Both the position numbers and the translations under genes were made by a program. 64,000 nt of DNA from Gemmatimonadota bacterium (GTDB lineage: Bacteria; Gemmatimonadota; Gemmatimonadetes; Longimicrobiales; Gaopeijiaceae): positions 62,001-126,000 of the forward strand of contig JAUIEJ010000013.1 of the NCBI GenBank assembly GCA_030428885.1, read 5' to 3'. The notes beneath the pieces were generated by a model, which worked only from the letters and a program-made list of their open reading frames with translations, made no database searches and was not told the DNA's origin. This document shows positions 1 to 64,000 of this stretch, one piece after another (the stretch's first letter is position 1; the number at the start of each line of letters is the position of its first letter).

Positions 1-736
1 CGATGGAGCCGTTCACCGTCTCGAACTCGGCGCCTTCGGGCATCCACCGCCCCATGGCGGCGGTGATGGAGCCGTTGACGGTCTGGGCCCGGGCGAAGCC
101 CCGGGTGGTGACCTCCACGTCGCCGTTCACCGTGCGGGCCGAGACGTCGGACACCAGCTCCTGGGCGTCCACGTCGCCGTTCACCGTGCGGATGTCCAGA
201 CGGACCCCGGCGGGCACCTCCACCCGGAAGCGCACCGAGACGTCGTTGTTGCGCACGCTGCTGCGGTAGTCGTCCCCCGAGCCGCACCGGTTCTCCCGTT
301 CGCCCGAGGGCGTGGGATAGACGGCGCAGAAGGTCATGCCCTCGTCGTGCTCCACCATCACCACCCGCACCTCGTCGGGGTCGGAGCGGCGGGCCGACTT
401 CTCGGCGGTCACCACCACCCGGTCGCCGCTGGACGGCACGGCTTCCACGGGACCGTTGACCCCGCGAATCTCCACCACCTGCCCGTCGGCCAGGGTGCCG
501 GCCCACCGGAAGGGGTCGTCGGCCGACGCCGTCTGGCCATCGCCGTCCCGGACGTCCACGACCGTGACGGTGTGGACCACGTCCCGACCCAGGACCCGGA
601 GCACCGCCTCCACCGCCGAGTCCACCACCCGATCCACCGCCGCCACCACCGGGTGGCCCGGCATGAGTCGGGGCGTGAGCACCACGCCCGCCGCCACCGC
701 CACCACCGCGATTCCCAGTCCCGTCCTCGCTCGCAT
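1..736 (-). CDS. DUF4097-family surface/periplasmic protein (3' end outside window)
   Basis: Reads from an ATG at 736 and leaves the window at base 1 with 245 codons visible. The N-terminus is a hydrophobic leader of about 20 residues (RTGLGIAVVAVAAGVVL), so export or a membrane anchor is likely. The body holds repeated T-V-N-G-D/S-V/I turns typical of the right-handed beta-strand repeats of DUF4097. It lies 16 bases after another DUF4097 gene, as the last visible gene of the sigma/anti-sigma operon. The biochemical role of the family is not established; an envelope-stress or adhesin-like role is inference from the neighbours. Confidence 0.8.
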   Translation of the reverse strand, partial: MRARTGLGIAVVAVAAGVVLTPRLMPGHPVVAAVDRVVDSAVEAVLRVLGRDVVHTVTVVDVRDGDGQTASADDPFRWAGTLADGQVVEIRGVNGPVEAVPSSGDRVVVTAEKSARRSDPDEVRVVMVEHDEGMTFCAVYPTPSGERENRCGSGDDYRSSVRNNDVSVRFRVEVPAGVRLDIRTVNGDVDAQELVSDVSARTVNGDVEVTTRGFARAQTVNGSITAAMGRWMPEGAEFETVNGSI

Positions 737-752
737 CGTTCCTCTCTCCCGG

Positions 753-1664
753 TCAGCGCCCCGGCCCGTGCCGGAGCTGGATGTCACCGTCGAACACCTG
801 GATGTCCAACTGGGCGCCCCCCGATCCCATGCGGAATCGGAGCGGTTGCCCCGCCTGGACCCGTCCCACCCGCACCGGGAATCCCGGCACGAATTCTCCG
901 TCGAACGTCGCCACTTCCACGTCCGCCTCGGCGTCGGGCGGAACGATGGCCACCACATCTCCATCGTGGGTCACGATGTGCACCCGCGATCCCCGGGCCA
1001 GGGGGCCCCGGTAGTGCACGTCGCCGTCCACCGTGGTGGCGTCCACCTCGCTCGACGCCACACCGTCGAGAATCAGGTCGCCGTCCAGCGACTGGGCCGA
1101 CGCCCGGGGGCCCCGCACGTCGCGCATGCGCACCCGCCCGTCGACGGTGTGGGCGTGCACGCTCCCCCCCACGTCGTCGATCTCGATGTCGCCGTCCACG
1201 GTCTGGAGATCGAGGTCGCCCTGGATCCCCGACGCCCGCAGGTCGCCGTCCACCACGCCCACCCGGAGTCCCCCGCCCAGCGCCCGAGCCGAGACCTCGA
1301 GGCTCTGCCCCGAGATCTCCACCTCGACCCCCGGGGGCACGCCCAGGCGCAGGGTCCGGTCCAACTCCCGATCCGCCGCCCGGGGGCGGATCACCACCCG
1401 GCGGCCGCGCCGGGTCACCGCCACGCCGCTGCGGCGATCCCGGTCCTCCACGTGGAGGTCGCCCCCCCGCACGCCTTCCACCACCACCCGGCCCTCCCGG
1501 GCCTCCAGCACCACCACGTCGCCGGGCTCCACGGGCACCAGGGTGTCGAGCACCGGCGCGGGAGGGGCGCCGTCGACGCCCACGGGGTCCACGCCGCGCC
1601 CCTCGGGCGCCGCCACGAGCACGCCGGCCACTGCGGCCACCGGAATCAGGGCGAGGAGTCGCAC
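753..1664 (-). CDS. DUF4097-family beta-repeat protein, exported
   Basis: 303 residues with an N-terminal hydrophobic segment (LLALIPVAAVAGVLVAA) that looks like a signal peptide. From about residue 120 the chain carries regularly spaced V-D-G-D repeats (for example TVDGDI, SLDGDL, TVDGDV, THDGDV, TFDGEF, VFDGDI), the pattern of DUF4097/putative adhesin beta-solenoids. It begins 3 bases after the anti-sigma gene stop, so it is almost certainly co-transcribed with the ECF sigma and anti-sigma genes. No catalytic motif is visible. The domain assignment is firm; function is unknown. Confidence 0.85.
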   Translation of the reverse strand: MRLLALIPVAAVAGVLVAAPEGRGVDPVGVDGAPPAPVLDTLVPVEPGDVVVLEAREGRVVVEGVRGGDLHVEDRDRRSGVAVTRRGRRVVIRPRAADRELDRTLRLGVPPGVEVEISGQSLEVSARALGGGLRVGVVDGDLRASGIQGDLDLQTVDGDIEIDDVGGSVHAHTVDGRVRMRDVRGPRASAQSLDGDLILDGVASSEVDATTVDGDVHYRGPLARGSRVHIVTHDGDVVAIVPPDAEADVEVATFDGEFVPGFPVRVGRVQAGQPLRFRMGSGGAQLDIQVFDGDIQLRHGPGR

Positions 1665-1667
1665 GGC

Positions 1668-2390
1668 TCAGTCGTCCGCGGCCAGGAGCGAGGTGGCCTG
1701 GCGGAGGAAGGCCCGCTGCCGGGCCACCGCCCCCTCCAGATGCCGCCGCACGTAGGCGTTGTCCGGATCCCGTTCCAGCGCCGCCCGGCTCTCGGCCACG
1801 GCGGTCTGGATGATGGACAGGTTCTTCTTCAGCACCTGGACCGTCTCGGGGTCGAGCCCCGCGGGATCGGTGCTGAGCAGCCGCTCCAGCTCCGAGACCT
1901 CCCGGGCCAGCACGGCGGCGTCGACACCCTCGGCCACGAAGGTCGCGGGGGACGTGCCGTCGGAAACGGGCGCCGTGGCCACCGACTCCGGGGCCGGGGC
2001 TCCGTCGCCCTCCAGCCCCGCCCGGAGTCCCCACCCCGCCGCGCCGGTTCCCGCCATGAGGGCCACCGTCGCCGCCGCGCGCCACACCCCACCGCGGCGC
2101 CGGCGGGGCGCGTCACCCCGGAAGGACGGCGGCGGGTCGAGGCGCAGCGTCAGGTCCACCACGTCGGTGTCGCCGTCGAGCCGCGCCCGGATGTCGGGCC
2201 AGAGATCCCGGGGGGGCGTCACCCCACCCAGGGCCCGGGCCCGGCGCTTCACCTCGGCGAGCTCGTGGGCCACCTGTCGGCAGTCGGTGCAGCCGGCCAG
2301 ATGCTCCTCCACGGCCCGGCGCTCCTCGTCGGGGAGCTCACCGTCCAGGTGATCCGAAAGTCGGTCGGTCCAGAAGTCGTGACGAGCCAT
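1668..2390 (-). CDS. Membrane anti-sigma factor with zinc-finger (zf-HC2) N-terminus
   Basis: 240 residues. The first 45 carry an H-x3-C-x2-C pattern (EEHLAGCTDCRQ), the zinc-binding anti-sigma domain that holds ECF sigma factors. A single membrane segment follows near residues 83-105 (TVALMAGTGAAGWGL), and the C-terminal part, rich in Glu and Arg with heptad-like spacing, would lie outside the membrane. It starts 3 bases after the sigma gene stop; this sigma/anti-sigma pairing is the usual regulatory unit. The signal that releases the sigma factor cannot be read from sequence. Confidence 0.9.
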   Translation of the reverse strand: MARHDFWTDRLSDHLDGELPDEERRAVEEHLAGCTDCRQVAHELAEVKRRARALGGVTPPRDLWPDIRARLDGDTDVVDLTLRLDPPPSFRGDAPRRRRGGVWRAAATVALMAGTGAAGWGLRAGLEGDGAPAPESVATAPVSDGTSPATFVAEGVDAAVLAREVSELERLLSTDPAGLDPETVQVLKKNLSIIQTAVAESRAALERDPDNAYVRRHLEGAVARQRAFLRQATSLLAADD

Positions 2391-2393
2391 GGG

Positions 2394-2978
2394 TCAGTCC
2401 AGATGGGTGCGCAGAAGCATGCGGGCCCGGTGCAACTGGGACTTGGACGTGCCCACGGTGATGCCCAGGCGATGGGCGATCTCGTCGTGGGCGTAGCCTT
2501 CCACGTCGTAAAGCACGAACACGGTCTTCGCCCGGGGCGGGAGGTGCTCCAGCGCCCGCTCGAAGTCCATGCGCAGTCCCGGCCGGCCGATGCGGGCCGC
2601 CATCCCCTCGAACACCCCCTCCCCCGTGCGGTAGCGGTCCTCGCGGCGACGCATGGTTTCCCGACGCCCGAGAATGTGGTTCACCGCCAGCCGATGCAGC
2701 CAGGTGCTGAACCGGGCGTCGCCCCGGAACGTGTGCAGCTTGCTCCAGGCCCGGAGATACACCTCCTGGGTGAGATCCTCCGCCGCCCCCGGTCCCGCCA
2801 TGCGGCGGGCCAGGGCGAACACCCGATCGCAGGTCGCGCGATAGAGCCGCTCGAAGGCCTCGGGATCACCCCGGCCGGCCAACGCGGCGTCGGGCCCCAG
2901 GGGATCGGTCGAGGAGGTCACTCGAAGTGCGGACACGGACTGGAGGTTCGGAGTAGGGGACGCCAGTTTGGGATTCAC
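2394..2978 (-). CDS. RNA polymerase sigma factor, ECF family
   Basis: 194 residues. Region 2 is clear (AFERLYRATCDRVFALARRM, then DLTQEVYLRAWSKL and WLHRLAVN), and region 4 ends the protein (LPPRAKTVFVLYDVEGYAHDE, HRLGITVGTSKSQLHRAR). No regions 1 or 3 are present, which defines the ECF class. The chosen GTG gives about 30 residues before region 2; an internal GTG some 20 codons in is also possible. It heads a minus-strand operon with its anti-sigma factor and two DUF4097 genes, which are its likely regulon core. Confidence 0.93.
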   Translation of the reverse strand: MNPKLASPTPNLQSVSALRVTSSTDPLGPDAALAGRGDPEAFERLYRATCDRVFALARRMAGPGAAEDLTQEVYLRAWSKLHTFRGDARFSTWLHRLAVNHILGRRETMRRREDRYRTGEGVFEGMAARIGRPGLRMDFERALEHLPPRAKTVFVLYDVEGYAHDEIAHRLGITVGTSKSQLHRARMLLRTHLD

Positions 2979-3105
2979 GACGTTGGACGGGGTGCACCCC
3001 GCCAGGGTTGGAACCCCATGGTCCCCGCTTGCGTCGGGTCCCTCGGGGTGACAGCCTGCGACGTCGCCCCCTGCTCCCGACGAGCCCCCTCACGCCGAGG
3101 TTTCC

Positions 3106-3393
3106 ATGGAAGTGCTCCCCATCGATCTCACCGAGATCGTCGCCATCGTCATGGGCATGTCGGTGGTGCTGATTCCCATCGCCGGGCTCACGGCCCGCTT
3201 CGCCCTCAAGCCCCTGGTGGAGTCCCTGGGCAAGGTCAACGAAGTGCGGGGCGTGGAGGAGACCGTGGCCATCACCGAGCGTCGGGTCGCCCTGCTGGAG
3301 CAGCAGTTGGAGTCCATGGAGAGCACGGTGCGTCAGCTCGAGGAGGTGCGGGACTTCGACCGCGCCCTGGAGTCCGGCGACCGGACGCCATGA
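3106..3393 (+). CDS. Small membrane protein with coiled-coil tail
   Basis: 95 residues: one membrane helix (about residues 8-30, IVAIVMGMSVVLIPIAGLTARFAL), then a charged stretch from about residue 45 to 85 with heptad spacing (ERRVALLEQQLESMESTVRQ) that should form a coiled coil. Its TGA overlaps the ATG of the following phosphodiesterase (ATGA), so the two are translationally linked. It is divergent from the ECF sigma gene, with 127 bases between. No family name can be given from sequence alone. Confidence 0.75.
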   Translation: MEVLPIDLTEIVAIVMGMSVVLIPIAGLTARFALKPLVESLGKVNEVRGVEETVAITERRVALLEQQLESMESTVRQLEEVRDFDRALESGDRTP

Positions 3394-4148
3394 CCCTCCA
3401 CGCCGAGATCATCGCCCACCGGGGGTACAGCGCCGTCGCGCCGGAAAACACCCTGGCCGCGGTGGAGAAGGCCCTGGAGGCGGGCGCCGACGCCGTGGAA
3501 TGGGACATCCACGTCGCCTCGTGCGGCACCCCGGTCCTGATCCACGACGCCTCTCTGGGGCGCACCACCAACGGCTTCGGCCCGGTGCGCCGGCGCTCCC
3601 TCCTCCAGCTCCAGTCCCTGGACGCCGGGGCCTGGTTCGATCCGGCCTTCGCCGGAGAGCGGATCCCGTCGCTGGCCGAGGCGCTGGAGGTGGTGAAGGG
3701 CCGGGTGGGGCGAGTGTACACCGAGGTGAAGGGGTATCGGGAACTGGAGGACCTGGACCGCATGGCCCGCATCGTCCGGGACGCCGATCTGGCCTACGAC
3801 ACGGTGTTCATCTCCATGGACTGGGGCATCCTGGAGCGCATCGCCGGACAGGACCCCACCGTGGGCATCGGCTACATCGTGGAGAAGCGGCACCGATGGG
3901 AGGAGGCGCTGGAGCGGGCCACGCCCCAGAAACGCGCCATCGTGGACGTGGACCACCGGATCCTGCTGAAGGAGCCCGGCCTCGTGGCCGACGCCCGGGA
4001 CCGGGGAATCGACGTGGCCGTGTGGACCGTGGACGACCCCGCCGAGGCCGAAGCGCTGCGCCGGGCCGGGGTGTCGCGGTTCACGACGAACCAGGTGGAG
4101 CGTCTGCTGTCGTGGCGGGATCGGGCTCCGGAGGCACCGAGCGCATAG
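3390..4148 (+). CDS. Glycerophosphodiester phosphodiesterase (first of two)
   Basis: 252 residues, full GDPD domain. Visible active-site features: the HRG motif near residue 9, PENT, the acidic pair in EWDIH, the second histidine in LIHDASLGRTTNG, and the metal ligand/lysine block YTEVKG. Such enzymes hydrolyse deacylated phospholipid head groups to glycerol 3-phosphate plus an alcohol. No signal peptide, so probably cytoplasmic. The ATG overlaps the stop of the upstream small gene by 4 bases; a long in-frame open extension upstream is antisense to real genes and was not used. The last 68 bases overlap the convergent kinase gene. Confidence 0.92.
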   Translation: MTLHAEIIAHRGYSAVAPENTLAAVEKALEAGADAVEWDIHVASCGTPVLIHDASLGRTTNGFGPVRRRSLLQLQSLDAGAWFDPAFAGERIPSLAEALEVVKGRVGRVYTEVKGYRELEDLDRMARIVRDADLAYDTVFISMDWGILERIAGQDPTVGIGYIVEKRHRWEEALERATPQKRAIVDVDHRILLKEPGLVADARDRGIDVAVWTVDDPAEAEALRRAGVSRFTTNQVERLLSWRDRAPEAPSA

Positions 4149-5916
4149 CCGGCGCCACGGGGAGAACCACCGTGAAGGTCGTGCCCTCCCCCACGGTGCT
4201 GTCGACCTCCACCACGCCGTCGTGGGCCTCCACGATGCCCTTCACGATGGCCAGGCCCAGCCCCGCACCGGAGCGGTCGGCCCGGTCCCGGCGCCAGAAG
4301 CGGTCGAAGAGGTGCTCCCGATCTTCGTCGGGGATGCCCTCCCCCGTATCCCGGACCTGGATGGCCACCTGGGCGTCGCTCCGGCGTTCGGCGGAGAGGC
4401 CGATCTCCCCCCCGGCCGCCGTGTGGCGCACGGCGTTGCCCAGGAGATTGCCCAGGACCTGGATCATGCGGTCCCGATCGGCCCGCACCCGGGGGAGGTC
4501 GCCGGGGGTCCGGACCTCCACGGTGAGGTCCTTCTCCAGGGCCCGGGGCCCGATGAGGGCCGCCGCCTCGTCCAGGAGGGGGCGCACGGGGCACGGTTCG
4601 GCCCGGACCGAGAGGCCTCCGGCGTCGATCCGGGCCACGTCCAGAAGGTCTTCGATGAGGAGGTTGCTCCGCTCGGCGGCCTTCATGATGGTGCGGAGTT
4701 GGCGCCGGGTCCGCTCCTCGTCCAGGGGCACGTCCAGGAGCAGCTCCGCCGCCGCCGAGATGGAGCCCAGGGGATTGCGCAGGTCGTGGCTCACCACCGC
4801 CATGGTCTCCTCCCGCGCCCGCACCGCCTCCCGGAGGGCCCGCTCCGCCTCCCGGATCTCGGTCATGTCGGTGAGGGTCACCACCGCTCCCCGGATCCGC
4901 CGGCCGTCCACCAGGGGCCGCAGCGCCCAGCGCACGGGCACGGGCCGGCCCCGACGATGCCACACCGTGTCGTCGAGCCGCTCGGCGCCGCTCTCGCCCT
5001 GGAGGGCCTCCATGAGGGGACACGCGTGTTCGTCGTGGGACTCCTCGTCGGGCGCCGAACCGTGGAGCAGGTCGTGGACGCTCCGGCCCCGGGCCTCTTC
5101 TTCGGTGTAGCCCAGGAGCCGCGCTCCCGGCGCGTTGAGGGTGAGGAGCCGGCCGTCGAGGTCGAACCCCAGCACCCCGTCGCCCGTGGCCTCCAGGATG
5201 GCGTCCACCTCCCACCGGGCCCGGACGGCGTCCCGGCGCCGGAGGTTGGCCTCGTGGATGATGCCCCGGAGGCGGCGGCCCACCACGGCCACGGCCACCG
5301 TGGCCAGGAGGGCCAGGGCCAGGAGCACGATGGTGAGGCGCACCTGGAGTTGGCGGGCCTGGCGGGCCGCCTCCCGCCCGGCCTCCATCTGGCGGTTCAT
5401 GCCGGCCCGGAACGCCTGGGACGCCAGGAGCATGCTCTCGTAGCGCTCCAGGTCCTGGTCGGCCAGGGGCAGGAACTCGAGGCGGGCCTGGTTGCCCTCC
5501 AGGGCGCTCCGGTGTCCCTGGTGCCACTGGATGGAGGCGTCGAAGAGGGGCAGGACCTGCTGGCGGGCGTCGAGCTCCATGCGGTCCAGGAGGCCGGCCA
5601 ACTGGTTCCGGATGGAGTCCTCCTCCAGGACCAGGGCCTGGTACCGCACCCGGGCATCCGTATCGCCGGTGAGGAGGTACTCCCGGAAGCGGAGCATCTG
5701 CCGCGTCTGGACCAGGGCCAACCCCGCGGCGTGGCGCTGGGCGGGCTCCAGCACCTCGGCGATGCGGTTTTCCTCGTCGGCGATGGACTGGCTGGTGTAG
5801 ATGGGCACGCCGGCCAGGGCCAGAATGGCCGCCACGATGAACCCCAGGGCCCATGGCCGGGCCTCGGGCACCGGAAGGGGCGCCGTCTCGCGGGGGGTGG
5901 CGTAGGGCGTATCCAT
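4081..5916 (-). CDS. PAS-domain sensor histidine kinase, membrane bound
   Basis: 611 residues. Membrane helices at about 22-40 and 193-213 enclose a helical sensor region of about 150 residues resembling a CHASE3 or four-helix-bundle input domain. A PAS domain follows (about 232-350), then HisKA with the phospho-acceptor His377 in VVSHDLRNPLGS, and the ATPase domain with N, G1 (VRDTGEGIPDE) and G2 (SGAGLGLAIVKGIVEAH) boxes. No response regulator is adjacent, so the partner is unknown. The last 22 codons are antisense to the end of the phosphodiesterase gene. It begins 45 bases after the MobA-MobB gene. Confidence 0.93.
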   Translation of the reverse strand: MDTPYATPRETAPLPVPEARPWALGFIVAAILALAGVPIYTSQSIADEENRIAEVLEPAQRHAAGLALVQTRQMLRFREYLLTGDTDARVRYQALVLEEDSIRNQLAGLLDRMELDARQQVLPLFDASIQWHQGHRSALEGNQARLEFLPLADQDLERYESMLLASQAFRAGMNRQMEAGREAARQARQLQVRLTIVLLALALLATVAVAVVGRRLRGIIHEANLRRRDAVRARWEVDAILEATGDGVLGFDLDGRLLTLNAPGARLLGYTEEEARGRSVHDLLHGSAPDEESHDEHACPLMEALQGESGAERLDDTVWHRRGRPVPVRWALRPLVDGRRIRGAVVTLTDMTEIREAERALREAVRAREETMAVVSHDLRNPLGSISAAAELLLDVPLDEERTRRQLRTIMKAAERSNLLIEDLLDVARIDAGGLSVRAEPCPVRPLLDEAAALIGPRALEKDLTVEVRTPGDLPRVRADRDRMIQVLGNLLGNAVRHTAAGGEIGLSAERRSDAQVAIQVRDTGEGIPDEDREHLFDRFWRRDRADRSGAGLGLAIVKGIVEAHDGVVEVDSTVGEGTTFTVVLPVAPAMRSVPPEPDPATTADAPPGSS

Positions 5917-5961
5917 TCCAAAAACGATAGGCGGAGGTCCTCCGGGGAACCACCCCGGGGG

Positions 5962-7053
5962 TCAATCGACGGTGCGCAGAATCCGATCGTCCACGAGATC
6001 GGCCAGACGTTCGCCGAGGTCGGGCCGATCCCGGGCAAGGCCCGGCCCGCCCACCACGGCCAGGAACCGGTGGGCGTCCGCGCCGTCGGGGGTGTGGAGG
6101 GGCGGGCCGTCGGAGCCCGGATCCCGGACTTCGATGGCGGGCCACGGTCCCTCCTTCCACCCCTCCGCCACCACCACCTGGGCGTCGCGGAGCCACCGCC
6201 GGACCAGCCCACCCAGCCCCGGCTCCCGGCGGCGCCAGCCGCCCACCAGGGCCATGCCGTCGGGCCCCGCCAGCAGAACGCTCCGGGCCCCGGCGTCGTG
6301 ACGGAGACGCCACGAGTCGGTGCCCTCGGTGTCCAGGCGGAAGCGGTGGCCGTGCTTCGCCGCCACGGCGTCCACGCCCCGCTCCACCAGGGCCTTCACC
6401 AGGGCCACCGCCACGGTGGTCTTTCCCGAGTCCTTCCAGCCCACCACGCTCACCACGGGGGGCAGCACCAGCTCCCGGGCCTCGTCCACCGCCTCGGGAT
6501 GGTTCACGTTGTGGAGCAGTTGGGGCGCCATGAGGCCCAGCTCGTCGGCCAGGTCGCCGGCGGGAAGCGCCACCAGCCCGGGCAGGGCCCGGACCAGGTC
6601 GCCGGCGCTCCGGCGTTCTTCGTCCAGGGCCCGCCCCACGGCGCCCAGGGTCTCGACGCCCCACACGCCGCAGAGGGGTTGGAGGGGATCGTGGGGCACC
6701 ACCACCGCCGAGCGGGGCGTCGGGGCCCGCCGCCAGGCCGTGACCAACCGGATCAGGGTGGCGGTGTGGACCGCCGGCAGGTCGCAGGCCAGGACCACCA
6801 CGCCCTGGGCGCCCGTGTCGGCCGCCCGGGTCAGGGCCGCCTCGATCCCCGCCAGGGGGCCCTCGCCGGGACGGAGATCGGGCAGCCCCGGGGGCCGCCC
6901 CACCACCACCTCGGCGCAGACGGGCCGCAGGGTGCGGGCGGCCCGCTCCACCAGAGTGAGGGCGCCCACCCGGGCCTCGCCCTTGGGCCGTCCGAAGCGA
7001 CGGCTGTCGCCTCCCGCGAGGACGACGCCCAGAAGGCGGGGCGCCCCGGTCAC
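5962..7053 (-). CDS. mobAB: MobA-MobB fusion: molybdenum cofactor guanylyltransferase / GTP-binding adaptor
   Basis: 363 residues holding two proteins usually made separately. Residues 1-190 are MobA, which adds GMP to molybdopterin: nucleotide-binding VVLAGGDSRRFGRPK, then ACDLPAV, and the closing HNVNHPE. Residues 199-363 are MobB, with P-loop GWKDSGKTT (205-213). The GTG at 7053 overlaps the fdhD stop by 4 bases; open frame further upstream is antisense to the frame of fdhD and has no MobA homology. Together with fdhD it supplies bis-MGD cofactor for a formate dehydrogenase-type enzyme that is not in the window. Confidence 0.92.
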   Translation of the reverse strand: MTGAPRLLGVVLAGGDSRRFGRPKGEARVGALTLVERAARTLRPVCAEVVVGRPPGLPDLRPGEGPLAGIEAALTRAADTGAQGVVVLACDLPAVHTATLIRLVTAWRRAPTPRSAVVVPHDPLQPLCGVWGVETLGAVGRALDEERRSAGDLVRALPGLVALPAGDLADELGLMAPQLLHNVNHPEAVDEARELVLPPVVSVVGWKDSGKTTVAVALVKALVERGVDAVAAKHGHRFRLDTEGTDSWRLRHDAGARSVLLAGPDGMALVGGWRRREPGLGGLVRRWLRDAQVVVAEGWKEGPWPAIEVRDPGSDGPPLHTPDGADAHRFLAVVGGPGLARDRPDLGERLADLVDDRILRTVD

Positions 7054-7922
7054 CGGTCGGCCCCCGGGGTTCCCGCGGCCTCGATGCGCCCCTCGCCGGC
7101 ATAGACGTTGAAGCCGCCGCCCCGGGTGAACCCGGTGAGGGTCACGTTGAAGCGCCGGGCCAGGTCCACGGCCAGCGACGAGGGCGCCCCCACGGCCACC
7201 ACCGCCGGCACCCCCGCCGCCAGCGCCTTCTGGAGGATCTCGAACGAGGCCCGGCCGCTCACCACCAAGGCCCGGTCCCCCAGGGGCAGGCGCCCCGCCA
7301 GGAACGCGGTCCCCAGCGCCTTGTCCACGGCGTTGTGGCGTCCCACGTCCTCGTGCACGCCGTCGAGGGAGCCGTCGGCCGCCGCCAGCGCCGCGGCGTG
7401 GATCCCCCCGGTGTGCTCGAAGTCGGCCTGCCCCGCCCGGAGTGCGTCGGGAAGACGCGCCACGACGTCGGCCCCGACGCGCAGGGTGCCCGCGTCGGGG
7501 AGGGGCGCGCAGCCCCCCAGTTCCAGCGCCTCCAGCGAGGCCTTGCCGCACACGCCGCACGACGACGACGTGAAGACGTTGCGGCTGAGACGGGCCAGGT
7601 CGACGTCCACGCCGGGGCGCAGCCGGGCCTCCACGATGTTGTACTCCTGGGGCCCGGTGCGGGACCGGCAGTAGGTGAGTTCCACCACGTCGGCCGGCGC
7701 CGCCACGACCCCCTCGGTGAGGAGGAATCCCGCCGCCAGCTCGAAGTCCTCCCCGGGGGTGCGCATGGTGACGGCCACCGCCACCCCCTCCCCGGCTCCG
7801 TGGGGCCGCACCCGGATCTCCAGGGGTTCCTCCAGCGACACCGTGTCCCTCGAACGACGCACGTCACCGTTCCGGTACCGCTGTACCGGTACGCGGGCCG
7901 TGCTCCGGGAGGGGCGGGCCAT
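7050..7922 (-). CDS. fdhD: Formate dehydrogenase accessory sulfurtransferase FdhD
   Basis: 290 residues, normal length. FdhD passes sulfur from a cysteine desulfurase to the molybdenum cofactor of formate dehydrogenases. The key cysteines are visible as Cys122 and Cys125 in SSSCGVCGK. Family blocks include EEPLEIRV, GEDFELAAGFLLTEG, the HNAVDK segment and VVSGRASFEI. A perfect 7-base inverted repeat (7872-7889) lies inside the first codons. It overlaps mobAB by 4 bases, so both act in the same pathway. Confidence 0.95.
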   Translation of the reverse strand: MARPSRSTARVPVQRYRNGDVRRSRDTVSLEEPLEIRVRPHGAGEGVAVAVTMRTPGEDFELAAGFLLTEGVVAAPADVVELTYCRSRTGPQEYNIVEARLRPGVDVDLARLSRNVFTSSSCGVCGKASLEALELGGCAPLPDAGTLRVGADVVARLPDALRAGQADFEHTGGIHAAALAAADGSLDGVHEDVGRHNAVDKALGTAFLAGRLPLGDRALVVSGRASFEILQKALAAGVPAVVAVGAPSSLAVDLARRFNVTLTGFTRGGGFNVYAGEGRIEAAGTPGADR

Positions 7923-7966
7923 GAAGGGGACTCCGGAAGGACGAGGGCGGCAGGGCGCCCGAAGGA

Positions 7967-8473
7967 TCAGAGGCCGGGCACCACGAGCACCAGGATCGCG
8001 TAGGCCACCGCCCCCAGGAGCGACGCCAGGGCGGCCTTCCCCGTGGACACGTCCAGAGCCTGGCGCACGCCGATGACCACCGACACCAGGACCCAGATGG
8101 CCAGGATCGGCGACAGGATCCAGAAGAGGCCGCCGATGATGGGCAGCATGGTGATGACCACGAGGATCCGGGGCGACAGGGCGAAGCCCACCGTGCGGAA
8201 CACCTCACCCACCGTGGCTGTCCCCGAGAAGAGCCGGGTGCCGATGAAGTAGGTGATGGCGCACCACAGACCCACGCCGATGAGTTCGCCGCCGGCGGCC
8301 CGGACCATGCCGATGGGACCGGCGCTCAGCGACGCCGCGGCGTTGGCGGCGGCCACCAGCGCCACCACTCCGGCGGCCTGCACCGTGGCCGATTCGTCGT
8401 GTTCGACTTCTTCGAATGTGGCGACGTCCAGCGTCGCGGCTCCGATCATGCGATCGGTGAAGCTCCGGGCCAT
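7967..8473 (-). CDS. Yip1-family integral membrane protein
   Basis: 168 residues. After a short N-terminal region with a P-loop-free acidic stretch there are four to five hydrophobic segments (about 33-60, 67-85, 97-125, 127-140, 147-166). The arrangement, with PRILVVITMLPIIGGLFWILSP and VRQALDVS, matches bacterial Yip1-domain proteins. The role in bacteria is not established. It sits between DUF3187 (91-base gap) and fdhD (44-base gap) on the same strand and could be in either transcript. Confidence 0.8.
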   Translation of the reverse strand: MARSFTDRMIGAATLDVATFEEVEHDESATVQAAGVVALVAAANAAASLSAGPIGMVRAAGGELIGVGLWCAITYFIGTRLFSGTATVGEVFRTVGFALSPRILVVITMLPIIGGLFWILSPILAIWVLVSVVIGVRQALDVSTGKAALASLLGAVAYAILVLVVPGL

Positions 8474-8564
8474 GGCGATCCTCCAGGCGTGGGGCGGAAA
8501 CAGCGGGACATGCGGCGCCCCTAGTGTGGTGTGGCGGCGGGGCCGACGCCAGCCTCCCGACCCT

Positions 8565-9740
8565 TCACCCGCCCGGCGACCAGACCCGCGTCAGGGCCAC
8601 GTCCACCGTGAAGTCCACCGAGGGACTGTTGGGGGGCACGTCTTCGGTGAAGCTGATCTGCCACCGCCACGCCTCGCCCAGCGTTCCCCGCCCTCCCACG
8701 GACAGATTCAACGGGAGGTTGTCGAGTTCGGCGAACCCGAACCCCGAGGCGTAGCGGCTGCCGCCGAAGAACTGTCCCAGGAGCGACAACCCTTCCAGGA
8801 CGCGCTGCTCCAGGGCCACGCTCCCGTACCAGGCGCCGTCGCGCATGATGGGCGCCAGTCGCTCGGGGAGGTCGAAGCGCACGACGCCCCCGGAGAGATG
8901 CAGATGGGTGGCGCCCCACGAGCGCCGGAGGGCGAGTTCGGCGGCCACGTCCGTCCCCCGGCTGCTGGCCCGATGATCGCCGTAGGGCAGCTTCACCGTG
9001 GTGCGGAGGGTCACGTCGCCCCGGGCGTCGGGCCCCCCGGCCACCTTCCACGCCACCCACATCCGGGGCGCCTCCATGCCCGTCCCCGGCGGAAGATCGA
9101 GGTACACCTGGGTCCGCCCGACCCGGCTCCCCAGATACACGCCGAAGTCGCCGTTCTCCACCTTCTCCCGGTCGGCGTTGGGCAGGCCGAAGAGATCGTG
9201 GAGCCCCTGGATCGCCGGATCCAGAAAGCCCCCCCAGTTGTGCTGGAGTCCCAGGGAAGCCCCGACCTCCACCCCCCCTCCCAATCCCCGGGCCAGGGAC
9301 ACGACGGTGGTGGACCGCTCCAGGTCGAAGAGCTGAAAAAACGACTCCGAGGCGTTGTACTCGAAGATGTTGGAGTAGGCCGTGGAGAGTCCCACCCGCC
9401 AGCCGCCCGTCGCCAGCACCTCGGTCCCCCGCACCGTTGGGGTGAGGAAGAGGTGGTACAGGGGATTCCGTTCCGCCACCCGGAGTGGACCCAGGGGCCG
9501 GACCCGCAGGTCGAAGGGTCCCTCGCCGGCGGGCCGTACCGCGGCCGCGCTGTCGGCGACCGCGCCCACCGAATCGGGGGACGCCGCGGCGGGTTGGGCC
9601 GACGCCCCTCCCGGAAGGAGGGCGAGAAGCACGAAGGCGGCGCCGAGCACCGTCGTCCGGCGGAACCCGGACACACCGGCGCGTCGGCGGCGGAGAGGCG
9701 CTTCCGTCACGGGCGGGCGGGTGTGGAGGAACGAGGACAC
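8565..9740 (-). CDS. DUF3187-family outer-membrane protein
   Basis: 391 residues from a GTG at 9740. Basic N-terminus, hydrophobic core and ASAQ cleavage site near residue 50 make a signal peptide, perhaps with an overlong N-region, so a start a few codons downstream is possible. The mature part has alternating beta-strand texture with many Gly and aromatic residues and ends in ...VDVALTRVW, consistent with a beta barrel. The domain matches DUF3187 (PLYHLFLTPTVRG near the start). The frame is open for another 393 codons upstream, but that portion is antisense to the peroxidase gene and was excluded. Confidence 0.8.
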   Translation of the reverse strand: MSSFLHTRPPVTEAPLRRRRAGVSGFRRTTVLGAAFVLLALLPGGASAQPAAASPDSVGAVADSAAAVRPAGEGPFDLRVRPLGPLRVAERNPLYHLFLTPTVRGTEVLATGGWRVGLSTAYSNIFEYNASESFFQLFDLERSTTVVSLARGLGGGVEVGASLGLQHNWGGFLDPAIQGLHDLFGLPNADREKVENGDFGVYLGSRVGRTQVYLDLPPGTGMEAPRMWVAWKVAGGPDARGDVTLRTTVKLPYGDHRASSRGTDVAAELALRRSWGATHLHLSGGVVRFDLPERLAPIMRDGAWYGSVALEQRVLEGLSLLGQFFGGSRYASGFGFAELDNLPLNLSVGGRGTLGEAWRWQISFTEDVPPNSPSVDFTVDVALTRVWSPGG

Positions 9741-9914
9741 GACCCGTGAATCTAGCCGCCCGCCGGGCCCCGGGCCACGGGCGCGCCCCCGGCCCGCCCC
9801 TTGTTTCCGGGTGGGGTCGTCGGGAGATTTCGGACAGCGGGCCCTCCCCGCCCCGTGCCGGCTTCGTCGGCGTACGGGGGCGCCGATGTGTTCATCGACG
9901 AACCGGAGGTCTTC

Positions 9915-10952
9915 ATGCTTCGCCCGCGCCTCTTCCGGGCCGTTCCCGTCCTGGCCTTCCTCACCGCCGCCTGCGCCCCCGACGGCGGTCCCGACGCCGC
10001 ATCCGAACCCGAGATGCTGGCCGCCCGCCCGGCCGACGTCTCGCCCCTCTTCGAACCCCTTCCCACCGAAGTCGCGGCCCCGGACGACAACCCCACCACC
10101 CCCGAGCGGGTCGACCTGGGCCACCGCCTCTTCTTCGAGCCCAAGCTCTCCCGGAGCGGCGTGATCTCGTGCAACACCTGCCACGTGGTGGGCGCCGCCG
10201 GCATCGACGGCCGCAGCGTGGCCATCGGCGAAGGGGCTCGTGAGGGACCCCGGAACAGCCCCACGGTCTACAACGCCGCCTTCCTCTCGGCCCAGTTCTG
10301 GGACGGCCGGGCGCCCACCCTGGAGGAGCAGGCCAAGGGTCCGATCCAGGCCCACGTGGAGATGGACCTCACCCCCGACGAGGCCATGGCCCGCCTGGCC
10401 GACACGGGGTACGGCCCCCTCTTCGAAGCCGCCTTCCCCGAGGAGGCCGAGCCCCTGACCTTCGACAACCTGGCCCGGGCCATCGCCGCCTTCGAGCGGA
10501 CCCTCATCACCCCCGGGGCGCCCTTCGACCGCTACCTCTCGGGCGAGGGCGACGCCCTGTCGGAGCTCCAGCGCCAGGGACTGGGCATCTTCCAGGACCG
10601 GGGCTGCATCGGCTGCCACAACGGGGTGCTGCTGGGCGGGAACGGCTTCGCCGGCTTCTCCCACGTCGTGGGTTCCGACGACCAGGGCCGGGCCGAGGTC
10701 ACGGGAGACAGCGCCGACCGCTACATGTTCCGCATCGCTCCCCTGCGCAACGTGGCCATGACCGCGCCGTACTTCCACGACGGCTCGGCGGCGACGCTGC
10801 GGGACGCCGTGGAGATCATGGGGCGGGTCCAGTTGCGCCAGGAGTTCACCGAGCCCGAGGTCGACGCCCTGGTGGCCTTCCTGGAATCCCTCACGGGCGA
10901 ATTCCCTCTCATCGCCCACCCGAGACTGCCCCGGACGGCGGGAGGGATGTAA
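9915..10952 (+). CDS. Di-haem cytochrome c peroxidase (MauG/CcpA family), lipoprotein
   Basis: 345 residues. The leader ends in FLTAAC, so Cys20 should be lipidated. Two haem sites are visible: CNTCH at 86-90 and CIGCH at 231-235, the two-domain layout of bacterial di-haem peroxidases, which reduce hydrogen peroxide with electrons from small cytochromes in the periplasm. Start chosen because GGAGGT at 9905-9910 precedes the ATG and the lipoprotein leader begins there. A methionine late in the second domain (RIAPLRNVAMTAPYFHDGS) fits family sequence. Divergent from the DUF3187 gene. Confidence 0.93.
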   Translation: MLRPRLFRAVPVLAFLTAACAPDGGPDAASEPEMLAARPADVSPLFEPLPTEVAAPDDNPTTPERVDLGHRLFFEPKLSRSGVISCNTCHVVGAAGIDGRSVAIGEGAREGPRNSPTVYNAAFLSAQFWDGRAPTLEEQAKGPIQAHVEMDLTPDEAMARLADTGYGPLFEAAFPEEAEPLTFDNLARAIAAFERTLITPGAPFDRYLSGEGDALSELQRQGLGIFQDRGCIGCHNGVLLGGNGFAGFSHVVGSDDQGRAEVTGDSADRYMFRIAPLRNVAMTAPYFHDGSAATLRDAVEIMGRVQLRQEFTEPEVDALVAFLESLTGEFPLIAHPRLPRTAGGM

Positions 10953-10976
10953 GGGGCGTTCCCGCGGAAACGTCCC

Positions 10977-11028
10977 AAAAGAGCGACCCCGCGCCCCGCG
11001 TTACCGCGGTAACGTGGGGGCGGGGTCG
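10977..11028 (-). terminator. Rho-independent terminator of tRNA-Val
   Basis: Near-perfect inverted repeat at 10984-11028 (outer arms CGACCCCGC and GCGGGGTCG, one bulge, one G-U pair, tetraloop near 11005-11008). On the minus strand it is followed at once by CTCTTTT. It starts 5 bases beyond the 3' end of tRNA-Val. The stem may also stop transcripts arriving from the convergent peroxidase gene. Confidence 0.85.
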
Positions 11029-11032
11029 GAAG

Positions 11033-11108
11033 TGGGCGCTACTGGATTCGAACCAGTGACCCCCTGCTTGTAAGGCAGGTGCTCTGGACCAGGCTGAGCT
11101 AAGCGCCC
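11033..11108 (-). tRNA. tRNA-Val (anticodon TAC)
   Basis: 76-base cloverleaf on the minus strand. Acceptor GGGCGCT pairs with AGCGCCC, discriminator A; D-arm TAGCTCAGCCTGGTCCAGAGC; anticodon stem CCTGC/GCAGG with loop CTTACAA giving TAC; T-arm loop GTTCGAATC. CCA is not encoded. The terminator hairpin follows directly. Confidence 0.97.
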
Positions 11109-11130
11109 GTGATGCTGACCAATCCACAGG

Positions 11131-11158
11131 AAGATACCCATTCCCTGCGATGGTCCAA
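11131..11158 (-). promoter_or_regulatory. Candidate sigma-70 promoter of tRNA-Val
   Basis: On the minus strand, TTGGAC (11158-11153), a 16-base spacer, then TATCTT (11136-11131). Initiation would fall about 15 bases before the mature tRNA 5' end. Match is 4 of 6 in the -10 box; no experimental support. Confidence 0.5.
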
Positions 11159-11373
11159 CCCCATCCATCACCAGCGACTCGTGCCAACGCTGGGCTCGCC
11201 GCAGCCGTCGCGGCGCCTGATACCACGCCTCACTCCCCCGATCTGGGCATTGCAGAGGCATGGAGCCCCATCGAAACGGCTGTCATCCCGGCGAGACCAT
11301 CCTCGCCGCAGGTTGGAGACCAGCGCCGCGAGATGGCGCACCCACTCGGCAATCGGAACGCGCCCCTGAGGGG

Positions 11374-12867
11374 CTAGGCCGGAGGGGCAAGCAGCGTCAG
11401 CTCCCGCGCTGGGCTGTACTGGCTCTCCCCGTAGCAGTCGCACAGAGTGAGGTTCACGAATCCGTTGCCCGCCCCTACGCGCCACCAGTACGTCCCTGGC
11501 GGGAGGGGCACCAGGAACTCAGTGCCCTGTACGGTAGAGTCGATGACGATGTCGCTGAATGCCTCATCGAGAGCCACCTGGACGGAATAGGAAATGTGCT
11601 CCCACGGCTCGACCGCAGTCCAGCTTAGGACCGCAGACGCCGCTGCGGCTCCGTTCGCGGGACCGACAAGCTCCGGGATCGAGGGGGACCGGGCCCGGAA
11701 GAGAACCTCGTACTGCGCATACTCCGTCGAAATCCGGCACGACCGCTCGTCCGGGTTCGAAAGGCAGGGGGTCCGCCATCCATCGAACTCCCAGCCCGGG
11801 TACCCGCCGGACGACGGGGGATGCGCTGTCATGGTCAGCTCGGTGCCGATAGGCCACCAGCCTGTGAAGGGCTGCCCGAATTGAACCCTCCCGTTTGGGT
11901 AGGGGAGGGCGGATGGGACGTCGACAGTGATCGCACCCTCCCAGCAAACGGCAGACGGGCGACACCTGAGCTCGGATTCGGGCAAGTACTCGAATCGGAT
12001 ATCGACGTCGCCATCCGATGAAAGGTCGACCACGCACTCGCGAGACGGCCAGAGGGTGTTCTCGCAGTCGCCCCCCCAGAGAACGGCGAAGGGGTAGCCT
12101 GACGGACCCGATGACCCTCCCTCGACGCGAAGTGTGACCTCGGATCCGTGAGAGAACTCTGCGCGCGCGCTCTCCTCCGCCCCGTCGATGAGAAGGCCGG
12201 AGGGCATCGAAACGATCCGAGCATCACCCGTCAGCGGATTCGCAAACCCCGGCTCCCCGCACTCGGAGGTTGGCTTGAACGCAGAATTCGCGCATTCGGT
12301 TGAGACATCGAGAGTGCGGAGCAAAGCGCCACGCTCGACCGTGAAGACGATCGGGAGCGCCAGCCTTTCGGACACTGGCACGAATTCGTCCCGATCGACC
12401 CGCCACGCCTGCCAGAGCCGCCGCACGATATCAATGTCCGCGAAGCCCAGTTCCACACCGTCGGCCCGGACGATCATGCGGTAGAGCTTCGACCGGTCCA
12501 CCCTCGCGCGCCTCGTATTCCAGACGGCGCTGAACACACCCCAGCGCCTGAACATGGAAAGCTTCTCGGCACCTCGCCCGCTGCTGCTGAAGCGAGCGAC
12601 CGGCTCTCCGACACACCCGTCTCCGCCCCACTCACAGATCTCGACCGAGAGAAGGTGATACAGTTCGGACGCGAACTCACCAGACGGACGATAGGTATCC
12701 GTGGCGATCGGCGGTTGCCAGTGAAAGAAGGTGTTCCCCCCCTCGTCCCTGCCATCTACGATGGCTTCCGCGAGTTCAGGCAGCCGGGGTGCCTCGGCCT
12801 CAGTGAGTGTGCCGTCTTCGCAAGCCACGAGACCTGCAAGTGCGACGACGAGGGTGAGCTTTCGCAT
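11374..12867 (-). CDS. Secreted lipoprotein with two InlB-type bacterial repeats and an Fn3-like C-terminus
   Basis: 497 residues; leader MRKLTLVVALAGLVAC puts the lipidated cysteine at 16. A region of about 170 residues without a recognised family follows. Then come two Cys-containing beta-rich units of the divergent InlB/Flg_new type (about 195-290, and about 305-390 with GTELTMTAHPP, WEFDGWRTPC). The end (about 395-497) resembles a fibronectin III/Ig-like domain (PELVGPANG, SVQVALDEAF, GTYWWRVGAGN). Base composition is visibly lower in GC and more mixed at third codon positions than in flanking genes, suggesting a variable gene. Surface exposure is likely; ligand unknown. Confidence 0.8.
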   Translation of the reverse strand: MRKLTLVVALAGLVACEDGTLTEAEAPRLPELAEAIVDGRDEGGNTFFHWQPPIATDTYRPSGEFASELYHLLSVEICEWGGDGCVGEPVARFSSSGRGAEKLSMFRRWGVFSAVWNTRRARVDRSKLYRMIVRADGVELGFADIDIVRRLWQAWRVDRDEFVPVSERLALPIVFTVERGALLRTLDVSTECANSAFKPTSECGEPGFANPLTGDARIVSMPSGLLIDGAEESARAEFSHGSEVTLRVEGGSSGPSGYPFAVLWGGDCENTLWPSRECVVDLSSDGDVDIRFEYLPESELRCRPSAVCWEGAITVDVPSALPYPNGRVQFGQPFTGWWPIGTELTMTAHPPSSGGYPGWEFDGWRTPCLSNPDERSCRISTEYAQYEVLFRARSPSIPELVGPANGAAAASAVLSWTAVEPWEHISYSVQVALDEAFSDIVIDSTVQGTEFLVPLPPGTYWWRVGAGNGFVNLTLCDCYGESQYSPARELTLLAPPA

Positions 12868-13186
12868 CTACAACATCTCCAGGGCTACGGAACGGTCGCC
12901 GGAACAAGTCCGTCCGGTGACCGCGTATGAAAGGCGCGCAAATCGTTGAAGAAATCTTTACGCAGCTTCGGTGTCTACCGCAAGCGACGATCCTGAAACG
13001 ATGCTTAGGCCCCCGAATTGTCGCGCCACGTGGCTAATCCGCTCCGGTCCGCATCGCCAGTATTCGCCACTCGCGCCGTAGAGGCTCCCTTGGCGGGCGC
13101 GCCCGCAGTCCCCATCTTGTCTCCTTCTCCGAACGCCGTTCCCCCTCCCGGAACGATCGTCGGACGAGGCAGGGAAAGGAGATCTC
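12868..13186. other. Divergent intergenic region
   Basis: 319 bases between a lipoprotein gene (-) and a response regulator gene (+). I see no open frame with coding character. On the plus strand a strong ribosome site, AAAGGAGA at 13175-13182, precedes the regulator ATG. A short inverted repeat, CGTTCC (13137-13142) and GGAACG (13150-13155), lies just upstream and could be an operator. The first ~90 bases share the lower GC of the lipoprotein. Confidence 0.5.
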
Positions 13187-13579
13187 ATGGCGCGACGAGT
13201 TCTGGTCGTCGACGACGAGGCCGACGTCCGTCGGTCCATCGAGCGGGTGCTCGAAGTCTCGGGCTATTCCGTGACCGCGGTATCCGACGGGGCCCGGGCC
13301 CTCCGGAGCCTCGAAGGCGATACCTTCGACCTCCTGATCCTGGACGTCTACATGCCCGACATGGACGGGCTGGGGCTCATGCGGGAACTCCGGAATCGAG
13401 GCGACCAGACCCCGATCCTGGCGGTCTCGGGGGGCGGCGATTCGCCCCACTCCATGGACCCCGAGGGGGCCCTCTCGGTAGCCCGGGCCTTCGGCGCGGG
13501 GGTGCTGCCCAAGCCCTTCACCGTCGACGAACTCCTGGGGGCCATCGACAAGCTCCTGGCCCCGGGCGACGACGCCTGA
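13187..13579 (+). CDS. Single-domain response regulator (CheY-like receiver)
   Basis: 130 residues, receiver domain only. Acid pocket DDE at 9-11, phospho-acceptor Asp53 in LLILDVYMPDMDG, Ser81 at the switch position and Lys109 in LPKPFT. There is no output domain, so it must act by binding a partner or relaying phosphate. A hairpin terminator follows. It stands alone between two lipoprotein genes of opposite strand; no kinase is adjacent. Confidence 0.93.
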   Translation: MARRVLVVDDEADVRRSIERVLEVSGYSVTAVSDGARALRSLEGDTFDLLILDVYMPDMDGLGLMRELRNRGDQTPILAVSGGGDSPHSMDPEGALSVARAFGAGVLPKPFTVDELLGAIDKLLAPGDDA

Positions 13580-13607
13580 TCCGCAGGCGCCGGGACGGCG
13601 AAACACA

Positions 13608-13640
13608 CGGGGGTGGCGGCCGCGTCGGCCGCCACCCCCG
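13608..13640 (+). terminator. Hairpin terminator after response regulator
   Basis: Perfect 13-base stem, CGGGGGTGGCGGC (13608-13620) with its complement at 13628-13640, and a 7-base loop. Only a weak T-containing tail (CTGTCGTTCCT) follows. It lies between convergent genes, so it may serve both directions. Confidence 0.7.
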
Positions 13641-13673
13641 CTGTCGTTCCTGTCGGGACGGAGTCCCCCGTGA

Positions 13674-15074
13674 TCAGTAGTTCCGGATCACCACGCCCTC
13701 GTCCTTGATGTCGTCTTCCGGCCCGTCGCCGTTGTCGTCGAAGTCGACGTTCCGGATGCGGAAGACGCCCTGACCGTCGTCCTTCTGCTCGACCTGGACG
13801 CCCCCGCCGCCGTTGTTCTCCACGTCGGAGTTGATCATCCGCACGTCGAGGTCGCCGTCGCCCACCTCTTCGTACTGCACGCCTTCGTCGTCGTTGTCGT
13901 TGAGCTCCATGTTCGACATGGTGCCCTTCAGGTCGCCGGGCCCGAACTCCTCGAGCTTGATGCCGTCGCCGCCTTCGCTGGCCTCGGACGTGACGTTGTG
14001 GAAGACGTGGATCACGTCGCCCCCGGCTTCCTCTTCCTCGTCCTCGGTGTACGAGACGTTCTCGTCGCCGTTGCCCCGGAGGGTCACGCCGATGACCACG
14101 GCCCGAATGTCGCCGGTGCCTTCCTCATCGAGGTCGAAGCCCTCGTCCCGGTTGCCGTTGATGGTGCCGCCCTGGACGTAGGCGATGATGGACCCGGGGC
14201 CGACCTCGTCGGCGTCGAGCCCGTCTTCCAGATCGTCGGTGTTCTGGGGCTGGGTCCCGTTGTCGTTGTAGTTCGAGAGGCGGGACCACATCCAGACGTC
14301 GCCGGCGCCCGTCTCGTCGACCTCCACGCCGTCCCCGGCGTTCTCCAGGGCGTTCACCCGGTTCAGCTCGATGCGGAGCGACCCCTCCCCTCCCTCGTTC
14401 ACCCGCACGCCGTCGAAGTCGAAGACGTCGGCCCGGAAGCCGTTGCCCACGATGTCGACGTGGTTCAGCCGGGCGGAGACCGAGGCATCGGAGTCGTGGA
14501 GTTGGTCGTCGATCCACAGGCCCGACAGACCGTTGCCCTCCAGCACCACCCGGCTCAGGAAAACGTCCACCCGGCCCGAGGCGTTGGACGGGATCGGCAC
14601 GTAGATGCCATGGCCCGACGAGTTCATGACCCGGAGGTCGGCGATGACCACGTCGCCGCCGCCGGTGAACTGGAGCGCGCTGGGGCTCGGGTCGGCGTCC
14701 AGGGTCACGGCGGGCTCGGGCGTGTAGGCCACGCCGCTGCCGTCGATGGTGGCGCCGTTGCCCTGGATCCGGATGTCCTGGCTTCCGGAAAAGACCACGG
14801 GGCTCTCCAGCAGGATGGTGCCCAGCCCCCGCCGGAAGACGATGGTCTTCACTCCCGACGTGCCCGCCGCGTCCCGGAGCGTGCCGGGGCCGCTGTCGGC
14901 CGATGAGCTGACCAGGGCCACCCCCGGCGCCGTGGCGTCGGCTCGGACGGTGGTGGTGGGATCGCGGGCATCGAGAGGGGACACCGGGGTGTCGCTACAG
15001 GCGGCCAGGGTGGCCGCCAGGGCGGCGAGCGCGGGAAGGGAACGGCGCACGGATCGCTCCGGGTTCGGGTGCAT
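13674..15074 (-). CDS. Acidic right-handed beta-helix lipoprotein
   Basis: 466 residues from the ATG at 15074, which gives a lipoprotein leader (SLPALAALAATLAAC, Cys26); the open frame runs 27 codons further up without a better start. Residues 60-220 look like a pectate-lyase/parallel beta-helix fold (GTLRDAA, IVFRRG, IRIQGNGATIDGSG). Residues 221-449 are eight tandem coils of 26-36 residues, each opening with (D/G)-G-(V/L/F/I) and an acidic patch followed by G-x-G-(D/S). No polysaccharide-lyase active site is evident. The high Asp/Glu content suggests calcium binding, an inference. It ends convergently with the response regulator. Confidence 0.85.
   Translation of the reverse strand: MHPNPERSVRRSLPALAALAATLAACSDTPVSPLDARDPTTTVRADATAPGVALVSSSADSGPGTLRDAAGTSGVKTIVFRRGLGTILLESPVVFSGSQDIRIQGNGATIDGSGVAYTPEPAVTLDADPSPSALQFTGGGDVVIADLRVMNSSGHGIYVPIPSNASGRVDVFLSRVVLEGNGLSGLWIDDQLHDSDASVSARLNHVDIVGNGFRADVFDFDGVRVNEGGEGSLRIELNRVNALENAGDGVEVDETGAGDVWMWSRLSNYNDNGTQPQNTDDLEDGLDADEVGPGSIIAYVQGGTINGNRDEGFDLDEEGTGDIRAVVIGVTLRGNGDENVSYTEDEEEEAGGDVIHVFHNVTSEASEGGDGIKLEEFGPGDLKGTMSNMELNDNDDEGVQYEEVGDGDLDVRMINSDVENNGGGGVQVEQKDDGQGVFRIRNVDFDDNGDGPEDDIKDEGVVIRNY
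13728..14414 (-). repeat. Eight tandem acidic beta-helix coil repeats (protein level)
   Basis: Encodes residues 221-449 of the beta-helix lipoprotein. Units begin at residues 221, 248, 284, 310, 337, 369, 396 and 423. The shared core is D-G-(V/L/F/I)-x-x-(D/E)-E-x-G-x-G-D followed by a hydrophobic strand and an N-x-(D/N) turn. DNA copies have diverged, so this is an old protein repeat rather than a fresh DNA duplication. Confidence 0.8.
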
Positions 15075-15189
15075 GGAGACAGAAGCCCGAACCTGGGCAT
15101 GAAAACGGACGATCCCGGAACACCGAGACCGCCCGGACCGCAACGGCTCCGTCACGATCCCGCGACGGCGCGTTCCCGCCGAGCGCGGG

Positions 15190-15363
15190 TCAGCTTCCGG
15201 CGAGGACCGGAATCGACGCCAGCAGGAGAAAGGCCGCGAACACCACCAGCATCCAGCGCACGAAGGTGCGGCCTTCGTTCACGCTGACGGTGGCGCGGGA
15301 GGCGCCGAAGATCAGGACGATCCCGACGGCGACGACCGCGAGGATCCAGGCGAAGGGGGGCAC
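15190..15363 (-). CDS. 57-residue membrane protein
   Basis: GTG start at 15363, TGA at 15190-15192. Two hydrophobic helices (AWILAVVAVGIVLIFGA and WMLVVFAAFLLLASIPVLA) are joined by a short polar hairpin with SVNEGRTFVR. The start lies 7 bases after the stop of another tiny membrane protein gene, suggesting a pair. No family recognised. Too short for many gene callers. Confidence 0.6.
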   Translation of the reverse strand: MPPFAWILAVVAVGIVLIFGASRATVSVNEGRTFVRWMLVVFAAFLLLASIPVLAGS

Positions 15364-15370
15364 GACCGCC

Positions 15371-15574
15371 TCACAGAATGATGGCCAGGGGGAGCAGAAC
15401 GACGTAGCCCAGCACCAGGAGGAGGGGCGCCAACGTCACCGATCCACCGGCCAGGAGCCAGTAGCCCACCACCAGGGCGAGGAGACCCGCTCCGCCCAGG
15501 GACAGGTTGACCGGGGAAAAATGGAGCGAGGGCGTGGACCCGTCGCCCGACGTGGCTGCAGTGCGCTTCGGCAT
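15371..15574 (-). CDS. 67-residue membrane protein, DUF3098-like
   Basis: A polar N-terminus of about 25 residues precedes two membrane helices (LGGAGLLALVVGYWLLAGG and LAPLLLVLGYVVLLPLAIIL). The spacing and the VTLAPLLLVLGYV segment resemble the small DUF3098 family, though similarity this short is weak. It lies 50 bases after the sigma-54 regulator stop and just ahead of the 57-residue gene on the same strand. Confidence 0.65.
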   Translation of the reverse strand: MPKRTAATSGDGSTPSLHFSPVNLSLGGAGLLALVVGYWLLAGGSVTLAPLLLVLGYVVLLPLAIIL

Positions 15575-15624
15575 GCTCGAAGGCTACCGGGGACCCCGGT
15601 GCCGATCAAGTGGGCCGCCGGGCC

Positions 15625-17007
15625 TCACGACGGCACGTGGAGGTCGAAGCGATCGACGTAGCGCTGCAGGCGGGAGCGGGAAATGCCCAGCACCCGAGCC
15701 GCCTCGCTCTTGTTGCCCTCGGTGCGATGCAGCACGACCTGGACGTGCTTCCGCACGGCGGTGTCGAGGGAGAAGTCGTCGGGATCGTCCTCCTGGCTCC
15801 GGGGCGCGGCGCCGAAGGTGCCGTGCTCCGTGTCCATGCCCAACACGAGATGCTCCTCGCCGACGGCGGCGCCCCGGGCCAGGATGGCGGCCCGGGTGAG
15901 GGCGTTCTCGAGTTCCCGGACGTTTCCGGGCCAGTCGTGGGACCGCAGACGGGCCATGGCCCCCGGGCCGATGTGCCGGACCCGGCTGCCCGTGGACGCC
16001 CGGATGCGCTCCAGGAGGGCCTCGGCCAGCAGCGGGATGTCGTCGCGGCGCTCCCGGAGGGCGGGCACCTCGATCTCCACCACCCGGAGGCGGAAGTAGA
16101 GGTCTTCCCGGAAGCTGCCTTCCTCCACCAGCGTCTCCATGGGCTGGTGGGTGGCGGCGATGATCCGGGCCTCGGTGCGCTTGGGCGTCTCGCCTCCCAC
16201 GGGGTAGAACGTCCGCTCCTGGAGGACCCGCAGGAGCTTGGTCTGGAACTCGGGAGAGGTGTCGCCGATCTCGTCGAGGAAGACGGTGCCGCTTCCGGCC
16301 ATCTCGAAGTAGCCCCGCCGGGCCGAGACGGCACCGGTGAACGACCCCTTCACGTGGCCGAAGAGCTCCGACTCCAGGAGGGTCTCGGAGAGGGCCGTGC
16401 AGTTGACGGCCACGAAGGGCTCGTCGGCGTGGGCCGAGTTGTCGTGGATGGCCCGGGCCACCATCTCCTTCCCCGTGCCCGTCTCGCCCCGGATGAGCAC
16501 CGTGGCCCGGTTCCGGGCCAGGACCCCGATCATCTTGTAGATCTCGATCATGCGGGGGTCCCGCCCCACCACCCGACCCGCCGCCCCGTAACGGGGCGCC
16601 TCGCCGGCCTTCTCGGCCTCCCGCTGCGCCTCCCGGTTCAGGGCCTGCTCCTTCAGGCAGCGGGTGACCAGATCGTCGACCCGGGCCAGCTTCACGGGCT
16701 TCACCAGGTAATCGAAGGCTCCGGCCTTCATGGCGTCCACGGCGCTGGACATGTCCTCGTGGCCCGTCATGACCACCACGCTCAGCGACGGCACCGTCTC
16801 CTGGACCTTCTCCAGGAGCTGGAGGCCCGACAGGCCCGGCATCATGAGGTCGGTGACGATGAGGTCGGGCTCGAACCGGCTCAGCCCCGAGAGGGCCACC
16901 TCGGCCGACTCGGCCGTCTCGACCTCGTGGCCCGAGTGGCGGAGCTTCTCGGCCAGCGCTTCGCGCAGGCCTTCTTCGTCGTCGACAACGAGGATCCGAC
17001 CGTTCAT
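15625..17007 (-). CDS. NtrC-type sigma-54-dependent response regulator
   Basis: 460 residues: receiver domain (Asp53 in VTDLMMPG, Lys103), AAA+ sigma-54 interaction domain with Walker A GETGTGKE (174-181), the loop GSFTGA (221-226, Ser replacing Ala of the usual GAFTGA), Walker [10 protein letters not shown], arginine-finger region [10 protein letters not shown], and a Fis-type helix-turn-helix at the end ([18 protein letters not shown]). It activates sigma-54 promoters after phosphorylation by a kinase not found nearby. Its ATG overlaps the stop of the peptidase gene by 4 bases and it closes the four-gene DnaA-like operon. Confidence 0.96.
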
Positions 17008-18035
17008 CTCTGATCCACTGGGGGTTGAGCAGGGTCCGTCCCGGACCCGTTACCGATGTCGTACCCGGATCGCCCCCCTCCGGGTTCACCCGCGCCTTCG
17101 ACCCAGAATTCCGGCGCGGGCGGGGGCTCGGTGGCCCGGAGGCGGGCCAGTCGTTCCCGGTCCCGACCGCGGCGAATGCGAAGGAGCACCACCACCAGCA
17201 CGGCGAGGAGCATCCAGGCCACGGACGAGTTGGTCAGGACCGATACCCAACCATACCGATCCTCGAGCCACTGACGCCAATCCTCCTCCAGTTGTGGGGT
17301 GGTCACGCCGTACACCTCCCGGAGGGCGTCTTCGAACCGCCCCCGGGCGCGCCAGCGCTCCAGGAAGAGGACCAGGGCTTCGTCGCCGCTGGCCTGGACC
17401 AGGTACTCCACCGTCGTGGCCGACAGGAGGTAGGCGTCCCGGGCCGACCCCCGGTCGCCGGGAAACCGGAAGGTGAGGGAATCCAGGGGCGGGGTCCGCC
17501 CCAGGGCCACCCGGAGTCTCAGCCGCCACAGCTCCACCCGGTCCCACCCGGCGGCCCACTGGGCATAGCCCTCGTCGAACCAGCGGGGCACCCGGAGACC
17601 CGGGAGGGACTGGCGTAGCCCGAGGTGGGCCCACTCGTGGCGGAGCGTCCGCCACTGGTCGCCCCCCATGCTCCGGTCGGATCCGAAGGGCGGAAGGACG
17701 ATGCGCCCCACCGACGGAATGGCCACGGCGGCGCTCCAGTCCGGGGGCCGGCCGCCGGCGGCACGCCGGAAGGTGGCCTCGTCCGGGGCCAGGATCACCG
17801 TGACGCCCCGGGGCAGGCTGTCGGCCAGGGCCGGGAGGGCGGGTTGGGCCGTGAGGGCCTCGGCCACCGCCTCGGCCCGGAGGGAATCGCCGCGGCCATA
17901 CCGCACCACGAACCCGTCGCCCACCACCGTGCCGGGCACCGAATCGGGCCGGCGCTGTGCTTCGGCGGATCCCCCGGTGCAGACCACCAGAAGCGCGACC
18001 GCCACCAGCCCGAGGGCGCGGCGGGGTCTACCCAC
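17004..18035 (-). CDS. Membrane-tethered HExxH peptidase (gluzincin-like)
   Basis: 343 residues. An N-terminal signal peptide (LGLVAVALLVVCTGGSAEAQ) leads to a catalytic region with HEWAH at 133-137 and the third metal-ligand candidate Glu155 in WFDEGYAQW, the HExxH...E layout of gluzincins. A single membrane helix near 270-288 (VAWMLLAVLVVVLLRIRR) anchors it, leaving a short cytoplasmic Pro/Gly tail. The active site should therefore face the periplasm. It overlaps the DUF4388-TPR gene by 8 bases and the NtrC-type gene by 4, implying a shared process. Substrate unknown. Confidence 0.85.
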   Translation of the reverse strand: MGRPRRALGLVAVALLVVCTGGSAEAQRRPDSVPGTVVGDGFVVRYGRGDSLRAEAVAEALTAQPALPALADSLPRGVTVILAPDEATFRRAAGGRPPDWSAAVAIPSVGRIVLPPFGSDRSMGGDQWRTLRHEWAHLGLRQSLPGLRVPRWFDEGYAQWAAGWDRVELWRLRLRVALGRTPPLDSLTFRFPGDRGSARDAYLLSATTVEYLVQASGDEALVLFLERWRARGRFEDALREVYGVTTPQLEEDWRQWLEDRYGWVSVLTNSSVAWMLLAVLVVVLLRIRRGRDRERLARLRATEPPPAPEFWVEGAGEPGGGRSGYDIGNGSGTDPAQPPVDQR

Positions 18036-19644
18036 CCTGGTCGATGAGCTCCAGGTGGGCTCGCACGGCCTCGTTGGCCGGATTCAGTTCCAGAGCGCGG
18101 CGCCAGAGGAGACGGGCCACGTCGGTATCGGCGTCGCCGTGGGCCAGGGTGCCCAGGCGCAGGTAGACGTCGTCGCCCAGACGCGGATCGATCTTCACCG
18201 CCTTCTCGTAGTGGATGCGGGCCTGGTCCAGATCGCCCCGGCCGTAGGCCTGATCGCCCAGGGCCTTGTGGGCCTGGGCCGGCGCCGGGGTGAGGGCCAC
18301 GGCCCGGGTGTAGAGGGCCTCGGCGGTCTGGTGGTCGCCCCGCTCCTCCAGCGCCCCGGCGGTGTTCACCAGGAGGGGCCCGGACTCGGGATACAGTCCC
18401 AGCCCCTCCCGCCCCAGGGTGACGGCCCGATCGAGTTCGCCGGCCATGGCCGACGCCAGGACGGCCGTGGAGTAGAACAGCGCCGAGGGACGGCGCAGAT
18501 CGGCGTCGCCCCGGTAGTCCTGGAGTTCGCTCAGGGCCTCCACGGGCGCCCCGGCCTGGAGGAGCAGCACCCCCCGAGCCAGGGAGACCTCGGGATCCCC
18601 CGGGCGGGCCGCGTCGCACCGGCCCAGGGCCTCCAGCGCCTCGTCGAACCGCCCCAGCATCTCCAGCGTCAGGGCCCGATTCCGCTGCACCACCCACGCC
18701 GTGTCGCCCTCGGCGGGAATGCGATCGAAGAAGCGCAGGGCGTCGTCGTAGCGCCGACTCCGGAAGGCGATGAGCCCGAGTCGATGGAGGGCCGCCACGT
18801 TGGTGGGGTCCTTCTGCAGCACCGCGTTGAACTCCCGGGTGGCGTCTTCCAGCATCCCGGATCGGTAGAAGGCGACTCCCAGGTTCAGATGCTGGCGCAC
18901 CTGTTCGTCGATCTCGGGCCCGTCGGCCATACGTCGACCGGTCCGCTCCACGAAGCCGGCCTGGATCAGCCCGTAGAGGGCCTTCCCCACGTCGAACTCC
19001 ACCATGCCCGCCGCCGACACGATCTCCTGGACCGTGCGCTGGCCGTCCATGAGGGGCAGGATCCGGGACTGGTTCTCCTCCAGCTCCACGTCGGGCTCGT
19101 CGGCGGGGTCCTTGATGACCTCGAAGACCAGGTCGAACGACGGCACCTTCTTCTCGATGAGCGACCACTCGTCGACCCGCCGGGCCCCCTCCAGCAGGAG
19201 GCTCTCGGCCGGGATGTCCACCAGGAAGAAGCCCTCCTCCTCGGGCCGTTGATCGGCGTCGAAGTGGAAGTTGCCCCGGTTCCAGGAGAAGAGGTGGTAG
19301 ACCGCCTCCTCGATCTGCACCCGGATGAACCGGTGCAGGTCGTCGGTGGAGATGGTGCCCGCTTCCAGGAGGATCTCCCCCACCGGGACGCCGCGGCGTT
19401 CGGACTGGATCCGAACGGCCTCGTCGAGCTGGTCCTCGGTGATGACCCCGTTGCGCACCAGGAGCTCGCCCAGGCGGTCGGGTCGGTTGAGGAGCGAGGC
19501 GTAGATGACCCGCCCGTTCTCGAAGTAGACGTACCCGAAGTTGGAGCGGTCGGTGACGGAGAGGCAGCCCGTCTTCCGGCCCATGGCCAGAAGCTGGCAG
19601 ATGTCCGCCATGCTCACGTCCTGGAGGGCGCCTTCGATGGCCAT
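18028..19644 (-). CDS. DUF4388 (PATAN-like) protein with C-terminal TPR array
   Basis: 538 residues. Residues 1-160 are a DUF4388 domain: LQDVSMADICQLLAMGRKTG, GYVYFENGRVIYA, LGELLVRNGVITEDQL, and VYHLFSWNRGNFHF. A winged-helix-like linker follows (IVSAAGMVEFDVGKALYGLIQAG). From about 247 to the end there are roughly eight tetratricopeptide units (LGVAFYRSGMLEDATREFNA and similar), a protein-interaction scaffold. DUF4388/PATAN domains occur in bacterial and cyanobacterial signalling proteins. The ATG shares one base with the stop of the DnaA-like gene (TGATG), arguing for coupled translation. Confidence 0.92.
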   Translation of the reverse strand: MAIEGALQDVSMADICQLLAMGRKTGCLSVTDRSNFGYVYFENGRVIYASLLNRPDRLGELLVRNGVITEDQLDEAVRIQSERRGVPVGEILLEAGTISTDDLHRFIRVQIEEAVYHLFSWNRGNFHFDADQRPEEEGFFLVDIPAESLLLEGARRVDEWSLIEKKVPSFDLVFEVIKDPADEPDVELEENQSRILPLMDGQRTVQEIVSAAGMVEFDVGKALYGLIQAGFVERTGRRMADGPEIDEQVRQHLNLGVAFYRSGMLEDATREFNAVLQKDPTNVAALHRLGLIAFRSRRYDDALRFFDRIPAEGDTAWVVQRNRALTLEMLGRFDEALEALGRCDAARPGDPEVSLARGVLLLQAGAPVEALSELQDYRGDADLRRPSALFYSTAVLASAMAGELDRAVTLGREGLGLYPESGPLLVNTAGALEERGDHQTAEALYTRAVALTPAPAQAHKALGDQAYGRGDLDQARIHYEKAVKIDPRLGDDVYLRLGTLAHGDADTDVARLLWRRALELNPANEAVRAHLELIDQGG

Positions 19645-21710
19645 CAGTTCAGCTCCTCCACCAGGCGTTCATCCGGGTGGGGCCACCGCCACACCACCTT
19701 CTCGGGGGAGGGTCGCCAGGCCCGGCTGGTGGGGCTGGACGCCTCGAAATCCCCCCCCATGGGATCGGGGAGGAAGTCCTCGGGAGACACCTCCAGACGG
19801 GGCTTCTCGGGCGGCTCGTCGAAGAACAGCCCCCCCCGCCCGTCGCCCATGTCCAGCTCGTGGAGCGGGGGAATCACCGGAGGATCGTCGTCGGGCGACC
19901 CGATGCGCCCCGTGAAGGGATCGGTGTCGATGCCCGGACGGTGGTCGGCGCCCACCGCGGGGGCGGCCTCCTCCCCCGCCCCGTCGGCGCCCTCGAGGAA
20001 GTCGTCGCCCAGGTCGAACGACAGCCCCTGCCAGAAGGGATCGTCCTCCGGGGCCGGCATGGGGTCGACCAGGGTCCACTCCCGGGCGTCGGGGCCCAGG
20101 TCCCGGCCGTCCACCTCCACCACCAGCCCCCCCTCGAAACGGGAGCGGAGCCGCTCGTCGATGTCCTCCACCTTCGACGGCGGCCGATCGGCGGCCAGGA
20201 GCACCCGGGCGCCGCGGCGCTTGAGCGCCTCGAAGAGGTGGAAGAACTCGTCCTGGGCCCGCTCGGTCTCGGAAAGTTGCTCCACGCCGTAGACCAGGAG
20301 GAGATCCACCGTCCACCACCGCTCCCGCCACGCCCCGGCCACCCCTTCCGAGAGGGCCCGGATGAAGTCCTGGGCGAAATCGGCCACGGACGTGACGGCC
20401 ATGCGCCCGCCGGGGAACGCCGACCGGAACCCCCGGGCCGCCGAGGCCATGAGGCCCCGGGCCGCCGAGCCCTCCGAGTCCCACAGGAAGAGGGGGTTGT
20501 ACTGGGGCTTGTCCAGCGACACCAACTGGGCCGCCGCCTTGAGGGGAAGAGGCGGGAGCTGTTCCTCCAGTTCCCGGAGCGACGGCCCGGGGCCCACTTC
20601 CTTGAAGGGACGCACCCGCTCCCGCACCGACGCCAGGAGGGCCTCGGCCTCTTCCACCCGGTCCGGATCCTTCACCACGCTGGAGGCGGCTTCGGGCCAG
20701 GGGTTCTTCAAGCGGGTCAACTCGTCGTCGATCTCCCGGAGGCGGATCACGTCGTGTCGGAAGGCCTCGACCCGGCCCTGCCAGGACGAGGGCTCGACCT
20801 TGGCCTCCAGGGCGGTGCGGAGCCGGCGAGCCGTGAAGCCTTCCCGTTCGGCGGCCTCGGCCGCCTCGCGGTAGGCCTTCCGCCAGGGGGCCTCCTGGGT
20901 CACCACGGCGTCGGCCACGGCGCCGGCGACCTGATCCAGGAAGTCGTCGAACTCGGCGGCGGTGGCGGGGCCCGATTCCCGCGTTCCGGGCTCGGCGAAG
21001 TCGCCCATGAACGAGGGCACGTCGTCGGCGGTGACGGCCCGATCCTCGAGTTCCTGCACCGCCAGGATGCGGTTCAGGGCGCCGCCCAGCTCCCGGACGT
21101 TCTTGATGGGATACCGGGCCACGGCCTCGGCCACCCCCTCGCCCAGGACCTGCCCCCGTTCCTCCACCTTCCGCCGCACGATGGCCACCCGGGTCTCGAA
21201 CTCCGGGGGGGCGATGTCGACGATGAGTCCCCCGGAGAAGCGGGACACCAGGCGGGCGTCGAGACCGTTGATCTCCGAGGGCGGGCGATCGCTGGCCAGG
21301 ACGATCTGCCGCCCCGTACCCGTGAGGGAATCCAGCGTGGCCAGGAGCATCTCCTGGGCTTCGGGCTGGCCCGCGAGGAACTGGACGTCGTCCAGGAGGA
21401 GGATGTCCAGGTCCCGGTACCGGTCCCGGAGATCCTCCCGGGTGCCCTCCTCCAGCGCCTGGGCCAGAGCCGCCAGGTATTCCTCCAGCGTCTCGTAGTT
21501 GACCCGGAGGGGAGGCTCGGCCCGCTGGGCGTGATTCGCCACGGCCAGGAGCAGATGGGACTTGCCCAGCCCCGACGCCGCGTAGACGAAGAGCGGATTG
21601 TAGCTCTTGCCCGGAGACTCGGCCGCACGACGCGCGGCGGCGGAGGCCAGCCGATTGGCCGGCCCCACCACGAAGGTCTCGAAGGTGAGCTTCGGATCCG
21701 AATCCTTCAT
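19644..21710 (-). CDS. Tandem DnaA/Hda-type AAA+ protein, second domain degenerate
   Basis: 688 residues from the ATG at 21710; the frame stays open for 407 codons upstream but is antisense-like to rluD there. Domain 1 (about 8-240) is a DnaA-type AAA+ ATPase: YNPLFVYAASGLGKSHLL (Walker A 45-51), DILLLDDVQFL (Walker B), LASDRPPSEI (sensor 1) and ARLVSRFSGG. After a helical linker, domain 2 (about 400-545) repeats the plan, YNPLFLWDSEGS and LAADRPPSKV and ERLRSRFEGG, but the GKS is gone and the DD of Walker B is YG, so it should not hydrolyse ATP. No DnaA DNA-binding domain IV is present. The acidic tail is probably disordered. Role unknown; not the replication initiator. Confidence 0.9.
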   Translation of the reverse strand: MKDSDPKLTFETFVVGPANRLASAAARRAAESPGKSYNPLFVYAASGLGKSHLLLAVANHAQRAEPPLRVNYETLEEYLAALAQALEEGTREDLRDRYRDLDILLLDDVQFLAGQPEAQEMLLATLDSLTGTGRQIVLASDRPPSEINGLDARLVSRFSGGLIVDIAPPEFETRVAIVRRKVEERGQVLGEGVAEAVARYPIKNVRELGGALNRILAVQELEDRAVTADDVPSFMGDFAEPGTRESGPATAAEFDDFLDQVAGAVADAVVTQEAPWRKAYREAAEAAEREGFTARRLRTALEAKVEPSSWQGRVEAFRHDVIRLREIDDELTRLKNPWPEAASSVVKDPDRVEEAEALLASVRERVRPFKEVGPGPSLRELEEQLPPLPLKAAAQLVSLDKPQYNPLFLWDSEGSAARGLMASAARGFRSAFPGGRMAVTSVADFAQDFIRALSEGVAGAWRERWWTVDLLLVYGVEQLSETERAQDEFFHLFEALKRRGARVLLAADRPPSKVEDIDERLRSRFEGGLVVEVDGRDLGPDAREWTLVDPMPAPEDDPFWQGLSFDLGDDFLEGADGAGEEAAPAVGADHRPGIDTDPFTGRIGSPDDDPPVIPPLHELDMGDGRGGLFFDEPPEKPRLEVSPEDFLPDPMGGDFEASSPTSRAWRPSPEKVVWRWPHPDERLVEELN

Positions 21711-21811
21711 CGGCTGATCGGGGCGCTCCGCGGAGGATGGGGGGATCGAGCAGGGTCCCGCGGTTGGGACAAGTATCGGCCCCCCCGGGGGCGAATGAAA
21801 GCCCGGATGCC

Positions 21812-22804
21812 CTACGTTCCCATGGACTCCCGCGCCCAGCGGGCGGGCTCGGCCAGATCCGGGGGAAGGGGCGACTCGAACCGCATGCGTTCTCCCGTGA
21901 CCGGATGATGGAACGCCAACCGGGCGGCGTGGAGAAACTGGCGGGGCACGCGGCCGGCGAATTCCCGGGCCCAGGCCTGGACCGAGCCGCTCATGCCCCG
22001 CTCCCAGCCGGCGCCGTAGACCGCATCGCCCACCACCGGGTGCCCCAGGCTGGCCAGGTGGACCCGGATCTGGTGGGTACGCCCGGTCTGGAGCGCCACG
22101 TCCAGGAGTTCGGCAGCCGGCCAGCGCTCCCGGAGGCGGAACCGGGTGACGGCCCGGCGCCCGCCCTCCACCACGGCCATGCGCTTGCGTTGCCGAGGGT
22201 CGCGGCCGATGGGCCGATCCACCGTGACGGGGCTCTCGTCCAGATGGCCCCACGCCGCCGCCCGGTAGATGCGCTTCACCTCCCGGCGCCGCAGGGCGTC
22301 GGAGAGGGCGTGGTGGGCCCGATCGGTCTTGGCCACCACCAGGAGTCCCGACGTGTCGCGATCCAGACGGTGCACGATGCCCGGGCGGAGCCGCCCGCCC
22401 ACCCCCGACAGGTCGGTGAGGTGGTGGAGGAGAGCGTTGACCAGCGTGCCGTCCCGGTGGCCGGGGGCCGGGTGAACCACCATGCCCGCCGCCTTGTCCA
22501 CCACGGCCAGGTCGTCGTCCTCGTAGACCAGGGTGAGGGGGAGATCCTGGGCCACCAGGTCCACGGGCCGGGCCGGGGGCACGTCCACCTCGATCTCCAG
22601 CCCGGCCTCGGCGGCGTCGGACTTCCGGGGGACCCGCCAGGGCTCGGCGCCCACCCGCACCCGGACCCGGCGTTCGGCCAGGAGCTTGTGGAGGCGGGTG
22701 CGGGACAGGTCGAGACGGGCCGCGAGCCAGGCGTCGAGCCGCTCGCCTCCGTCTCCGGCGTCGTCGGGCACCCGCAGGCGGTGGACCCGCCCGGCGTTCG
22801 TCAC
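21812..22804 (-). CDS. rluD: RluD-family 23S rRNA pseudouridine synthase
   Basis: 330 residues: S4 RNA-binding domain at the N-terminus (ERLDAWLAARLDLSRTRLHKLL), then the catalytic domain with the aspartate motif HRLDRDTSGLLV and the closing RTHQIRVHLASLGHPVVGD block. Makes pseudouridines in large-subunit rRNA. The GTG start overlaps the ileS stop by 4 bases. Specific target positions cannot be told from sequence; RluD versus RluC is judged on the S4 domain and motif text. Confidence 0.93.
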   Translation of the reverse strand: MTNAGRVHRLRVPDDAGDGGERLDAWLAARLDLSRTRLHKLLAERRVRVRVGAEPWRVPRKSDAAEAGLEIEVDVPPARPVDLVAQDLPLTLVYEDDDLAVVDKAAGMVVHPAPGHRDGTLVNALLHHLTDLSGVGGRLRPGIVHRLDRDTSGLLVVAKTDRAHHALSDALRRREVKRIYRAAAWGHLDESPVTVDRPIGRDPRQRKRMAVVEGGRRAVTRFRLRERWPAAELLDVALQTGRTHQIRVHLASLGHPVVGDAVYGAGWERGMSGSVQAWAREFAGRVPRQFLHAARLAFHHPVTGERMRFESPLPPDLAEPARWARESMGT

Positions 22805-25800
22805 GTGGCGGGCGCCGGGGCCCGAGCCAGGGTGAGCCGCGCCGCGACGCCGTCCAGGTCCACCTCCTGGTCGCCGTCCCAGGCCCCCTCGGGAGCCGCC
22901 GCCACGGTGACGTCCACGGCCAGGGTCTCACCCCCGATGAAGGTCCGCCACGCCTCGGCCGGACCCCGCACCGCCTCGGGGCCGTAGATGCCCAGGACGA
23001 TGCGGTCGGTCACCTCGAGCCCCGAGTCCTTCCGAAGCCGCTGGATCCGGTTGACCAGCTCCCGGGCCATGCCTTCGGCTCGAAGGGCGTCGTCGAGGGT
23101 GGGGTCCAGGGCCACGGTGTGGCCGTTTTCACTCCGCACCACCCACTCGCCCTCGGCGGTCTCCTCCACCTCGAGATCGCCGTCCTCCACCGTCCACTCC
23201 CGACCGTCGAGCTCGAAGGTCACGGGCTCGCCGCTCCGGAACGCGGCCAGGGCGTCGGACGACAGGGCCCGGAGGGCGTTGGCGGCGTCGTTGGTGGACT
23301 TTCCGAACCGGGGTCCCAGGGCTCGGTAGTTGGGCCGCGCCTCCAGGCGCACCAGCCCTTCGGCCGAGGCCCGGAAGGCGATCTCCTTCACGTTGAGTTC
23401 GTCCTTCACCGTCTCCAGCACCTCGTCCCGGATCTCCCGCCCTCCGGGCACCACGGCCTGGAGACGGCGGAGGGGCTGCCGCACCCGGATCTTCACTTCT
23501 TCCCGGGCGGCGCGGCCCAGGGACACCAGCACCCGGGCCGCCTCCATCTCGGCCTCCAGCGCCTCGTCCCGGCGGCCCGCCACCGGGTCGGGAAACGCCT
23601 CCAGGTGGACCGACCGGTCGCCGGTGAGGGAGCGATGCAGCCAGTCGGCCACGAAGGGGGTCACGGGGGCCACCAGACGGGCCACCACCGTCAGCGCTTC
23701 GTGGAGCGTGGCGAAGGCGGCCCGGGCGTCGGCGGCGTCCCCGTTGCCCCAGAACCGGCTCCGGGTGCGCCGCACGTACCAGTTGCTGAGCTCGTCGACG
23801 AAGTCGGTGACCTCCCGGTACGCCCGGGTGAGCTGGTAGCCGTCGAGTTCGGCGCCCACCCGGGCCGTGAGGCCGTCGAGGCGCGACAGGAGCCACCGGT
23901 CCAGGATGGGCCGCTGGGCGGGCTCCGGGTCGGCGTCCGAGGGCGCCCACCCCTCGATGGAGGCGTAGAGGGCGAAGAACCGGTAGGTGTTGGCCAGGGT
24001 GTCGAAGAACTTCCGGGCCGACTCCTTCACGCCCTCGGGGTCGTAGCGCTTGGGCACCCAGGGGTTGGACACCGTCATGAGGTACCACCGCACGGCGTCG
24101 GCGCCGTGCTCCGCCACGGCGTCCCACGGATTCACCGTGTTGCCCCGGGACTTGGACATCTTCTGACCCTCGGCGTCGAGGATCAGGTCGTTCACCACCA
24201 CGTTGCGGAAGGCCGTGCCCCGCCCCAGGAGCGTGGAGATGGCCATGAGGGAGTAGAACCACCCCCGGGTCTGGTCCAGCCCCTCGCAGATGAAGTCCGC
24301 GGGGAAGTGGGCCTCGAACTCGGACTCGTTCTCGAAGGGATAGTGCCACTGGGCGTAGGGCATGGATCCCGAGTCGAACCAGACGTCCACCACCCCCGGC
24401 GTGCGCCGCATGGTGCCGCCGCAGTCGCAGGTCCAGGTGAGTTCGTCGATGAAGGGCCGGTGGGGGTCGAAGTCGTCGCCCAGAGGCCCCACCTTCTCGG
24501 CCAGTTCGGCGTACGACCCGATCCACACCACGTGGTCGGGGTCGCTCTCGCAGACCCAGGCCGGGAGGGGCGTACCCCAGTAGCGGTCCCGGGAGAGGGC
24601 CCAGTCGACGTTGCCCTTGAGCCACTCGCCGAAGCGCTTCTCGCCCACCTCGGGCGGGTGCCAGGCCACCTGGGCGTTGTTGGCCAGCATCTCGTCCTTG
24701 CGGGTCGAGGTGGCGGCGAACCACGAGTCCCGGGCCATGTAGATGAGGGGCGAACGACAGCGCCAGCAGTGGGGGTAGCTGTGGACCTCCGTGCCGTGCT
24801 CGAAGAGGAGTCCCCGGGACTCCAGTTCGGCCACCACGGGGGCGTCGGCGTCCTTCACGAAGAGGCCGCCCACCACGGGCAGGTCGGCCCGGAAGACCCC
24901 GGCGTCGTCGATGGGGCGCAACATGGGCAGATCGTGCCGCTGCCCGGCCGCGTAGTCGTCGGCGCCGAAGGCCGGCGCCATGTGGACGATCCCGGTTCCG
25001 TCGTCGGCGCTGACGAAGTCCTCCAGGACCACGGTCCAGGCGTTGCCCACCTCGGCGGGCGCGGGCACGAGGTCCACGGGGCGACCGTAGCGCAGCCCGG
25101 CCAGATCCCGGCCGACGTGCTCGGCCACGATGGTGGCGCCCTCCCCCACCACGGCCTCCACCCGGTCCCGGGCCAGAAGCAGGCGGCGGCCCTGGTGCTC
25201 CACCTCCACGTACGCGAGGTCGGGGTGTACGGCCAGCCCCACGTTGGACGGCACGGTCCACGGCGTGGTGGTCCAGACCGCGAAGTACCGGCCGTCGGGC
25301 GAGCCGTCGGGCCCCAGCACCGGGGCCAGGAACGTCAGGGAGGGGTCCTCCACGTCTTCGTAGCCCTGAGCCACCTCGTGGCTCGACAGCGCCGTGCCGC
25401 AGCGAGGGCAGTAGGGCACGCTCTTGTGCCCCCGGTACAGCAGCCCCTCGTCGGCGAACCGCTTGAGGATCCACCACGCCGACTCGATGTAGTCGGCGTG
25501 GAAGGTCACGTACGGCCGGGAGTAATCGAGCCAGTACCCGATGCGCTCCGAGAGGCGCTCCCACTCCTCCTTGTACGTGAAGACCGAATCCCGGCAGGCC
25601 TGGTTGAAGCGCTCGATCCCCAGCGCCTCGATCTCGGGCTTGCCGCTGATGCCGAGCTTCTTCTCGGCCTCGATCTCCACCGGGAGCCCGTGGGTGTCCC
25701 ACCCGGCGATGCGGGTGACCGACCGGCCCCGCATGGTCTGGTAGCGGCACACCAGGTCCTTGATGGCCCGGCTGATGATGTGATGCAGCCCGGGGCGCCC

Positions 25801-25950
25801 GTTGGCCGTGGGCGGGCCCTCGTAGAAGACGAAAGGTTCGCCGTCGGCGGTGGCCTCGAGGGTGGCGCGGAACAGGTCTTCCTGACGCCAACGCGGCAGG
25901 AGGCCTTCCTCCAGGTCCTGGAGGGAGGAGGGAAATTCGGGATAGGACAT
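22801..25950 (-). CDS. ileS: Isoleucyl-tRNA synthetase, type 2, with GXHH signature
   Basis: 1049 residues. Charges tRNA-Ile. The usual HIGH motif is replaced: GPPTANGRP is followed by GLHH (54-57), so the first and third positions are swapped (GXHH instead of HXGH). The KMSKS loop is normal (KMSKSRGN). The editing domain, a Cys pair in PYCPRCGTALSSHE, and a eukaryote-like C-terminus (EGMARELVNRIQRLRKDSGL) mark the IleS2 type. IleS2 enzymes resist mupirocin, and a GXHH subgroup is reported as hyper-resistant. Start at 25950 is one base beyond the DivIVA stop. Confidence 0.97.
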   Translation of the reverse strand: MSYPEFPSSLQDLEEGLLPRWRQEDLFRATLEATADGEPFVFYEGPPTANGRPGLHHIISRAIKDLVCRYQTMRGRSVTRIAGWDTHGLPVEIEAEKKLGISGKPEIEALGIERFNQACRDSVFTYKEEWERLSERIGYWLDYSRPYVTFHADYIESAWWILKRFADEGLLYRGHKSVPYCPRCGTALSSHEVAQGYEDVEDPSLTFLAPVLGPDGSPDGRYFAVWTTTPWTVPSNVGLAVHPDLAYVEVEHQGRRLLLARDRVEAVVGEGATIVAEHVGRDLAGLRYGRPVDLVPAPAEVGNAWTVVLEDFVSADDGTGIVHMAPAFGADDYAAGQRHDLPMLRPIDDAGVFRADLPVVGGLFVKDADAPVVAELESRGLLFEHGTEVHSYPHCWRCRSPLIYMARDSWFAATSTRKDEMLANNAQVAWHPPEVGEKRFGEWLKGNVDWALSRDRYWGTPLPAWVCESDPDHVVWIGSYAELAEKVGPLGDDFDPHRPFIDELTWTCDCGGTMRRTPGVVDVWFDSGSMPYAQWHYPFENESEFEAHFPADFICEGLDQTRGWFYSLMAISTLLGRGTAFRNVVVNDLILDAEGQKMSKSRGNTVNPWDAVAEHGADAVRWYLMTVSNPWVPKRYDPEGVKESARKFFDTLANTYRFFALYASIEGWAPSDADPEPAQRPILDRWLLSRLDGLTARVGAELDGYQLTRAYREVTDFVDELSNWYVRRTRSRFWGNGDAADARAAFATLHEALTVVARLVAPVTPFVADWLHRSLTGDRSVHLEAFPDPVAGRRDEALEAEMEAARVLVSLGRAAREEVKIRVRQPLRRLQAVVPGGREIRDEVLETVKDELNVKEIAFRASAEGLVRLEARPNYRALGPRFGKSTNDAANALRALSSDALAAFRSGEPVTFELDGREWTVEDGDLEVEETAEGEWVVRSENGHTVALDPTLDDALRAEGMARELVNRIQRLRKDSGLEVTDRIVLGIYGPEAVRGPAEAWRTFIGGETLAVDVTVAAAPEGAWDGDQEVDLDGVAARLTLARAPAPAT

Positions 25951-25951
25951 G

Positions 25952-26938
25952 TCAGCCGTCGCGGCCTCCGGCCTCGCCGGTATCCTCGAGGAGCTCCCGC
26001 AGGGTCGAGCCCCGACCGGTTCCGGCCTCGGCCAGCGACCGCACGTTCGACCCGGGGTGGGGGAGGATCGTGGCGTCGGCTTCCATCTCCTCCAACGAGG
26101 GGGCCAGGCCCTCCACGGGCATGGCGTCGTCGTCGTCGTCGTCCGCGGGGACCGCATCCACCACGGCCATCACGGCCGCCGGGGCCGGCTCGGCCCGGGG
26201 TTCGGGCTCGGCCTCCGGCTCGGGCGCGGGCTCGTCGGCCCGGGCCACCGCCGCCTCTTCGGGGTCGCCCGAGTCGGCTTCGTCGACCTCGGGAGCCTCG
26301 TCGACCTCGGGGGCCGCCGCCTCGGGCTCGTCCATGTCGAACACCGGAGGGGCGTCCATGCGCCCGCCGCCCAGGTCGAGTTCCACCGCCACCTCGTCCA
26401 GGGGCGAGCGGTTGGCCTCGATCTGGACCATTTCGATCTGGCGCTGGAGCAACTGCCGGTACGACTCGATGAACCGGGTGCGCTGGGACTCCATCTCGGC
26501 CAGGGCCTGCTTTCGCTCCTCGAGCTGCCGCTCGGCGTCGGCCAGCATGCCCTTGGCTTCGAGGCGGGCCTCCTTGGCCAGGTGTTCGGCCTCGTGCTCG
26601 GCCTCCTTCCGGAGCTGGCTGACCTCCCGCTCGGCTTCCTTCCGGAGCTGGTCGGCTTCGCGCTGGGCCTGGCCCCGGATCTCGTCCCGGAGCTGCTGGG
26701 CCGTGACCAGCGCCTCGTTGACCGCCCGCTCCCTCCCCCCCAGGGAGACCACCTGCTCGCCCAGGCGCTGGGCGCGCTCCTCCAGGGTGATGTTGGCCTT
26801 CACCAGTTCTTCCATGCGCTCGGCCACGAGCTCCAGGAAGCCGTCGACCTCCAGGGGGTCGTATCCCCGCAGGCTCTTCTTGAAGTCGCCGCGCTTCTTG
26901 CGGACGTCCAGAGGTGTCAGGTCGATCATGCTCGCCAT
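25952..26938 (-). CDS. DivIVA-domain protein with long acidic/proline tail
   Basis: 328 residues. The first ~60 match DivIVA/GpsB (MIDLTPLDVRKKRGDFKKSL, RGYDPLEVDGFLELV), a membrane-curvature and polar-targeting module. Residues 60-170 form a coiled coil with repeated LRKEAE-type heptads. The last ~150 residues are Ala/Pro/Glu-rich and disordered, including six Asp in a row. A start three codons later (26929) is equally possible. It overlaps nothing but sits 1 base from ileS and 37 from yggS. In a diderm it is likely a polarity or envelope-growth organiser; this is inference. Confidence 0.92.
   Translation of the reverse strand: MASMIDLTPLDVRKKRGDFKKSLRGYDPLEVDGFLELVAERMEELVKANITLEERAQRLGEQVVSLGGRERAVNEALVTAQQLRDEIRGQAQREADQLRKEAEREVSQLRKEAEHEAEHLAKEARLEAKGMLADAERQLEERKQALAEMESQRTRFIESYRQLLQRQIEMVQIEANRSPLDEVAVELDLGGGRMDAPPVFDMDEPEAAAPEVDEAPEVDEADSGDPEEAAVARADEPAPEPEAEPEPRAEPAPAAVMAVVDAVPADDDDDDAMPVEGLAPSLEEMEADATILPHPGSNVRSLAEAGTGRGSTLRELLEDTGEAGGRDG
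26126..26143. repeat. (GTC)6 trinucleotide repeat in divIVA
   Basis: Six perfect GTC units on the plus strand, encoding a run of six aspartates in the disordered tail of the DivIVA protein. In-frame length change would only alter the acidic run. Confidence 0.9.
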
Positions 26939-26975
26939 CCCGTAGCTCGACGGGGCGCGTGGCGCCCCACCTGGT

Positions 26976-27710
26976 TCAAGCCCCCCCGGCGGTGCCGGGG
27001 CGTGCGCCGAAGAGGGCCGTTCCGATACGCACCATAGTGCTCCCCTCCTCCACCGCAAAGCGGAGGTCGTTGCTCATCCCCATGGACAGATGGGGTCCCA
27101 CACGGGGATCCTGCCGGCGCACCTCCTCCAGCAGGCGCCGCAGGGCACCGAAGGTCCCCCGCAGAACCCCTTCATCATCGACGAAGGGGGCCATGGTCAT
27201 GAGTCCCTGCACATTCAGACCCGACCACCCCGCCACCTCCAGGATCTCGTCCAGGGCGCCGGGGCCCTGGAATCCGCCCTTGGCGTCCTCGCCCGAGGTG
27301 TTCACCTGGATCAGCACGTTCACCGGCGGCCCCGCTTCCGGGGCCAGACGGTGGATCCGCTCGGCGAGACGCAGGGAATCCACCGCGTGGATCCAATCCA
27401 CTACCGGAAGAAGATCGGACACCTTGCGACGTTGGATGTGCCCGATCATGTGCCACGTCACGCCTCCCCGCCCCACCTCCGCCACCTTTCCCGCCAGCTC
27501 CGCCACCCGGTTCTCACCCAGGTCCGTGAGTCCGGCGTCCAGCGCCGCTCGCACGGCCTCCACCGGATGTCCCTTGGTGACGGCCACCACCCGCACGTCC
27601 CCGGGGTCGCGACCGGCGGAGGCCGCGGCCCGGGCGATCTCGCCGCGCACCCGGGGAAGGGCGTCGGAGAGGCGCTCGGCGTAGGACTGGACGGTGAGGG
27701 TCTCGGACAT
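26976..27710 (-). CDS. yggS: YggS-family pyridoxal phosphate homeostasis protein
   Basis: 244 residues, single fold-type III barrel domain. PLP-binding lysine in VVAVTKGHP, plus GENRVAEL, WHMIGHIQRRK, LIQVNTSGEDAKGGF and the closing LSMGMSNDLRFAVEEGSTMVRIGTALFG blocks (read as separate motifs). Binds PLP and balances vitamin B6 and amino-acid pools; no substrate known. An ATG at 27710 is preferred over a TTG two codons earlier. First gene of the yggS-divIVA-ileS-rluD run, as is common for yggS beside division genes. Confidence 0.94.
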   Translation of the reverse strand: MSETLTVQSYAERLSDALPRVRGEIARAAASAGRDPGDVRVVAVTKGHPVEAVRAALDAGLTDLGENRVAELAGKVAEVGRGGVTWHMIGHIQRRKVSDLLPVVDWIHAVDSLRLAERIHRLAPEAGPPVNVLIQVNTSGEDAKGGFQGPGALDEILEVAGWSGLNVQGLMTMAPFVDDEGVLRGTFGALRRLLEEVRRQDPRVGPHLSMGMSNDLRFAVEEGSTMVRIGTALFGARPGTAGGA

Positions 27711-27742
27711 GGTCAATCATACCATGGGACTGCCGAAGACAG

Positions 27743-27777
27743 CGAGGCCCCGCCGGCGCAGCGCCGGCGGGGCCTCG
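27743..27777 (-). terminator. Strong hairpin between tonB and yggS
   Basis: Perfect 16-base stem CGAGGCCCCGCCGGCG (27743-27758) and its complement at 27762-27777, 3-base loop. It lies 25 bases beyond the tonB stop on the minus strand. There is no good T-run after it in that direction, so it may act with Rho or as an mRNA 3' stabiliser. Confidence 0.75.
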
Positions 27778-27802
27778 AAAACGACGACCGCAGGTCTGCG
27801 CG

Positions 27803-28489
27803 TCAGCGAACCTGGAACGTAATCGGGAACGCCACCCAGACCGGAACCTTCTTGTCGCGGTTCAGGGCCGCGGTGAAGCGCATCATGTCGGCCACCTTGA
27901 GGGCGGCTTCGTCGAGCTGGGCATGGCCCGAGCTCGTCTCGATGCGGGTGTCTTCCACCGACCCGTCCTCGTCGATGAAGAACCACACCCGGGCCGTGCC
28001 GCCGATGCCGGCGTCCCGGAGGAGCGGCGGGTACTCCCGCTCCAGGGCCCGCTGCACGTCGGACCGGTTGATGAGGTCCGGAGCCACGGTGTAGGGCGTG
28101 AACGTCGGCGCCGAGGAGACGTCGGCGTCACCCGAGTTGTCCGGGGGCGGCGGAAGGTCGCTCACCGGATTGTCCTCGAACGTCGTCGGGGCAATCGTGA
28201 TGTCCTCGGCCACCTCGGCCTCGGCGATCACCGGCGTGGCGGGCCGGGCGATGGCCTCCGGCGGCGGCGGGATCTCGATCTCCGGCGGGAGCTCGATGGC
28301 CTCCATCTCGGTGGCGGCGAAGGACACGTCCTCGGCGTTCATGTCCGGCCAGAACTGGAACACCATGAAGTGCACCAGGACCGCGGCCATGATGGAGCCC
28401 CAGAACCAGTTGTCCCAGCTCCGCTTGAAGCGGTCGTTGGCCGACTCGCCGGTGAAGCCGGTATCGGAAGGTACGGCTTGTGCGGTCAT
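27803..28489 (-). CDS. tonB: TonB energy-transducing protein
   Basis: 228 residues. One N-terminal membrane helix at about 28-46 (FWGSIMAAVLVHFMVFQFW, with a conserved-type histidine), a Pro/Glu-rich spacer (ELPPEIEIPPPP), and a C-terminal TonB domain (about 130-228: ALEREYPPLLRDAGIGGTARV, FFIDEDGSV, AALKVADMMRFTAALN). Passes proton-motive energy to outer-membrane receptors. ATG overlaps the upstream exbD stop by 4 bases. No receptor gene is in the window. Confidence 0.93.
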   Translation of the reverse strand: MTAQAVPSDTGFTGESANDRFKRSWDNWFWGSIMAAVLVHFMVFQFWPDMNAEDVSFAATEMEAIELPPEIEIPPPPEAIARPATPVIAEAEVAEDITIAPTTFEDNPVSDLPPPPDNSGDADVSSAPTFTPYTVAPDLINRSDVQRALEREYPPLLRDAGIGGTARVWFFIDEDGSVEDTRIETSSGHAQLDEAALKVADMMRFTAALNRDKKVPVWVAFPITFQVR

Positions 28490-28935
28490 CGTCTCGCCCT
28501 CGTCACGCGCTGTTCGAGTTCAGTGGCGAACACCACCCGCACCACTCCGGCGGCCACCAACTCCTTCTGGAGCTGGTCCATCGTGCGATACGGGACGTCC
28601 CGATCCCCACGGATCGAGATCACCAGGTGCTGGTCGGACTGGGCGTAGAGCGGGCCCACGAACTCCGACACCTGATCCATCGTGTACGGCGTGTCGTTCA
28701 TGAAGATCGAGCCGTTTTGCTCGACCCAGATGTTCAGGATGTTCTTCGACTTCTCGTCGATCTTCTCCGTGGCTTCGGCCTGGGGCCACTCGATGTCCCG
28801 CTCCTTGTCGGTGCGGAAGACCGTCGTGACCATGAAGAAGATCAGGAGCAGGAACGCGATGTCGGCCAGCGACGAATCGGGCACCTTGTCCGAGGCCGAC
28901 GACTTGCGGGAGAACCCGCCGCTCTTGATGGCCAT
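28486..28935 (-). CDS. exbD: ExbD/TolR-family transport protein (second copy)
   Basis: 149 residues. A short cytoplasmic N-terminus, one membrane helix with the essential aspartate (Asp25 in SSLADIAFLLLIFFMVTTVF) and a periplasmic domain ending in MDQLQKELVAAGVVRVVFATEL. Part of the ExbB-ExbD proton channel that drives TonB. It follows the other exbD by 2 bases. The two copies differ strongly in the periplasmic part, so a mixed dimer is possible. Confidence 0.92.
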   Translation of the reverse strand: MAIKSGGFSRKSSASDKVPDSSLADIAFLLLIFFMVTTVFRTDKERDIEWPQAEATEKIDEKSKNILNIWVEQNGSIFMNDTPYTMDQVSEFVGPLYAQSDQHLVISIRGDRDVPYRTMDQLQKELVAAGVVRVVFATELEQRVTRARR

Positions 28936-28937
28936 GG

Positions 28938-29363
28938 CTAGTTCTCCAGAACCTGCAGGGAAATCCGCTCCGCGCCCGCGACCTTGAGGGCGTCGAGCAC
29001 GTCGACCATGAAGCGGTACGACGCATCGGGGTGCGTCTTCACGGCCGCGATGAGGTTCGGGTTGGCCGCCACGTCCTGCCGCCAGATGCCCTCGACTTCA
29101 CTGGGCTGGACGGTCTGGACCGACTGGGACTCACCCCGCTTCACCTCGACGATCCCGTTGGGCTGGATCACCAGATGGAGGATGTTCTTCTGGTTCACCT
29201 CGACCTGCTCGGATTCCTCCGGCAGCACGATGGAGAGCCCCTTGTCCTTGGGGAACACCGTGGTGACCAGGAAGAAGATCAGCAGCAGGAAGGCGATGTC
29301 GGCCATGGACGACGACGGGACCTCGTCGCTGACCTTCGACTTCTTGTTGTTCAGGACGGCCAT
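28938..29363 (-). CDS. exbD: ExbD/TolR-family transport protein (first copy)
   Basis: 141 residues; membrane helix with Asp22 in SSSMADIAFLLLIFFLVTTVF, then a periplasmic domain (LSIVLPEESEQVEVNQKNILHL, ending LKVAGAERISLQVLEN). It lies 57 bases after exbB. ExbB-ExbD-ExbD-TonB sets with two ExbD genes are known in several diderm phyla, including Bacteroidota. Confidence 0.92.
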   Translation of the reverse strand: MAVLNNKKSKVSDEVPSSSMADIAFLLLIFFLVTTVFPKDKGLSIVLPEESEQVEVNQKNILHLVIQPNGIVEVKRGESQSVQTVQPSEVEGIWRQDVAANPNLIAAVKTHPDASYRFMVDVLDALKVAGAERISLQVLEN

Positions 29364-29420
29364 GGGGACCTCGGTGGAGGAATGCTTCGGCTTCTACAAG
29401 CGTGGCGGAGTTCGGTTCCG

Positions 29421-30158
29421 TCAGACGTCGGGGGAGGCGTCGGTGATCTCGGTGCCCCGAGCCGCCGACGGCGGCACGGCCTCCCGGGCCAGGGGCACGT
29501 CGTCGATGACCGTGAGGCTCCCGTCCTTCTCCATGTCCCACGCCATGTTCAGGACACGCTGGGCGCCCTGCTCCATGTCGAGGATCAGGGTGTCGATGCG
29601 GGTCACGAAGAAGTTGTACGCGATGTTGATGGGCACGGCGATGACGAGACCCGTGGCGGTGGTCAGCAGCGCCACCTTGATCCCGCCCGCCACCAGACCC
29701 GGCTCCACGGTTCCGGCGGCCTCGATGGCGCCGAAGGCCTGGATCATTCCGGCCACGGTGCCCAGGAAGCCCATGAGAGGCGCCACGTTGGCGATGGTGG
29801 CCAGAATGACGAGGCCCCGCTCCAGGAAGCCCAGCTCGATGGCTCCCGTGGTGGTGATGGCCTGATCGATCTCGTTGGTCCGAACCGTTCCCTGCCGGAT
29901 CCGCCGCAGGCCGGCCATGAGGATGGCCGCCGTGGGTCCGGGGGTGCCACGGGAGATCTCCATGGCCTCTTCCAGCCGGCCCGCCCGGGCCGCTTCCTCG
30001 GCCTCGGTCAGCACCTTGTGCGCGCCCTTGTGGGCCGCGTGCAACGTCCACGCCTTGGCGATGATCACGCCCAGCGCCACCAGGGAGCAGAGCACGAGGG
30101 GGTACATCATCAGTCCGCCGTCGGCGAACAGCGTGAGGATGTTGTACTGGCTGTCCAA
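29421..30158 (-). CDS. exbB: ExbB/MotA/TolQ-family proton channel protein
   Basis: 245 residues with three membrane helices: about 10-32 (near the N-terminus), and a conserved pair (about 120-150, IANVAPLMGFLGTVAGMI; about 160-190, ALLTTATGLVIAVPINIAY). TolQ/ExbB family blocks are plain. The start is a TTG at 30158, chosen because AAGGAG sits 6 bases before it; a TTG nine codons earlier has no such site. A good promoter lies at 30223-30252. Confidence 0.92.
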   Translation of the reverse strand: MDSQYNILTLFADGGLMMYPLVLCSLVALGVIIAKAWTLHAAHKGAHKVLTEAEEAARAGRLEEAMEISRGTPGPTAAILMAGLRRIRQGTVRTNEIDQAITTTGAIELGFLERGLVILATIANVAPLMGFLGTVAGMIQAFGAIEAAGTVEPGLVAGGIKVALLTTATGLVIAVPINIAYNFFVTRIDTLILDMEQGAQRVLNMAWDMEKDGSLTVIDDVPLAREAVPPSAARGTEITDASPDV

Positions 30159-30222
30159 GCCGTACTCCTTGAAGAGGCCGCGCAACCGCCGGCGGCGTGG
30201 TACCCAGGTTCAGAGACGCGGC

Positions 30223-30252
30223 AATGTAGGGGGGGCTCGTCGACCCTGTCAA
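30223..30252 (-). promoter_or_regulatory. Sigma-70-type promoter of the exbB-exbD-exbD-tonB operon
   Basis: On the minus strand a perfect -35 TTGACA (30252-30247), an 18-base spacer, and -10 TACATT (30228-30223, 4 of 6). Initiation would give a leader of about 58 bases before the exbB TTG. No operator-like palindrome, such as a Fur box, is apparent at this promoter. Confidence 0.65.
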
Positions 30253-30295
30253 CGCGCCCTTCTTCTGTTTCGTACGCGTAGCCCGACCGTGGCTT

Positions 30296-31099
30296 TCAGG
30301 CCCCTCCGGTACGGCCGGGAACGGCCCGCCGGGACGGCTCGGCGGGACCGGTGAGGATCTCCCGCAGTCGCTCGGGGGACACGTCCCGCTCCAGGCGCCC
30401 CCGGCGGGCTACCGACACCCGGGAGGTCTCTTCCGACACCACGATGACGATGGCGTCGGTCTCCTCGCTGAGCCCCAGGGCGGCCCGGTGTCGGGTGCCC
30501 AGGGAGCGGTCCACCAGCGGATACTGGGTGAGGGGCAGGATGGCCCCCGCTGCCCGGATCTGATCGCCGGCCAGGAGCACCGCCCCGTCGTGGAGGGGCG
30601 AATACGGGGTGAAGATGGTGGCGATCATGTCGGCCGACACCCGGGCCTCCACGGCGCTTCCGGCCTCGGCGTACTCGTCCAGGGCCACCTCCTGCTCCAC
30701 GGCGATGATGGCGCCGATCTTGGAGCGGGCCAGCCGCTCCACGGCGTGGACCAGTTCGTCCACCACCTGGGAATCCTCCAGGCGGGTGAAGGGCCGGAGC
30801 ATGCGACTCTGGCCCAGCCGCGCCAGCGCCGAGCGCAGCTCGGGCTGGAAGATGACGAGGGCCGCGATGGCGCCGTACTGGAACAGGGTCTGGAGAATCC
30901 GCTCGATGAGCTGGAAGCCCAGGAGCTGGGCCAGGAGGAAGACCGACGCCAGCAGCAGCACCCCCAGCAGCATCTGCATGGCCCGGGTGCGATGGATCAG
31001 GAGGAGCAGCCGGTAGATCAGCGCCGCGACCAGCAGGATCTCCACGAGATCCAGCCACCCGGGCCGGAAGAGCTGGAGGGTGTCCCAGAACCGACTCAC
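30296..31099 (-). CDS. cdaA: Diadenylate cyclase CdaA (c-di-AMP synthase)
   Basis: 267 residues. Three N-terminal membrane helices (about 18-35, 43-60, 70-85), then the DAC domain with catalytic DGA (171-173, PLHDGAVLL) and RHR (203-205, GTRHRAAL). Condenses two ATP to cyclic di-AMP, a signal for potassium and envelope homeostasis. The GTG at 31099 overlaps the folP stop by 4 bases; upstream open frame is antisense noise. No CdaR or GlmM gene is alongside, unlike in Firmicutes. Confidence 0.95.
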   Translation of the reverse strand: MSRFWDTLQLFRPGWLDLVEILLVAALIYRLLLLIHRTRAMQMLLGVLLLASVFLLAQLLGFQLIERILQTLFQYGAIAALVIFQPELRSALARLGQSRMLRPFTRLEDSQVVDELVHAVERLARSKIGAIIAVEQEVALDEYAEAGSAVEARVSADMIATIFTPYSPLHDGAVLLAGDQIRAAGAILPLTQYPLVDRSLGTRHRAALGLSEETDAIVIVVSEETSRVSVARRGRLERDVSPERLREILTGPAEPSRRAVPGRTGGA

Positions 31100-32001
31100 G
31101 AGGGGGCGCGTCCGTCGGTGGCGAGGATGGGCGGGGCGACGACGTCGCGGGGGTCGGCCGTCTCCACGGCGTGGGCCACGGCCAACGCCTGGACCACGGG
31201 CTCCACGTCGTGCACCCGGACGATCCGGGCACCCCGAAGATAGGCCAGGACGCAAGCGGCCACGGTGCCGGCGCCCCGGCGGTGGGGGGGCTCGCCCAGG
31301 ACCGCGCCCAGGAAGCTCTTCCGGCTCGGTCCCACCAGAAGGGGCACGCCCAGGTCGGCGAGGTCATGCAGATGCCGGAGCAGGGTGAGGCTCTGGGCCG
31401 CCGTCTTGGCGAACCCGAGACCCGGGTCGGCTACCACGGCCTCGGGAGCGATGCCCGCCTCCCGTGCCCGATCGAGGCGCCGGGTCAACTCCTCCCGCAC
31501 CTCGGCCACCACGTCGTGGTACCCGGTGCGACGGGCCATGTCGGAGGGCGTGCCCCGCATGTGCATGACCACGACGCCGGCTCCCCGGGCGGCCACCAGG
31601 GACGCCATGGCGGGGTCGAAGGTGAGCCCGGACACGTCGTTGACGATGCGGGCTCCGGCCTCCAGAGCGGCCTCGGCCACAGGCGCTTTGCGGGTGTCCA
31701 CGGAAATGGGAACGTTCGGAAACCTGTGAACGGCCTCCTGGACGAAGGGAAGGATCCGGGCGATCTCCTCGTCCACGGGTACGGCGTCGGCTCCGGGGCG
31801 GGTCGACTCGCCCCCCACGTCCAGAAGGTCGACCCCGGCCTCCACCATGGCCCGGGCCCGGTCCAGGGCGCCGTCCACCCCGGACGACTCACCCCCGTCG
31901 GAGAACGAATCGGGCGTGAGATTGACGATCCCCATGACCCGGGGCCGGTCCAGTCGGAGCACGCCCCCGGGAAGCTGCCAGTGGTGAGGGTCCTTCGTCA
32001 T
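31096..32001 (-). CDS. folP: Dihydropteroate synthase
   Basis: 301 residues. Family motifs: [78 protein letters not shown]. Joins p-aminobenzoate to pterin pyrophosphate in folate synthesis; target of sulfonamides. ATG overlaps the ftsH stop by 4 bases. The frame is open upstream within ftsH antisense reading, which was discarded. Confidence 0.96.
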
Positions 32002-34019
32002 CCCTCCGCCGGCGCCGCCGAGCCCGAGTCGGTGGCGCCCCCGGCCGGGCCGGACACGGCTTCCGGTGTGCCCGCGTCTCCCCGGAGACGGGCCCACGAC
32101 CCCTCGCCGGCTCCGGGCTCCAGGGCCTCGCCGGGCATCTCCACCGGCGGCAGGGACTCGCCCCGGTCCAGGAGTCCGATCTCGTCGGCGTCCAGCGTCT
32201 CCCGCTCCAGGAGGGCCAGGGCGATGCGCTCCAGGAGGTCTTCGTGCTCCTCGAGAACGGTCCGGGCCCGATCGTGGGACACGTCCAGGATCCGCTTGAC
32301 CTCCTGGTCCACCTGCTGGGCGGTGTGCTCCGACACCTGACGGCGGTGGCCGATCTCCCGGCCCAGGAACACTTCCTGTTCCGAGTCCCCCACCGCCATG
32401 AGTCCGATGACCTCGCTCATGCCGAAGCTCGTCACCATGCGGCGGGCCATCTGGGTAGCCCGCTCGATGTCGTTGCCCGCGCCGGTGGTGACCTTTTCCG
32501 GCCCGAACACCATCTCTTCGGCCACCCGGCCCCCGAACAACATGGTGAGCTGCCCCTCGAGCCATTCCTTCGTGTAGGAGTGGCGGTCTTCCTTGGGGAG
32601 GGAGGCCGTGATGCCCAGGGCGCGGCCCCGGGGCACGATGGTGACCTTGTGCACCGGATCGAGCCCGGGCACCCGGAGGCCGATGACGGCGTGACCGGCT
32701 TCGTGCCACGCCGTGAGCTTCCGCTCGTTTTCGGTGAGCACCATGCTCCGGCGCTCGGTGCCCAGCATGACCTTGTCCTTGGCGGTCTCGAAGTCGGCCT
32801 GGGCCACCTTGTCGGCGTTGCGCCGGGCGGCCAGAAGCGCGGCCTCGTTGCAGATGTTGGCCAGGTCGGCCCCGGACAGCCCCGGAGTCCCCCGGGCCAG
32901 CACCGAGAGATCGACGTCGTCGGCCAGGGGCAGCTTCTTGGCGTGGACCCGGAGAATGGCCTCCCGCCCCTTCACGTCGGGGGCGTCCACCACCACCTGC
33001 CGGTCGAACCGGCCGGGCCGCAGCAGCGCCGGATCCAGGACGTCGGGGCGGTTGGTGGCGGCCAGGAGGATCACGCCCTCGTTGGACTCGAACCCGTCCA
33101 TCTCCACCAGGAGGGCGTTGAGGGTCTGCTCCCGCTCGTCGTGCCCACCCCCGAGTCCAGCGCCCCGGTGCCGGCCAACCGCATCGATCTCGTCGATGAA
33201 GATGATGCACGGCGCGTGGGCCTTGCCCTGCTCGAAGAGGTCCCGGACCCGGGACGCGCCCACGCCCACGAACATCTCCACGAAGTCCGATCCCGACATC
33301 TGGAAGAACGGCCGACCCGCCTCACCGGCCACGGCCTTGGCCAGGAGGGTCTTCCCCGTTCCCGGGGGTCCCACCAGGAGCACGCCCTTGGGCAGTCGCC
33401 CGCCCAGCCGCGCGAACTTCTGGGGGTCCTTGAGGAACTCGATGATCTCCTGGAGTTCCTCCTTCGCCTCGTCGGCCCCGGCCACGTCGGAGAACGTCAC
33501 CTTGGGCGCCTCGGGCGAGATCATCTTCGCCTTGGAGCGGGAGAACTGGAACGCCCGATTCCCCCCGCCCTGCATGGTGCGGAAAATCCAGATCCAGAAG
33601 GCGATGAAGAGGAGCCACGGCAGGGCGCTGATGAGAAGGGTGCCCCACCCCTGCTGGGGCGGGCGGGCCTTCACGATCACGTCGCTCCCCCGGAGGTTGG
33701 GCACCAGCGTCTCCTGGACACCCATGGGGAGGTAGGTGGAGAACTGGGTGTACTGCTGCCCGTCCCGGGTGATGGGGGACCGCAGTTCGCCGTCGAGATC
33801 GTACTGCATGATCTCGACCTCGTGGACGTTGCCGTTCTCCACCTGGTCCATGAACTCGGTGTAGTCGAGTTCGACCCGGGTTTCGTCGGTACCCTGGACG
33901 AAGCGCACGGCGAAGATCGACATCACCACGATGATGACCCATAGGGCCAGCGTCCTGGAGAGTCGTCCGAAGCGGTTGTCCGGGTCGTTCCGGAGCGGTC
34001 CCTGTCCCTGATCAGCCAT
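31998..34019 (-). CDS. ftsH: ATP-dependent zinc metalloprotease FtsH
   Basis: 673 residues. Membrane helices at about 23-42 and 127-147 flank a periplasmic domain; AAA+ module with Walker A GPPGTGKT (217-224), Walker [13 protein letters not shown], second region of homology [20 protein letters not shown]; zinc site HEAGH (439-443). The C-terminal ~40 residues are Ala/Gly/Pro-rich. Degrades damaged or regulatory membrane proteins. Common tilS-hpt-ftsH-folP order. Confidence 0.97.
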
Positions 34020-34052
34020 GGTGTCTCGTGTGCAGCCGCCCGCCCGTCGCCG

Positions 34053-34607
34053 TCACAGCGAGGCGATGTAGGGCAGATGGCGGAAATCTTCCGCGTGGTC
34101 GAGTCCGTACCCCACGAGGAACTCGGAGGGTGCGTCGAACCCGACCCAGCGGGCGTCGGGGTCCAGCGTGACGAGGCGTTTGTGCAGCAGCGTACACACC
34201 TCCAAGCTGCGAGGCTCCCGCTCCCGGAGGAGGGGAATCAGCCGCTGGAGCGTGTGTCCGCTGTCGATGATGTCCTCAACGATAACCACGGAGCGATCCC
34301 GGAGGGACGCCTGGGGGTTGTACAGCAACTGGAGGTCGCCCGACGACACCGTGCCCGAGCCGTAGCTCGACGCCACGAGGAAGTCCACGTGGAGGGGGCG
34401 CTGGATGCGTCGGACGAGATCGGCGAGGAAGATGAACGAGCCCTTCAGGAGTCCCACCACCAGGAGCTGATCATGGGGCTCGAAGGCCGCGGTGATCTCC
34501 TCGGCCATCTCGCGCACGCGCGTCGCGATGTCGGATTCCGAGTAGACGACCCGACGAATGGTGCGTCCACCCAGTTGGCCCGCGGCGGCCTCAGGAATTG
34601 TCGACAT
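34053..34607 (-). CDS. hpt: Hypoxanthine phosphoribosyltransferase
   Basis: 184 residues. PRPP-binding loop VVIVEDIIDSGHTL, N-terminal VVGLLKGSFIFLADLVR, and WVGFDAPSEFLVGYGLD at the C-terminus. Salvages hypoxanthine and guanine. The ATG at 34607 lies inside the end of tilS (17-base overlap); the conserved fold starts about 16 residues in, so this start is comfortable. tilS-hpt-ftsH is a widespread linkage. Confidence 0.95.
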   Translation of the reverse strand: MSTIPEAAAGQLGGRTIRRVVYSESDIATRVREMAEEITAAFEPHDQLLVVGLLKGSFIFLADLVRRIQRPLHVDFLVASSYGSGTVSSGDLQLLYNPQASLRDRSVVIVEDIIDSGHTLQRLIPLLREREPRSLEVCTLLHKRLVTLDPDARWVGFDAPSEFLVGYGLDHAEDFRHLPYIASL

Positions 34608-35961
34608 GCCGGATTCCGATGAAGAACGAAGGACCGGGTCCTCCTTCGGCGTGGGCGGCACGCCCGGAACCCGGAACCCAAAGTAGTCGCCCCCTCCCGT
34701 CCTCCACCACCGGGCGACGGCGACGGTCGTGGAGGGGAACGCCCGCTTCCTGCCACAATCGGGCCACGCTCACCTCTCCCTGGGCGAGGTGAATGCGGTC
34801 TCCCGGCGCCCACGCCCGCACGCGAAACGCCCGGGGACCGGGCTCGGCCCGGAACCGCGCCGTCCACGGCACGTCGGGCTCGTCGGCGCCCCATCGCACG
34901 GTCCAGCGTTCTCCTCCCGTCACCACCTCGTCGGTCCCCCCCGTCGTGGGATGGGTCACGTCCAGGGGCCGATCGGGGCCCCCGGACTCGTGGAGCGGCC
35001 CCTCCACCTCGAGTTCCCCGAGAGACCGCCGCAACACCACCCCCGACGGAATGCGGCACTCCCCGCCGCCGGAGGTCCCGGTGGTAAACTCCATGGCGGT
35101 CCGGGTTCCGGCGGCGTCGAGGCGCCCGCCCACGTCCCGGGCCAGGCGGCGCAGCAGGCGGGCTCTGAGCTCCGGCGGCAGGGACACCAGCGCCGGCAGA
35201 TCGACCCGGAGGCGCCCCGAATCTCGCCGGAGGAGCAGGGGCGGGAGGAGCCGGTCTTCGGCCTGAACCAGGGCCCGCTCCTCGGCGGCGGCGAGTCGGG
35301 CCGTGCGGAGGATCCCCCGGGAGGCGCCGGGCCGGAGGGATTCCAGAAGGGGCGCCACCTGGTGGCGGATCCGATTCCGGGGGCCGTGGAGGAGGGCGTT
35401 GGTGGGATCCTCCCGCCAGGCGAGCCCCACCCGGCCGGCCCACGCCCGGAGGGTCGCCCGGGACTCGGGCAGGAGCGGACGCACCCGGCCGTGGGCCCGG
35501 AGGGACATCCCCGCCAGCCCCCGGAGCCCCGTGCCCCGCACCAGGTGGTGCAGCACGGTCTCCACCTGGTCGTCGGCGTGGTGGGCGGTGGCCACGGCCT
35601 CGGCCCCCACCTCCAGGGCCACCCCCTCCAGAAAGGCCCATCGGGCGGCCCGGGCCTCTCCCTCCCCCGCCGGGGCCACGGGGGCCCGGGCTTCCCGCAG
35701 TCCCACGCCCCACGCCCGGCACACGCCCCGCACCCACGCCGCGTCGCCGGCGCTGCCCGGGCGCATGGCGTGGTCGAAATGGGCGGCCACCACCGTGCCG
35801 GGCTCCCGCCCCGCCGCGAAGCGGAGCAGGTGGAGGAGCACCATGGAGTCCCCGCCCCCCGAGCACCCCACCACCAGACGGGCCCGGGGACCGAGCCCCG
35901 CCTCGGCGAGGCGGCGGGCCACCCGGCCGCCCAGATCGCCCCCCTCCGCCCCGCCGGTCAC
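34591..35961 (-). CDS. tilS: tRNA(Ile)-lysidine synthase
   Basis: 456 residues. PP-loop SGGGDSMVLL near residue 36, HFDHAMRPGSAGDAAWV, ATAHHADDQVETVLHHLVRGTGLRGLAGM (as separate motifs) and DPTN. Converts the wobble C of the CAT-anticodon tRNA-Ile to lysidine. The GTG at 35961 overlaps the glycerophosphodiesterase stop by 4 bases. The C-terminal substrate-binding region (RAWAPGDRIHL onward) is present. Confidence 0.94.
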   Translation of the reverse strand: MTGGAEGGDLGGRVARRLAEAGLGPRARLVVGCSGGGDSMVLLHLLRFAAGREPGTVVAAHFDHAMRPGSAGDAAWVRGVCRAWGVGLREARAPVAPAGEGEARAARWAFLEGVALEVGAEAVATAHHADDQVETVLHHLVRGTGLRGLAGMSLRAHGRVRPLLPESRATLRAWAGRVGLAWREDPTNALLHGPRNRIRHQVAPLLESLRPGASRGILRTARLAAAEERALVQAEDRLLPPLLLRRDSGRLRVDLPALVSLPPELRARLLRRLARDVGGRLDAAGTRTAMEFTTGTSGGGECRIPSGVVLRRSLGELEVEGPLHESGGPDRPLDVTHPTTGGTDEVVTGGERWTVRWGADEPDVPWTARFRAEPGPRAFRVRAWAPGDRIHLAQGEVSVARLWQEAGVPLHDRRRRPVVEDGRGRLLWVPGSGRAAHAEGGPGPSFFIGIRHVDNS

Positions 35962-36815
35962 GGCGAGGCCCCGCCCCCGCCGCGCAGGCCCGGCGGCAGG
36001 GGGCGCCCGGTCTCTTCGTGGAGCACCCGGGCCAGGAGGTCGGGGCGGTCGGTCTGGATGGCGTCCACGCCCCGGGCCAGGAGGTCGCGCATCTCGCCGG
36101 GGTCGTCCACCACCCAGACGTGGACCGGGATGTTGCGGGCGTGGGCCTCGGCCAGCAGTCGGGGCGTGACCACGGGACGGCCCCGAAAGCTGCGGGGCAC
36201 CTGGAGCACGTCGCAGGGCGGTGTGTAGAGGCGCCCCGCCCCGGGGAGCCGGTGGAGGATCCAGAACGGAATCAGTTGGGAGCGGGAGGCGCCCCACGCC
36301 CCCTCGTACCCGCGCACGCTCCGCCGATTGCGCTCGAACTCCGCCGCCACCAGGACCCGGTGGGCCGCGCCGTGGCGGCGGATCGCCTCCACCAGGGGGG
36401 CTGCCACCTCGGCGCACTTGGCCTCCACGTTCAGGCGCGTGCGGGGGAACGCCTCCAGGACCTCGTCGAAGGTGGGCACCCCCACGCCCCGCCCCCGGAA
36501 CGACGGCTCTCCGTGGAGATCGGTGAAGCGGGCGCCGGCGTCCAGCTCCCGGAGGGCGGTCAGGGGGAGGTCGGCCACCCGGCCCGTGCCGTCGGTGGTG
36601 CGGTCCACGGTTTCATCGTGGATCACCATCACCACCCCGTCGGCGCTCAGCCGGACGTCCATCTCCAGCATGTCGACGCCCCACCGGTCCCGGGCGTCCA
36701 GAAACGCCGCCATGGTGTTTTCCGGCGCCAGGCGGGCCCCGCCCCGGTGCGCGGCGAAGATGGGCGCCCCCGCCAGGTACGGGTGCCCGGGCCGGACGCG
36801 GGGCAGCAAAGACAC
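35958..36815 (-). CDS. Glycerophosphodiester phosphodiesterase (second of two)
   Basis: 285 residues, GTG start. HRGG near residue 24, PENTMAAF, EMDVRLSADG, VIHDETVDRTTDGTG, and the metal/lysine block NVEAKC. Closer to UgpQ-type enzymes than the first copy (the D-E-T-V-D-R-T-T-D-G stretch is canonical). Likely cytoplasmic hydrolysis of glycerophosphodiesters. It overlaps tilS by 4 bases and starts 17 bases after the 170-residue protein. Confidence 0.93.
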   Translation of the reverse strand: MSLLPRVRPGHPYLAGAPIFAAHRGGARLAPENTMAAFLDARDRWGVDMLEMDVRLSADGVVMVIHDETVDRTTDGTGRVADLPLTALRELDAGARFTDLHGEPSFRGRGVGVPTFDEVLEAFPRTRLNVEAKCAEVAAPLVEAIRRHGAAHRVLVAAEFERNRRSVRGYEGAWGASRSQLIPFWILHRLPGAGRLYTPPCDVLQVPRSFRGRPVVTPRLLAEAHARNIPVHVWVVDDPGEMRDLLARGVDAIQTDRPDLLARVLHEETGRPLPPGLRGGGGASP

Positions 36816-36832
36816 GGGCGGCCGAGCCCCGG

Positions 36833-37345
36833 TCAGTGGGGCCGGGACGTCTCCAGCCGCTCCACGATCTCCGGGGCGAGGCCGTGATACCGGTACAACA
36901 CCAGGTCCAGCAGTCGGTCGGTGGTGTCGAACTCGGAACGAAGCTGGGCGGGATCGTCGTCGTCACCGGGCGCGGAGAGCCGTTCCTCCAGCTCCACGAT
37001 CCTCCCGGCCAGGAAGGCCAGGATGTCTTCCACCACCGCCGGCCGGGGCTCGGCCGGGGCCAGGGCGTCGGGATTCACCTCGGTGAGGAGCAGGCCCCGG
37101 ACGAACGCCAGGAGCCCCGGGAAGGTGAGCTCCGACAGCGGCGCACCGTCGGTGGCCTCCTCCTCGGTGAGGTTCTCCCACTCGAGTTCGTTCCAGTACA
37201 GGTCCTGGGCTTCTTCCAGGAGGTGCTGCCGGGCCTCTTCCGTGAGGGGACTCCGGTCGGACACCGGTTCGGCCAGGGGGCGGCCCAGCGCCCGGGTCAG
37301 GCGCTCGCGGCGACCCCGAATCAGGGTGGCGACGCGGTCTCGCAT
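36833..37345 (-). CDS. Conserved hypothetical acidic protein, 170 residues
   Basis: No family recognised. The chain is mostly helical and acidic: a basic N-terminus ([19 protein letters not shown]), then [20 protein letters not shown], a central [21 protein letters not shown] stretch, and a final part with [18 protein letters not shown]. No signal peptide or membrane helix. First gene of the minus-strand run leading through glpQ-like, tilS, hpt and ftsH; divergent from the amidohydrolase with 136 bases between. Confidence 0.75.
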
Positions 37346-37481
37346 GGGGGAACCTCGGTCGTACGGGGAGGGATGCGCCGAGGAACATGGCGCGGCCACT
37401 GTTCCATGGAAAGCCCTGGAAGCGCGGCCCCCGGACGCCCATCTTCCCCCGATCGTCCGTCCTCCAACGCCGGAGCCCGCC

Positions 37482-38753
37482 ATGCGCTCCCCCGTCGTCG
37501 CCCTCGCCGCCCTGGCCTTCGCCCTCCTGCCGGGGCTCTCGAAGGCCCAGACCGGCCCCGACCGGGTCCTCGTCCCCGACGCCGTCTTCGACGGGGAGCA
37601 ACTCCACACCGGATGGGCGGTGCGCGTCCGAGGGGACCGCATCGCCGCCGCCGGCCCCGCCGCCTCCGTGGCCGCCGGGGGCGGCGAGCGCATCGAGCTC
37701 CCCGGCACCACCCTCCTTCCCGGCCTCATCGAGGGCCACTCCCACCTCCTGCTCCACCCGTACGACGAGACGCCCTGGACAGACCAGGTGCTCCTGGAGT
37801 CGTGGGGGGAGCGGGTGGCCCGGGGGGTGGTCCACGCCCGGCGCACCCTGGAGGCCGGCGTCACCACGGCCCGGGACCTGGGCGCCGAGGGGGCCGGGTA
37901 CATGGACGTGGGGCTCAAGGCCGCCATCGACAAGGGCGTGGTGCCGGGCCCCCGCCTCATCGTGGCGGGCCCCGCCCTGGTGGCCACGGGGAGCTACAAC
38001 CCCAAGGGCGCTCCCGAGTGGTCCCTACCCAAGGGCGCCCAGGAGGCCGACGGCGTGGACGAACTCGTCCAGGCCGCCCGGGACCAGATGGGTCGGGGCG
38101 CCGACGTGGTGAAGGTCTACGCCGACTACCGGTGGGGGGCCGGGGGCGCCACCGCCCCCACCTTCACCCTGGACGAGTTGACGCGCCTGGTGGAGGTGGT
38201 GGAGTCGTCGGGACGGCGGGTGGTGGCCCACGCCTCGTCGGCCGAAGGCATGCGCCGGGCGGTGGAGGCCGGGGTCCGCACCATCGAGCACGGCGACGGG
38301 GGCACGGCCGAGGTGTTCGCCCTCATGGCCCAGCGGGGCGTGGCCCTCTGCCCCACCATCGCCGCCGGGTGGGCCATCAGCACCTACGGCGGATGGGACC
38401 CCGCCACCGATCCCGAGCCGGCCCGGGTGCGGGCGAAGCGGGAGAGCGTGGCCCGGGCCCGGGCCGCCGGGGTCGATTTCTGCTTCGGGGGCGACGTCGG
38501 CGTCTTCGACCACGGCGACAACGTCTGGGAGGCCGAGCTCATGGTGGAGATGGGGTTCACCCCCCTCGAGGCCCTCGTGGCCGCCACCTCGGGCAACGCC
38601 CGGATCCTGGAGCTCGACGACCGGGGGCGGGTGGCCGAGGGACTCCTGGCCGACCTCGTGGCGGTGGAGGGCGACCCCACCGCCGACGTGACGGCACTCC
38701 GCCGGGTGCGGTTCGTCATGAAGGGCGGCGAGACGGTGGTGCGCGACCGGTGA
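37482..38753 (+). CDS. Secreted imidazolonepropionase-like amidohydrolase
   Basis: 423 residues with signal peptide ([21 protein letters not shown]). TIM-barrel amidohydrolase: first metal site GHSHLL after LLPGLIE, VVKVYAD supplying the bridging-lysine candidate, VVAHASS and TIEHGDG as histidine ligands, and an Asp in FGGDVG. Exported members often hydrolyse cyclic or dipeptide-like amides, but the substrate is not predictable here. Upstream in-frame open sequence is antisense to the 170-residue gene. Confidence 0.92.
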
Positions 38754-39385
38754 GCCCCACCCCGCCCGAAGCGCCCCGGTTCACGATCCGGCATACCACG
38801 CCGCCGAAGCCCCCCGGATCGGGGCTTCTCGCCGCCCTCGACGCCCGCATCGGCCCCACCGGGCCCGGCGGCGTCGCGGCCCGGGGCGCCCTGCTCGGGC
38901 TGCTCGCCTGGTTCACGCTTCGCCACCTGGGCGACGCCGACTTCCGGGGCATCTACGCGGGGTTGAACCTGGTGCTCCACGAGGCGGGCCACCTGGTGTT
39001 CGGGTGGTTCGGCAGCCCGTGGATCGCCGCCGCCGGGGGCACCCTCTTCCACCTGCTCTGCATCGTGGGCACGGGGGTGGCGTTCTGGCGGCAGCGCGAC
39101 GTGTTCGCGGTGGCCGTGGCCGTGTGGTGGGCCGGCACGCTCTTCATCGAGGCCGCACCCTACGCCGCCGACGCCCGGGCCCAGGAGCTGCACCTGGTCA
39201 CGGTGGGAGACGGCCCCGTGGGACACGACTGGTTCACGATCCTGGAGCCCCTGGGGCTGCTGCGGGCCGACGCCGCCGTGGGGGGCGCGTTCCGGGTGCT
39301 GGGGTTGGGACTCCTGGTGGCCGGGGTGGCCGGAGGGGCCTGGGTGGTGGCCCGCATGCGGGCGAAGGGCGCCGCCGCGGCCTGA
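38750..39385 (+). CDS. Multi-pass membrane protein with HEAGH motif
   Basis: 211 residues, GTG start overlapping the amidohydrolase stop by 4 bases. Five hydrophobic segments; the second holds HEAGH ([16 protein letters not shown]), similar to intramembrane or M50-like zinc peptidase sites, with a possible late ligand HDW near 162. Without the NPDG-type motif of S2P proteases the assignment is uncertain. Co-expression with the secreted amidohydrolase is likely. Confidence 0.75.
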
Positions 39386-39402
39386 GGGGCCCGGAAACGA
39401 CG

Positions 39403-39438
39403 ACGGCGGCCCCGGTCGCCGTGGACCGGAGCCGCCGT
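39403..39438. terminator. Hairpin between HEAGH membrane gene and tRNA-Met
   Basis: ACGGCGGC (39403-39410) pairs with GCCGCCGT (39431-39438), and CCGGTC with GACCGG inside, one mismatch, 6-base loop. It lies 17 bases past the plus-strand stop codon and 10 bases past the minus-strand tRNA, so it can end both. The T-run is poor in each direction. Confidence 0.6.
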
Positions 39439-39448
39439 GGCCGTACCA

Positions 39449-39522
39449 TGCCGGAGGAGGGACTCGAACCCCCGACACGCGGATTATGATTCCGCTGCTC
39501 TAACCGACTGAGCTACTCCGGC
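39449..39522 (-). tRNA. tRNA-Met (anticodon CAT, elongator type)
   Basis: 74-base cloverleaf. Acceptor GCCGGAG/CTCCGGC with discriminator A; D-arm GCTCAGTCGGTTAGAGC; anticodon stem GCGGA/TCCGC, loop ATCATAA; T-arm loop GTTCGAGTC. The G1-C72 pair rules out an initiator. CAT could also be the lysidine-modified tRNA-Ile, but the arm sequences look like elongator Met. CCA not encoded. A perfect -35-like TTGACA lies upstream (39562-39557), with no good -10. Confidence 0.9.
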
Positions 39523-39601
39523 GGGAGACGGAAAAGCTCAGAATCCAACCGGCCCGTGTCAAGAGGCGCCGAACGCGTCGATCGGGTCCATCCGGACTCG
39601 C

Positions 39602-39988
39602 CTACCCGATCCCGATCGTCCAGAACAACATGCCTCCCGCGAGCGCACAGATCGGCACCCATGGGAACACCACCGATCCCCCGTCGCCCAATGGTGCCAG
39701 CAGGACCAAGGCCACCGCTCCTCCCACGAGAGCCCCGAGTTTGAAATTACCGGGTCGTGAGTCCTGAGGAAGGCTGAATGGACTGACGAGCGACCGGACG
39801 TCGGGAAGGTCGTGACCGGACGCGAACGCATCGGGCGTTCCCAAGGGTGCTCGCAAGATGTCGACCCTGGGAACGCCTGTGCGGGAAGGGATCGGGAGCC
39901 CGCCCGGCAAAGGTGCTCCTGGACCGCAGAGGAGACACACCCAGGTGGTCAGAAGCGGCCACGTCACGACCCGGTCCTCATCGTCCAA
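39602..39988 (-). CDS. Possible small membrane protein, 128 residues
   Basis: TTG start overlapping the end of the beta-barrel gene by 11 bases. The middle is Pro-rich and polar; two hydrophobic helices close the protein (KLGALVGGAVALVLLAPLG and FPWVPICALAGGMLFWTIGIG). No family recognised. It would be the third gene of the lower-GC lipoprotein operon. Weak start codon and lack of a clear ribosome site keep confidence low. Confidence 0.45.
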   Translation of the reverse strand: MDDEDRVVTWPLLTTWVCLLCGPGAPLPGGLPIPSRTGVPRVDILRAPLGTPDAFASGHDLPDVRSLVSPFSLPQDSRPGNFKLGALVGGAVALVLLAPLGDGGSVVFPWVPICALAGGMLFWTIGIG

Positions 39989-40526
39989 ACCAATAGGTAA
40001 GCATCACGCCTCCATGGACCATGGTCGCTCCGCGATCGTTGGACGAGGAATCATGGCGAAACCACTCAACATAGGGCTCCAGGCGAAACGCTGGGCTAAG
40101 GGGAACACTGCCCGTGGCCCCAAGAAGAAGTGCCACCCCGTCATCGGAAACGGACGAGTCATCCGTAAAGCCAACGGAGAAGTCTGACACCCCCACCCCT
40201 CCCCTTAAACGCACCCACTCCGTGCCAGGAATCCAAAGATGAACCACACCGCTCAACCGTCGCACTTCGTAGCTGCGTTCGTCGATCGACCGCCGGAATA
40301 GCGATCCCTCCGCCGACACCGCGGCCGCCTCAGCAAACCGTAGGCCCACCACGCCGGAACCGACAAGCCCACCCCGCCGCTCGAAACCATCCGCGTCCAG
40401 ACTGCCGACTCCGAGCCCGACCCCAGTAAACAGCCGCATCTGGGCCGCGGACTCCCTCGGCCCTACCACCGCACTCGTGACAAGCAATGCAACTGCGAAG
40501 GCGGACCTTAGAGCAGAACAGGACAT
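39978..40526 (-). CDS. Outer-membrane beta-barrel protein, 182 residues
   Basis: Signal peptide with cleavage after ESAAQ near residue 29. The mature chain has alternating hydrophobic strands (MRLFTGVGLGVGSLD, VVGLRFAEAAAVSAEGSLF, VRLRGGVGVSDFSVGF, LEPYVEWFRHDSS, VHGGVMLTYWFGR) and ends in an aromatic residue close to the C-terminus, as small porin-like barrels do. One base separates it from the lipoprotein gene stop. Lower GC than the surrounding genome. Function unknown. Confidence 0.75.
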   Translation of the reverse strand: MSCSALRSAFAVALLVTSAVVGPRESAAQMRLFTGVGLGVGSLDADGFERRGGLVGSGVVGLRFAEAAAVSAEGSLFRRSIDERSYEVRRLSGVVHLWIPGTEWVRLRGGVGVSDFSVGFTDDSSVSDDGVALLLGATGSVPLSPAFRLEPYVEWFRHDSSSNDRGATMVHGGVMLTYWFGR

Positions 40527-40527
40527 G

Positions 40528-41976
40528 TCAGAAGCCGAAGTCGTTCAGCAGGTGCTTGTAGGCGGTCGAGGTGGTACCGGTCCCCCCTTGCCACCCGGTG
40601 AAGTCCGCACTGGTTCGGTAGCATTCTAGCCAGCCTGTGCCCGACCCGCCACTCGATGCGCAGCTGGGGCCGGAGAACGTCACTGCCGGATCGATATCGA
40701 AGGGATGGGAGAGGGATCCGATGTTAACCCATTCACCCAGCATCGCGTACTGCTGCCAACCGCCACCACACGTCTCCACGAGTTGGCAGTCGCCGGTCTC
40801 TGCATAGTTCGCGTGCTTTCCCTTCGATGCGTATACCAGGGGATGTGGGGCCGTTGCCGTGGGAAAGCGGGTGATGAGATTCCACTCGGAACGGGGATCA
40901 GGAGAGCCGTAGTGGGCAGAAGTGAAGACCCTCCACGGGCGCCAGTTCGGTCCGTCTGGGCCGATCTCCACGATGATAAACTCGGAGTCTCCCGCATGCG
41001 AAAATGCTCCACCAGCATAGCCGCCGTCTTCGTAGTAAGAAAGCAGGTACATGATCGAGATGCCGGAACTCCACGGATTACTCCGTATTGCTGCGAACTT
41101 TGGCTCGCGGAGCGACCAATTCTCACCCCAAGCGAATTCAATGATGGGTTCGAAAGTCCGAGCCAAGTGCTCCTCGCAATAGTCTCGGACTCCGTCCGAA
41201 TCGAGATCGTTGAACGGCGTAGATTGGAAGGTAGCATCCGGCGCACACAGAACATCGGGCTCGATGGACCACTCGTCGCATTCCACGCACGGCCCCGGAG
41301 GGGGGTCGCAATCGGAAAGCAGGGGGCCACCGGGCTGTTGAGAGATCTCAGGAGTGCAGTCGTCACCTATCATCATGATGATGGGTACATTTGGGTCCTC
41401 AATCGTCTCGCGGTCCGGGTCCTCCAAGGGCGACCGTCCCCTCGCCTTCTGGAGGCTTCGAAAGGGCCGGAGCAGAAGCAGGTTCACCTCCGGAACGCCG
41501 GTGATCGGGATCGTCCTTTCAGTTCCAGACGGCCCATAGGCGACCATCGCAAGGGCCCTGTCCTCCGGCGCAACCGCCACGAAGACCTCTTCCTCCGGGG
41601 TCCATCGCCGCCGTTGGTACTCCGAGGGCATCAGGATCTCAAGTCCCCGCACCTCCGATAGGAACTCGGACAGATCGAGGCCCTTTGCCCGGAATCTACC
41701 CCGAAGGCCCTCGGCGATGACCCCGCGGCCATCGAACAGGCTCGAAGGGTCTGCCGCGAAGTGCTCCTGCCGGCTCGCCCTTAGCAGGTCCCGGATCGAG
41801 CGGCGGGTCGTCTCCTCCTCAAGCACTCGCGCCAACTCCTTGGCCACTTCTGAGGGGTGATCTACGACCTGCTGTGTGATGGTCGACGATGCGACCGGCC
41901 CGCTGGGGGCGACCTCCGAGCACGCCGCGAAGAGCACCGCGACCAACACATGCACCACCGACCTTATTCGTCTCAT
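40528..41976 (-). CDS. Lipoprotein with Vps62-like domain
   Basis: 482 residues; leader HVLVAVLFAAC gives lipidated Cys19. Residues 40-230 have no recognised family (a MIGDDCTPE and Cys/Pro-rich hinge near 205-240). A calcium-binding-type DLDSDGVRDYCEE leads into LARTFEPIIEFAWGE, then HAGDSEFIIVEIG, TSAHYGSP and PLVYASKGKHANY, the ordered blocks of bacterial Vps62/DUF946-type proteins. Role of that family in bacteria is not established. Lower GC and mixed third codon positions mark it as accessory. Confidence 0.8.
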   Translation of the reverse strand: MRRIRSVVHVLVAVLFAACSEVAPSGPVASSTITQQVVDHPSEVAKELARVLEEETTRRSIRDLLRASRQEHFAADPSSLFDGRGVIAEGLRGRFRAKGLDLSEFLSEVRGLEILMPSEYQRRRWTPEEEVFVAVAPEDRALAMVAYGPSGTERTIPITGVPEVNLLLLRPFRSLQKARGRSPLEDPDRETIEDPNVPIIMMIGDDCTPEISQQPGGPLLSDCDPPPGPCVECDEWSIEPDVLCAPDATFQSTPFNDLDSDGVRDYCEEHLARTFEPIIEFAWGENWSLREPKFAAIRSNPWSSGISIMYLLSYYEDGGYAGGAFSHAGDSEFIIVEIGPDGPNWRPWRVFTSAHYGSPDPRSEWNLITRFPTATAPHPLVYASKGKHANYAETGDCQLVETCGGGWQQYAMLGEWVNIGSLSHPFDIDPAVTFSGPSCASSGGSGTGWLECYRTSADFTGWQGGTGTTSTAYKHLLNDFGF

Positions 41977-42303
41977 GGCGTTCCGCCTCGTGAATTGGAG
42001 AGGGGCCGGGGGGGCACCATCAGGATAGCGGTTAGGTTGTCGACAAGCAATCCGCGCCCCACATGGCCCGCCTCGATCGAGATTGGTCGGGCATCGGCAG
42101 GCCACGAATGCCGTCCCAGCGCTCGTCGTTGCGTCACGTCGATTTCCGGGTGCATCGCGTCGCGCGCCGGAGCCGCATGTCCTGGGGGGTTCGGACAAGG
42201 CTTGCGCGGGGCGCCGAGAACCGGCACGCTCGGGAAGAAGGATCGCCCCTCGTGAACCGTAGTCCGGGGTGACCTCGTTCACGTCCGAATCGGAGTCGGT
42301 CCC
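41977..42303. other. Intergenic region upstream of lipoprotein and slipin genes
   Basis: 327 bases. I see no convincing gene; short open frames on both strands lack coding texture. The left part holds a candidate promoter for the lipoprotein (42022-42050). The rest would contain the start site for the plus-strand slipin gene, but I cannot point to a -35/-10 pair. Confidence 0.5.
42022..42050 (-). promoter_or_regulatory. Candidate promoter of the Vps62-like lipoprotein operon
   Basis: Minus strand: TTGCTT (42050-42045), 17-base spacer, TATCCT (42027-42022). Initiation would give a leader of about 40 bases before the ATG at 41976. The match is moderate. Confidence 0.4.
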
Positions 42304-43251
42304 ATGGATCTGGGTGCCATCCTCATTCCCGTCGGCGTCGTCGGCGTCGTCACGGTCCTCTCGAGCCTCCGCCTGCTCTACGAGTATCAGCGGGGCGTCG
42401 TCTTCCGCCTGGGCAAGCTGGTCCGGGCCCGGGGTCCGGGCCTCATCTTCCTCCTGCCCTTCGGCATCGAGCGCATGCGCAAGATGGACCTGCGCATCGT
42501 GGCCCTGGACATCCCGCCCCAGGACACCATCACCAAGGACAACGTGTCGGTGACGGTCAACGCGGTGGTGTACTTCCGGGTGGCCGACCCGTCGAAGGCC
42601 GTGGTGGAGATCGAGGACTACTACTTCGCCACGAGCCAGTTGGCCCAGACCACGCTCCGCTCGGTCATCGGGCAGAGCGAACTCGACGAACTCCTGGCCG
42701 ATCGGGACCGCATCAACGACGTGGTGCGGGGCATCATCGACCAGGGCACCGATCCGTGGGGCGTGGAGGTGACGAGCGTCGAGATCAAGGACATCGGCCT
42801 GCCCCAGGAGATGAAGCGGGCCATGGCCCGTCAGGCCGAGGCCGAGCGGGAGCGGCGGGCGAAGGTCATCAGCGCCGACGGTGAATACCAGGCGTCGGAA
42901 AAGCTGGCCCTTGCCGCCGACGTCATCGGCAAGCACCCCGCAGCGCTCCAGCTCCGGTTCCTGCAGACGGTGGTGGAGATCGCCGCCGAGAACAACTCCA
43001 CCACCCTGTTCCCCATCCCCATCGACATCTTCCGGCCGTTCATCGAGCGAGCGACGGGCGTCAAGGACGGCGGGTTCCCCCGGGCGGAGGGCGACGAGGC
43101 CGAGGATTCCGGCCCCCTGGCTCTCCCCGACGGTGCGTCACGGGAGCAGTTGGCCGAGGTGGCCCGGAAGGCCCTGGGGTTGAATCCGGGAAGCCGCACC
43201 GAGGCCGAGCCCGTCCCGTCCCGGGCGCCGGAGGGGCGCGACCAGGACTGA
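42304..43251 (+). CDS. SPFH-domain protein, slipin (stomatin-like)
   Basis: 315 residues. N-terminal membrane hairpin or anchor (about 4-22, [19 protein letters not shown]), then SPFH core: [66 protein letters not shown] and a coiled-coil segment [16 protein letters not shown] (given as separate motifs). Slipins scaffold membrane microdomains. The usual NfeD protease partner is not next to it. The last ~60 residues are disordered. Confidence 0.94.
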
Positions 43252-43272
43252 CCGGCGCGAGGGGGCGGAGGG

Positions 43273-46613
<3,341 letters not shown>

Positions 46614-46617
<4 letters not shown>

Positions 46618-48182
46618 CGGGGGGCGTCCAGATCGAGCGTGACCCACGGGAACGGCAGGTCGGGGCCACGCCCGTCCACCTCCGTCAGGGCGCCGGGAAG
46701 GGCGTCGGGAACGTCGGAGGCGGCCAGTCCCGCGCCCAGCCCCGTGCGCAGGGCGGCCCGGGCCCCCAGGAGGAGGGCCGCCCCGGCGGCGTCCCGGGGC
46801 CCGAGTCCCTGGGCCAGGAGCCCGCCGATGGACCCGGCCAGCACGTCGCCCATGCCCGCCACGGCCAGGTCGGACGAGGCGATGCCGCTCACGTCCAGCG
46901 CCTCGTCGGGGGACGCCACCAGCGACGGAGTCCCCTTGTAGACCACCGTGGCGCCGCTCTCCCGAGCCAGACGCCGGGCCGTGTCGGGGCGCCGGGCTTC
47001 GAGGTCGGCCACGGCGCCGTCCAGGAGTCGGGCCATCTCGCCGGGATGGGGCGTGAGCACCCGTGGCCCGGCCCCGGCGAGTTCGGTCACGCTCCGGGGC
47101 CGCCCCGCGGACAGGAGGTTCAGGGCGTCGGCATCGAGCACCACCGGAACCGGCGCCTCCAGCACCCGGGCCAGGGCCGCCACGGCCTCGGGAGCGGTGC
47201 CCAGCCCCGGGCCCACCACCACGGCCCTGCTGGACTCCACCGCCTCGCCCAGCGCCTGGAGGTCGTGGAGAGGCACGAAGGGGGCGTCGGGGAGGGTCGC
47301 CTGGACCACCTCCCGGTTGGCCGCCCCGCCCGCCACCCGGACGAAGCCGGCCCCCACCCGGAGGGCCGCACGGCCCGCCAGCACCGCGGCCCCGGCCATG
47401 CCCGGGCCGCCCCCCACCACCACCACGGCCCCCACCCGGTTCTTGTGGGTGTCCGGGTCCCGGTGCGGAACGACGCCCCGGAGCCAGGCCGGTGTCAGGA
47501 GCCGGGTCCGGAAGCCGGGGTCGCCGGGCGGAGGGAACCCGATCTCGGCGGCCACCACCCGCCCCGCCCGACGCCGTCCGGGCTCCAGGAGCACGCCCAG
47601 CTTGGGCCAGCCGAAGCAGAGGGTGACGGTGGCGTCCACGGCGTCGCCGGCCACGGCGCCGGTGTCGGCGTCGACCCCCGACGGCACGTCCAGGGCGAGG
47701 ACGGCGCCGCCGCCCGCCCCCAGGGCCCGGATCACCCGATCCGCCGGGGACCGGGGCGCGCCCCGGATGCCCGTGCCCAGGATCCCGTCCACCACCAGGG
47801 CGGCGCCGTCGAAGACTCGGGCCAGGGCGTCCGGGTCCATCTCCTCGATGGGCGCCCGGGAGAGGCTCCACCCGTGGAGCAGGGGGTCGGGGTCGGGTCG
47901 GGACCCCACGGTGAGCACCTGGACGTCCCGGCCCCGGGCCGCCAGGGTGCGGGCCGCCACCACGGCGTCCCCCCCGTTGTTGCCCGATCCCGCCACCAGC
48001 ACCACCCGACCCCGGGGGGCGAGATGGTCGGCCAGATCGGCGGCCGCCCGGCCGGCACTCTCCATGAGGGCCGCCTCGGGCACGCCCACGCCCTCCATGG
48101 CCCGCCGATCGAAGTCCGCGGCCTCGGACCCGGTGACCACCGGGACCGCGCCCCGGGACCAGGGACGGAGCGGAGGGATCAC
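46614..48182 (-). CDS. nnr: Bifunctional NAD(P)H-hydrate epimerase / ADP-dependent dehydratase
   Basis: 522 residues. YjeF N-terminal epimerase (VLVAGSGNNGGDAVVAARTL, ALDVPSGVDADTG) fused to the C-terminal dehydratase (NRVGAVVVVGGGPGMAGA, LTPHPGEMARLL, VVYKGTPSLVA, AVAGMGDVLAGSIGGLLAQG read as motifs). Repairs damaged NAD(P)H. Start taken as GTG at 48182; a GTG at 48140, nearer the conserved core, is an alternative. Confidence 0.94.
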
Positions 48183-48321
48183 CGAAGGGGACGGACGACG
48201 CCCGCCCCGGGTCCGGCAGAACGTGCCGGATCGGGGGGCGAGGGACGGTGTCGTTGGGGAGAAGGCCGGCCCGCGAGCGGCCGGCGGGAACCGGCGCCGA
48301 ACGGCGCCATGGAGGTGTCGC

Positions 48322-48516
48322 CTACTTGTAGCTCTGGCCGATGTTGCGGCCGAGAGTGATCTCGCCGTTGTCGATCCGGATGTTGAAGCCGCACTCGGGA
48401 TTCGAGCAGACCCAGGCCTTGTACCGGATCGGGGCCCCATCGCGCCCGTAGTCGGAGAGCGGGAGCAAGAGTCCCGTCTCGCACTTCAGGCAACGGGGAA
48501 AGCCCTGATCTTCCAT
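48322..48516 (-). CDS. Small zinc-ribbon protein, 64 residues
   Basis: Four cysteines in two knuckles: Cys9 and Cys12 (RCLKC), Cys37 and Cys42 (VCSNPECGF), suited to one zinc. Between and after them are basic and aromatic residues (IRYKAWV) and a beta-rich tail (ITLGRNIGQSY). No family name can be assigned. It lies 75 bases after the Minf_1886-family gene and could be co-transcribed. Confidence 0.8.
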   Translation of the reverse strand: MEDQGFPRCLKCETGLLLPLSDYGRDGAPIRYKAWVCSNPECGFNIRIDNGEITLGRNIGQSYK

Positions 48517-48591
48517 GTTCTACCCCTCCCATCGGCGGGTGGATGCGGGTCTGTGTGGGTGGACGCACCGGGCGTATCCCGGGCGTCGAGT

Positions 48592-48972
48592 TCAGTGCGA
48601 GGTCCCCCAGGGGTATCCTCGCTCGAACGCTTCCTCGAAGTCGTACACGTCGCGGAAGTCCTCCAGGCGGTCGTCCTCCTGCTTCACCAGCACCCCACAC
48701 TCCACCAGCGCGAAGACGATGCGCCCGACGTCGTCGGTCGCATGGATGCCCCAGTGCTCGAGCACCGTCCGGGCCAGGGGCCCGAATCGCTCCAGCGCCA
48801 GGTCCCGCACGCCCAGGGCCAGCTCGCTTCCCGAGATGTGTCGGGGCGGCTGGAGACCACTTACGACGGCCTGCAAAGCTGACAATACGAAGAGATAGGC
48901 CTTCGCATGGAAGCGAGGGTCCTTCTCCTGGAGCCGTCCCAGGATCTCGTCGGCGAATTGCAGTTCCGTCAT
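48592..48972 (-). CDS. Minf_1886-family protein
   Basis: 126 residues. Matches the family named after Methylacidiphilum Minf_1886: FADEILGRLQEKDPRFHAKAYLFVLSAL, RHISGSELALGVRDLALERFG, VLEHWGI, DDVGRIVFALVE, DFRDVYDFEEAF (listed as separate motifs). The function is unknown. The ATG at 48972 is preferred to a TTG three codons earlier. It sits 90 bases after glyA. Confidence 0.9.
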   Translation of the reverse strand: MTELQFADEILGRLQEKDPRFHAKAYLFVLSALQAVVSGLQPPRHISGSELALGVRDLALERFGPLARTVLEHWGIHATDDVGRIVFALVECGVLVKQEDDRLEDFRDVYDFEEAFERGYPWGTSH

Positions 48973-49062
48973 GGCGCCCAAACTTACGCGCTTTGCGTTC
49001 CCACGCCAGTACCGATGGCGAAGGGTCGCGGCAATTTCCGACCGGCTTCGACCGACGGGGCG

Positions 49063-50334
49063 TCACCCAACCGGGGCGCGCACGGCGTGGAGCGGGTAGC
49101 CGCCCGCCAGCTCCGACACCTCGTCCCGGGTGCGGCGGATCAGACGCTCGTCTTCCGGCGCCGAAAGAATCCGGGCGATCCACTCGCCGATGCGATGCAT
49201 GTCGGCCTCGCCCATGCCCCGGGTCGTGAGGGCCGGCGTGCCGATGCGCAGTCCCGACGTGACGAAGGGAGAGCGGGTCTCGCCGGGCACGGTGTTCTTG
49301 TTCACCGTGATGCCGGCGGCCTCCAGGGCATGCTCGGCTTCCTTTCCCGTGAGGTCCGGATGGCTCGGCCGGAGGTCCACCAGGAGGAGGTGGTTGTCCG
49401 TCCCGCCGCTCACCAGGTGGAAGTCCCGGGCCAGGAGGGCGTCGCCCAGGGCCTTGGCGTTGACCACGACCTGGCGGGCGTACTCGGTGAACGTCGGGGC
49501 CAGGGCCTCGCGGAAGGCCACGGCCTTGGCGGCGATGACGTGCATGAGGGGTCCGCCCTGGAGTCCCGGGAAGACCGCCTTGTCCACCGCCTTGGCGTGG
49601 CGTTCGGGGGCCAGGATCAGTCCGCCCCGGGGGCCCCGGAGGGTCTTGTGGGTGGTGCTGGTCACCACGTCGGCGTGGGGGACGGGCGAAGGATGCACCC
49701 CCGCCGCCACCAGGCCGGCGATGTGGGCCATGTCCACCAGGAGCACCGCCTCCACCTCCCGGGCGATCTCGCCGAAGGCCTGGAAGTCGATGGTGCGGGG
49801 GTAGGCGCTGGCGCCGGCGATGATCATCCGGGGCCGCACCTCCCGGGCCGTCTCCCGAATGGCGTCGTAGTCGAGCCGGCCGGTGTCGGGGTGGACGCCG
49901 TACGACGAGACCTGGAACCACCGGCCCGACACGTTCACCGGGGACCCGTGGGTGAGATGGCCCCCGTGGCTCAGGTCCATGCCCAGCACCCGGTCGCCGG
50001 GCTCCAGGAAGGCCAGGAACGCCGCCATGTTCGCCTGCGCCCCGGCGTGGGGCTGGACGTTGGCGTGATCGGCGCCGAAGAGGGCGCAGGCGCGCTGACG
50101 GGCCAGTTCCTCCACCACGTCCACGTGCTCGCAGCCGCCGTAGTAGCGCTTGCCGGGCAGTCCCTCGGCGTACTTGTTCGTGAGGACCGTGCCCATGGCC
50201 TCCAGGACCGCCGGGGAGGCGAAGTTCTCGGAAGCGATGAGTTCCAGGCCCCCGAGCTGGCGGGCCTCCTCGGCCCGGACCGCGGCGTGGACCTCGGGGT
50301 CGGTCGAAGCGATGTGGGAGAGAGAATGATCCAT
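49063..50334 (-). CDS. glyA: Serine hydroxymethyltransferase
   Basis: 423 residues. [49 protein letters not shown], the PLP lysine in [13 protein letters not shown], and VSGGTDNHL. Makes glycine and methylene-tetrahydrofolate from serine. A GTG two codons upstream (50340) would give the 4-base overlap seen elsewhere with the preceding gene; the ATG is used here. Confidence 0.97.
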
Positions 50335-50336
50335 GC

Positions 50337-51392
50337 TCACACGAAGCTGCGCTGAAGGTGGCGGGCCTTGGAGATCCGATCCTCGGCGAGGCGGTCGGCC
50401 GCCACGCCCGTGGGAATGCCCTCGTCGTCGGCGGTGGCGAAGATGCGGCGCAGGGATCCGTAGATCTCTCCCGCTTTCCGCTTGCTGCGGGCCGGGGACC
50501 ACTCGTGGAGTTCGCCGTACACGTTGATCAGTCCCCCGGCGTTGATGACGTAGTCGGGAGCGTAGAGGATACCCTTGTCGTGGAGCGCCTGCCCGTGGTG
50601 AGGCAGGGCGAGCTGATTGTTGGCGGCGCCGGCGATGATCCCGACCTTGAGCACCGGGAGGGTCTCGTCGTCCACCACGGCCCCCAGGGCACAGGGCGCG
50701 AAGACGTCGGCGTCCACGGCGTAGATGGCGTCGGTCTCCACGGCGTCGGCACCGAACTCGTCCACGACCCGCTGGACGCGGGCGGCGTCGATGTCGGTCA
50801 CGGTGAGGCGGGCGCCGTGATCGTGGAGATACTTGCAGAGCCAGTAGCCCACGTGCCCCGCCCCTTGCACCGCCACGTGCTTGCCGTCCAGGTCGTCGGA
50901 CCCGGTGCGATGGGCCACGGCGGCCCGGATGCCCACGAAGACGCCGTGGGCCGTCACGGGCGACGGGTCACCCGACCGGCCGTAGATGCCCACCACGTGG
51001 TCGGTCTCGGCCAGGACGAAGTCCATGTCCTCGGGCGACGTCCCCACGTCCTCGGCGGTGATGTAGCGTCCTCCCAGGGACTCCACGGCGCGCCCGTGGG
51101 CCCGGAAGATCATCTCCCGGTCCGGCACCCGGTTGTCGCCCAGGATGACCGACTTCCCGCCCCCCAGGTTGAGTCCGCTCACCGCCGCCTTGTAGGTCAT
51201 GCCCCGGGACAGGCGCAGGGCGTCGATGATGGCGTCGCGGTCGGAGTCGTAGTTCCAGAAGCGGGTGCCTCCCAGGGCCGGGCCCAGGGTGGTGTCGTGG
51301 ATCGCGATGATCCCCTTGTACCCGAGCTCGGGCTCACTCCAGAACACGAGCTGCTCGTGCTCGTACCTGCCCATCATCTCGAAGATTTCCAT
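50337..51392 (-). CDS. Leucine dehydrogenase (Glu/Leu/Phe/Val dehydrogenase family)
   Basis: 351 residues. [33 protein letters not shown] (catalytic Lys), [16 protein letters not shown]-binding [29 protein letters not shown] and AGAANNQL. Oxidatively deaminates branched-chain amino acids with NAD. The 351-residue length and motif set favour leucine or valine dehydrogenase over glutamate dehydrogenase. Same strand as acyl-CoA dehydrogenase, 47 bases away. Confidence 0.93.
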
Positions 51393-51439
51393 CCTGCCAT
51401 GCTCCTGGTTTGGTCGGTTGCGTCGCCGGGGGTCGGACG

Positions 51440-52612
51440 TCAGCGCCCGTCGGCGGTGCGCTGGATCTCTCGCGCGATGACGACGCGCATGATCTCGCTG
51501 GTTCCCTCGTAGATTTCGGTTCCCTTCGCGTCCCGCATCAGCTTCTCCACGGGGTAATCCCGCATGTAGCCGTAGCCGCCGAAGATCTGGACGGCCTCGT
51601 CGGAGGCGAACATGGCCACCTCGCTGGCCACCAGCTTCGCGCCCGCCACCCGGGCCACCAGGGACTCGGCGCCCCGGCCGTCGTGGGACGATCCGTCCCT
51701 GACGGCCTGGACCAGGGCCCCCACCTCCCGGACCGTGGCCCGGGCCGCCGAGACGCGGGACGCCATATCGGCGAGCTTGGCCTGGATCGCCCCGAACTCG
51801 GAGAGGCTCCGCCCGAACTGCTCCCGCTCCCGGGCGTAGCGCACGGCGTGCTCCAACGCCGCGGCGCCGATCCCCACCGCCTGGGACGCGATCCCGATGC
51901 GCCCCACGGTGAGGGCGTCCAGCGCCACGGACAGGCCCCGCCCCACCTCTCCCAGAAGAGCATCGTCCGGAAGGCGCACGTCGTCGAGGACCACGTCCAC
52001 CGTCTCCGACGCCCGCAGGCCCATGGTGGTGGTGCGGGGTCCCACCGTGTAGCCGTCGGTGTCGGTGGGCACCAGGAAGCAGCCGAGTTCCCCCGGGGCC
52101 CCGGTGCGGGCGAACACCAGGACCAGACCGGCCCGGGCGCCGTTGGTCACCCACTTCTTCCGGCCCGTCAGGATCCACCCGCCGTCGTCCCGGCGGGCGG
52201 CGGTCTCCACGGCGCCGGCGTCGCTGCCGGCGCCCTCCTCGCTGAGAGCGAAGGCGCCCAGCACCTCACCCGACGCCAGGGCCGGCAACCACCGCTCCTT
52301 CTGGGCCTCCGAGCCGTGGGCCAGGAGGGCCCCGGCCACCGGGCCGTTCTGGATGGCCACCGAGAGGGCGGTGGCGGCGTCGGCCCGGGCGAGTTCCTCG
52401 ATGACCACGAGGTAGCTCCCCATGTCCAGGGCCAGTCCTCCGTAGGCCTCGGGCACGAGCATGCCCAGGAACCCCAATTCGGCCAGACTCCCGAAGAGGG
52501 TGTCGGGGAGGGCCGCGGCGGCGTCCCACGCTTCGACGTGGGGAGCGATCTCGCCCTGGGCGAAATCCCGGGCGAGTCCCCGGATCTCGAGTTGGTCGGC
52601 GGTGAGCATCAT
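51440..52612 (-). CDS. Acyl-CoA dehydrogenase
   Basis: 390 residues. Family signatures ALSEEGAGSDAG (FAD/substrate), WILTGRKKWVTNG, QFGRSLSEFGAIQ, IFGGYGYMRDYPVEKLMRDA and EIYEGTSEIMR, which contains the catalytic-base glutamate. Short-chain substrates (butyryl- or isovaleryl-CoA) are likely from the overall type and neighbours. ATG at 52612; another ATG lies one codon downstream. Confidence 0.95.
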   Translation of the reverse strand: MMLTADQLEIRGLARDFAQGEIAPHVEAWDAAAALPDTLFGSLAELGFLGMLVPEAYGGLALDMGSYLVVIEELARADAATALSVAIQNGPVAGALLAHGSEAQKERWLPALASGEVLGAFALSEEGAGSDAGAVETAARRDDGGWILTGRKKWVTNGARAGLVLVFARTGAPGELGCFLVPTDTDGYTVGPRTTTMGLRASETVDVVLDDVRLPDDALLGEVGRGLSVALDALTVGRIGIASQAVGIGAAALEHAVRYAREREQFGRSLSEFGAIQAKLADMASRVSAARATVREVGALVQAVRDGSSHDGRGAESLVARVAGAKLVASEVAMFASDEAVQIFGGYGYMRDYPVEKLMRDAKGTEIYEGTSEIMRVVIAREIQRTADGR

Positions 52613-52629
52613 GCGGAGGGGTGGGAGGA

Positions 52630-53481
52630 TCAGGCGTCGTAGGTGTGGAATCCCCGGCCCGTCTTCCGGCCGAGCCACCCTGCGGCGACGTACTTGCGGA
52701 GGAGCGGGCAGGGCCGATAGCGATCGTCGCCCAGCTCCCGGTGGAGCACCTCCAGGATGTTCAGGCAGGTGTCCAGGCCGATGAGGTCGGCCAGGGCCAG
52801 GGGGCCCATGGGGTGGTTCATGCCGAGCTTCATGACGGTGTCGATGGCGTCGACCTCGGCCACCCCTTCCATGAGGCAGAAGACCGCCTCGTTGATCATG
52901 GGCATGAGGACCCGGTTCGAGACGAAGCCCGGGAAGTCGTTCACCTCCACCGGGGTCTTCCCCAGGGCCCGGGCCAGGGTCATGACGGCCTCGGTGGTGT
53001 CGTCGCTGGTGGCCAGGCCCCGGATGACCTCCACGAGCTTCATCACCGGGACCGGGTTCATGAAGTGCATTCCGATCACCCGTCCGGGACGCCCGGTCCG
53101 GGCGGCGATTTCGGTGATGGAGATGGACGACGTGTTGGAGGCCAGGATGGCCCCGGCCGGCGCTGCTTCGTCCAGGGTGCGGAAGAGGTCGTACTTCAGT
53201 TCGGCCTTCTCGGGCACGGCCTCCACCACCAGATCGGCGTCGGCCACGGCGTCGGCCACCGACGTGGCCCCCGAGACCCGCCCGAGGATCGTCTCCACCT
53301 CGCCCTCGTCGATGAGTCCCTTGCGGGCCTGGCGCTCCAGGTTCTTCCGGATCGTGGCCCGGGCCCGCTCCAGGGCCGCCGGATCCACGTCCACGAGGGT
53401 CGCGTCGAGGCCGCCCTGGGCGCAGACGTGGGCGATGCCGTTGCCCATGGTCCCGCCGCCGATCACCGTCACTCGCTTCAT
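52630..53481 (-). CDS. hbd: 3-hydroxybutyryl-CoA dehydrogenase
   Basis: 283 residues. NAD site [26 protein letters not shown], catalytic-histidine block [32 protein letters not shown] and [12 protein letters not shown]. Interconverts 3-hydroxybutyryl- and acetoacetyl-CoA. ATG overlaps the CPBP gene stop by 4 bases; sits between that gene and acyl-CoA dehydrogenase. Confidence 0.95.
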
Positions 53482-54386
53482 GTCGCCGTCCCGTGTCCAG
53501 TCGTCGTTGTCGTCGTCTCGTCCATCCACAGCGGAGCCGGTCGCCCGGGGGCCGGGACCGGTGGCGTCCAGCGCCACGTCACGGCCGCCGCTCCCACCAG
53601 GACCGCCACCGCCACCACGCTGGCCTCCACACCGAAGGCGCCCCCGCTGAGCCAGGCCGGCCCGGCGGCAGCCCCGTCGAATCCCGGGGCGTCGGCCACC
53701 TCCAGCCCGCTCACCGGGACGTCGGCCAGAAACGCCAGCGCCCAGTTCCAGCCGAGGTGGGCGCCCACGGCGGGCCAGAGCGATCCCGTGCGGAGCACCA
53801 GGGCCCCCAGGAACAGTCCCGCCGCCGTCACCCCCGCCAGGGCCAGGGGCCCCACGCCGGGGTTGGCCCCGTGGAGCACACCGAAGGTCACCGAGGTGGC
53901 CACCAGTGCCCAGGCGGGGCCTACCACCGCCGCCGTGGCGCCGAGGACGTACCCCCGGAGGAGCAGTTCCTCGGCCGCGGCGGGAATCGCGAGCCACGTG
54001 AGGGACCGCAGTCCCTCGGTGAGCCAGGCACCCACCCCGAAGTCGGCGCCGTCGGGGGCCCACCCGAGCCCCCCCAGGGCGGCCATGCCGCCCATGGCCA
54101 CCGCGGCCACGGCCACGCCCGCCCCCAGCCCCGCGGCGGTCTCCACCACCGCGCGCCGGTCGGGCACCACGCCCACGGCCCCCGGGGGGCGGCCGTCGTG
54201 GCGAGCCAGCACCCACCCCGACACCAGGGCGGCGAATCCGAGCACGCCGGCTCCCGCCACCACGCCCCCGGCCGGGAGGACGAACCCCGCAGCGAAGGTC
54301 AGGACGGCGGTGAGGAAACCGAAGAGGGCCAGTCGACCGAACAGCGCTCCCCCACCGGTGGGGGGGCGTCGGTCGGGGCCGTCCAC
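53478..54386 (-). CDS. CPBP-family intramembrane glutamic protease
   Basis: 302 residues, about eight membrane helices. The three active motifs are all present: EE at 139-140 with Arg144 (AEELLLRG), FGVLH with His172, and His210...Asn214 (HLGWN). Family members process prenylated or other membrane proteins; the bacterial substrate is unknown. GTG start. Its place inside an acyl-CoA operon is unusual. Confidence 0.9.
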
Positions 54387-54408
54387 GGCAGGCTCCGGTG
54401 CGAGGGGC

Positions 54409-55620
<1,212 letters not shown>

Positions 55621-55744
55621 GGGCGACGGGCGTGGGTTCGAAGGGGACGGCGGGTGAAATCCTTCAGCATTCAAAAATAGGGAATTCCGCCTGCCGAGGG
55701 CACCCTGTACGCCCCCCGTGGGCCCTCGCTCGAACGGAGTGCGT

Positions 55745-56635
55745 TCAGAGGCCCGGCGATCGCAGCGCCGGCCGGTCCACGTCGGGATCCAGGCGCCCCC
55801 ACGGGACGTCGGGATCGTGCTCGAAGATCAGGAGCCAGTCGTCCTCGAAGGCCTTCTCCCAGAGTCCCCGCTTCGACTCCAGGGTGACCAGGGGCTCCAG
55901 GTCGTACCCCATGATCCACGGCAACCCCAGATGGGCGGTGGTGGGGCAGACGTCGGCCAGGAAGCAGGCCGTCTCCCCGGCGTCCCGGATGAGCACCGAT
56001 TGATGCCAGGGCGTGTGGCCCGGCGTCCGGAGCACTTCCACGCCCTCGGTCACCTCCACGTCGCCGTCCACGAAGCGCCACAGCCCCGCCTTCTCCACCG
56101 GATCGTAGTTGGAAGCGAGGTAGCTGGCCCGGATGCGCTCGTTGTTGCGATGGGCGAAGCGGAATTCGCCGTCCTGGACCACGTATTCGGCGTCGGGGAA
56201 CGAGGGCACCACGTCGCCCACCGACCGCAGGCGGGTGTTGCCGCCGGCGTGGTCGAAGTGGAGGTGGGTGGAGACGACGATGTCCACGTCGTTCGGGGCG
56301 AAGCCCGCGGCCCGGATGGCGTCCTCGAGGCGGGTGGGCTCGCCCTCGTTGGACACCCCGTAGATCTCCCGGAACCGGTCGTCCTGCTTGTTGCCGATGC
56401 CCGTGTCCACCAGGACCAGGGCGTTGGGGGCCTCCACCAGGAGGCAGCGGAGGGCCAGGGGAATCCGGTTGCGTTCGTCGGGCTGGATCTTCCGCGACCA
56501 GAGGGGGCGCGGCACGACCCCGAACATGGCTCCCCCGTCGAGCCACTGGAGGCCCGCCTCCAGGGCGTGGACGCGGATGCCTCCCACGTCGGTGGTCCGG
56601 ACCAGGGGCAGATCGTCGATGGAGCGGGTGGTCAT
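55745..56635 (-). CDS. Metallo-beta-lactamase-fold hydrolase
   Basis: 296 residues. Metal motif THLHFDHAGG, RTPGHTPWH, FLADVCPTTAHLG and IFEHDPD, with the early LVDTGIGNKQ. The text resembles the lactonase-like (AttM/AiiA) branch of the fold, but substrate cannot be told. ATG overlaps the exonuclease stop by 4 bases, placing it third in the rex operon. Confidence 0.9.
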   Translation of the reverse strand: MTTRSIDDLPLVRTTDVGGIRVHALEAGLQWLDGGAMFGVVPRPLWSRKIQPDERNRIPLALRCLLVEAPNALVLVDTGIGNKQDDRFREIYGVSNEGEPTRLEDAIRAAGFAPNDVDIVVSTHLHFDHAGGNTRLRSVGDVVPSFPDAEYVVQDGEFRFAHRNNERIRASYLASNYDPVEKAGLWRFVDGDVEVTEGVEVLRTPGHTPWHQSVLIRDAGETACFLADVCPTTAHLGLPWIMGYDLEPLVTLESKRGLWEKAFEDDWLLIFEHDPDVPWGRLDPDVDRPALRSPGL

Positions 56636-57471
56636 GATTCCTCCTCCCACAGGGTGCGCTGAGGCGAACGGCGGCTCCGGCGGCGGGTGCGCCGGCGCAG
56701 GTCTTTTCGAAGGGACTCCAGGTCGTGGAACCCCTGGCGGGCGGCCTCGTCCAGGAGGCGGATCAGGATCCGGGCGGTGGCCAGGGCGTCGCCGTGGGCC
56801 CGGTGTCGGGCGTGGTTGCCGATGCCGTAGTGCTGGGCCAGGGCGTCCAGGTTCCGGCGTCTCAGACGGGGGAGCAAGCCCCGGGCCAGGCGCACCGTGC
56901 AGAGGGGTGCGCCCAGGTCGGCCTCGCCCAGGGCGAGCTGGAGCTCGTAGCGCACGAAGCCGAGATCGAAGCCGGCGTTGTGGGCCACGAACACCCGCCC
57001 CTCCAGACGGGAGGCCACGTCGGGAGCCACGTGTTCGAAGAAGGGGGCCGTGGCCACCATGGCCCCGTCGATCCCGGTGATGCGCCGGACCATGGGGGGA
57101 ATGGAGCGGCCGGGATTCACCAGGGTGGAGTACTCGTCCACCACCGCGCCCCCCAGGACGCCGACGATGGCGATCTCGGTGATGCGGTCGCCCTGCCCGG
57201 CCCGGCCGCCCGTGGTCTCCACGTCCACCACGGCGAAGGGCACCCGCTCCAGCGGCTCCCCCGGGGGCCGGCCCCGGAGCGACCACCGTCCGCCGGCGTC
57301 CACCACGAACCGGGGGTCGGATCCCAGGAGGGCGAAGACCGCCGACGAGGCGGCGCCGGGATGCCCCTCGAGGCGGAGGATCTCCCGGGCCAGGGCCAGG
57401 GTGTGGACGGGGCCGTCGGCCAGGCGGTCGGCCACCCGCTGGACCAGGGTCCGCCGCGTGGGCCCGCTCAC
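56632..57471 (-). CDS. DnaQ-like 3'-5' exonuclease
   Basis: 279 residues, GTG start. Exonuclease III-type DEDDh site: Asp83 and Glu85 in VVDVETTGG, the HNAGFDLGFV block, and the closing histidine/aspartate in HRAHGDALATARIL. The first ~65 residues (VQRVADRLADGPVHTLALARE, then FVVDAGGRWSL) look like a winged helix of HARE-HTH type. The last 25 residues are Arg-rich. It starts 28 bases after rex. Could serve proofreading or repair. Confidence 0.9.
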   Translation of the reverse strand: MSGPTRRTLVQRVADRLADGPVHTLALAREILRLEGHPGAASSAVFALLGSDPRFVVDAGGRWSLRGRPPGEPLERVPFAVVDVETTGGRAGQGDRITEIAIVGVLGGAVVDEYSTLVNPGRSIPPMVRRITGIDGAMVATAPFFEHVAPDVASRLEGRVFVAHNAGFDLGFVRYELQLALGEADLGAPLCTVRLARGLLPRLRRRNLDALAQHYGIGNHARHRAHGDALATARILIRLLDEAARQGFHDLESLRKDLRRRTRRRSRRSPQRTLWEEES

Positions 57472-57499
57472 CGCTCCCCCTCCCCCGCCTTCCGCGGGG

Positions 57500-58153
57500 T
57501 CAGCCCTCGCCGGAGCGCTCGACGTCGAAGTCCCGATTCGTCAGGTCGAAGGAGAGGGCCTCGAGCTCCATGACCATGTTCACGTCGTGGACGAAGACCC
57601 CGGGGGGGGTGCGCAACTGGATCGGCGCGAAGTTGAGGATTCCCCGGACGCCGGCCCCCACGACCCGGTCCACGATCTGCTGGGCCGCCGGGGCGGGCAC
57701 GGTGAGGATCACCACCTCCACCGCTTCCCGCTCCAGGACGGCCTCCACGGTCTCCACATCCTCCACCATCACCTCGCCCCACCGCACCCCCACCTTGGCC
57801 GGGTCTCGGTCCAGGACCGCCACGATGTGGAAGCCCCGACGTCGGAAGTCCCGGTACTCGAAGAGGGCCGAGCCGATCCGGCCGGCGCCCACCAGGGCCA
57901 CCCGCCAACCCCGGTCGAGACCGAGAATGTCCCGCACCCGCCCGGCGAGGTCGGCCACCTGATAGCCGAGCCCGCGTTTTCCGAACGACCCGAAGAGGGA
58001 GAGATCTTTCCGCACCTGAGCCGCCGTGGTCCCCGCCGCCTCGGCGAGGTGGGTGCTGCTCACGGTCCCTCCCCCTCTCCGCTCCATGGCTTCCAGGATG
58101 CGGAGATAGTGGGACAGACGTCGAATGGTGGAGTCGGAAACCTTGGGCGACAC
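57500..58153 (-). CDS. rex: Redox-sensing transcriptional repressor Rex
   Basis: 217 residues. N-terminal winged helix (SDSTIRRLSHYLRILEAMER, AAGTTAAQVRKDLSLFG, GKRGLGYQV) and a Rossmann domain (RVALVGAGRIGSALFEY) that binds NADH/NAD. Rex releases DNA when the NADH/NAD ratio rises. A consensus operator lies 27 bases upstream, indicating autoregulation. GTG start at 58153. Genes behind it in the operon: exonuclease and MBL hydrolase. Confidence 0.96.
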   Translation of the reverse strand: MSPKVSDSTIRRLSHYLRILEAMERRGGGTVSSTHLAEAAGTTAAQVRKDLSLFGSFGKRGLGYQVADLAGRVRDILGLDRGWRVALVGAGRIGSALFEYRDFRRRGFHIVAVLDRDPAKVGVRWGEVMVEDVETVEAVLEREAVEVVILTVPAPAAQQIVDRVVGAGVRGILNFAPIQLRTPPGVFVHDVNMVMELEALSFDLTNRDFDVERSGEG

Positions 58154-58180
58154 GGGACGTGCGGAGGGGTCTCGGAGGGC

Positions 58181-58198
58181 TTGTGAAATAGTTCACAA
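58181..58198. promoter_or_regulatory. Rex operator (ROP site)
   Basis: TTGTGAAATAGTTCACAA, an 18-base palindrome with perfect TTGTGAA/TTCACAA arms, agrees with the known Rex consensus TTGTGAA-N4-TTCACAA. It sits between the rsmA stop and the rex start. On the minus strand it contains TATTTC, a possible -10, so bound Rex would block its own promoter. Confidence 0.92.
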
Positions 58199-58200
58199 TC

Positions 58201-59022
58201 TTAGCGGATCGCCCGTGCCAGGGCCAGAAGGTCGTGAGGAGCCAGGGTCTCGGGGCGGCGCCGCAGGTCCAGGCCGAGGTCCGCCCCCACCCCCTCCACC
58301 CGCTCCCGGGAGAGCCCCAGGTCCGGGTGATCCCGCAGGGTCTTCTGCAACTGCTTCCGGCGCCACTGGAAGGCGGCGCGGGTGAGGGTCCTCAGATCCG
58401 CCTCGTCCCGGACGTCGAGGCGAGGCGGGGCGTGGGGCACGATCTCCAGCACCACCGAGTCGACCCCGGGAACCGGGCGGAAGGCCTTCCGCCCCACCTT
58501 GAAGAGCAGGCGGGCGTCGGCGACGCTCTGTACGCCCACGGCCAGGGCCCCGTACGCACCGGTCCCGGGGTCGGCCACGATGCGCTCCCCCACCTCCTTC
58601 TGCACCATGAGGACGATGCGGGCGGGACGGGGCCGCCGGAGGAGATGGAAGAGGATCGGCGTGGTGATGTTGTACGGGATGTTGCCCACGACCTTGAGGG
58701 CGCCGGGATCGGTGGACACCGCCGGGAGGTCGACGCGGAGCACGTCGTCGTGGATCACCTCCACGTCGGTCCGATCCCGGAAGACCTGGGCCCAGTGGGC
58801 CGCCAGGTCGTCGTCCAGTTCCACCAGGACCAGGTGCCGCACCGACCCCTCCAGATGCAGCGTAAGGGCGCCCCGCCCCGGCCCGATCTCCACCACTTCG
58901 TCCCCGGGCCCGGCGCCCATCGCGTCGACGATGCGACGCTGGAGATTGGGATCCACCAGGAAGTTCTGGCCCAACGACCGCCGGGCCCGCCCGTGGTCGG
59001 GCGCCCGGGGGTCGGAACTCAC
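58201..59022 (-). CDS. rsmA: 16S rRNA (adenine1518/1519-N6)-dimethyltransferase
   Basis: 273 residues. GQNFLVDPNLQRRIVDA, VVEIGPGRGALTLHL (SAM site), VVGNIPYNITTPILFHL (catalytic block), QKEVGERI and AFQWRRKQLQKTL. Dimethylates two adenines near the 3' end of 16S rRNA; loss gives kasugamycin resistance. GTG overlaps the phosphatase stop by 4 bases; TAA at 58201-58203 just before the Rex operator. Confidence 0.96.
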   Translation of the reverse strand: MSSDPRAPDHGRARRSLGQNFLVDPNLQRRIVDAMGAGPGDEVVEIGPGRGALTLHLEGSVRHLVLVELDDDLAAHWAQVFRDRTDVEVIHDDVLRVDLPAVSTDPGALKVVGNIPYNITTPILFHLLRRPRPARIVLMVQKEVGERIVADPGTGAYGALAVGVQSVADARLLFKVGRKAFRPVPGVDSVVLEIVPHAPPRLDVRDEADLRTLTRAAFQWRRKQLQKTLRDHPDLGLSRERVEGVGADLGLDLRRRPETLAPHDLLALARAIR

Positions 59023-60602
59023 TCCACCCCGGCCAGGACCATGGCGGTCCGGTCGTCGGCGGGCACCGGCGCCGGCGTGTGGGCCACGAGGTCGAAGAGG
59101 ACCTCCACGATGGCCTCGGGCGGCCGGGTGCGGTGCTCCACCACGGTGCGGAGCACCCGGTCCTCGCCCTTCTCGCCGTCGGGCCCCGGGGCGGCGTCGG
59201 AGAGCCCGTCGGTGAAGAGGAACACCAGGTCTCCCGAAGGATCCCAGGGCCGGACCTCCTGGGAGTACGATCCTGGCCCGGCGATCCCCACCGGGGGATC
59301 GGTGGCCCGGAGGCGCTGGGCGGCGCCGTCGGCCCCCACCACGAAGGCGTGGGGATGCCCCGCATTGGCCCAGGTGAGAGTCCGCTCCCGGGGGTCGAGC
59401 ACGCCGTAGAACAGCGTCAGGTACATCTCGGTGGACTCCAACTCGTCCCGCAGGGCGTCGTCCAGGTGCCGGAGCACCTTGGCGGGCATGGAGAACTCCG
59501 AGGCGTAGATGGTGGCGGCGCTCATGGCCAGGGCCATGATGAGGGCCGCCGGGAAGCCGTGACTGGAGACGTCGCCGATCATGACGCCCACCTTGTCGTC
59601 CTGGAGCTGGAAGACCTGGTAGAAGTCCCCTCCCACCATCTCCGCGGGCTCCACCCGGGCCGCGGCCCGCACGCCGTCGAACCGGTCCACGGCGGGCAGG
59701 AGCTTCATCTGGAGGTTGTGGGCCAGCTCCATTTCCCGGGCCATACGCTCCCGGAGCAGGCTCTGGCGGATCAGCCGGTTGTTCTCCAGCGCGGCGCCCA
59801 CCTGGGTGGCGATGGCCGAGAGCAGCTTCTGGTCGGACGCCGTGAACCGGCCGGCGTGGCGCCGGCCGATGAGGTTGATGACCCCCACGGTGCGCGCTTC
59901 GCCTTCGGGGGGGGAGTAGCGGATGGGGACCGACAGAAACGTCTCCCGCTCGTCGATGGCGCCGGCGGGGACGTCGCCCGCGGGCTCGGCGTCGGGAAGG
60001 GCCATGAGGGGGCGACCGTCCCGGAAGACCCGGGCCGTGACGGCGGGAGAGTCGTCGGCCCGCAGGGGACCCCGCACACCGCCGTCCCCCACCGAGGCCA
60101 CCAGCCGCAGTAGCCCCTCGTCGGACTCGTGGACCCAGATGGAGCCCCGCCGAGCCCCCATGACGTCGCACACCTCCCCGAGGATCACCCGAGCCGCCTC
60201 GTCGAGGCGGAGGATGGATCCCAGGGTCTCGGAGATGGAATACAGGAGGTTGATCTCCTCGTACCGCTCCGAGAGTTCGAAGGTGAAGAAGCGAATCTCG
60301 TGGGCCGAATCCAGGGCCCGGACCAGGGCCCCGGCCACCAGATCGGCCACCTCGTCGGCGTCGGCGCCGTTGCGGCTCCAGACCCGCAGCTCCAGATCGG
60401 AGCCGTCCCGCGGCTGGACCGTGCGACGGGCCGGGGGAAGGTCGGGCTCGTCTCCCGCGGACTCGGGATCGGGGTAGATCCGCCGGGGTTCCCGGTCGTC
60501 CCGGGCCCAGAGCGCGAGGTCCACCCCCAGGTGCTGGACGAAGTCGTCGAGGGACTCGCGAACGGATTCGGGGAGAGGAGAGTGGCGACGGGCCGGGCTC
60601 AT
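59019..60602 (-). CDS. GAF-domain SpoIIE/RsbU-type PP2C phosphatase
   Basis: 527 residues. A variable N-terminus (about 1-110), a GAF sensor (about 125-290, RLDEAARVILGEVCDVMG, VGVINLIGRRHAGRFTASD) and a SpoIIE phosphatase with the metal-binding block EMVGGDFYQV...GDVSSHGFPAALIMAL and the late DDRTAMVL. It should dephosphorylate the nearby STAS antagonist. ATG overlaps the RsbW-like gene by 4 bases. Signal sensed by GAF unknown. Confidence 0.94.
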   Translation of the reverse strand: MSPARRHSPLPESVRESLDDFVQHLGVDLALWARDDREPRRIYPDPESAGDEPDLPPARRTVQPRDGSDLELRVWSRNGADADEVADLVAGALVRALDSAHEIRFFTFELSERYEEINLLYSISETLGSILRLDEAARVILGEVCDVMGARRGSIWVHESDEGLLRLVASVGDGGVRGPLRADDSPAVTARVFRDGRPLMALPDAEPAGDVPAGAIDERETFLSVPIRYSPPEGEARTVGVINLIGRRHAGRFTASDQKLLSAIATQVGAALENNRLIRQSLLRERMAREMELAHNLQMKLLPAVDRFDGVRAAARVEPAEMVGGDFYQVFQLQDDKVGVMIGDVSSHGFPAALIMALAMSAATIYASEFSMPAKVLRHLDDALRDELESTEMYLTLFYGVLDPRERTLTWANAGHPHAFVVGADGAAQRLRATDPPVGIAGPGSYSQEVRPWDPSGDLVFLFTDGLSDAAPGPDGEKGEDRVLRTVVEHRTRPPEAIVEVLFDLVAHTPAPVPADDRTAMVLAGVE

Positions 60603-61042
60603 GCCGTCGCTGCCCCCCCGAACCCGGAGTCGAACCTCAGCACGAGGGTGACGCAGTTGCCCTGATCGTTGTAGTGGACCTCGTCCAGGAGCTGGCGCAT
60701 GAGGAACAGCCCCCGGCCGCCGGCCCGACACAGGTTGTCCGGCGTGGTGGGATCGGGCACGGAGCGGGGATCGAATCCCTCGCCCTGATCCATGACCCGG
60801 GCGGTGATGGCGGTTCCCCCGATGACCACCTCCACCCGGACCCGCTTGGACGGGTCCTCACCGTTCCCGTAGAGGACGGCGTTGGAGAGGGCCTCGGTGA
60901 GCCCCACCCGGAAGTTCAGACGGAGACGCCGGGCCTGGGCCCGGCACTCGGAGCAGCGCTGGAGGACGTAGTCCACCGCCTCCTCGATGGCCCGGACGTC
61001 GCTGGGGACGTCCAGGACGAGCTTCGGATCCAGGGTGTCCAC
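60599..61042 (-). CDS. RsbW-like anti-sigma factor / serine kinase
   Basis: 147 residues, GTG start. HATPase_c_2 fold with N box LTEALSNAVLYGN, G1 DQGEGFDP and G2 GGRGLFLMRQLLDEV. Phosphorylates a STAS antagonist and, when free, binds a target (a sigma factor in Bacillus). The STAS gene lies 5 bases upstream on the same strand. Its own sigma partner is not in the window. Confidence 0.92.
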   Translation of the reverse strand: MDTLDPKLVLDVPSDVRAIEEAVDYVLQRCSECRAQARRLRLNFRVGLTEALSNAVLYGNGEDPSKRVRVEVVIGGTAITARVMDQGEGFDPRSVPDPTTPDNLCRAGGRGLFLMRQLLDEVHYNDQGNCVTLVLRFDSGFGGAATA

Positions 61043-61047
61043 GGATC

Positions 61048-61380
61048 TCAGAAGCCCTCGAGGGCGTCCTCCCGCGAGTCCGCGATCCGGAAGAGCGTGT
61101 CGAGCTTGGTGAGCTCGAACAGGGTCCGGAGATCTTCGTTGAGGGACGAGAGGCGAAGCTCCCCGCCCTGCTCGCGGATCTTCTTCGAGAGGGACACCAG
61201 CACGCCGAGGCCCGACGAGTCGATGTAGCCCGTGCGGGAGAAGTCGATGACGAACTTCCGATCGCCGCCGTCGAGTTCCTCGAGCACTTTCGACTTCAGC
61301 TCCTGACGGTTGCCGACGATGAGCTGACCTTCGACGTCGATGACGGTCACGCCGCCCTGCTTCGTTACCGAAAAACCCAT
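61048..61380 (-). CDS. STAS-domain anti-sigma factor antagonist
   Basis: 110 residues. Single STAS domain with the phospho-acceptor region YIDSSGLGVLVSL (Ser55/Ser56). Unphosphorylated form sequesters the RsbW-like kinase. First gene of the switch module: STAS, RsbW-like, SpoIIE phosphatase. A candidate promoter and a stem-loop lie just upstream. Confidence 0.94.
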   Translation of the reverse strand: MGFSVTKQGGVTVIDVEGQLIVGNRQELKSKVLEELDGGDRKFVIDFSRTGYIDSSGLGVLVSLSKKIREQGGELRLSSLNEDLRTLFELTKLDTLFRIADSREDALEGF

Positions 61381-61441
61381 GCGAGTCGTTCTCCCAGATC
61401 GGTCGGTCCGCCGGGCGCGGAGGGCCCGGGCCGGCGCGCGG

Positions 61442-61464
61442 ATCCTCCGGGGGCGCCGGAGGAT
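61442..61464. terminator. Stem-loop between pta and the STAS gene
   Basis: ATCCTCCGG (61442-61450) pairs perfectly with CCGGAGGAT (61456-61464), 5-base loop. No T-run follows in either direction, so it may be an attenuating or stabilising leader hairpin as easily as the pta terminator. Confidence 0.45.
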
Positions 61465-61475
61465 ACGCAGTTTGA

Positions 61476-61505
61476 AGGATAATCCGGTGGCGGCGGGGGG
61501 ATCAA
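61476..61505 (-). promoter_or_regulatory. Candidate promoter of the partner-switch operon
   Basis: Minus strand: TTGATC (61505-61500), 18-base spacer, TATCCT (61481-61476). The -35 overlaps the pta stop. If used, the stem-loop at 61442-61464 lies early in the leader. Confidence 0.4.
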
Positions 61506-62488
61506 GATGCCTGGAGGACGGTGATGCACGCGACCTCCACGATGTCCAGGACCGAGGCTCCCCGGGAGAGATCGTTGCACGGCCGGGCCAGTCCCTGGAC
61601 GATGGGACCCACCGCGGCGGCCCCGGCCAGTCGCTGCACCAGCTTGTAGCCGATGTTGCCGGCGTCGAGATCGGGAAAGACGAGGACGTTGGCCCGGCCC
61701 GCCAGGGCGGAATCCGGCGCCTTCCGGCTCCCCACCGACGGGATCAGGGCCGAGTCGACCTGGAATTCGCCGTCGGCCTCCACGTCGGGTCGGCGTTCCC
61801 GGAAGAGGCGCAGGGCCTCCCGCACCCGGTCGATGGCCGGGCCCTCGGCGCTTCCCCGGGTGGAGTACGACAGGAACGCCACCCGGGGCTCGTCGCCCAC
61901 CACCCGGGCCCGGGACGTGGCCGCCGCAGAGGCGATGTCGGCGAGCTGCTCCGGCGTGGGGTCCTCCACCACGGCGCAGTCCGAGAAGGTGAGAACCTCC
62001 TCGCCGGCGCCCCGGAAGTCGGGCACCACCATGTAGAACGACGACGACACGGTCCGAATGCCCGGGGCCGGGCCGACGCACCAGAAGGCCGCCCGCAACA
62101 CGTCGCCCGTGGCGTTGTCGGCGCCGGCCACCGAGCCGGCCACGGTCCCGTCCCGGACCATCATGGCCCCGTGGACCAGGGGGTCGGTGACGAACTCCCG
62201 GGCCTGCTCCAGGGTCATGCCCCGATGGGCCCGGGCGGCCTGCAGGGCCACCGCCATGGATTCGGGGGCCCGGGCCGGATCCACCACCGACACGTCGCCG
62301 GCCCCTCGGGCGGCCAGGGCATCCCGGGTGGCCTCCAGGGGGCCCAGCACCACCGGACGGACGAGGCGGTCCTTCGCCAGCGCCGCGGCAGCGTCCAGGG
62401 TGCGGGGGTCGTGTCCCTCGGGGAGCACCACCCGGCCGCCGGCGGCCCGAGCCCGATCCCGCACCGACTGCTGGAAGAGGGAACTCAT
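61502..62488 (-). CDS. pta: Phosphate acetyltransferase
   Basis: 328 residues, the short single-domain form. [69 protein letters not shown] and [18 protein letters not shown] (motifs). Interconverts acetyl-CoA and acetyl phosphate. ATG overlaps coaD by 4 bases. No acetate kinase gene adjoins. Confidence 0.94.
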
Positions 62489-62991
62489 GGCGTCTCCTGG
62501 AAGGCCGTCCGGAGACGCCGGAGCACCGGGGGCGAGACGAAGGCCGACACGTCGCCGCCGAGCCGGGCCACCTCCCGGACGAGGGAGGCCGAGATGAAGG
62601 AGTAGTTCACGTCGGGGGTCAGGAAGACGGTCTCGAGATCGTCGGAGAGTTCCTGGTTCATCTGGGCCATCTGGAATTCGTACTCGAAGTCGGAGACCGC
62701 CCGGAGTCCCCGAATCACCAGTTGAGCGCCCCGGGAGCGACAGAAATCCACCAGGAGTCCCTGGAAGGAGGTGCAGATGATCCGGGGCTCGTCGGCGAAC
62801 ACTTCGCCGATCATGGTGACCCGATCGTCCACGTCGAAGAGGGTGGCCTTTTTCTGGGTGGCCGTGTGGGCCACCGCCACCACCACCTGGTCGGCGAGGC
62901 GCAGACAGCGCCGGGCGATGTCCTCGTGGCCCCGGGTCACGGGATCGAACGAGCCGGGATAGACGGCCACCAGGGGACGTTGGGCGTTCAT
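62485..62991 (-). CDS. coaD: Phosphopantetheine adenylyltransferase
   Basis: 168 residues. [16 protein letters not shown] (T-x-G-H), [23 protein letters not shown] and [14 protein letters not shown]. Fourth step of coenzyme A synthesis. ATG overlaps rsmD by 4 bases, a very common rsmD-coaD pairing. Confidence 0.96.
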
Positions 62992-63515
62992 GACGGAGCC
63001 ACCAGAGTGGTGAGGAGGGTGTCGCCGTAGCGGCGTTGCTTCGCCCCCGGTGTCGGGGGCAGCGCCTCGTCGGAACGATGCTCCACCCAGAGTTCCCGCG
63101 CAAAGGGCGCTCGGATGAATCGATCCGCCACGGCCGTGGCCAGACCCCGGGAATAGGGAGGATCGGCCAGGGCGAGGTCGAACGAGACCGGGAGGGGCCC
63201 GTCCAGCCAGGTCAGGGCCTCGGCCCGCACCACCGTGGCGGCGTCGGCCGCCCCCACCCGGGCCACGTTGTCGCCCAGGGCCCGGAGCGCCGCGGCGTCG
63301 TTCTCCACGAAGACACACGACGCCGCTCCCCGACTCAGGCACTCCAATCCCAGGGCGCCGGAGCCGGCGAAGAGGTCCACCACGTGGAGGCCGTCGAACC
63401 GCCCGCCCATGGCCGACATCCACGCCTCCCGCAGCCGATCCGAGGTGGGCCGCACGCGGCGCCCGTCCGGGGCCGTGAGGCGGCGCCCCCGCCAGGTGCC
63501 TCCGATGATCCTCAC
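62988..63515 (-). CDS. rsmD: 16S rRNA (guanine966-N2)-methyltransferase
   Basis: 175 residues. [41 protein letters not shown] (SAM site) and ADPPYS (catalytic DPPY). Methylates G966 of 16S rRNA. GTG start overlaps the recJ stop by 4 bases. Confidence 0.95.
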
Positions 63516-64000
63516 GGCGCCGCCCCGGCGTGGGAGGGACGCAGGTCCAGGAGACGGAGCTGGGACGACCGGCGGCCCCGGTACTCGTTGGCGGTGAGGT
63601 GGAACATGGCGTCCACGCGGCTCCCGGTGAGGTCGTCCGGGGCGATGCGCTCCGCCAGTCCGAACCCGATGGCGGGCCGGGTCACCCCGCCCTGCTCCAG
63701 GGAGACCTTGAGGTGCCCGGTGCCCACTTCCCGGGGGCGCCCCACCACACGGAGTCCCTCGGCCCAGAAGACGGGGCGGGGGTTGCCCATGCCGTGGGGG
63801 CCCAGGTGGCGGAAGAGGTCGGCCAGGGCCAGGTCTGCCGCCCCCAGCTCCAGAGAGAGGTCGGCCCGGACCTCGGGCCGGAGATCGGCCCCGGCGAGTT
63901 CGTCCCGGGCCGCCTGGTTGAACGCCTCCCGGAACGCCTCGATGCGGGTCGTTTCCAGGTCCAGCCCCGCGGCCTGCCGGTGACCGCCGAACCGCACCAG
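63512..64000 (-). CDS. recJ: Single-stranded-DNA exonuclease RecJ, C-terminal part
   Basis: 163 codons visible, start lies beyond the window. FGGHRQAAGL is the DHHA1 motif; HLGPHGMGNPRPVFW follows, then an OB-fold domain (HLKVSLEQGGVTRPAIGFGLA, MFHLTANEYRGRRSSQLRLLDL). Degrades 5' ends in recombination and repair. Only the DHHA1 and RNA/DNA-binding end can be seen; the DHH catalytic part is outside. Confidence 0.9.
   Translation of the reverse strand: MVRFGGHRQAAGLDLETTRIEAFREAFNQAARDELAGADLRPEVRADLSLELGAADLALADLFRHLGPHGMGNPRPVFWAEGLRVVGRPREVGTGHLKVSLEQGGVTRPAIGFGLAERIAPDDLTGSRVDAMFHLTANEYRGRRSSQLRLLDLRPSHAGAAP

What the first reader, a model, noticed from the sequence alone, without database searches (positions are those of the whole stretch)
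25773..25794. IleS with swapped signature motif GXHH (GLHH at residues 54-57)
Seen: after GPPTANGRP the conserved HXGH reads G-L-H-H. Known: IleS2 enzymes with GXHH instead of HXGH have been described as hyper-resistant to mupirocin while remaining active. The rest of the protein has the IleS2 C-terminus. Inference: this organism should tolerate mupirocin through its only visible isoleucyl-tRNA synthetase.
Basis: partly seen in the sequence, partly recalled or inferred. Interest (0 to 1): 0.65.

Follow-up and report, generated by a model that had tools for sequence, protein, structure and literature searches.

The report
Mupirocin-resistant-type isoleucine tRNA synthetase
This bacterium's only isoleucine-tRNA-charging enzyme has a swapped active-site motif (GLHH for HxGH) that in tested relatives makes the enzyme almost immune to the antibiotic mupirocin; the variant is published and nearly universal in this bacterial phylum, so it is an ordinary inherited trait here.

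Summary
Window 22801-25950 (-) encodes a 1049-aa isoleucyl-tRNA synthetase. Residues 54-57 (DNA 25780-25791) read GLHH exactly where HxGH lies in the alignments, including that to the solved Priestia IleRS2. It is a type-2 enzyme (DUF5915 C-terminus) with intact KMSKS and editing-site residues, and it is the only ileS found in the 95%-complete genome. Mupirocin was not tested on this protein.

What I add is context. The genome is a Gemmatimonadota (nearest named relative Longimicrobiales). Of 395 genomes sampled from the phylum, 372 carry a GxHH IleRS2, 6 only an HxGx-type enzyme, and in 17 no ileS N-terminus was found. The window gene is in the vertically inherited phylum clade, in its conserved yggS-divIVA-ileS setting. 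It is therefore an ancestral housekeeping trait and not an acquired resistance gene. Relatives that lack GxHH carry a different ileS near yggS, and one relative keeps both types. Verdict: real, correctly read, already explained; new member of a known kind.

The parts
22801..25950 (-). ileS, isoleucyl-tRNA synthetase type 2 (1049 aa)
   Evidence: TIGR00392 886 bits (cut-off 621), PF00133, PF08264, PF19302; best PDB relatives are PmIleRS2 8c8w/8c8v
25780..25791 (-). Swapped class I signature motif G54-L55-H56-H57 (GxHH in place of HxGH)
   Evidence: Translation; alignment to HVGH of wild-type PmIleRS2; 372 of 395 phylum genomes have GxHH
24148..24162 (-). KMSKS loop (residues 597-601), intact
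   Evidence: QKMSKSRGN in the translation; K597, S599, K600 invariant in A2. Coordinates calculated from residue numbers
24955..25275 (-). Editing (CP1) domain landmarks: WTTTPWT at 226-232 through D332 of GTGIVHMAPAFGADD
   Evidence: T227-T229, N236 and D332 invariant in A2; D334A is an editing-deficient mutant of S. griseus IleRS (PMC4861432); equivalence of D332 and D334 is my inference. Coordinates calculated
22825..23415 (-). IleRS2-type C-terminal domain, DUF5915 (residues 846-1042)
   Evidence: PF19302 164.7 bits. Coordinates calculated
25952..27058 (-). divIVA-domain gene directly upstream (ORF limits)
   Evidence: PF05103
26976..27716 (-). yggS-type gene, conserved upstream neighbour of ileS
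   Evidence: PF01168; found near ileS across the phylum
21812..22804 (-). RluA-family pseudouridine synthase, overlaps the ileS stop by 4 nt
   Evidence: PF00849

Best explanation
The gene is the housekeeping isoleucyl-tRNA synthetase, type 2, of a Gemmatimonadota bacterium, with the naturally swapped GxHH signature motif. Shown here: the motif, its register, the IleRS2 domains, single copy, vertical inheritance and near-universality in the phylum. Inferred from characterised relatives: His56 takes over the catalytic role of the first His of HxGH in amino-acid activation, because the IleRS2 helix tip is shifted; the same histidine clashes with mupirocin bound in the cleft between this motif and the KMSKS loop, so Ki rises to the high-micromolar or millimolar range. 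The cell should therefore tolerate mupirocin at the target. The trait is an ancestral property of the lineage and not a recent response to the drug.
For: Motif and register. IleRS2 domains. Only one ileS in the genome. In the tree (motif columns removed) the window row sits with same-genus and same-family rows, all GLHH. 360 of 395 phylum genomes match a strict GxHH DNA pattern; a further 12 were verified by translation, 372 in all; the HxGH pattern is found in 6. Conserved yggS-ileS neighbourhood. Mechanism and Ki values: PMC10485003, PMC4861432.
Against: No enzyme of this phylum has been assayed in the papers I read. The published GVHH mutants of PmIleRS2 and TtIleRS2 reached only 460 and 35 uM, so GxHH alone does not guarantee millimolar Ki. 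The EG motif whose glycine binds mupirocin in IleRS1, and which S. griseus IleRS lacks, is present here (E556-G557), so resistance could be lower than in S. griseus.
Confidence: 0.93

Rival explanations
1. The swapped motif was acquired recently (horizontal gene or allele) as a specific mupirocin-resistance determinant of this organism.
For: GxHH confers hyper-resistance in tested IleRS2 (PMC10485003), and ileS2 genes do occur on plasmids.
Against: The window gene nests in the phylum's own clade, in the conserved yggS neighbourhood, and 372 of 395 phylum genomes share the motif.
Confidence: 0.03
2. GxHH in this lineage is a neutral or catalytically driven active-site solution fixed in an ancestor; mupirocin resistance is a by-product and not what selection acts on. 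(This concerns why the motif is there and is compatible with the best explanation of what it does.)
For: Also the rule in the Bacteroidota and Anaerolineae relatives sampled. Phylum members that lack it carry an HYGH IleRS2 or an IleRS1 near yggS, so the trait can be lost. The natural DrIleRS2 shows little catalytic cost (PMC10485003).
Against: Sequence cannot separate ancient selection from drift, and the S. griseus authors argue for mupirocin in soil as the selective agent (PMC4861432).
Confidence: 0.5
3. The protein is a catalytically impaired or non-housekeeping paralogue, and another synthetase charges tRNA-Ile.
For: None found; the first His of HxGH is catalytically important in other class I enzymes.
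Against: No second ileS above cut-off; the best other hit is a ValRS-like protein with HMGH and all score far below cut-off; KMSKS and editing residues are invariant; G/AxHH IleRS2s are active.
Confidence: 0.02

Closest known systems
G/AxHH-type IleRS2 (Deinococcus radiodurans ALHH, Streptomyces griseus; PMC10485003, PMC4861432)
   Same: Swapped motif at the HxGH site, IleRS2 architecture
   Different: Phylum not biochemically studied in the papers read; second motif residue Leu; EG motif retained, unlike S. griseus
Priestia megaterium IleRS2 (PDB 8c8u/8c8v/8c8w/8c9d)
   Same: Closest solved relative over residues 9-1007; 8c8w carries GVHH at the motif
   Different: Natural PmIleRS2 has HVGH and a Ki of about 1 uM; the organism also has an IleRS1
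Staphylococcal MupA/MupB
   Same: Related IleRS2-type, mupirocin-resistant enzymes (821 and 801 bits)
   Different: Far below the curated cut-off of 1900 bits; acquired and plasmid-borne; not an orthologue of the window gene

Membership tests
IleRS2 with non-canonical G/AxHH motif | Isoleucyl-tRNA synthetase | tested here: met
   TIGR00392 886.2 bits against cut-off 621.4
IleRS2 with non-canonical G/AxHH motif | Type 2 (eukaryote-like) architecture and C-terminus | tested here: met
   DUF5915; best PDB hits are PmIleRS2, then T. thermophilus and eukaryotic IleRS; IleRS1 chains score far lower
IleRS2 with non-canonical G/AxHH motif | G or A at first and H at third position of the signature motif | tested here: met
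   GLHH at 54-57
IleRS2 with non-canonical G/AxHH motif | Active aminoacylation | not testable with these tools
   Indirect only: single-copy essential function, conserved catalytic residues
IleRS2 with non-canonical G/AxHH motif | Mupirocin Ki in the high-micromolar to millimolar range | not testable with these tools
   Needs an ATP/PPi exchange assay
MupA/MupB acquired mupirocin resistance | Score above the NCBIfam exception cut-off | tested here: not met
   821.3 and 801.4 bits against 1900
MupA/MupB acquired mupirocin resistance | Acquired, on a mobile element | tested here: not met
   Vertical placement and conserved neighbourhood

The most novel reading that the evidence does not exclude
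Gemmatimonadota offer a natural experiment on the motif swap: a phylum-wide GxHH IleRS2 in which a few lineages carry instead an HYGH IleRS2 or an IleRS1 near the yggS neighbour (as if displaced in place), one genome keeps both GLHH and HYGH enzymes, and two carry a distant second GxHH type. [quoted passage not shown] griseus IleRS does, a whole phylum would translate without that checkpoint.
Probability: 0.15. Interest if true: 0.4.

Novelty: new member of a known kind. Interest (0 to 1): 0.17.

Why it matters
It adds a whole, largely uncultured phylum to the organisms expected to be target-resistant to mupirocin, and indicates that this resistance is ancestral and housekeeping there. It would matter for selective media and for resistome surveys, which should not score such genes as acquired resistance. 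The rare GxHH-lacking relatives give natural pairs for testing what the swap costs or gains.

Tried and rejected
Co-varying residues: on 89 GxHH and 10 HxGH IleRS2 rows only positions 54 and 56 separate the two classes completely; the weaker columns are confounded with phylogeny, so no compensatory residue is claimed. Suspected third motif variant in genus g5, which matched neither DNA pattern: rejected, it is TSNARPGLHH, a pattern miss. Defence-system library: no hit. A bare HxGH pattern over the whole own genome was too loose to be informative.

Full report
Observation. Translation of window 22801-25950 on the minus strand gives a 1049-residue protein beginning MSYPEFPSSL. Residues 42-66 read [25 protein letters not shown], and residues 54-57, encoded by 25780-25791, are GLHH. 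In the HMMER alignment to the wild-type Priestia megaterium IleRS2 chain (8c8v, [18 protein letters not shown]) the block is ungapped, so G54, H56 and H57 stand at the first, third and fourth motif positions; the top-scoring PDB chain, 8c8w, carries GVHH there.

What the protein is. TIGR00392 matches at 886 bits (cut-off 621), with PF00133, PF08264 and the C-terminal PF19302 (DUF5915) domain. The KMSKS loop is intact (QKMSKSRGN), and the editing-site residues T227-T229, N236 and D332 are invariant in a 29-row alignment. MupA and MupB models match the family in general but at well under half of their curated cut-off, so it is not one of the acquired staphylococcal genes.

Copy number. In the window's own genome (5.39 Mb, 23 contigs, 95.4% complete) this is the only match above the ileS cut-off; the remaining matches score far lower, and the best of them is a ValRS-like protein (PPPNVTAVLHMGH). 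A second ileS in the missing 5% cannot be excluded.

Distribution in the phylum. Named relatives show the organism is a Gemmatimonadota close to a Longimicrobiales bacterium (L009, 80% identity). A strict DNA pattern for GPP(T/S)ANGxPGxHH is found in 360 of 395 phylum genomes. Seven genomes of one genus in the window's own family read TSNARPGLHH and were missed by the pattern; G026 and G105 have GTHH, G328 has GIHH, and G311 and G379 have GVHH in a much more distant IleRS (GPITANNPMGVHH, about 34% identity). That makes 372. Six have only an HxGx-type enzyme: G034, G096 and G140 an HYGH IleRS2, G177 and G335 an HLGH IleRS1-like enzyme, and G097 HLGT. In 17, mostly drafts, no ileS N-terminus was found. 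G006 has both a GLHH and an HYGH enzyme. Outside the phylum, the Bacteroidota and Anaerolineae relatives fetched are nearly all GxHH.

Descent. A FastTree tree on 101 rows with the motif columns removed places the window enzyme with its genus and family, inside a Gemmatimonadota clade that is entirely GxHH. The tree is quick, and its deep branches should not be over-read. Upstream of ileS lie divIVA and yggS, then exbD/exbB-type, cdaA, folP and ftsH genes; yggS lies near ileS in most relatives that hold enough flank. In G034, G096, G177 and G097 the HxGx-type ileS lies downstream of a yggS homologue, and in G034 and G096 ftsH is nearby too; in G140 yggS is about 1.5 kb away on the opposite strand. 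This is what in-place displacement of the native gene would leave, but it is an inference from gene order. The extra HYGH copy of G006 lies elsewhere, between SusC/SusD-like genes.

Function and mechanism. The motif and its effect are published. PMC10485003 found G/AxHH in 86 of 379 IleRSs and measured Ki 6.6 mM for the natural ALHH enzyme of Deinococcus radiodurans, 8.1 uM after change to HVGH, and 460 and 35 uM for two engineered GVHH IleRS2s against 1.08 and 0.20 uM for their HVGH parents. IleRS1 enzymes cannot accommodate the swap. The structural argument is that the IleRS2 helix tip is displaced so that the third-position histidine reaches the catalytic position, while the same histidine would clash with bound mupirocin. 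S. [quoted passage not shown] For the window enzyme all of this is inference by homology.

Assessment. Observation confirmed; interpretation supported as a prediction. The finding is an ordinary, vertically inherited member of a described enzyme variant. The main addition is the near-universality in Gemmatimonadota with a handful of natural exceptions. No paper I found discusses Gemmatimonadota together with this motif (one search lists only resistome surveys and unrelated works), but the search covers open-access papers only.

Noticed in passing
L160 4001-7045 / NZ_CP095404.2 445673-448828 (Rhodococcus opacus plasmid): A GTHH-type ileS lies inside an NRPS-like cluster (condensation, AMP-binding and phosphopantetheine-binding ORFs). 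This suggests a self-resistance copy and a product that targets IleRS; several NRPS ORFs look fragmented in the annotation.
   Followed up: partly
L125/L156 and L117 (genome G006): One Gemmatimonadota genome of the window's order carries both a GLHH IleRS2 and an HYGH IleRS2 in unrelated neighbourhoods: a natural pair for side-by-side kinetics.
   Followed up: partly
L157, L198, L199, L200, L201: HxGx-type ileS genes near yggS, the usual neighbour of the GxHH gene, as if the native gene had been displaced in place.
   Followed up: partly
L126 (genome G097): IleRS1-like enzyme with HLGT: fourth His of the signature motif replaced by Thr; relatives L127 and L152 have HLGH. Sequencing error not excluded.
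   Followed up: no
L173, L174, L191 (genomes G379, G311): Two genomes of the window's order carry a distant second GxHH IleRS type (GPITANNPMGVHH, about 34% identity), and no phylum-type ileS N-terminus was found in them.
   Followed up: no
window 19644-21900 (-): Protein with two Bac_DnaA ATPase-domain matches in tandem, just downstream of the RluA gene: a DnaA/Hda-like protein of unclear role.
   Followed up: no
L153, L154 (genome G075, single contig): Two overlapping ileS fragments that differ by 17% in DNA at distant places in one contig, probably a mixed-strain assembly artefact.
   Followed up: partly
window 22801-22804: ileS runs straight into the RluA gene with a 4-nt overlap; lspA, which lies between ileS and RluA in Paenibacillus, is on another contig (C8) in this genome.
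   Followed up: partly
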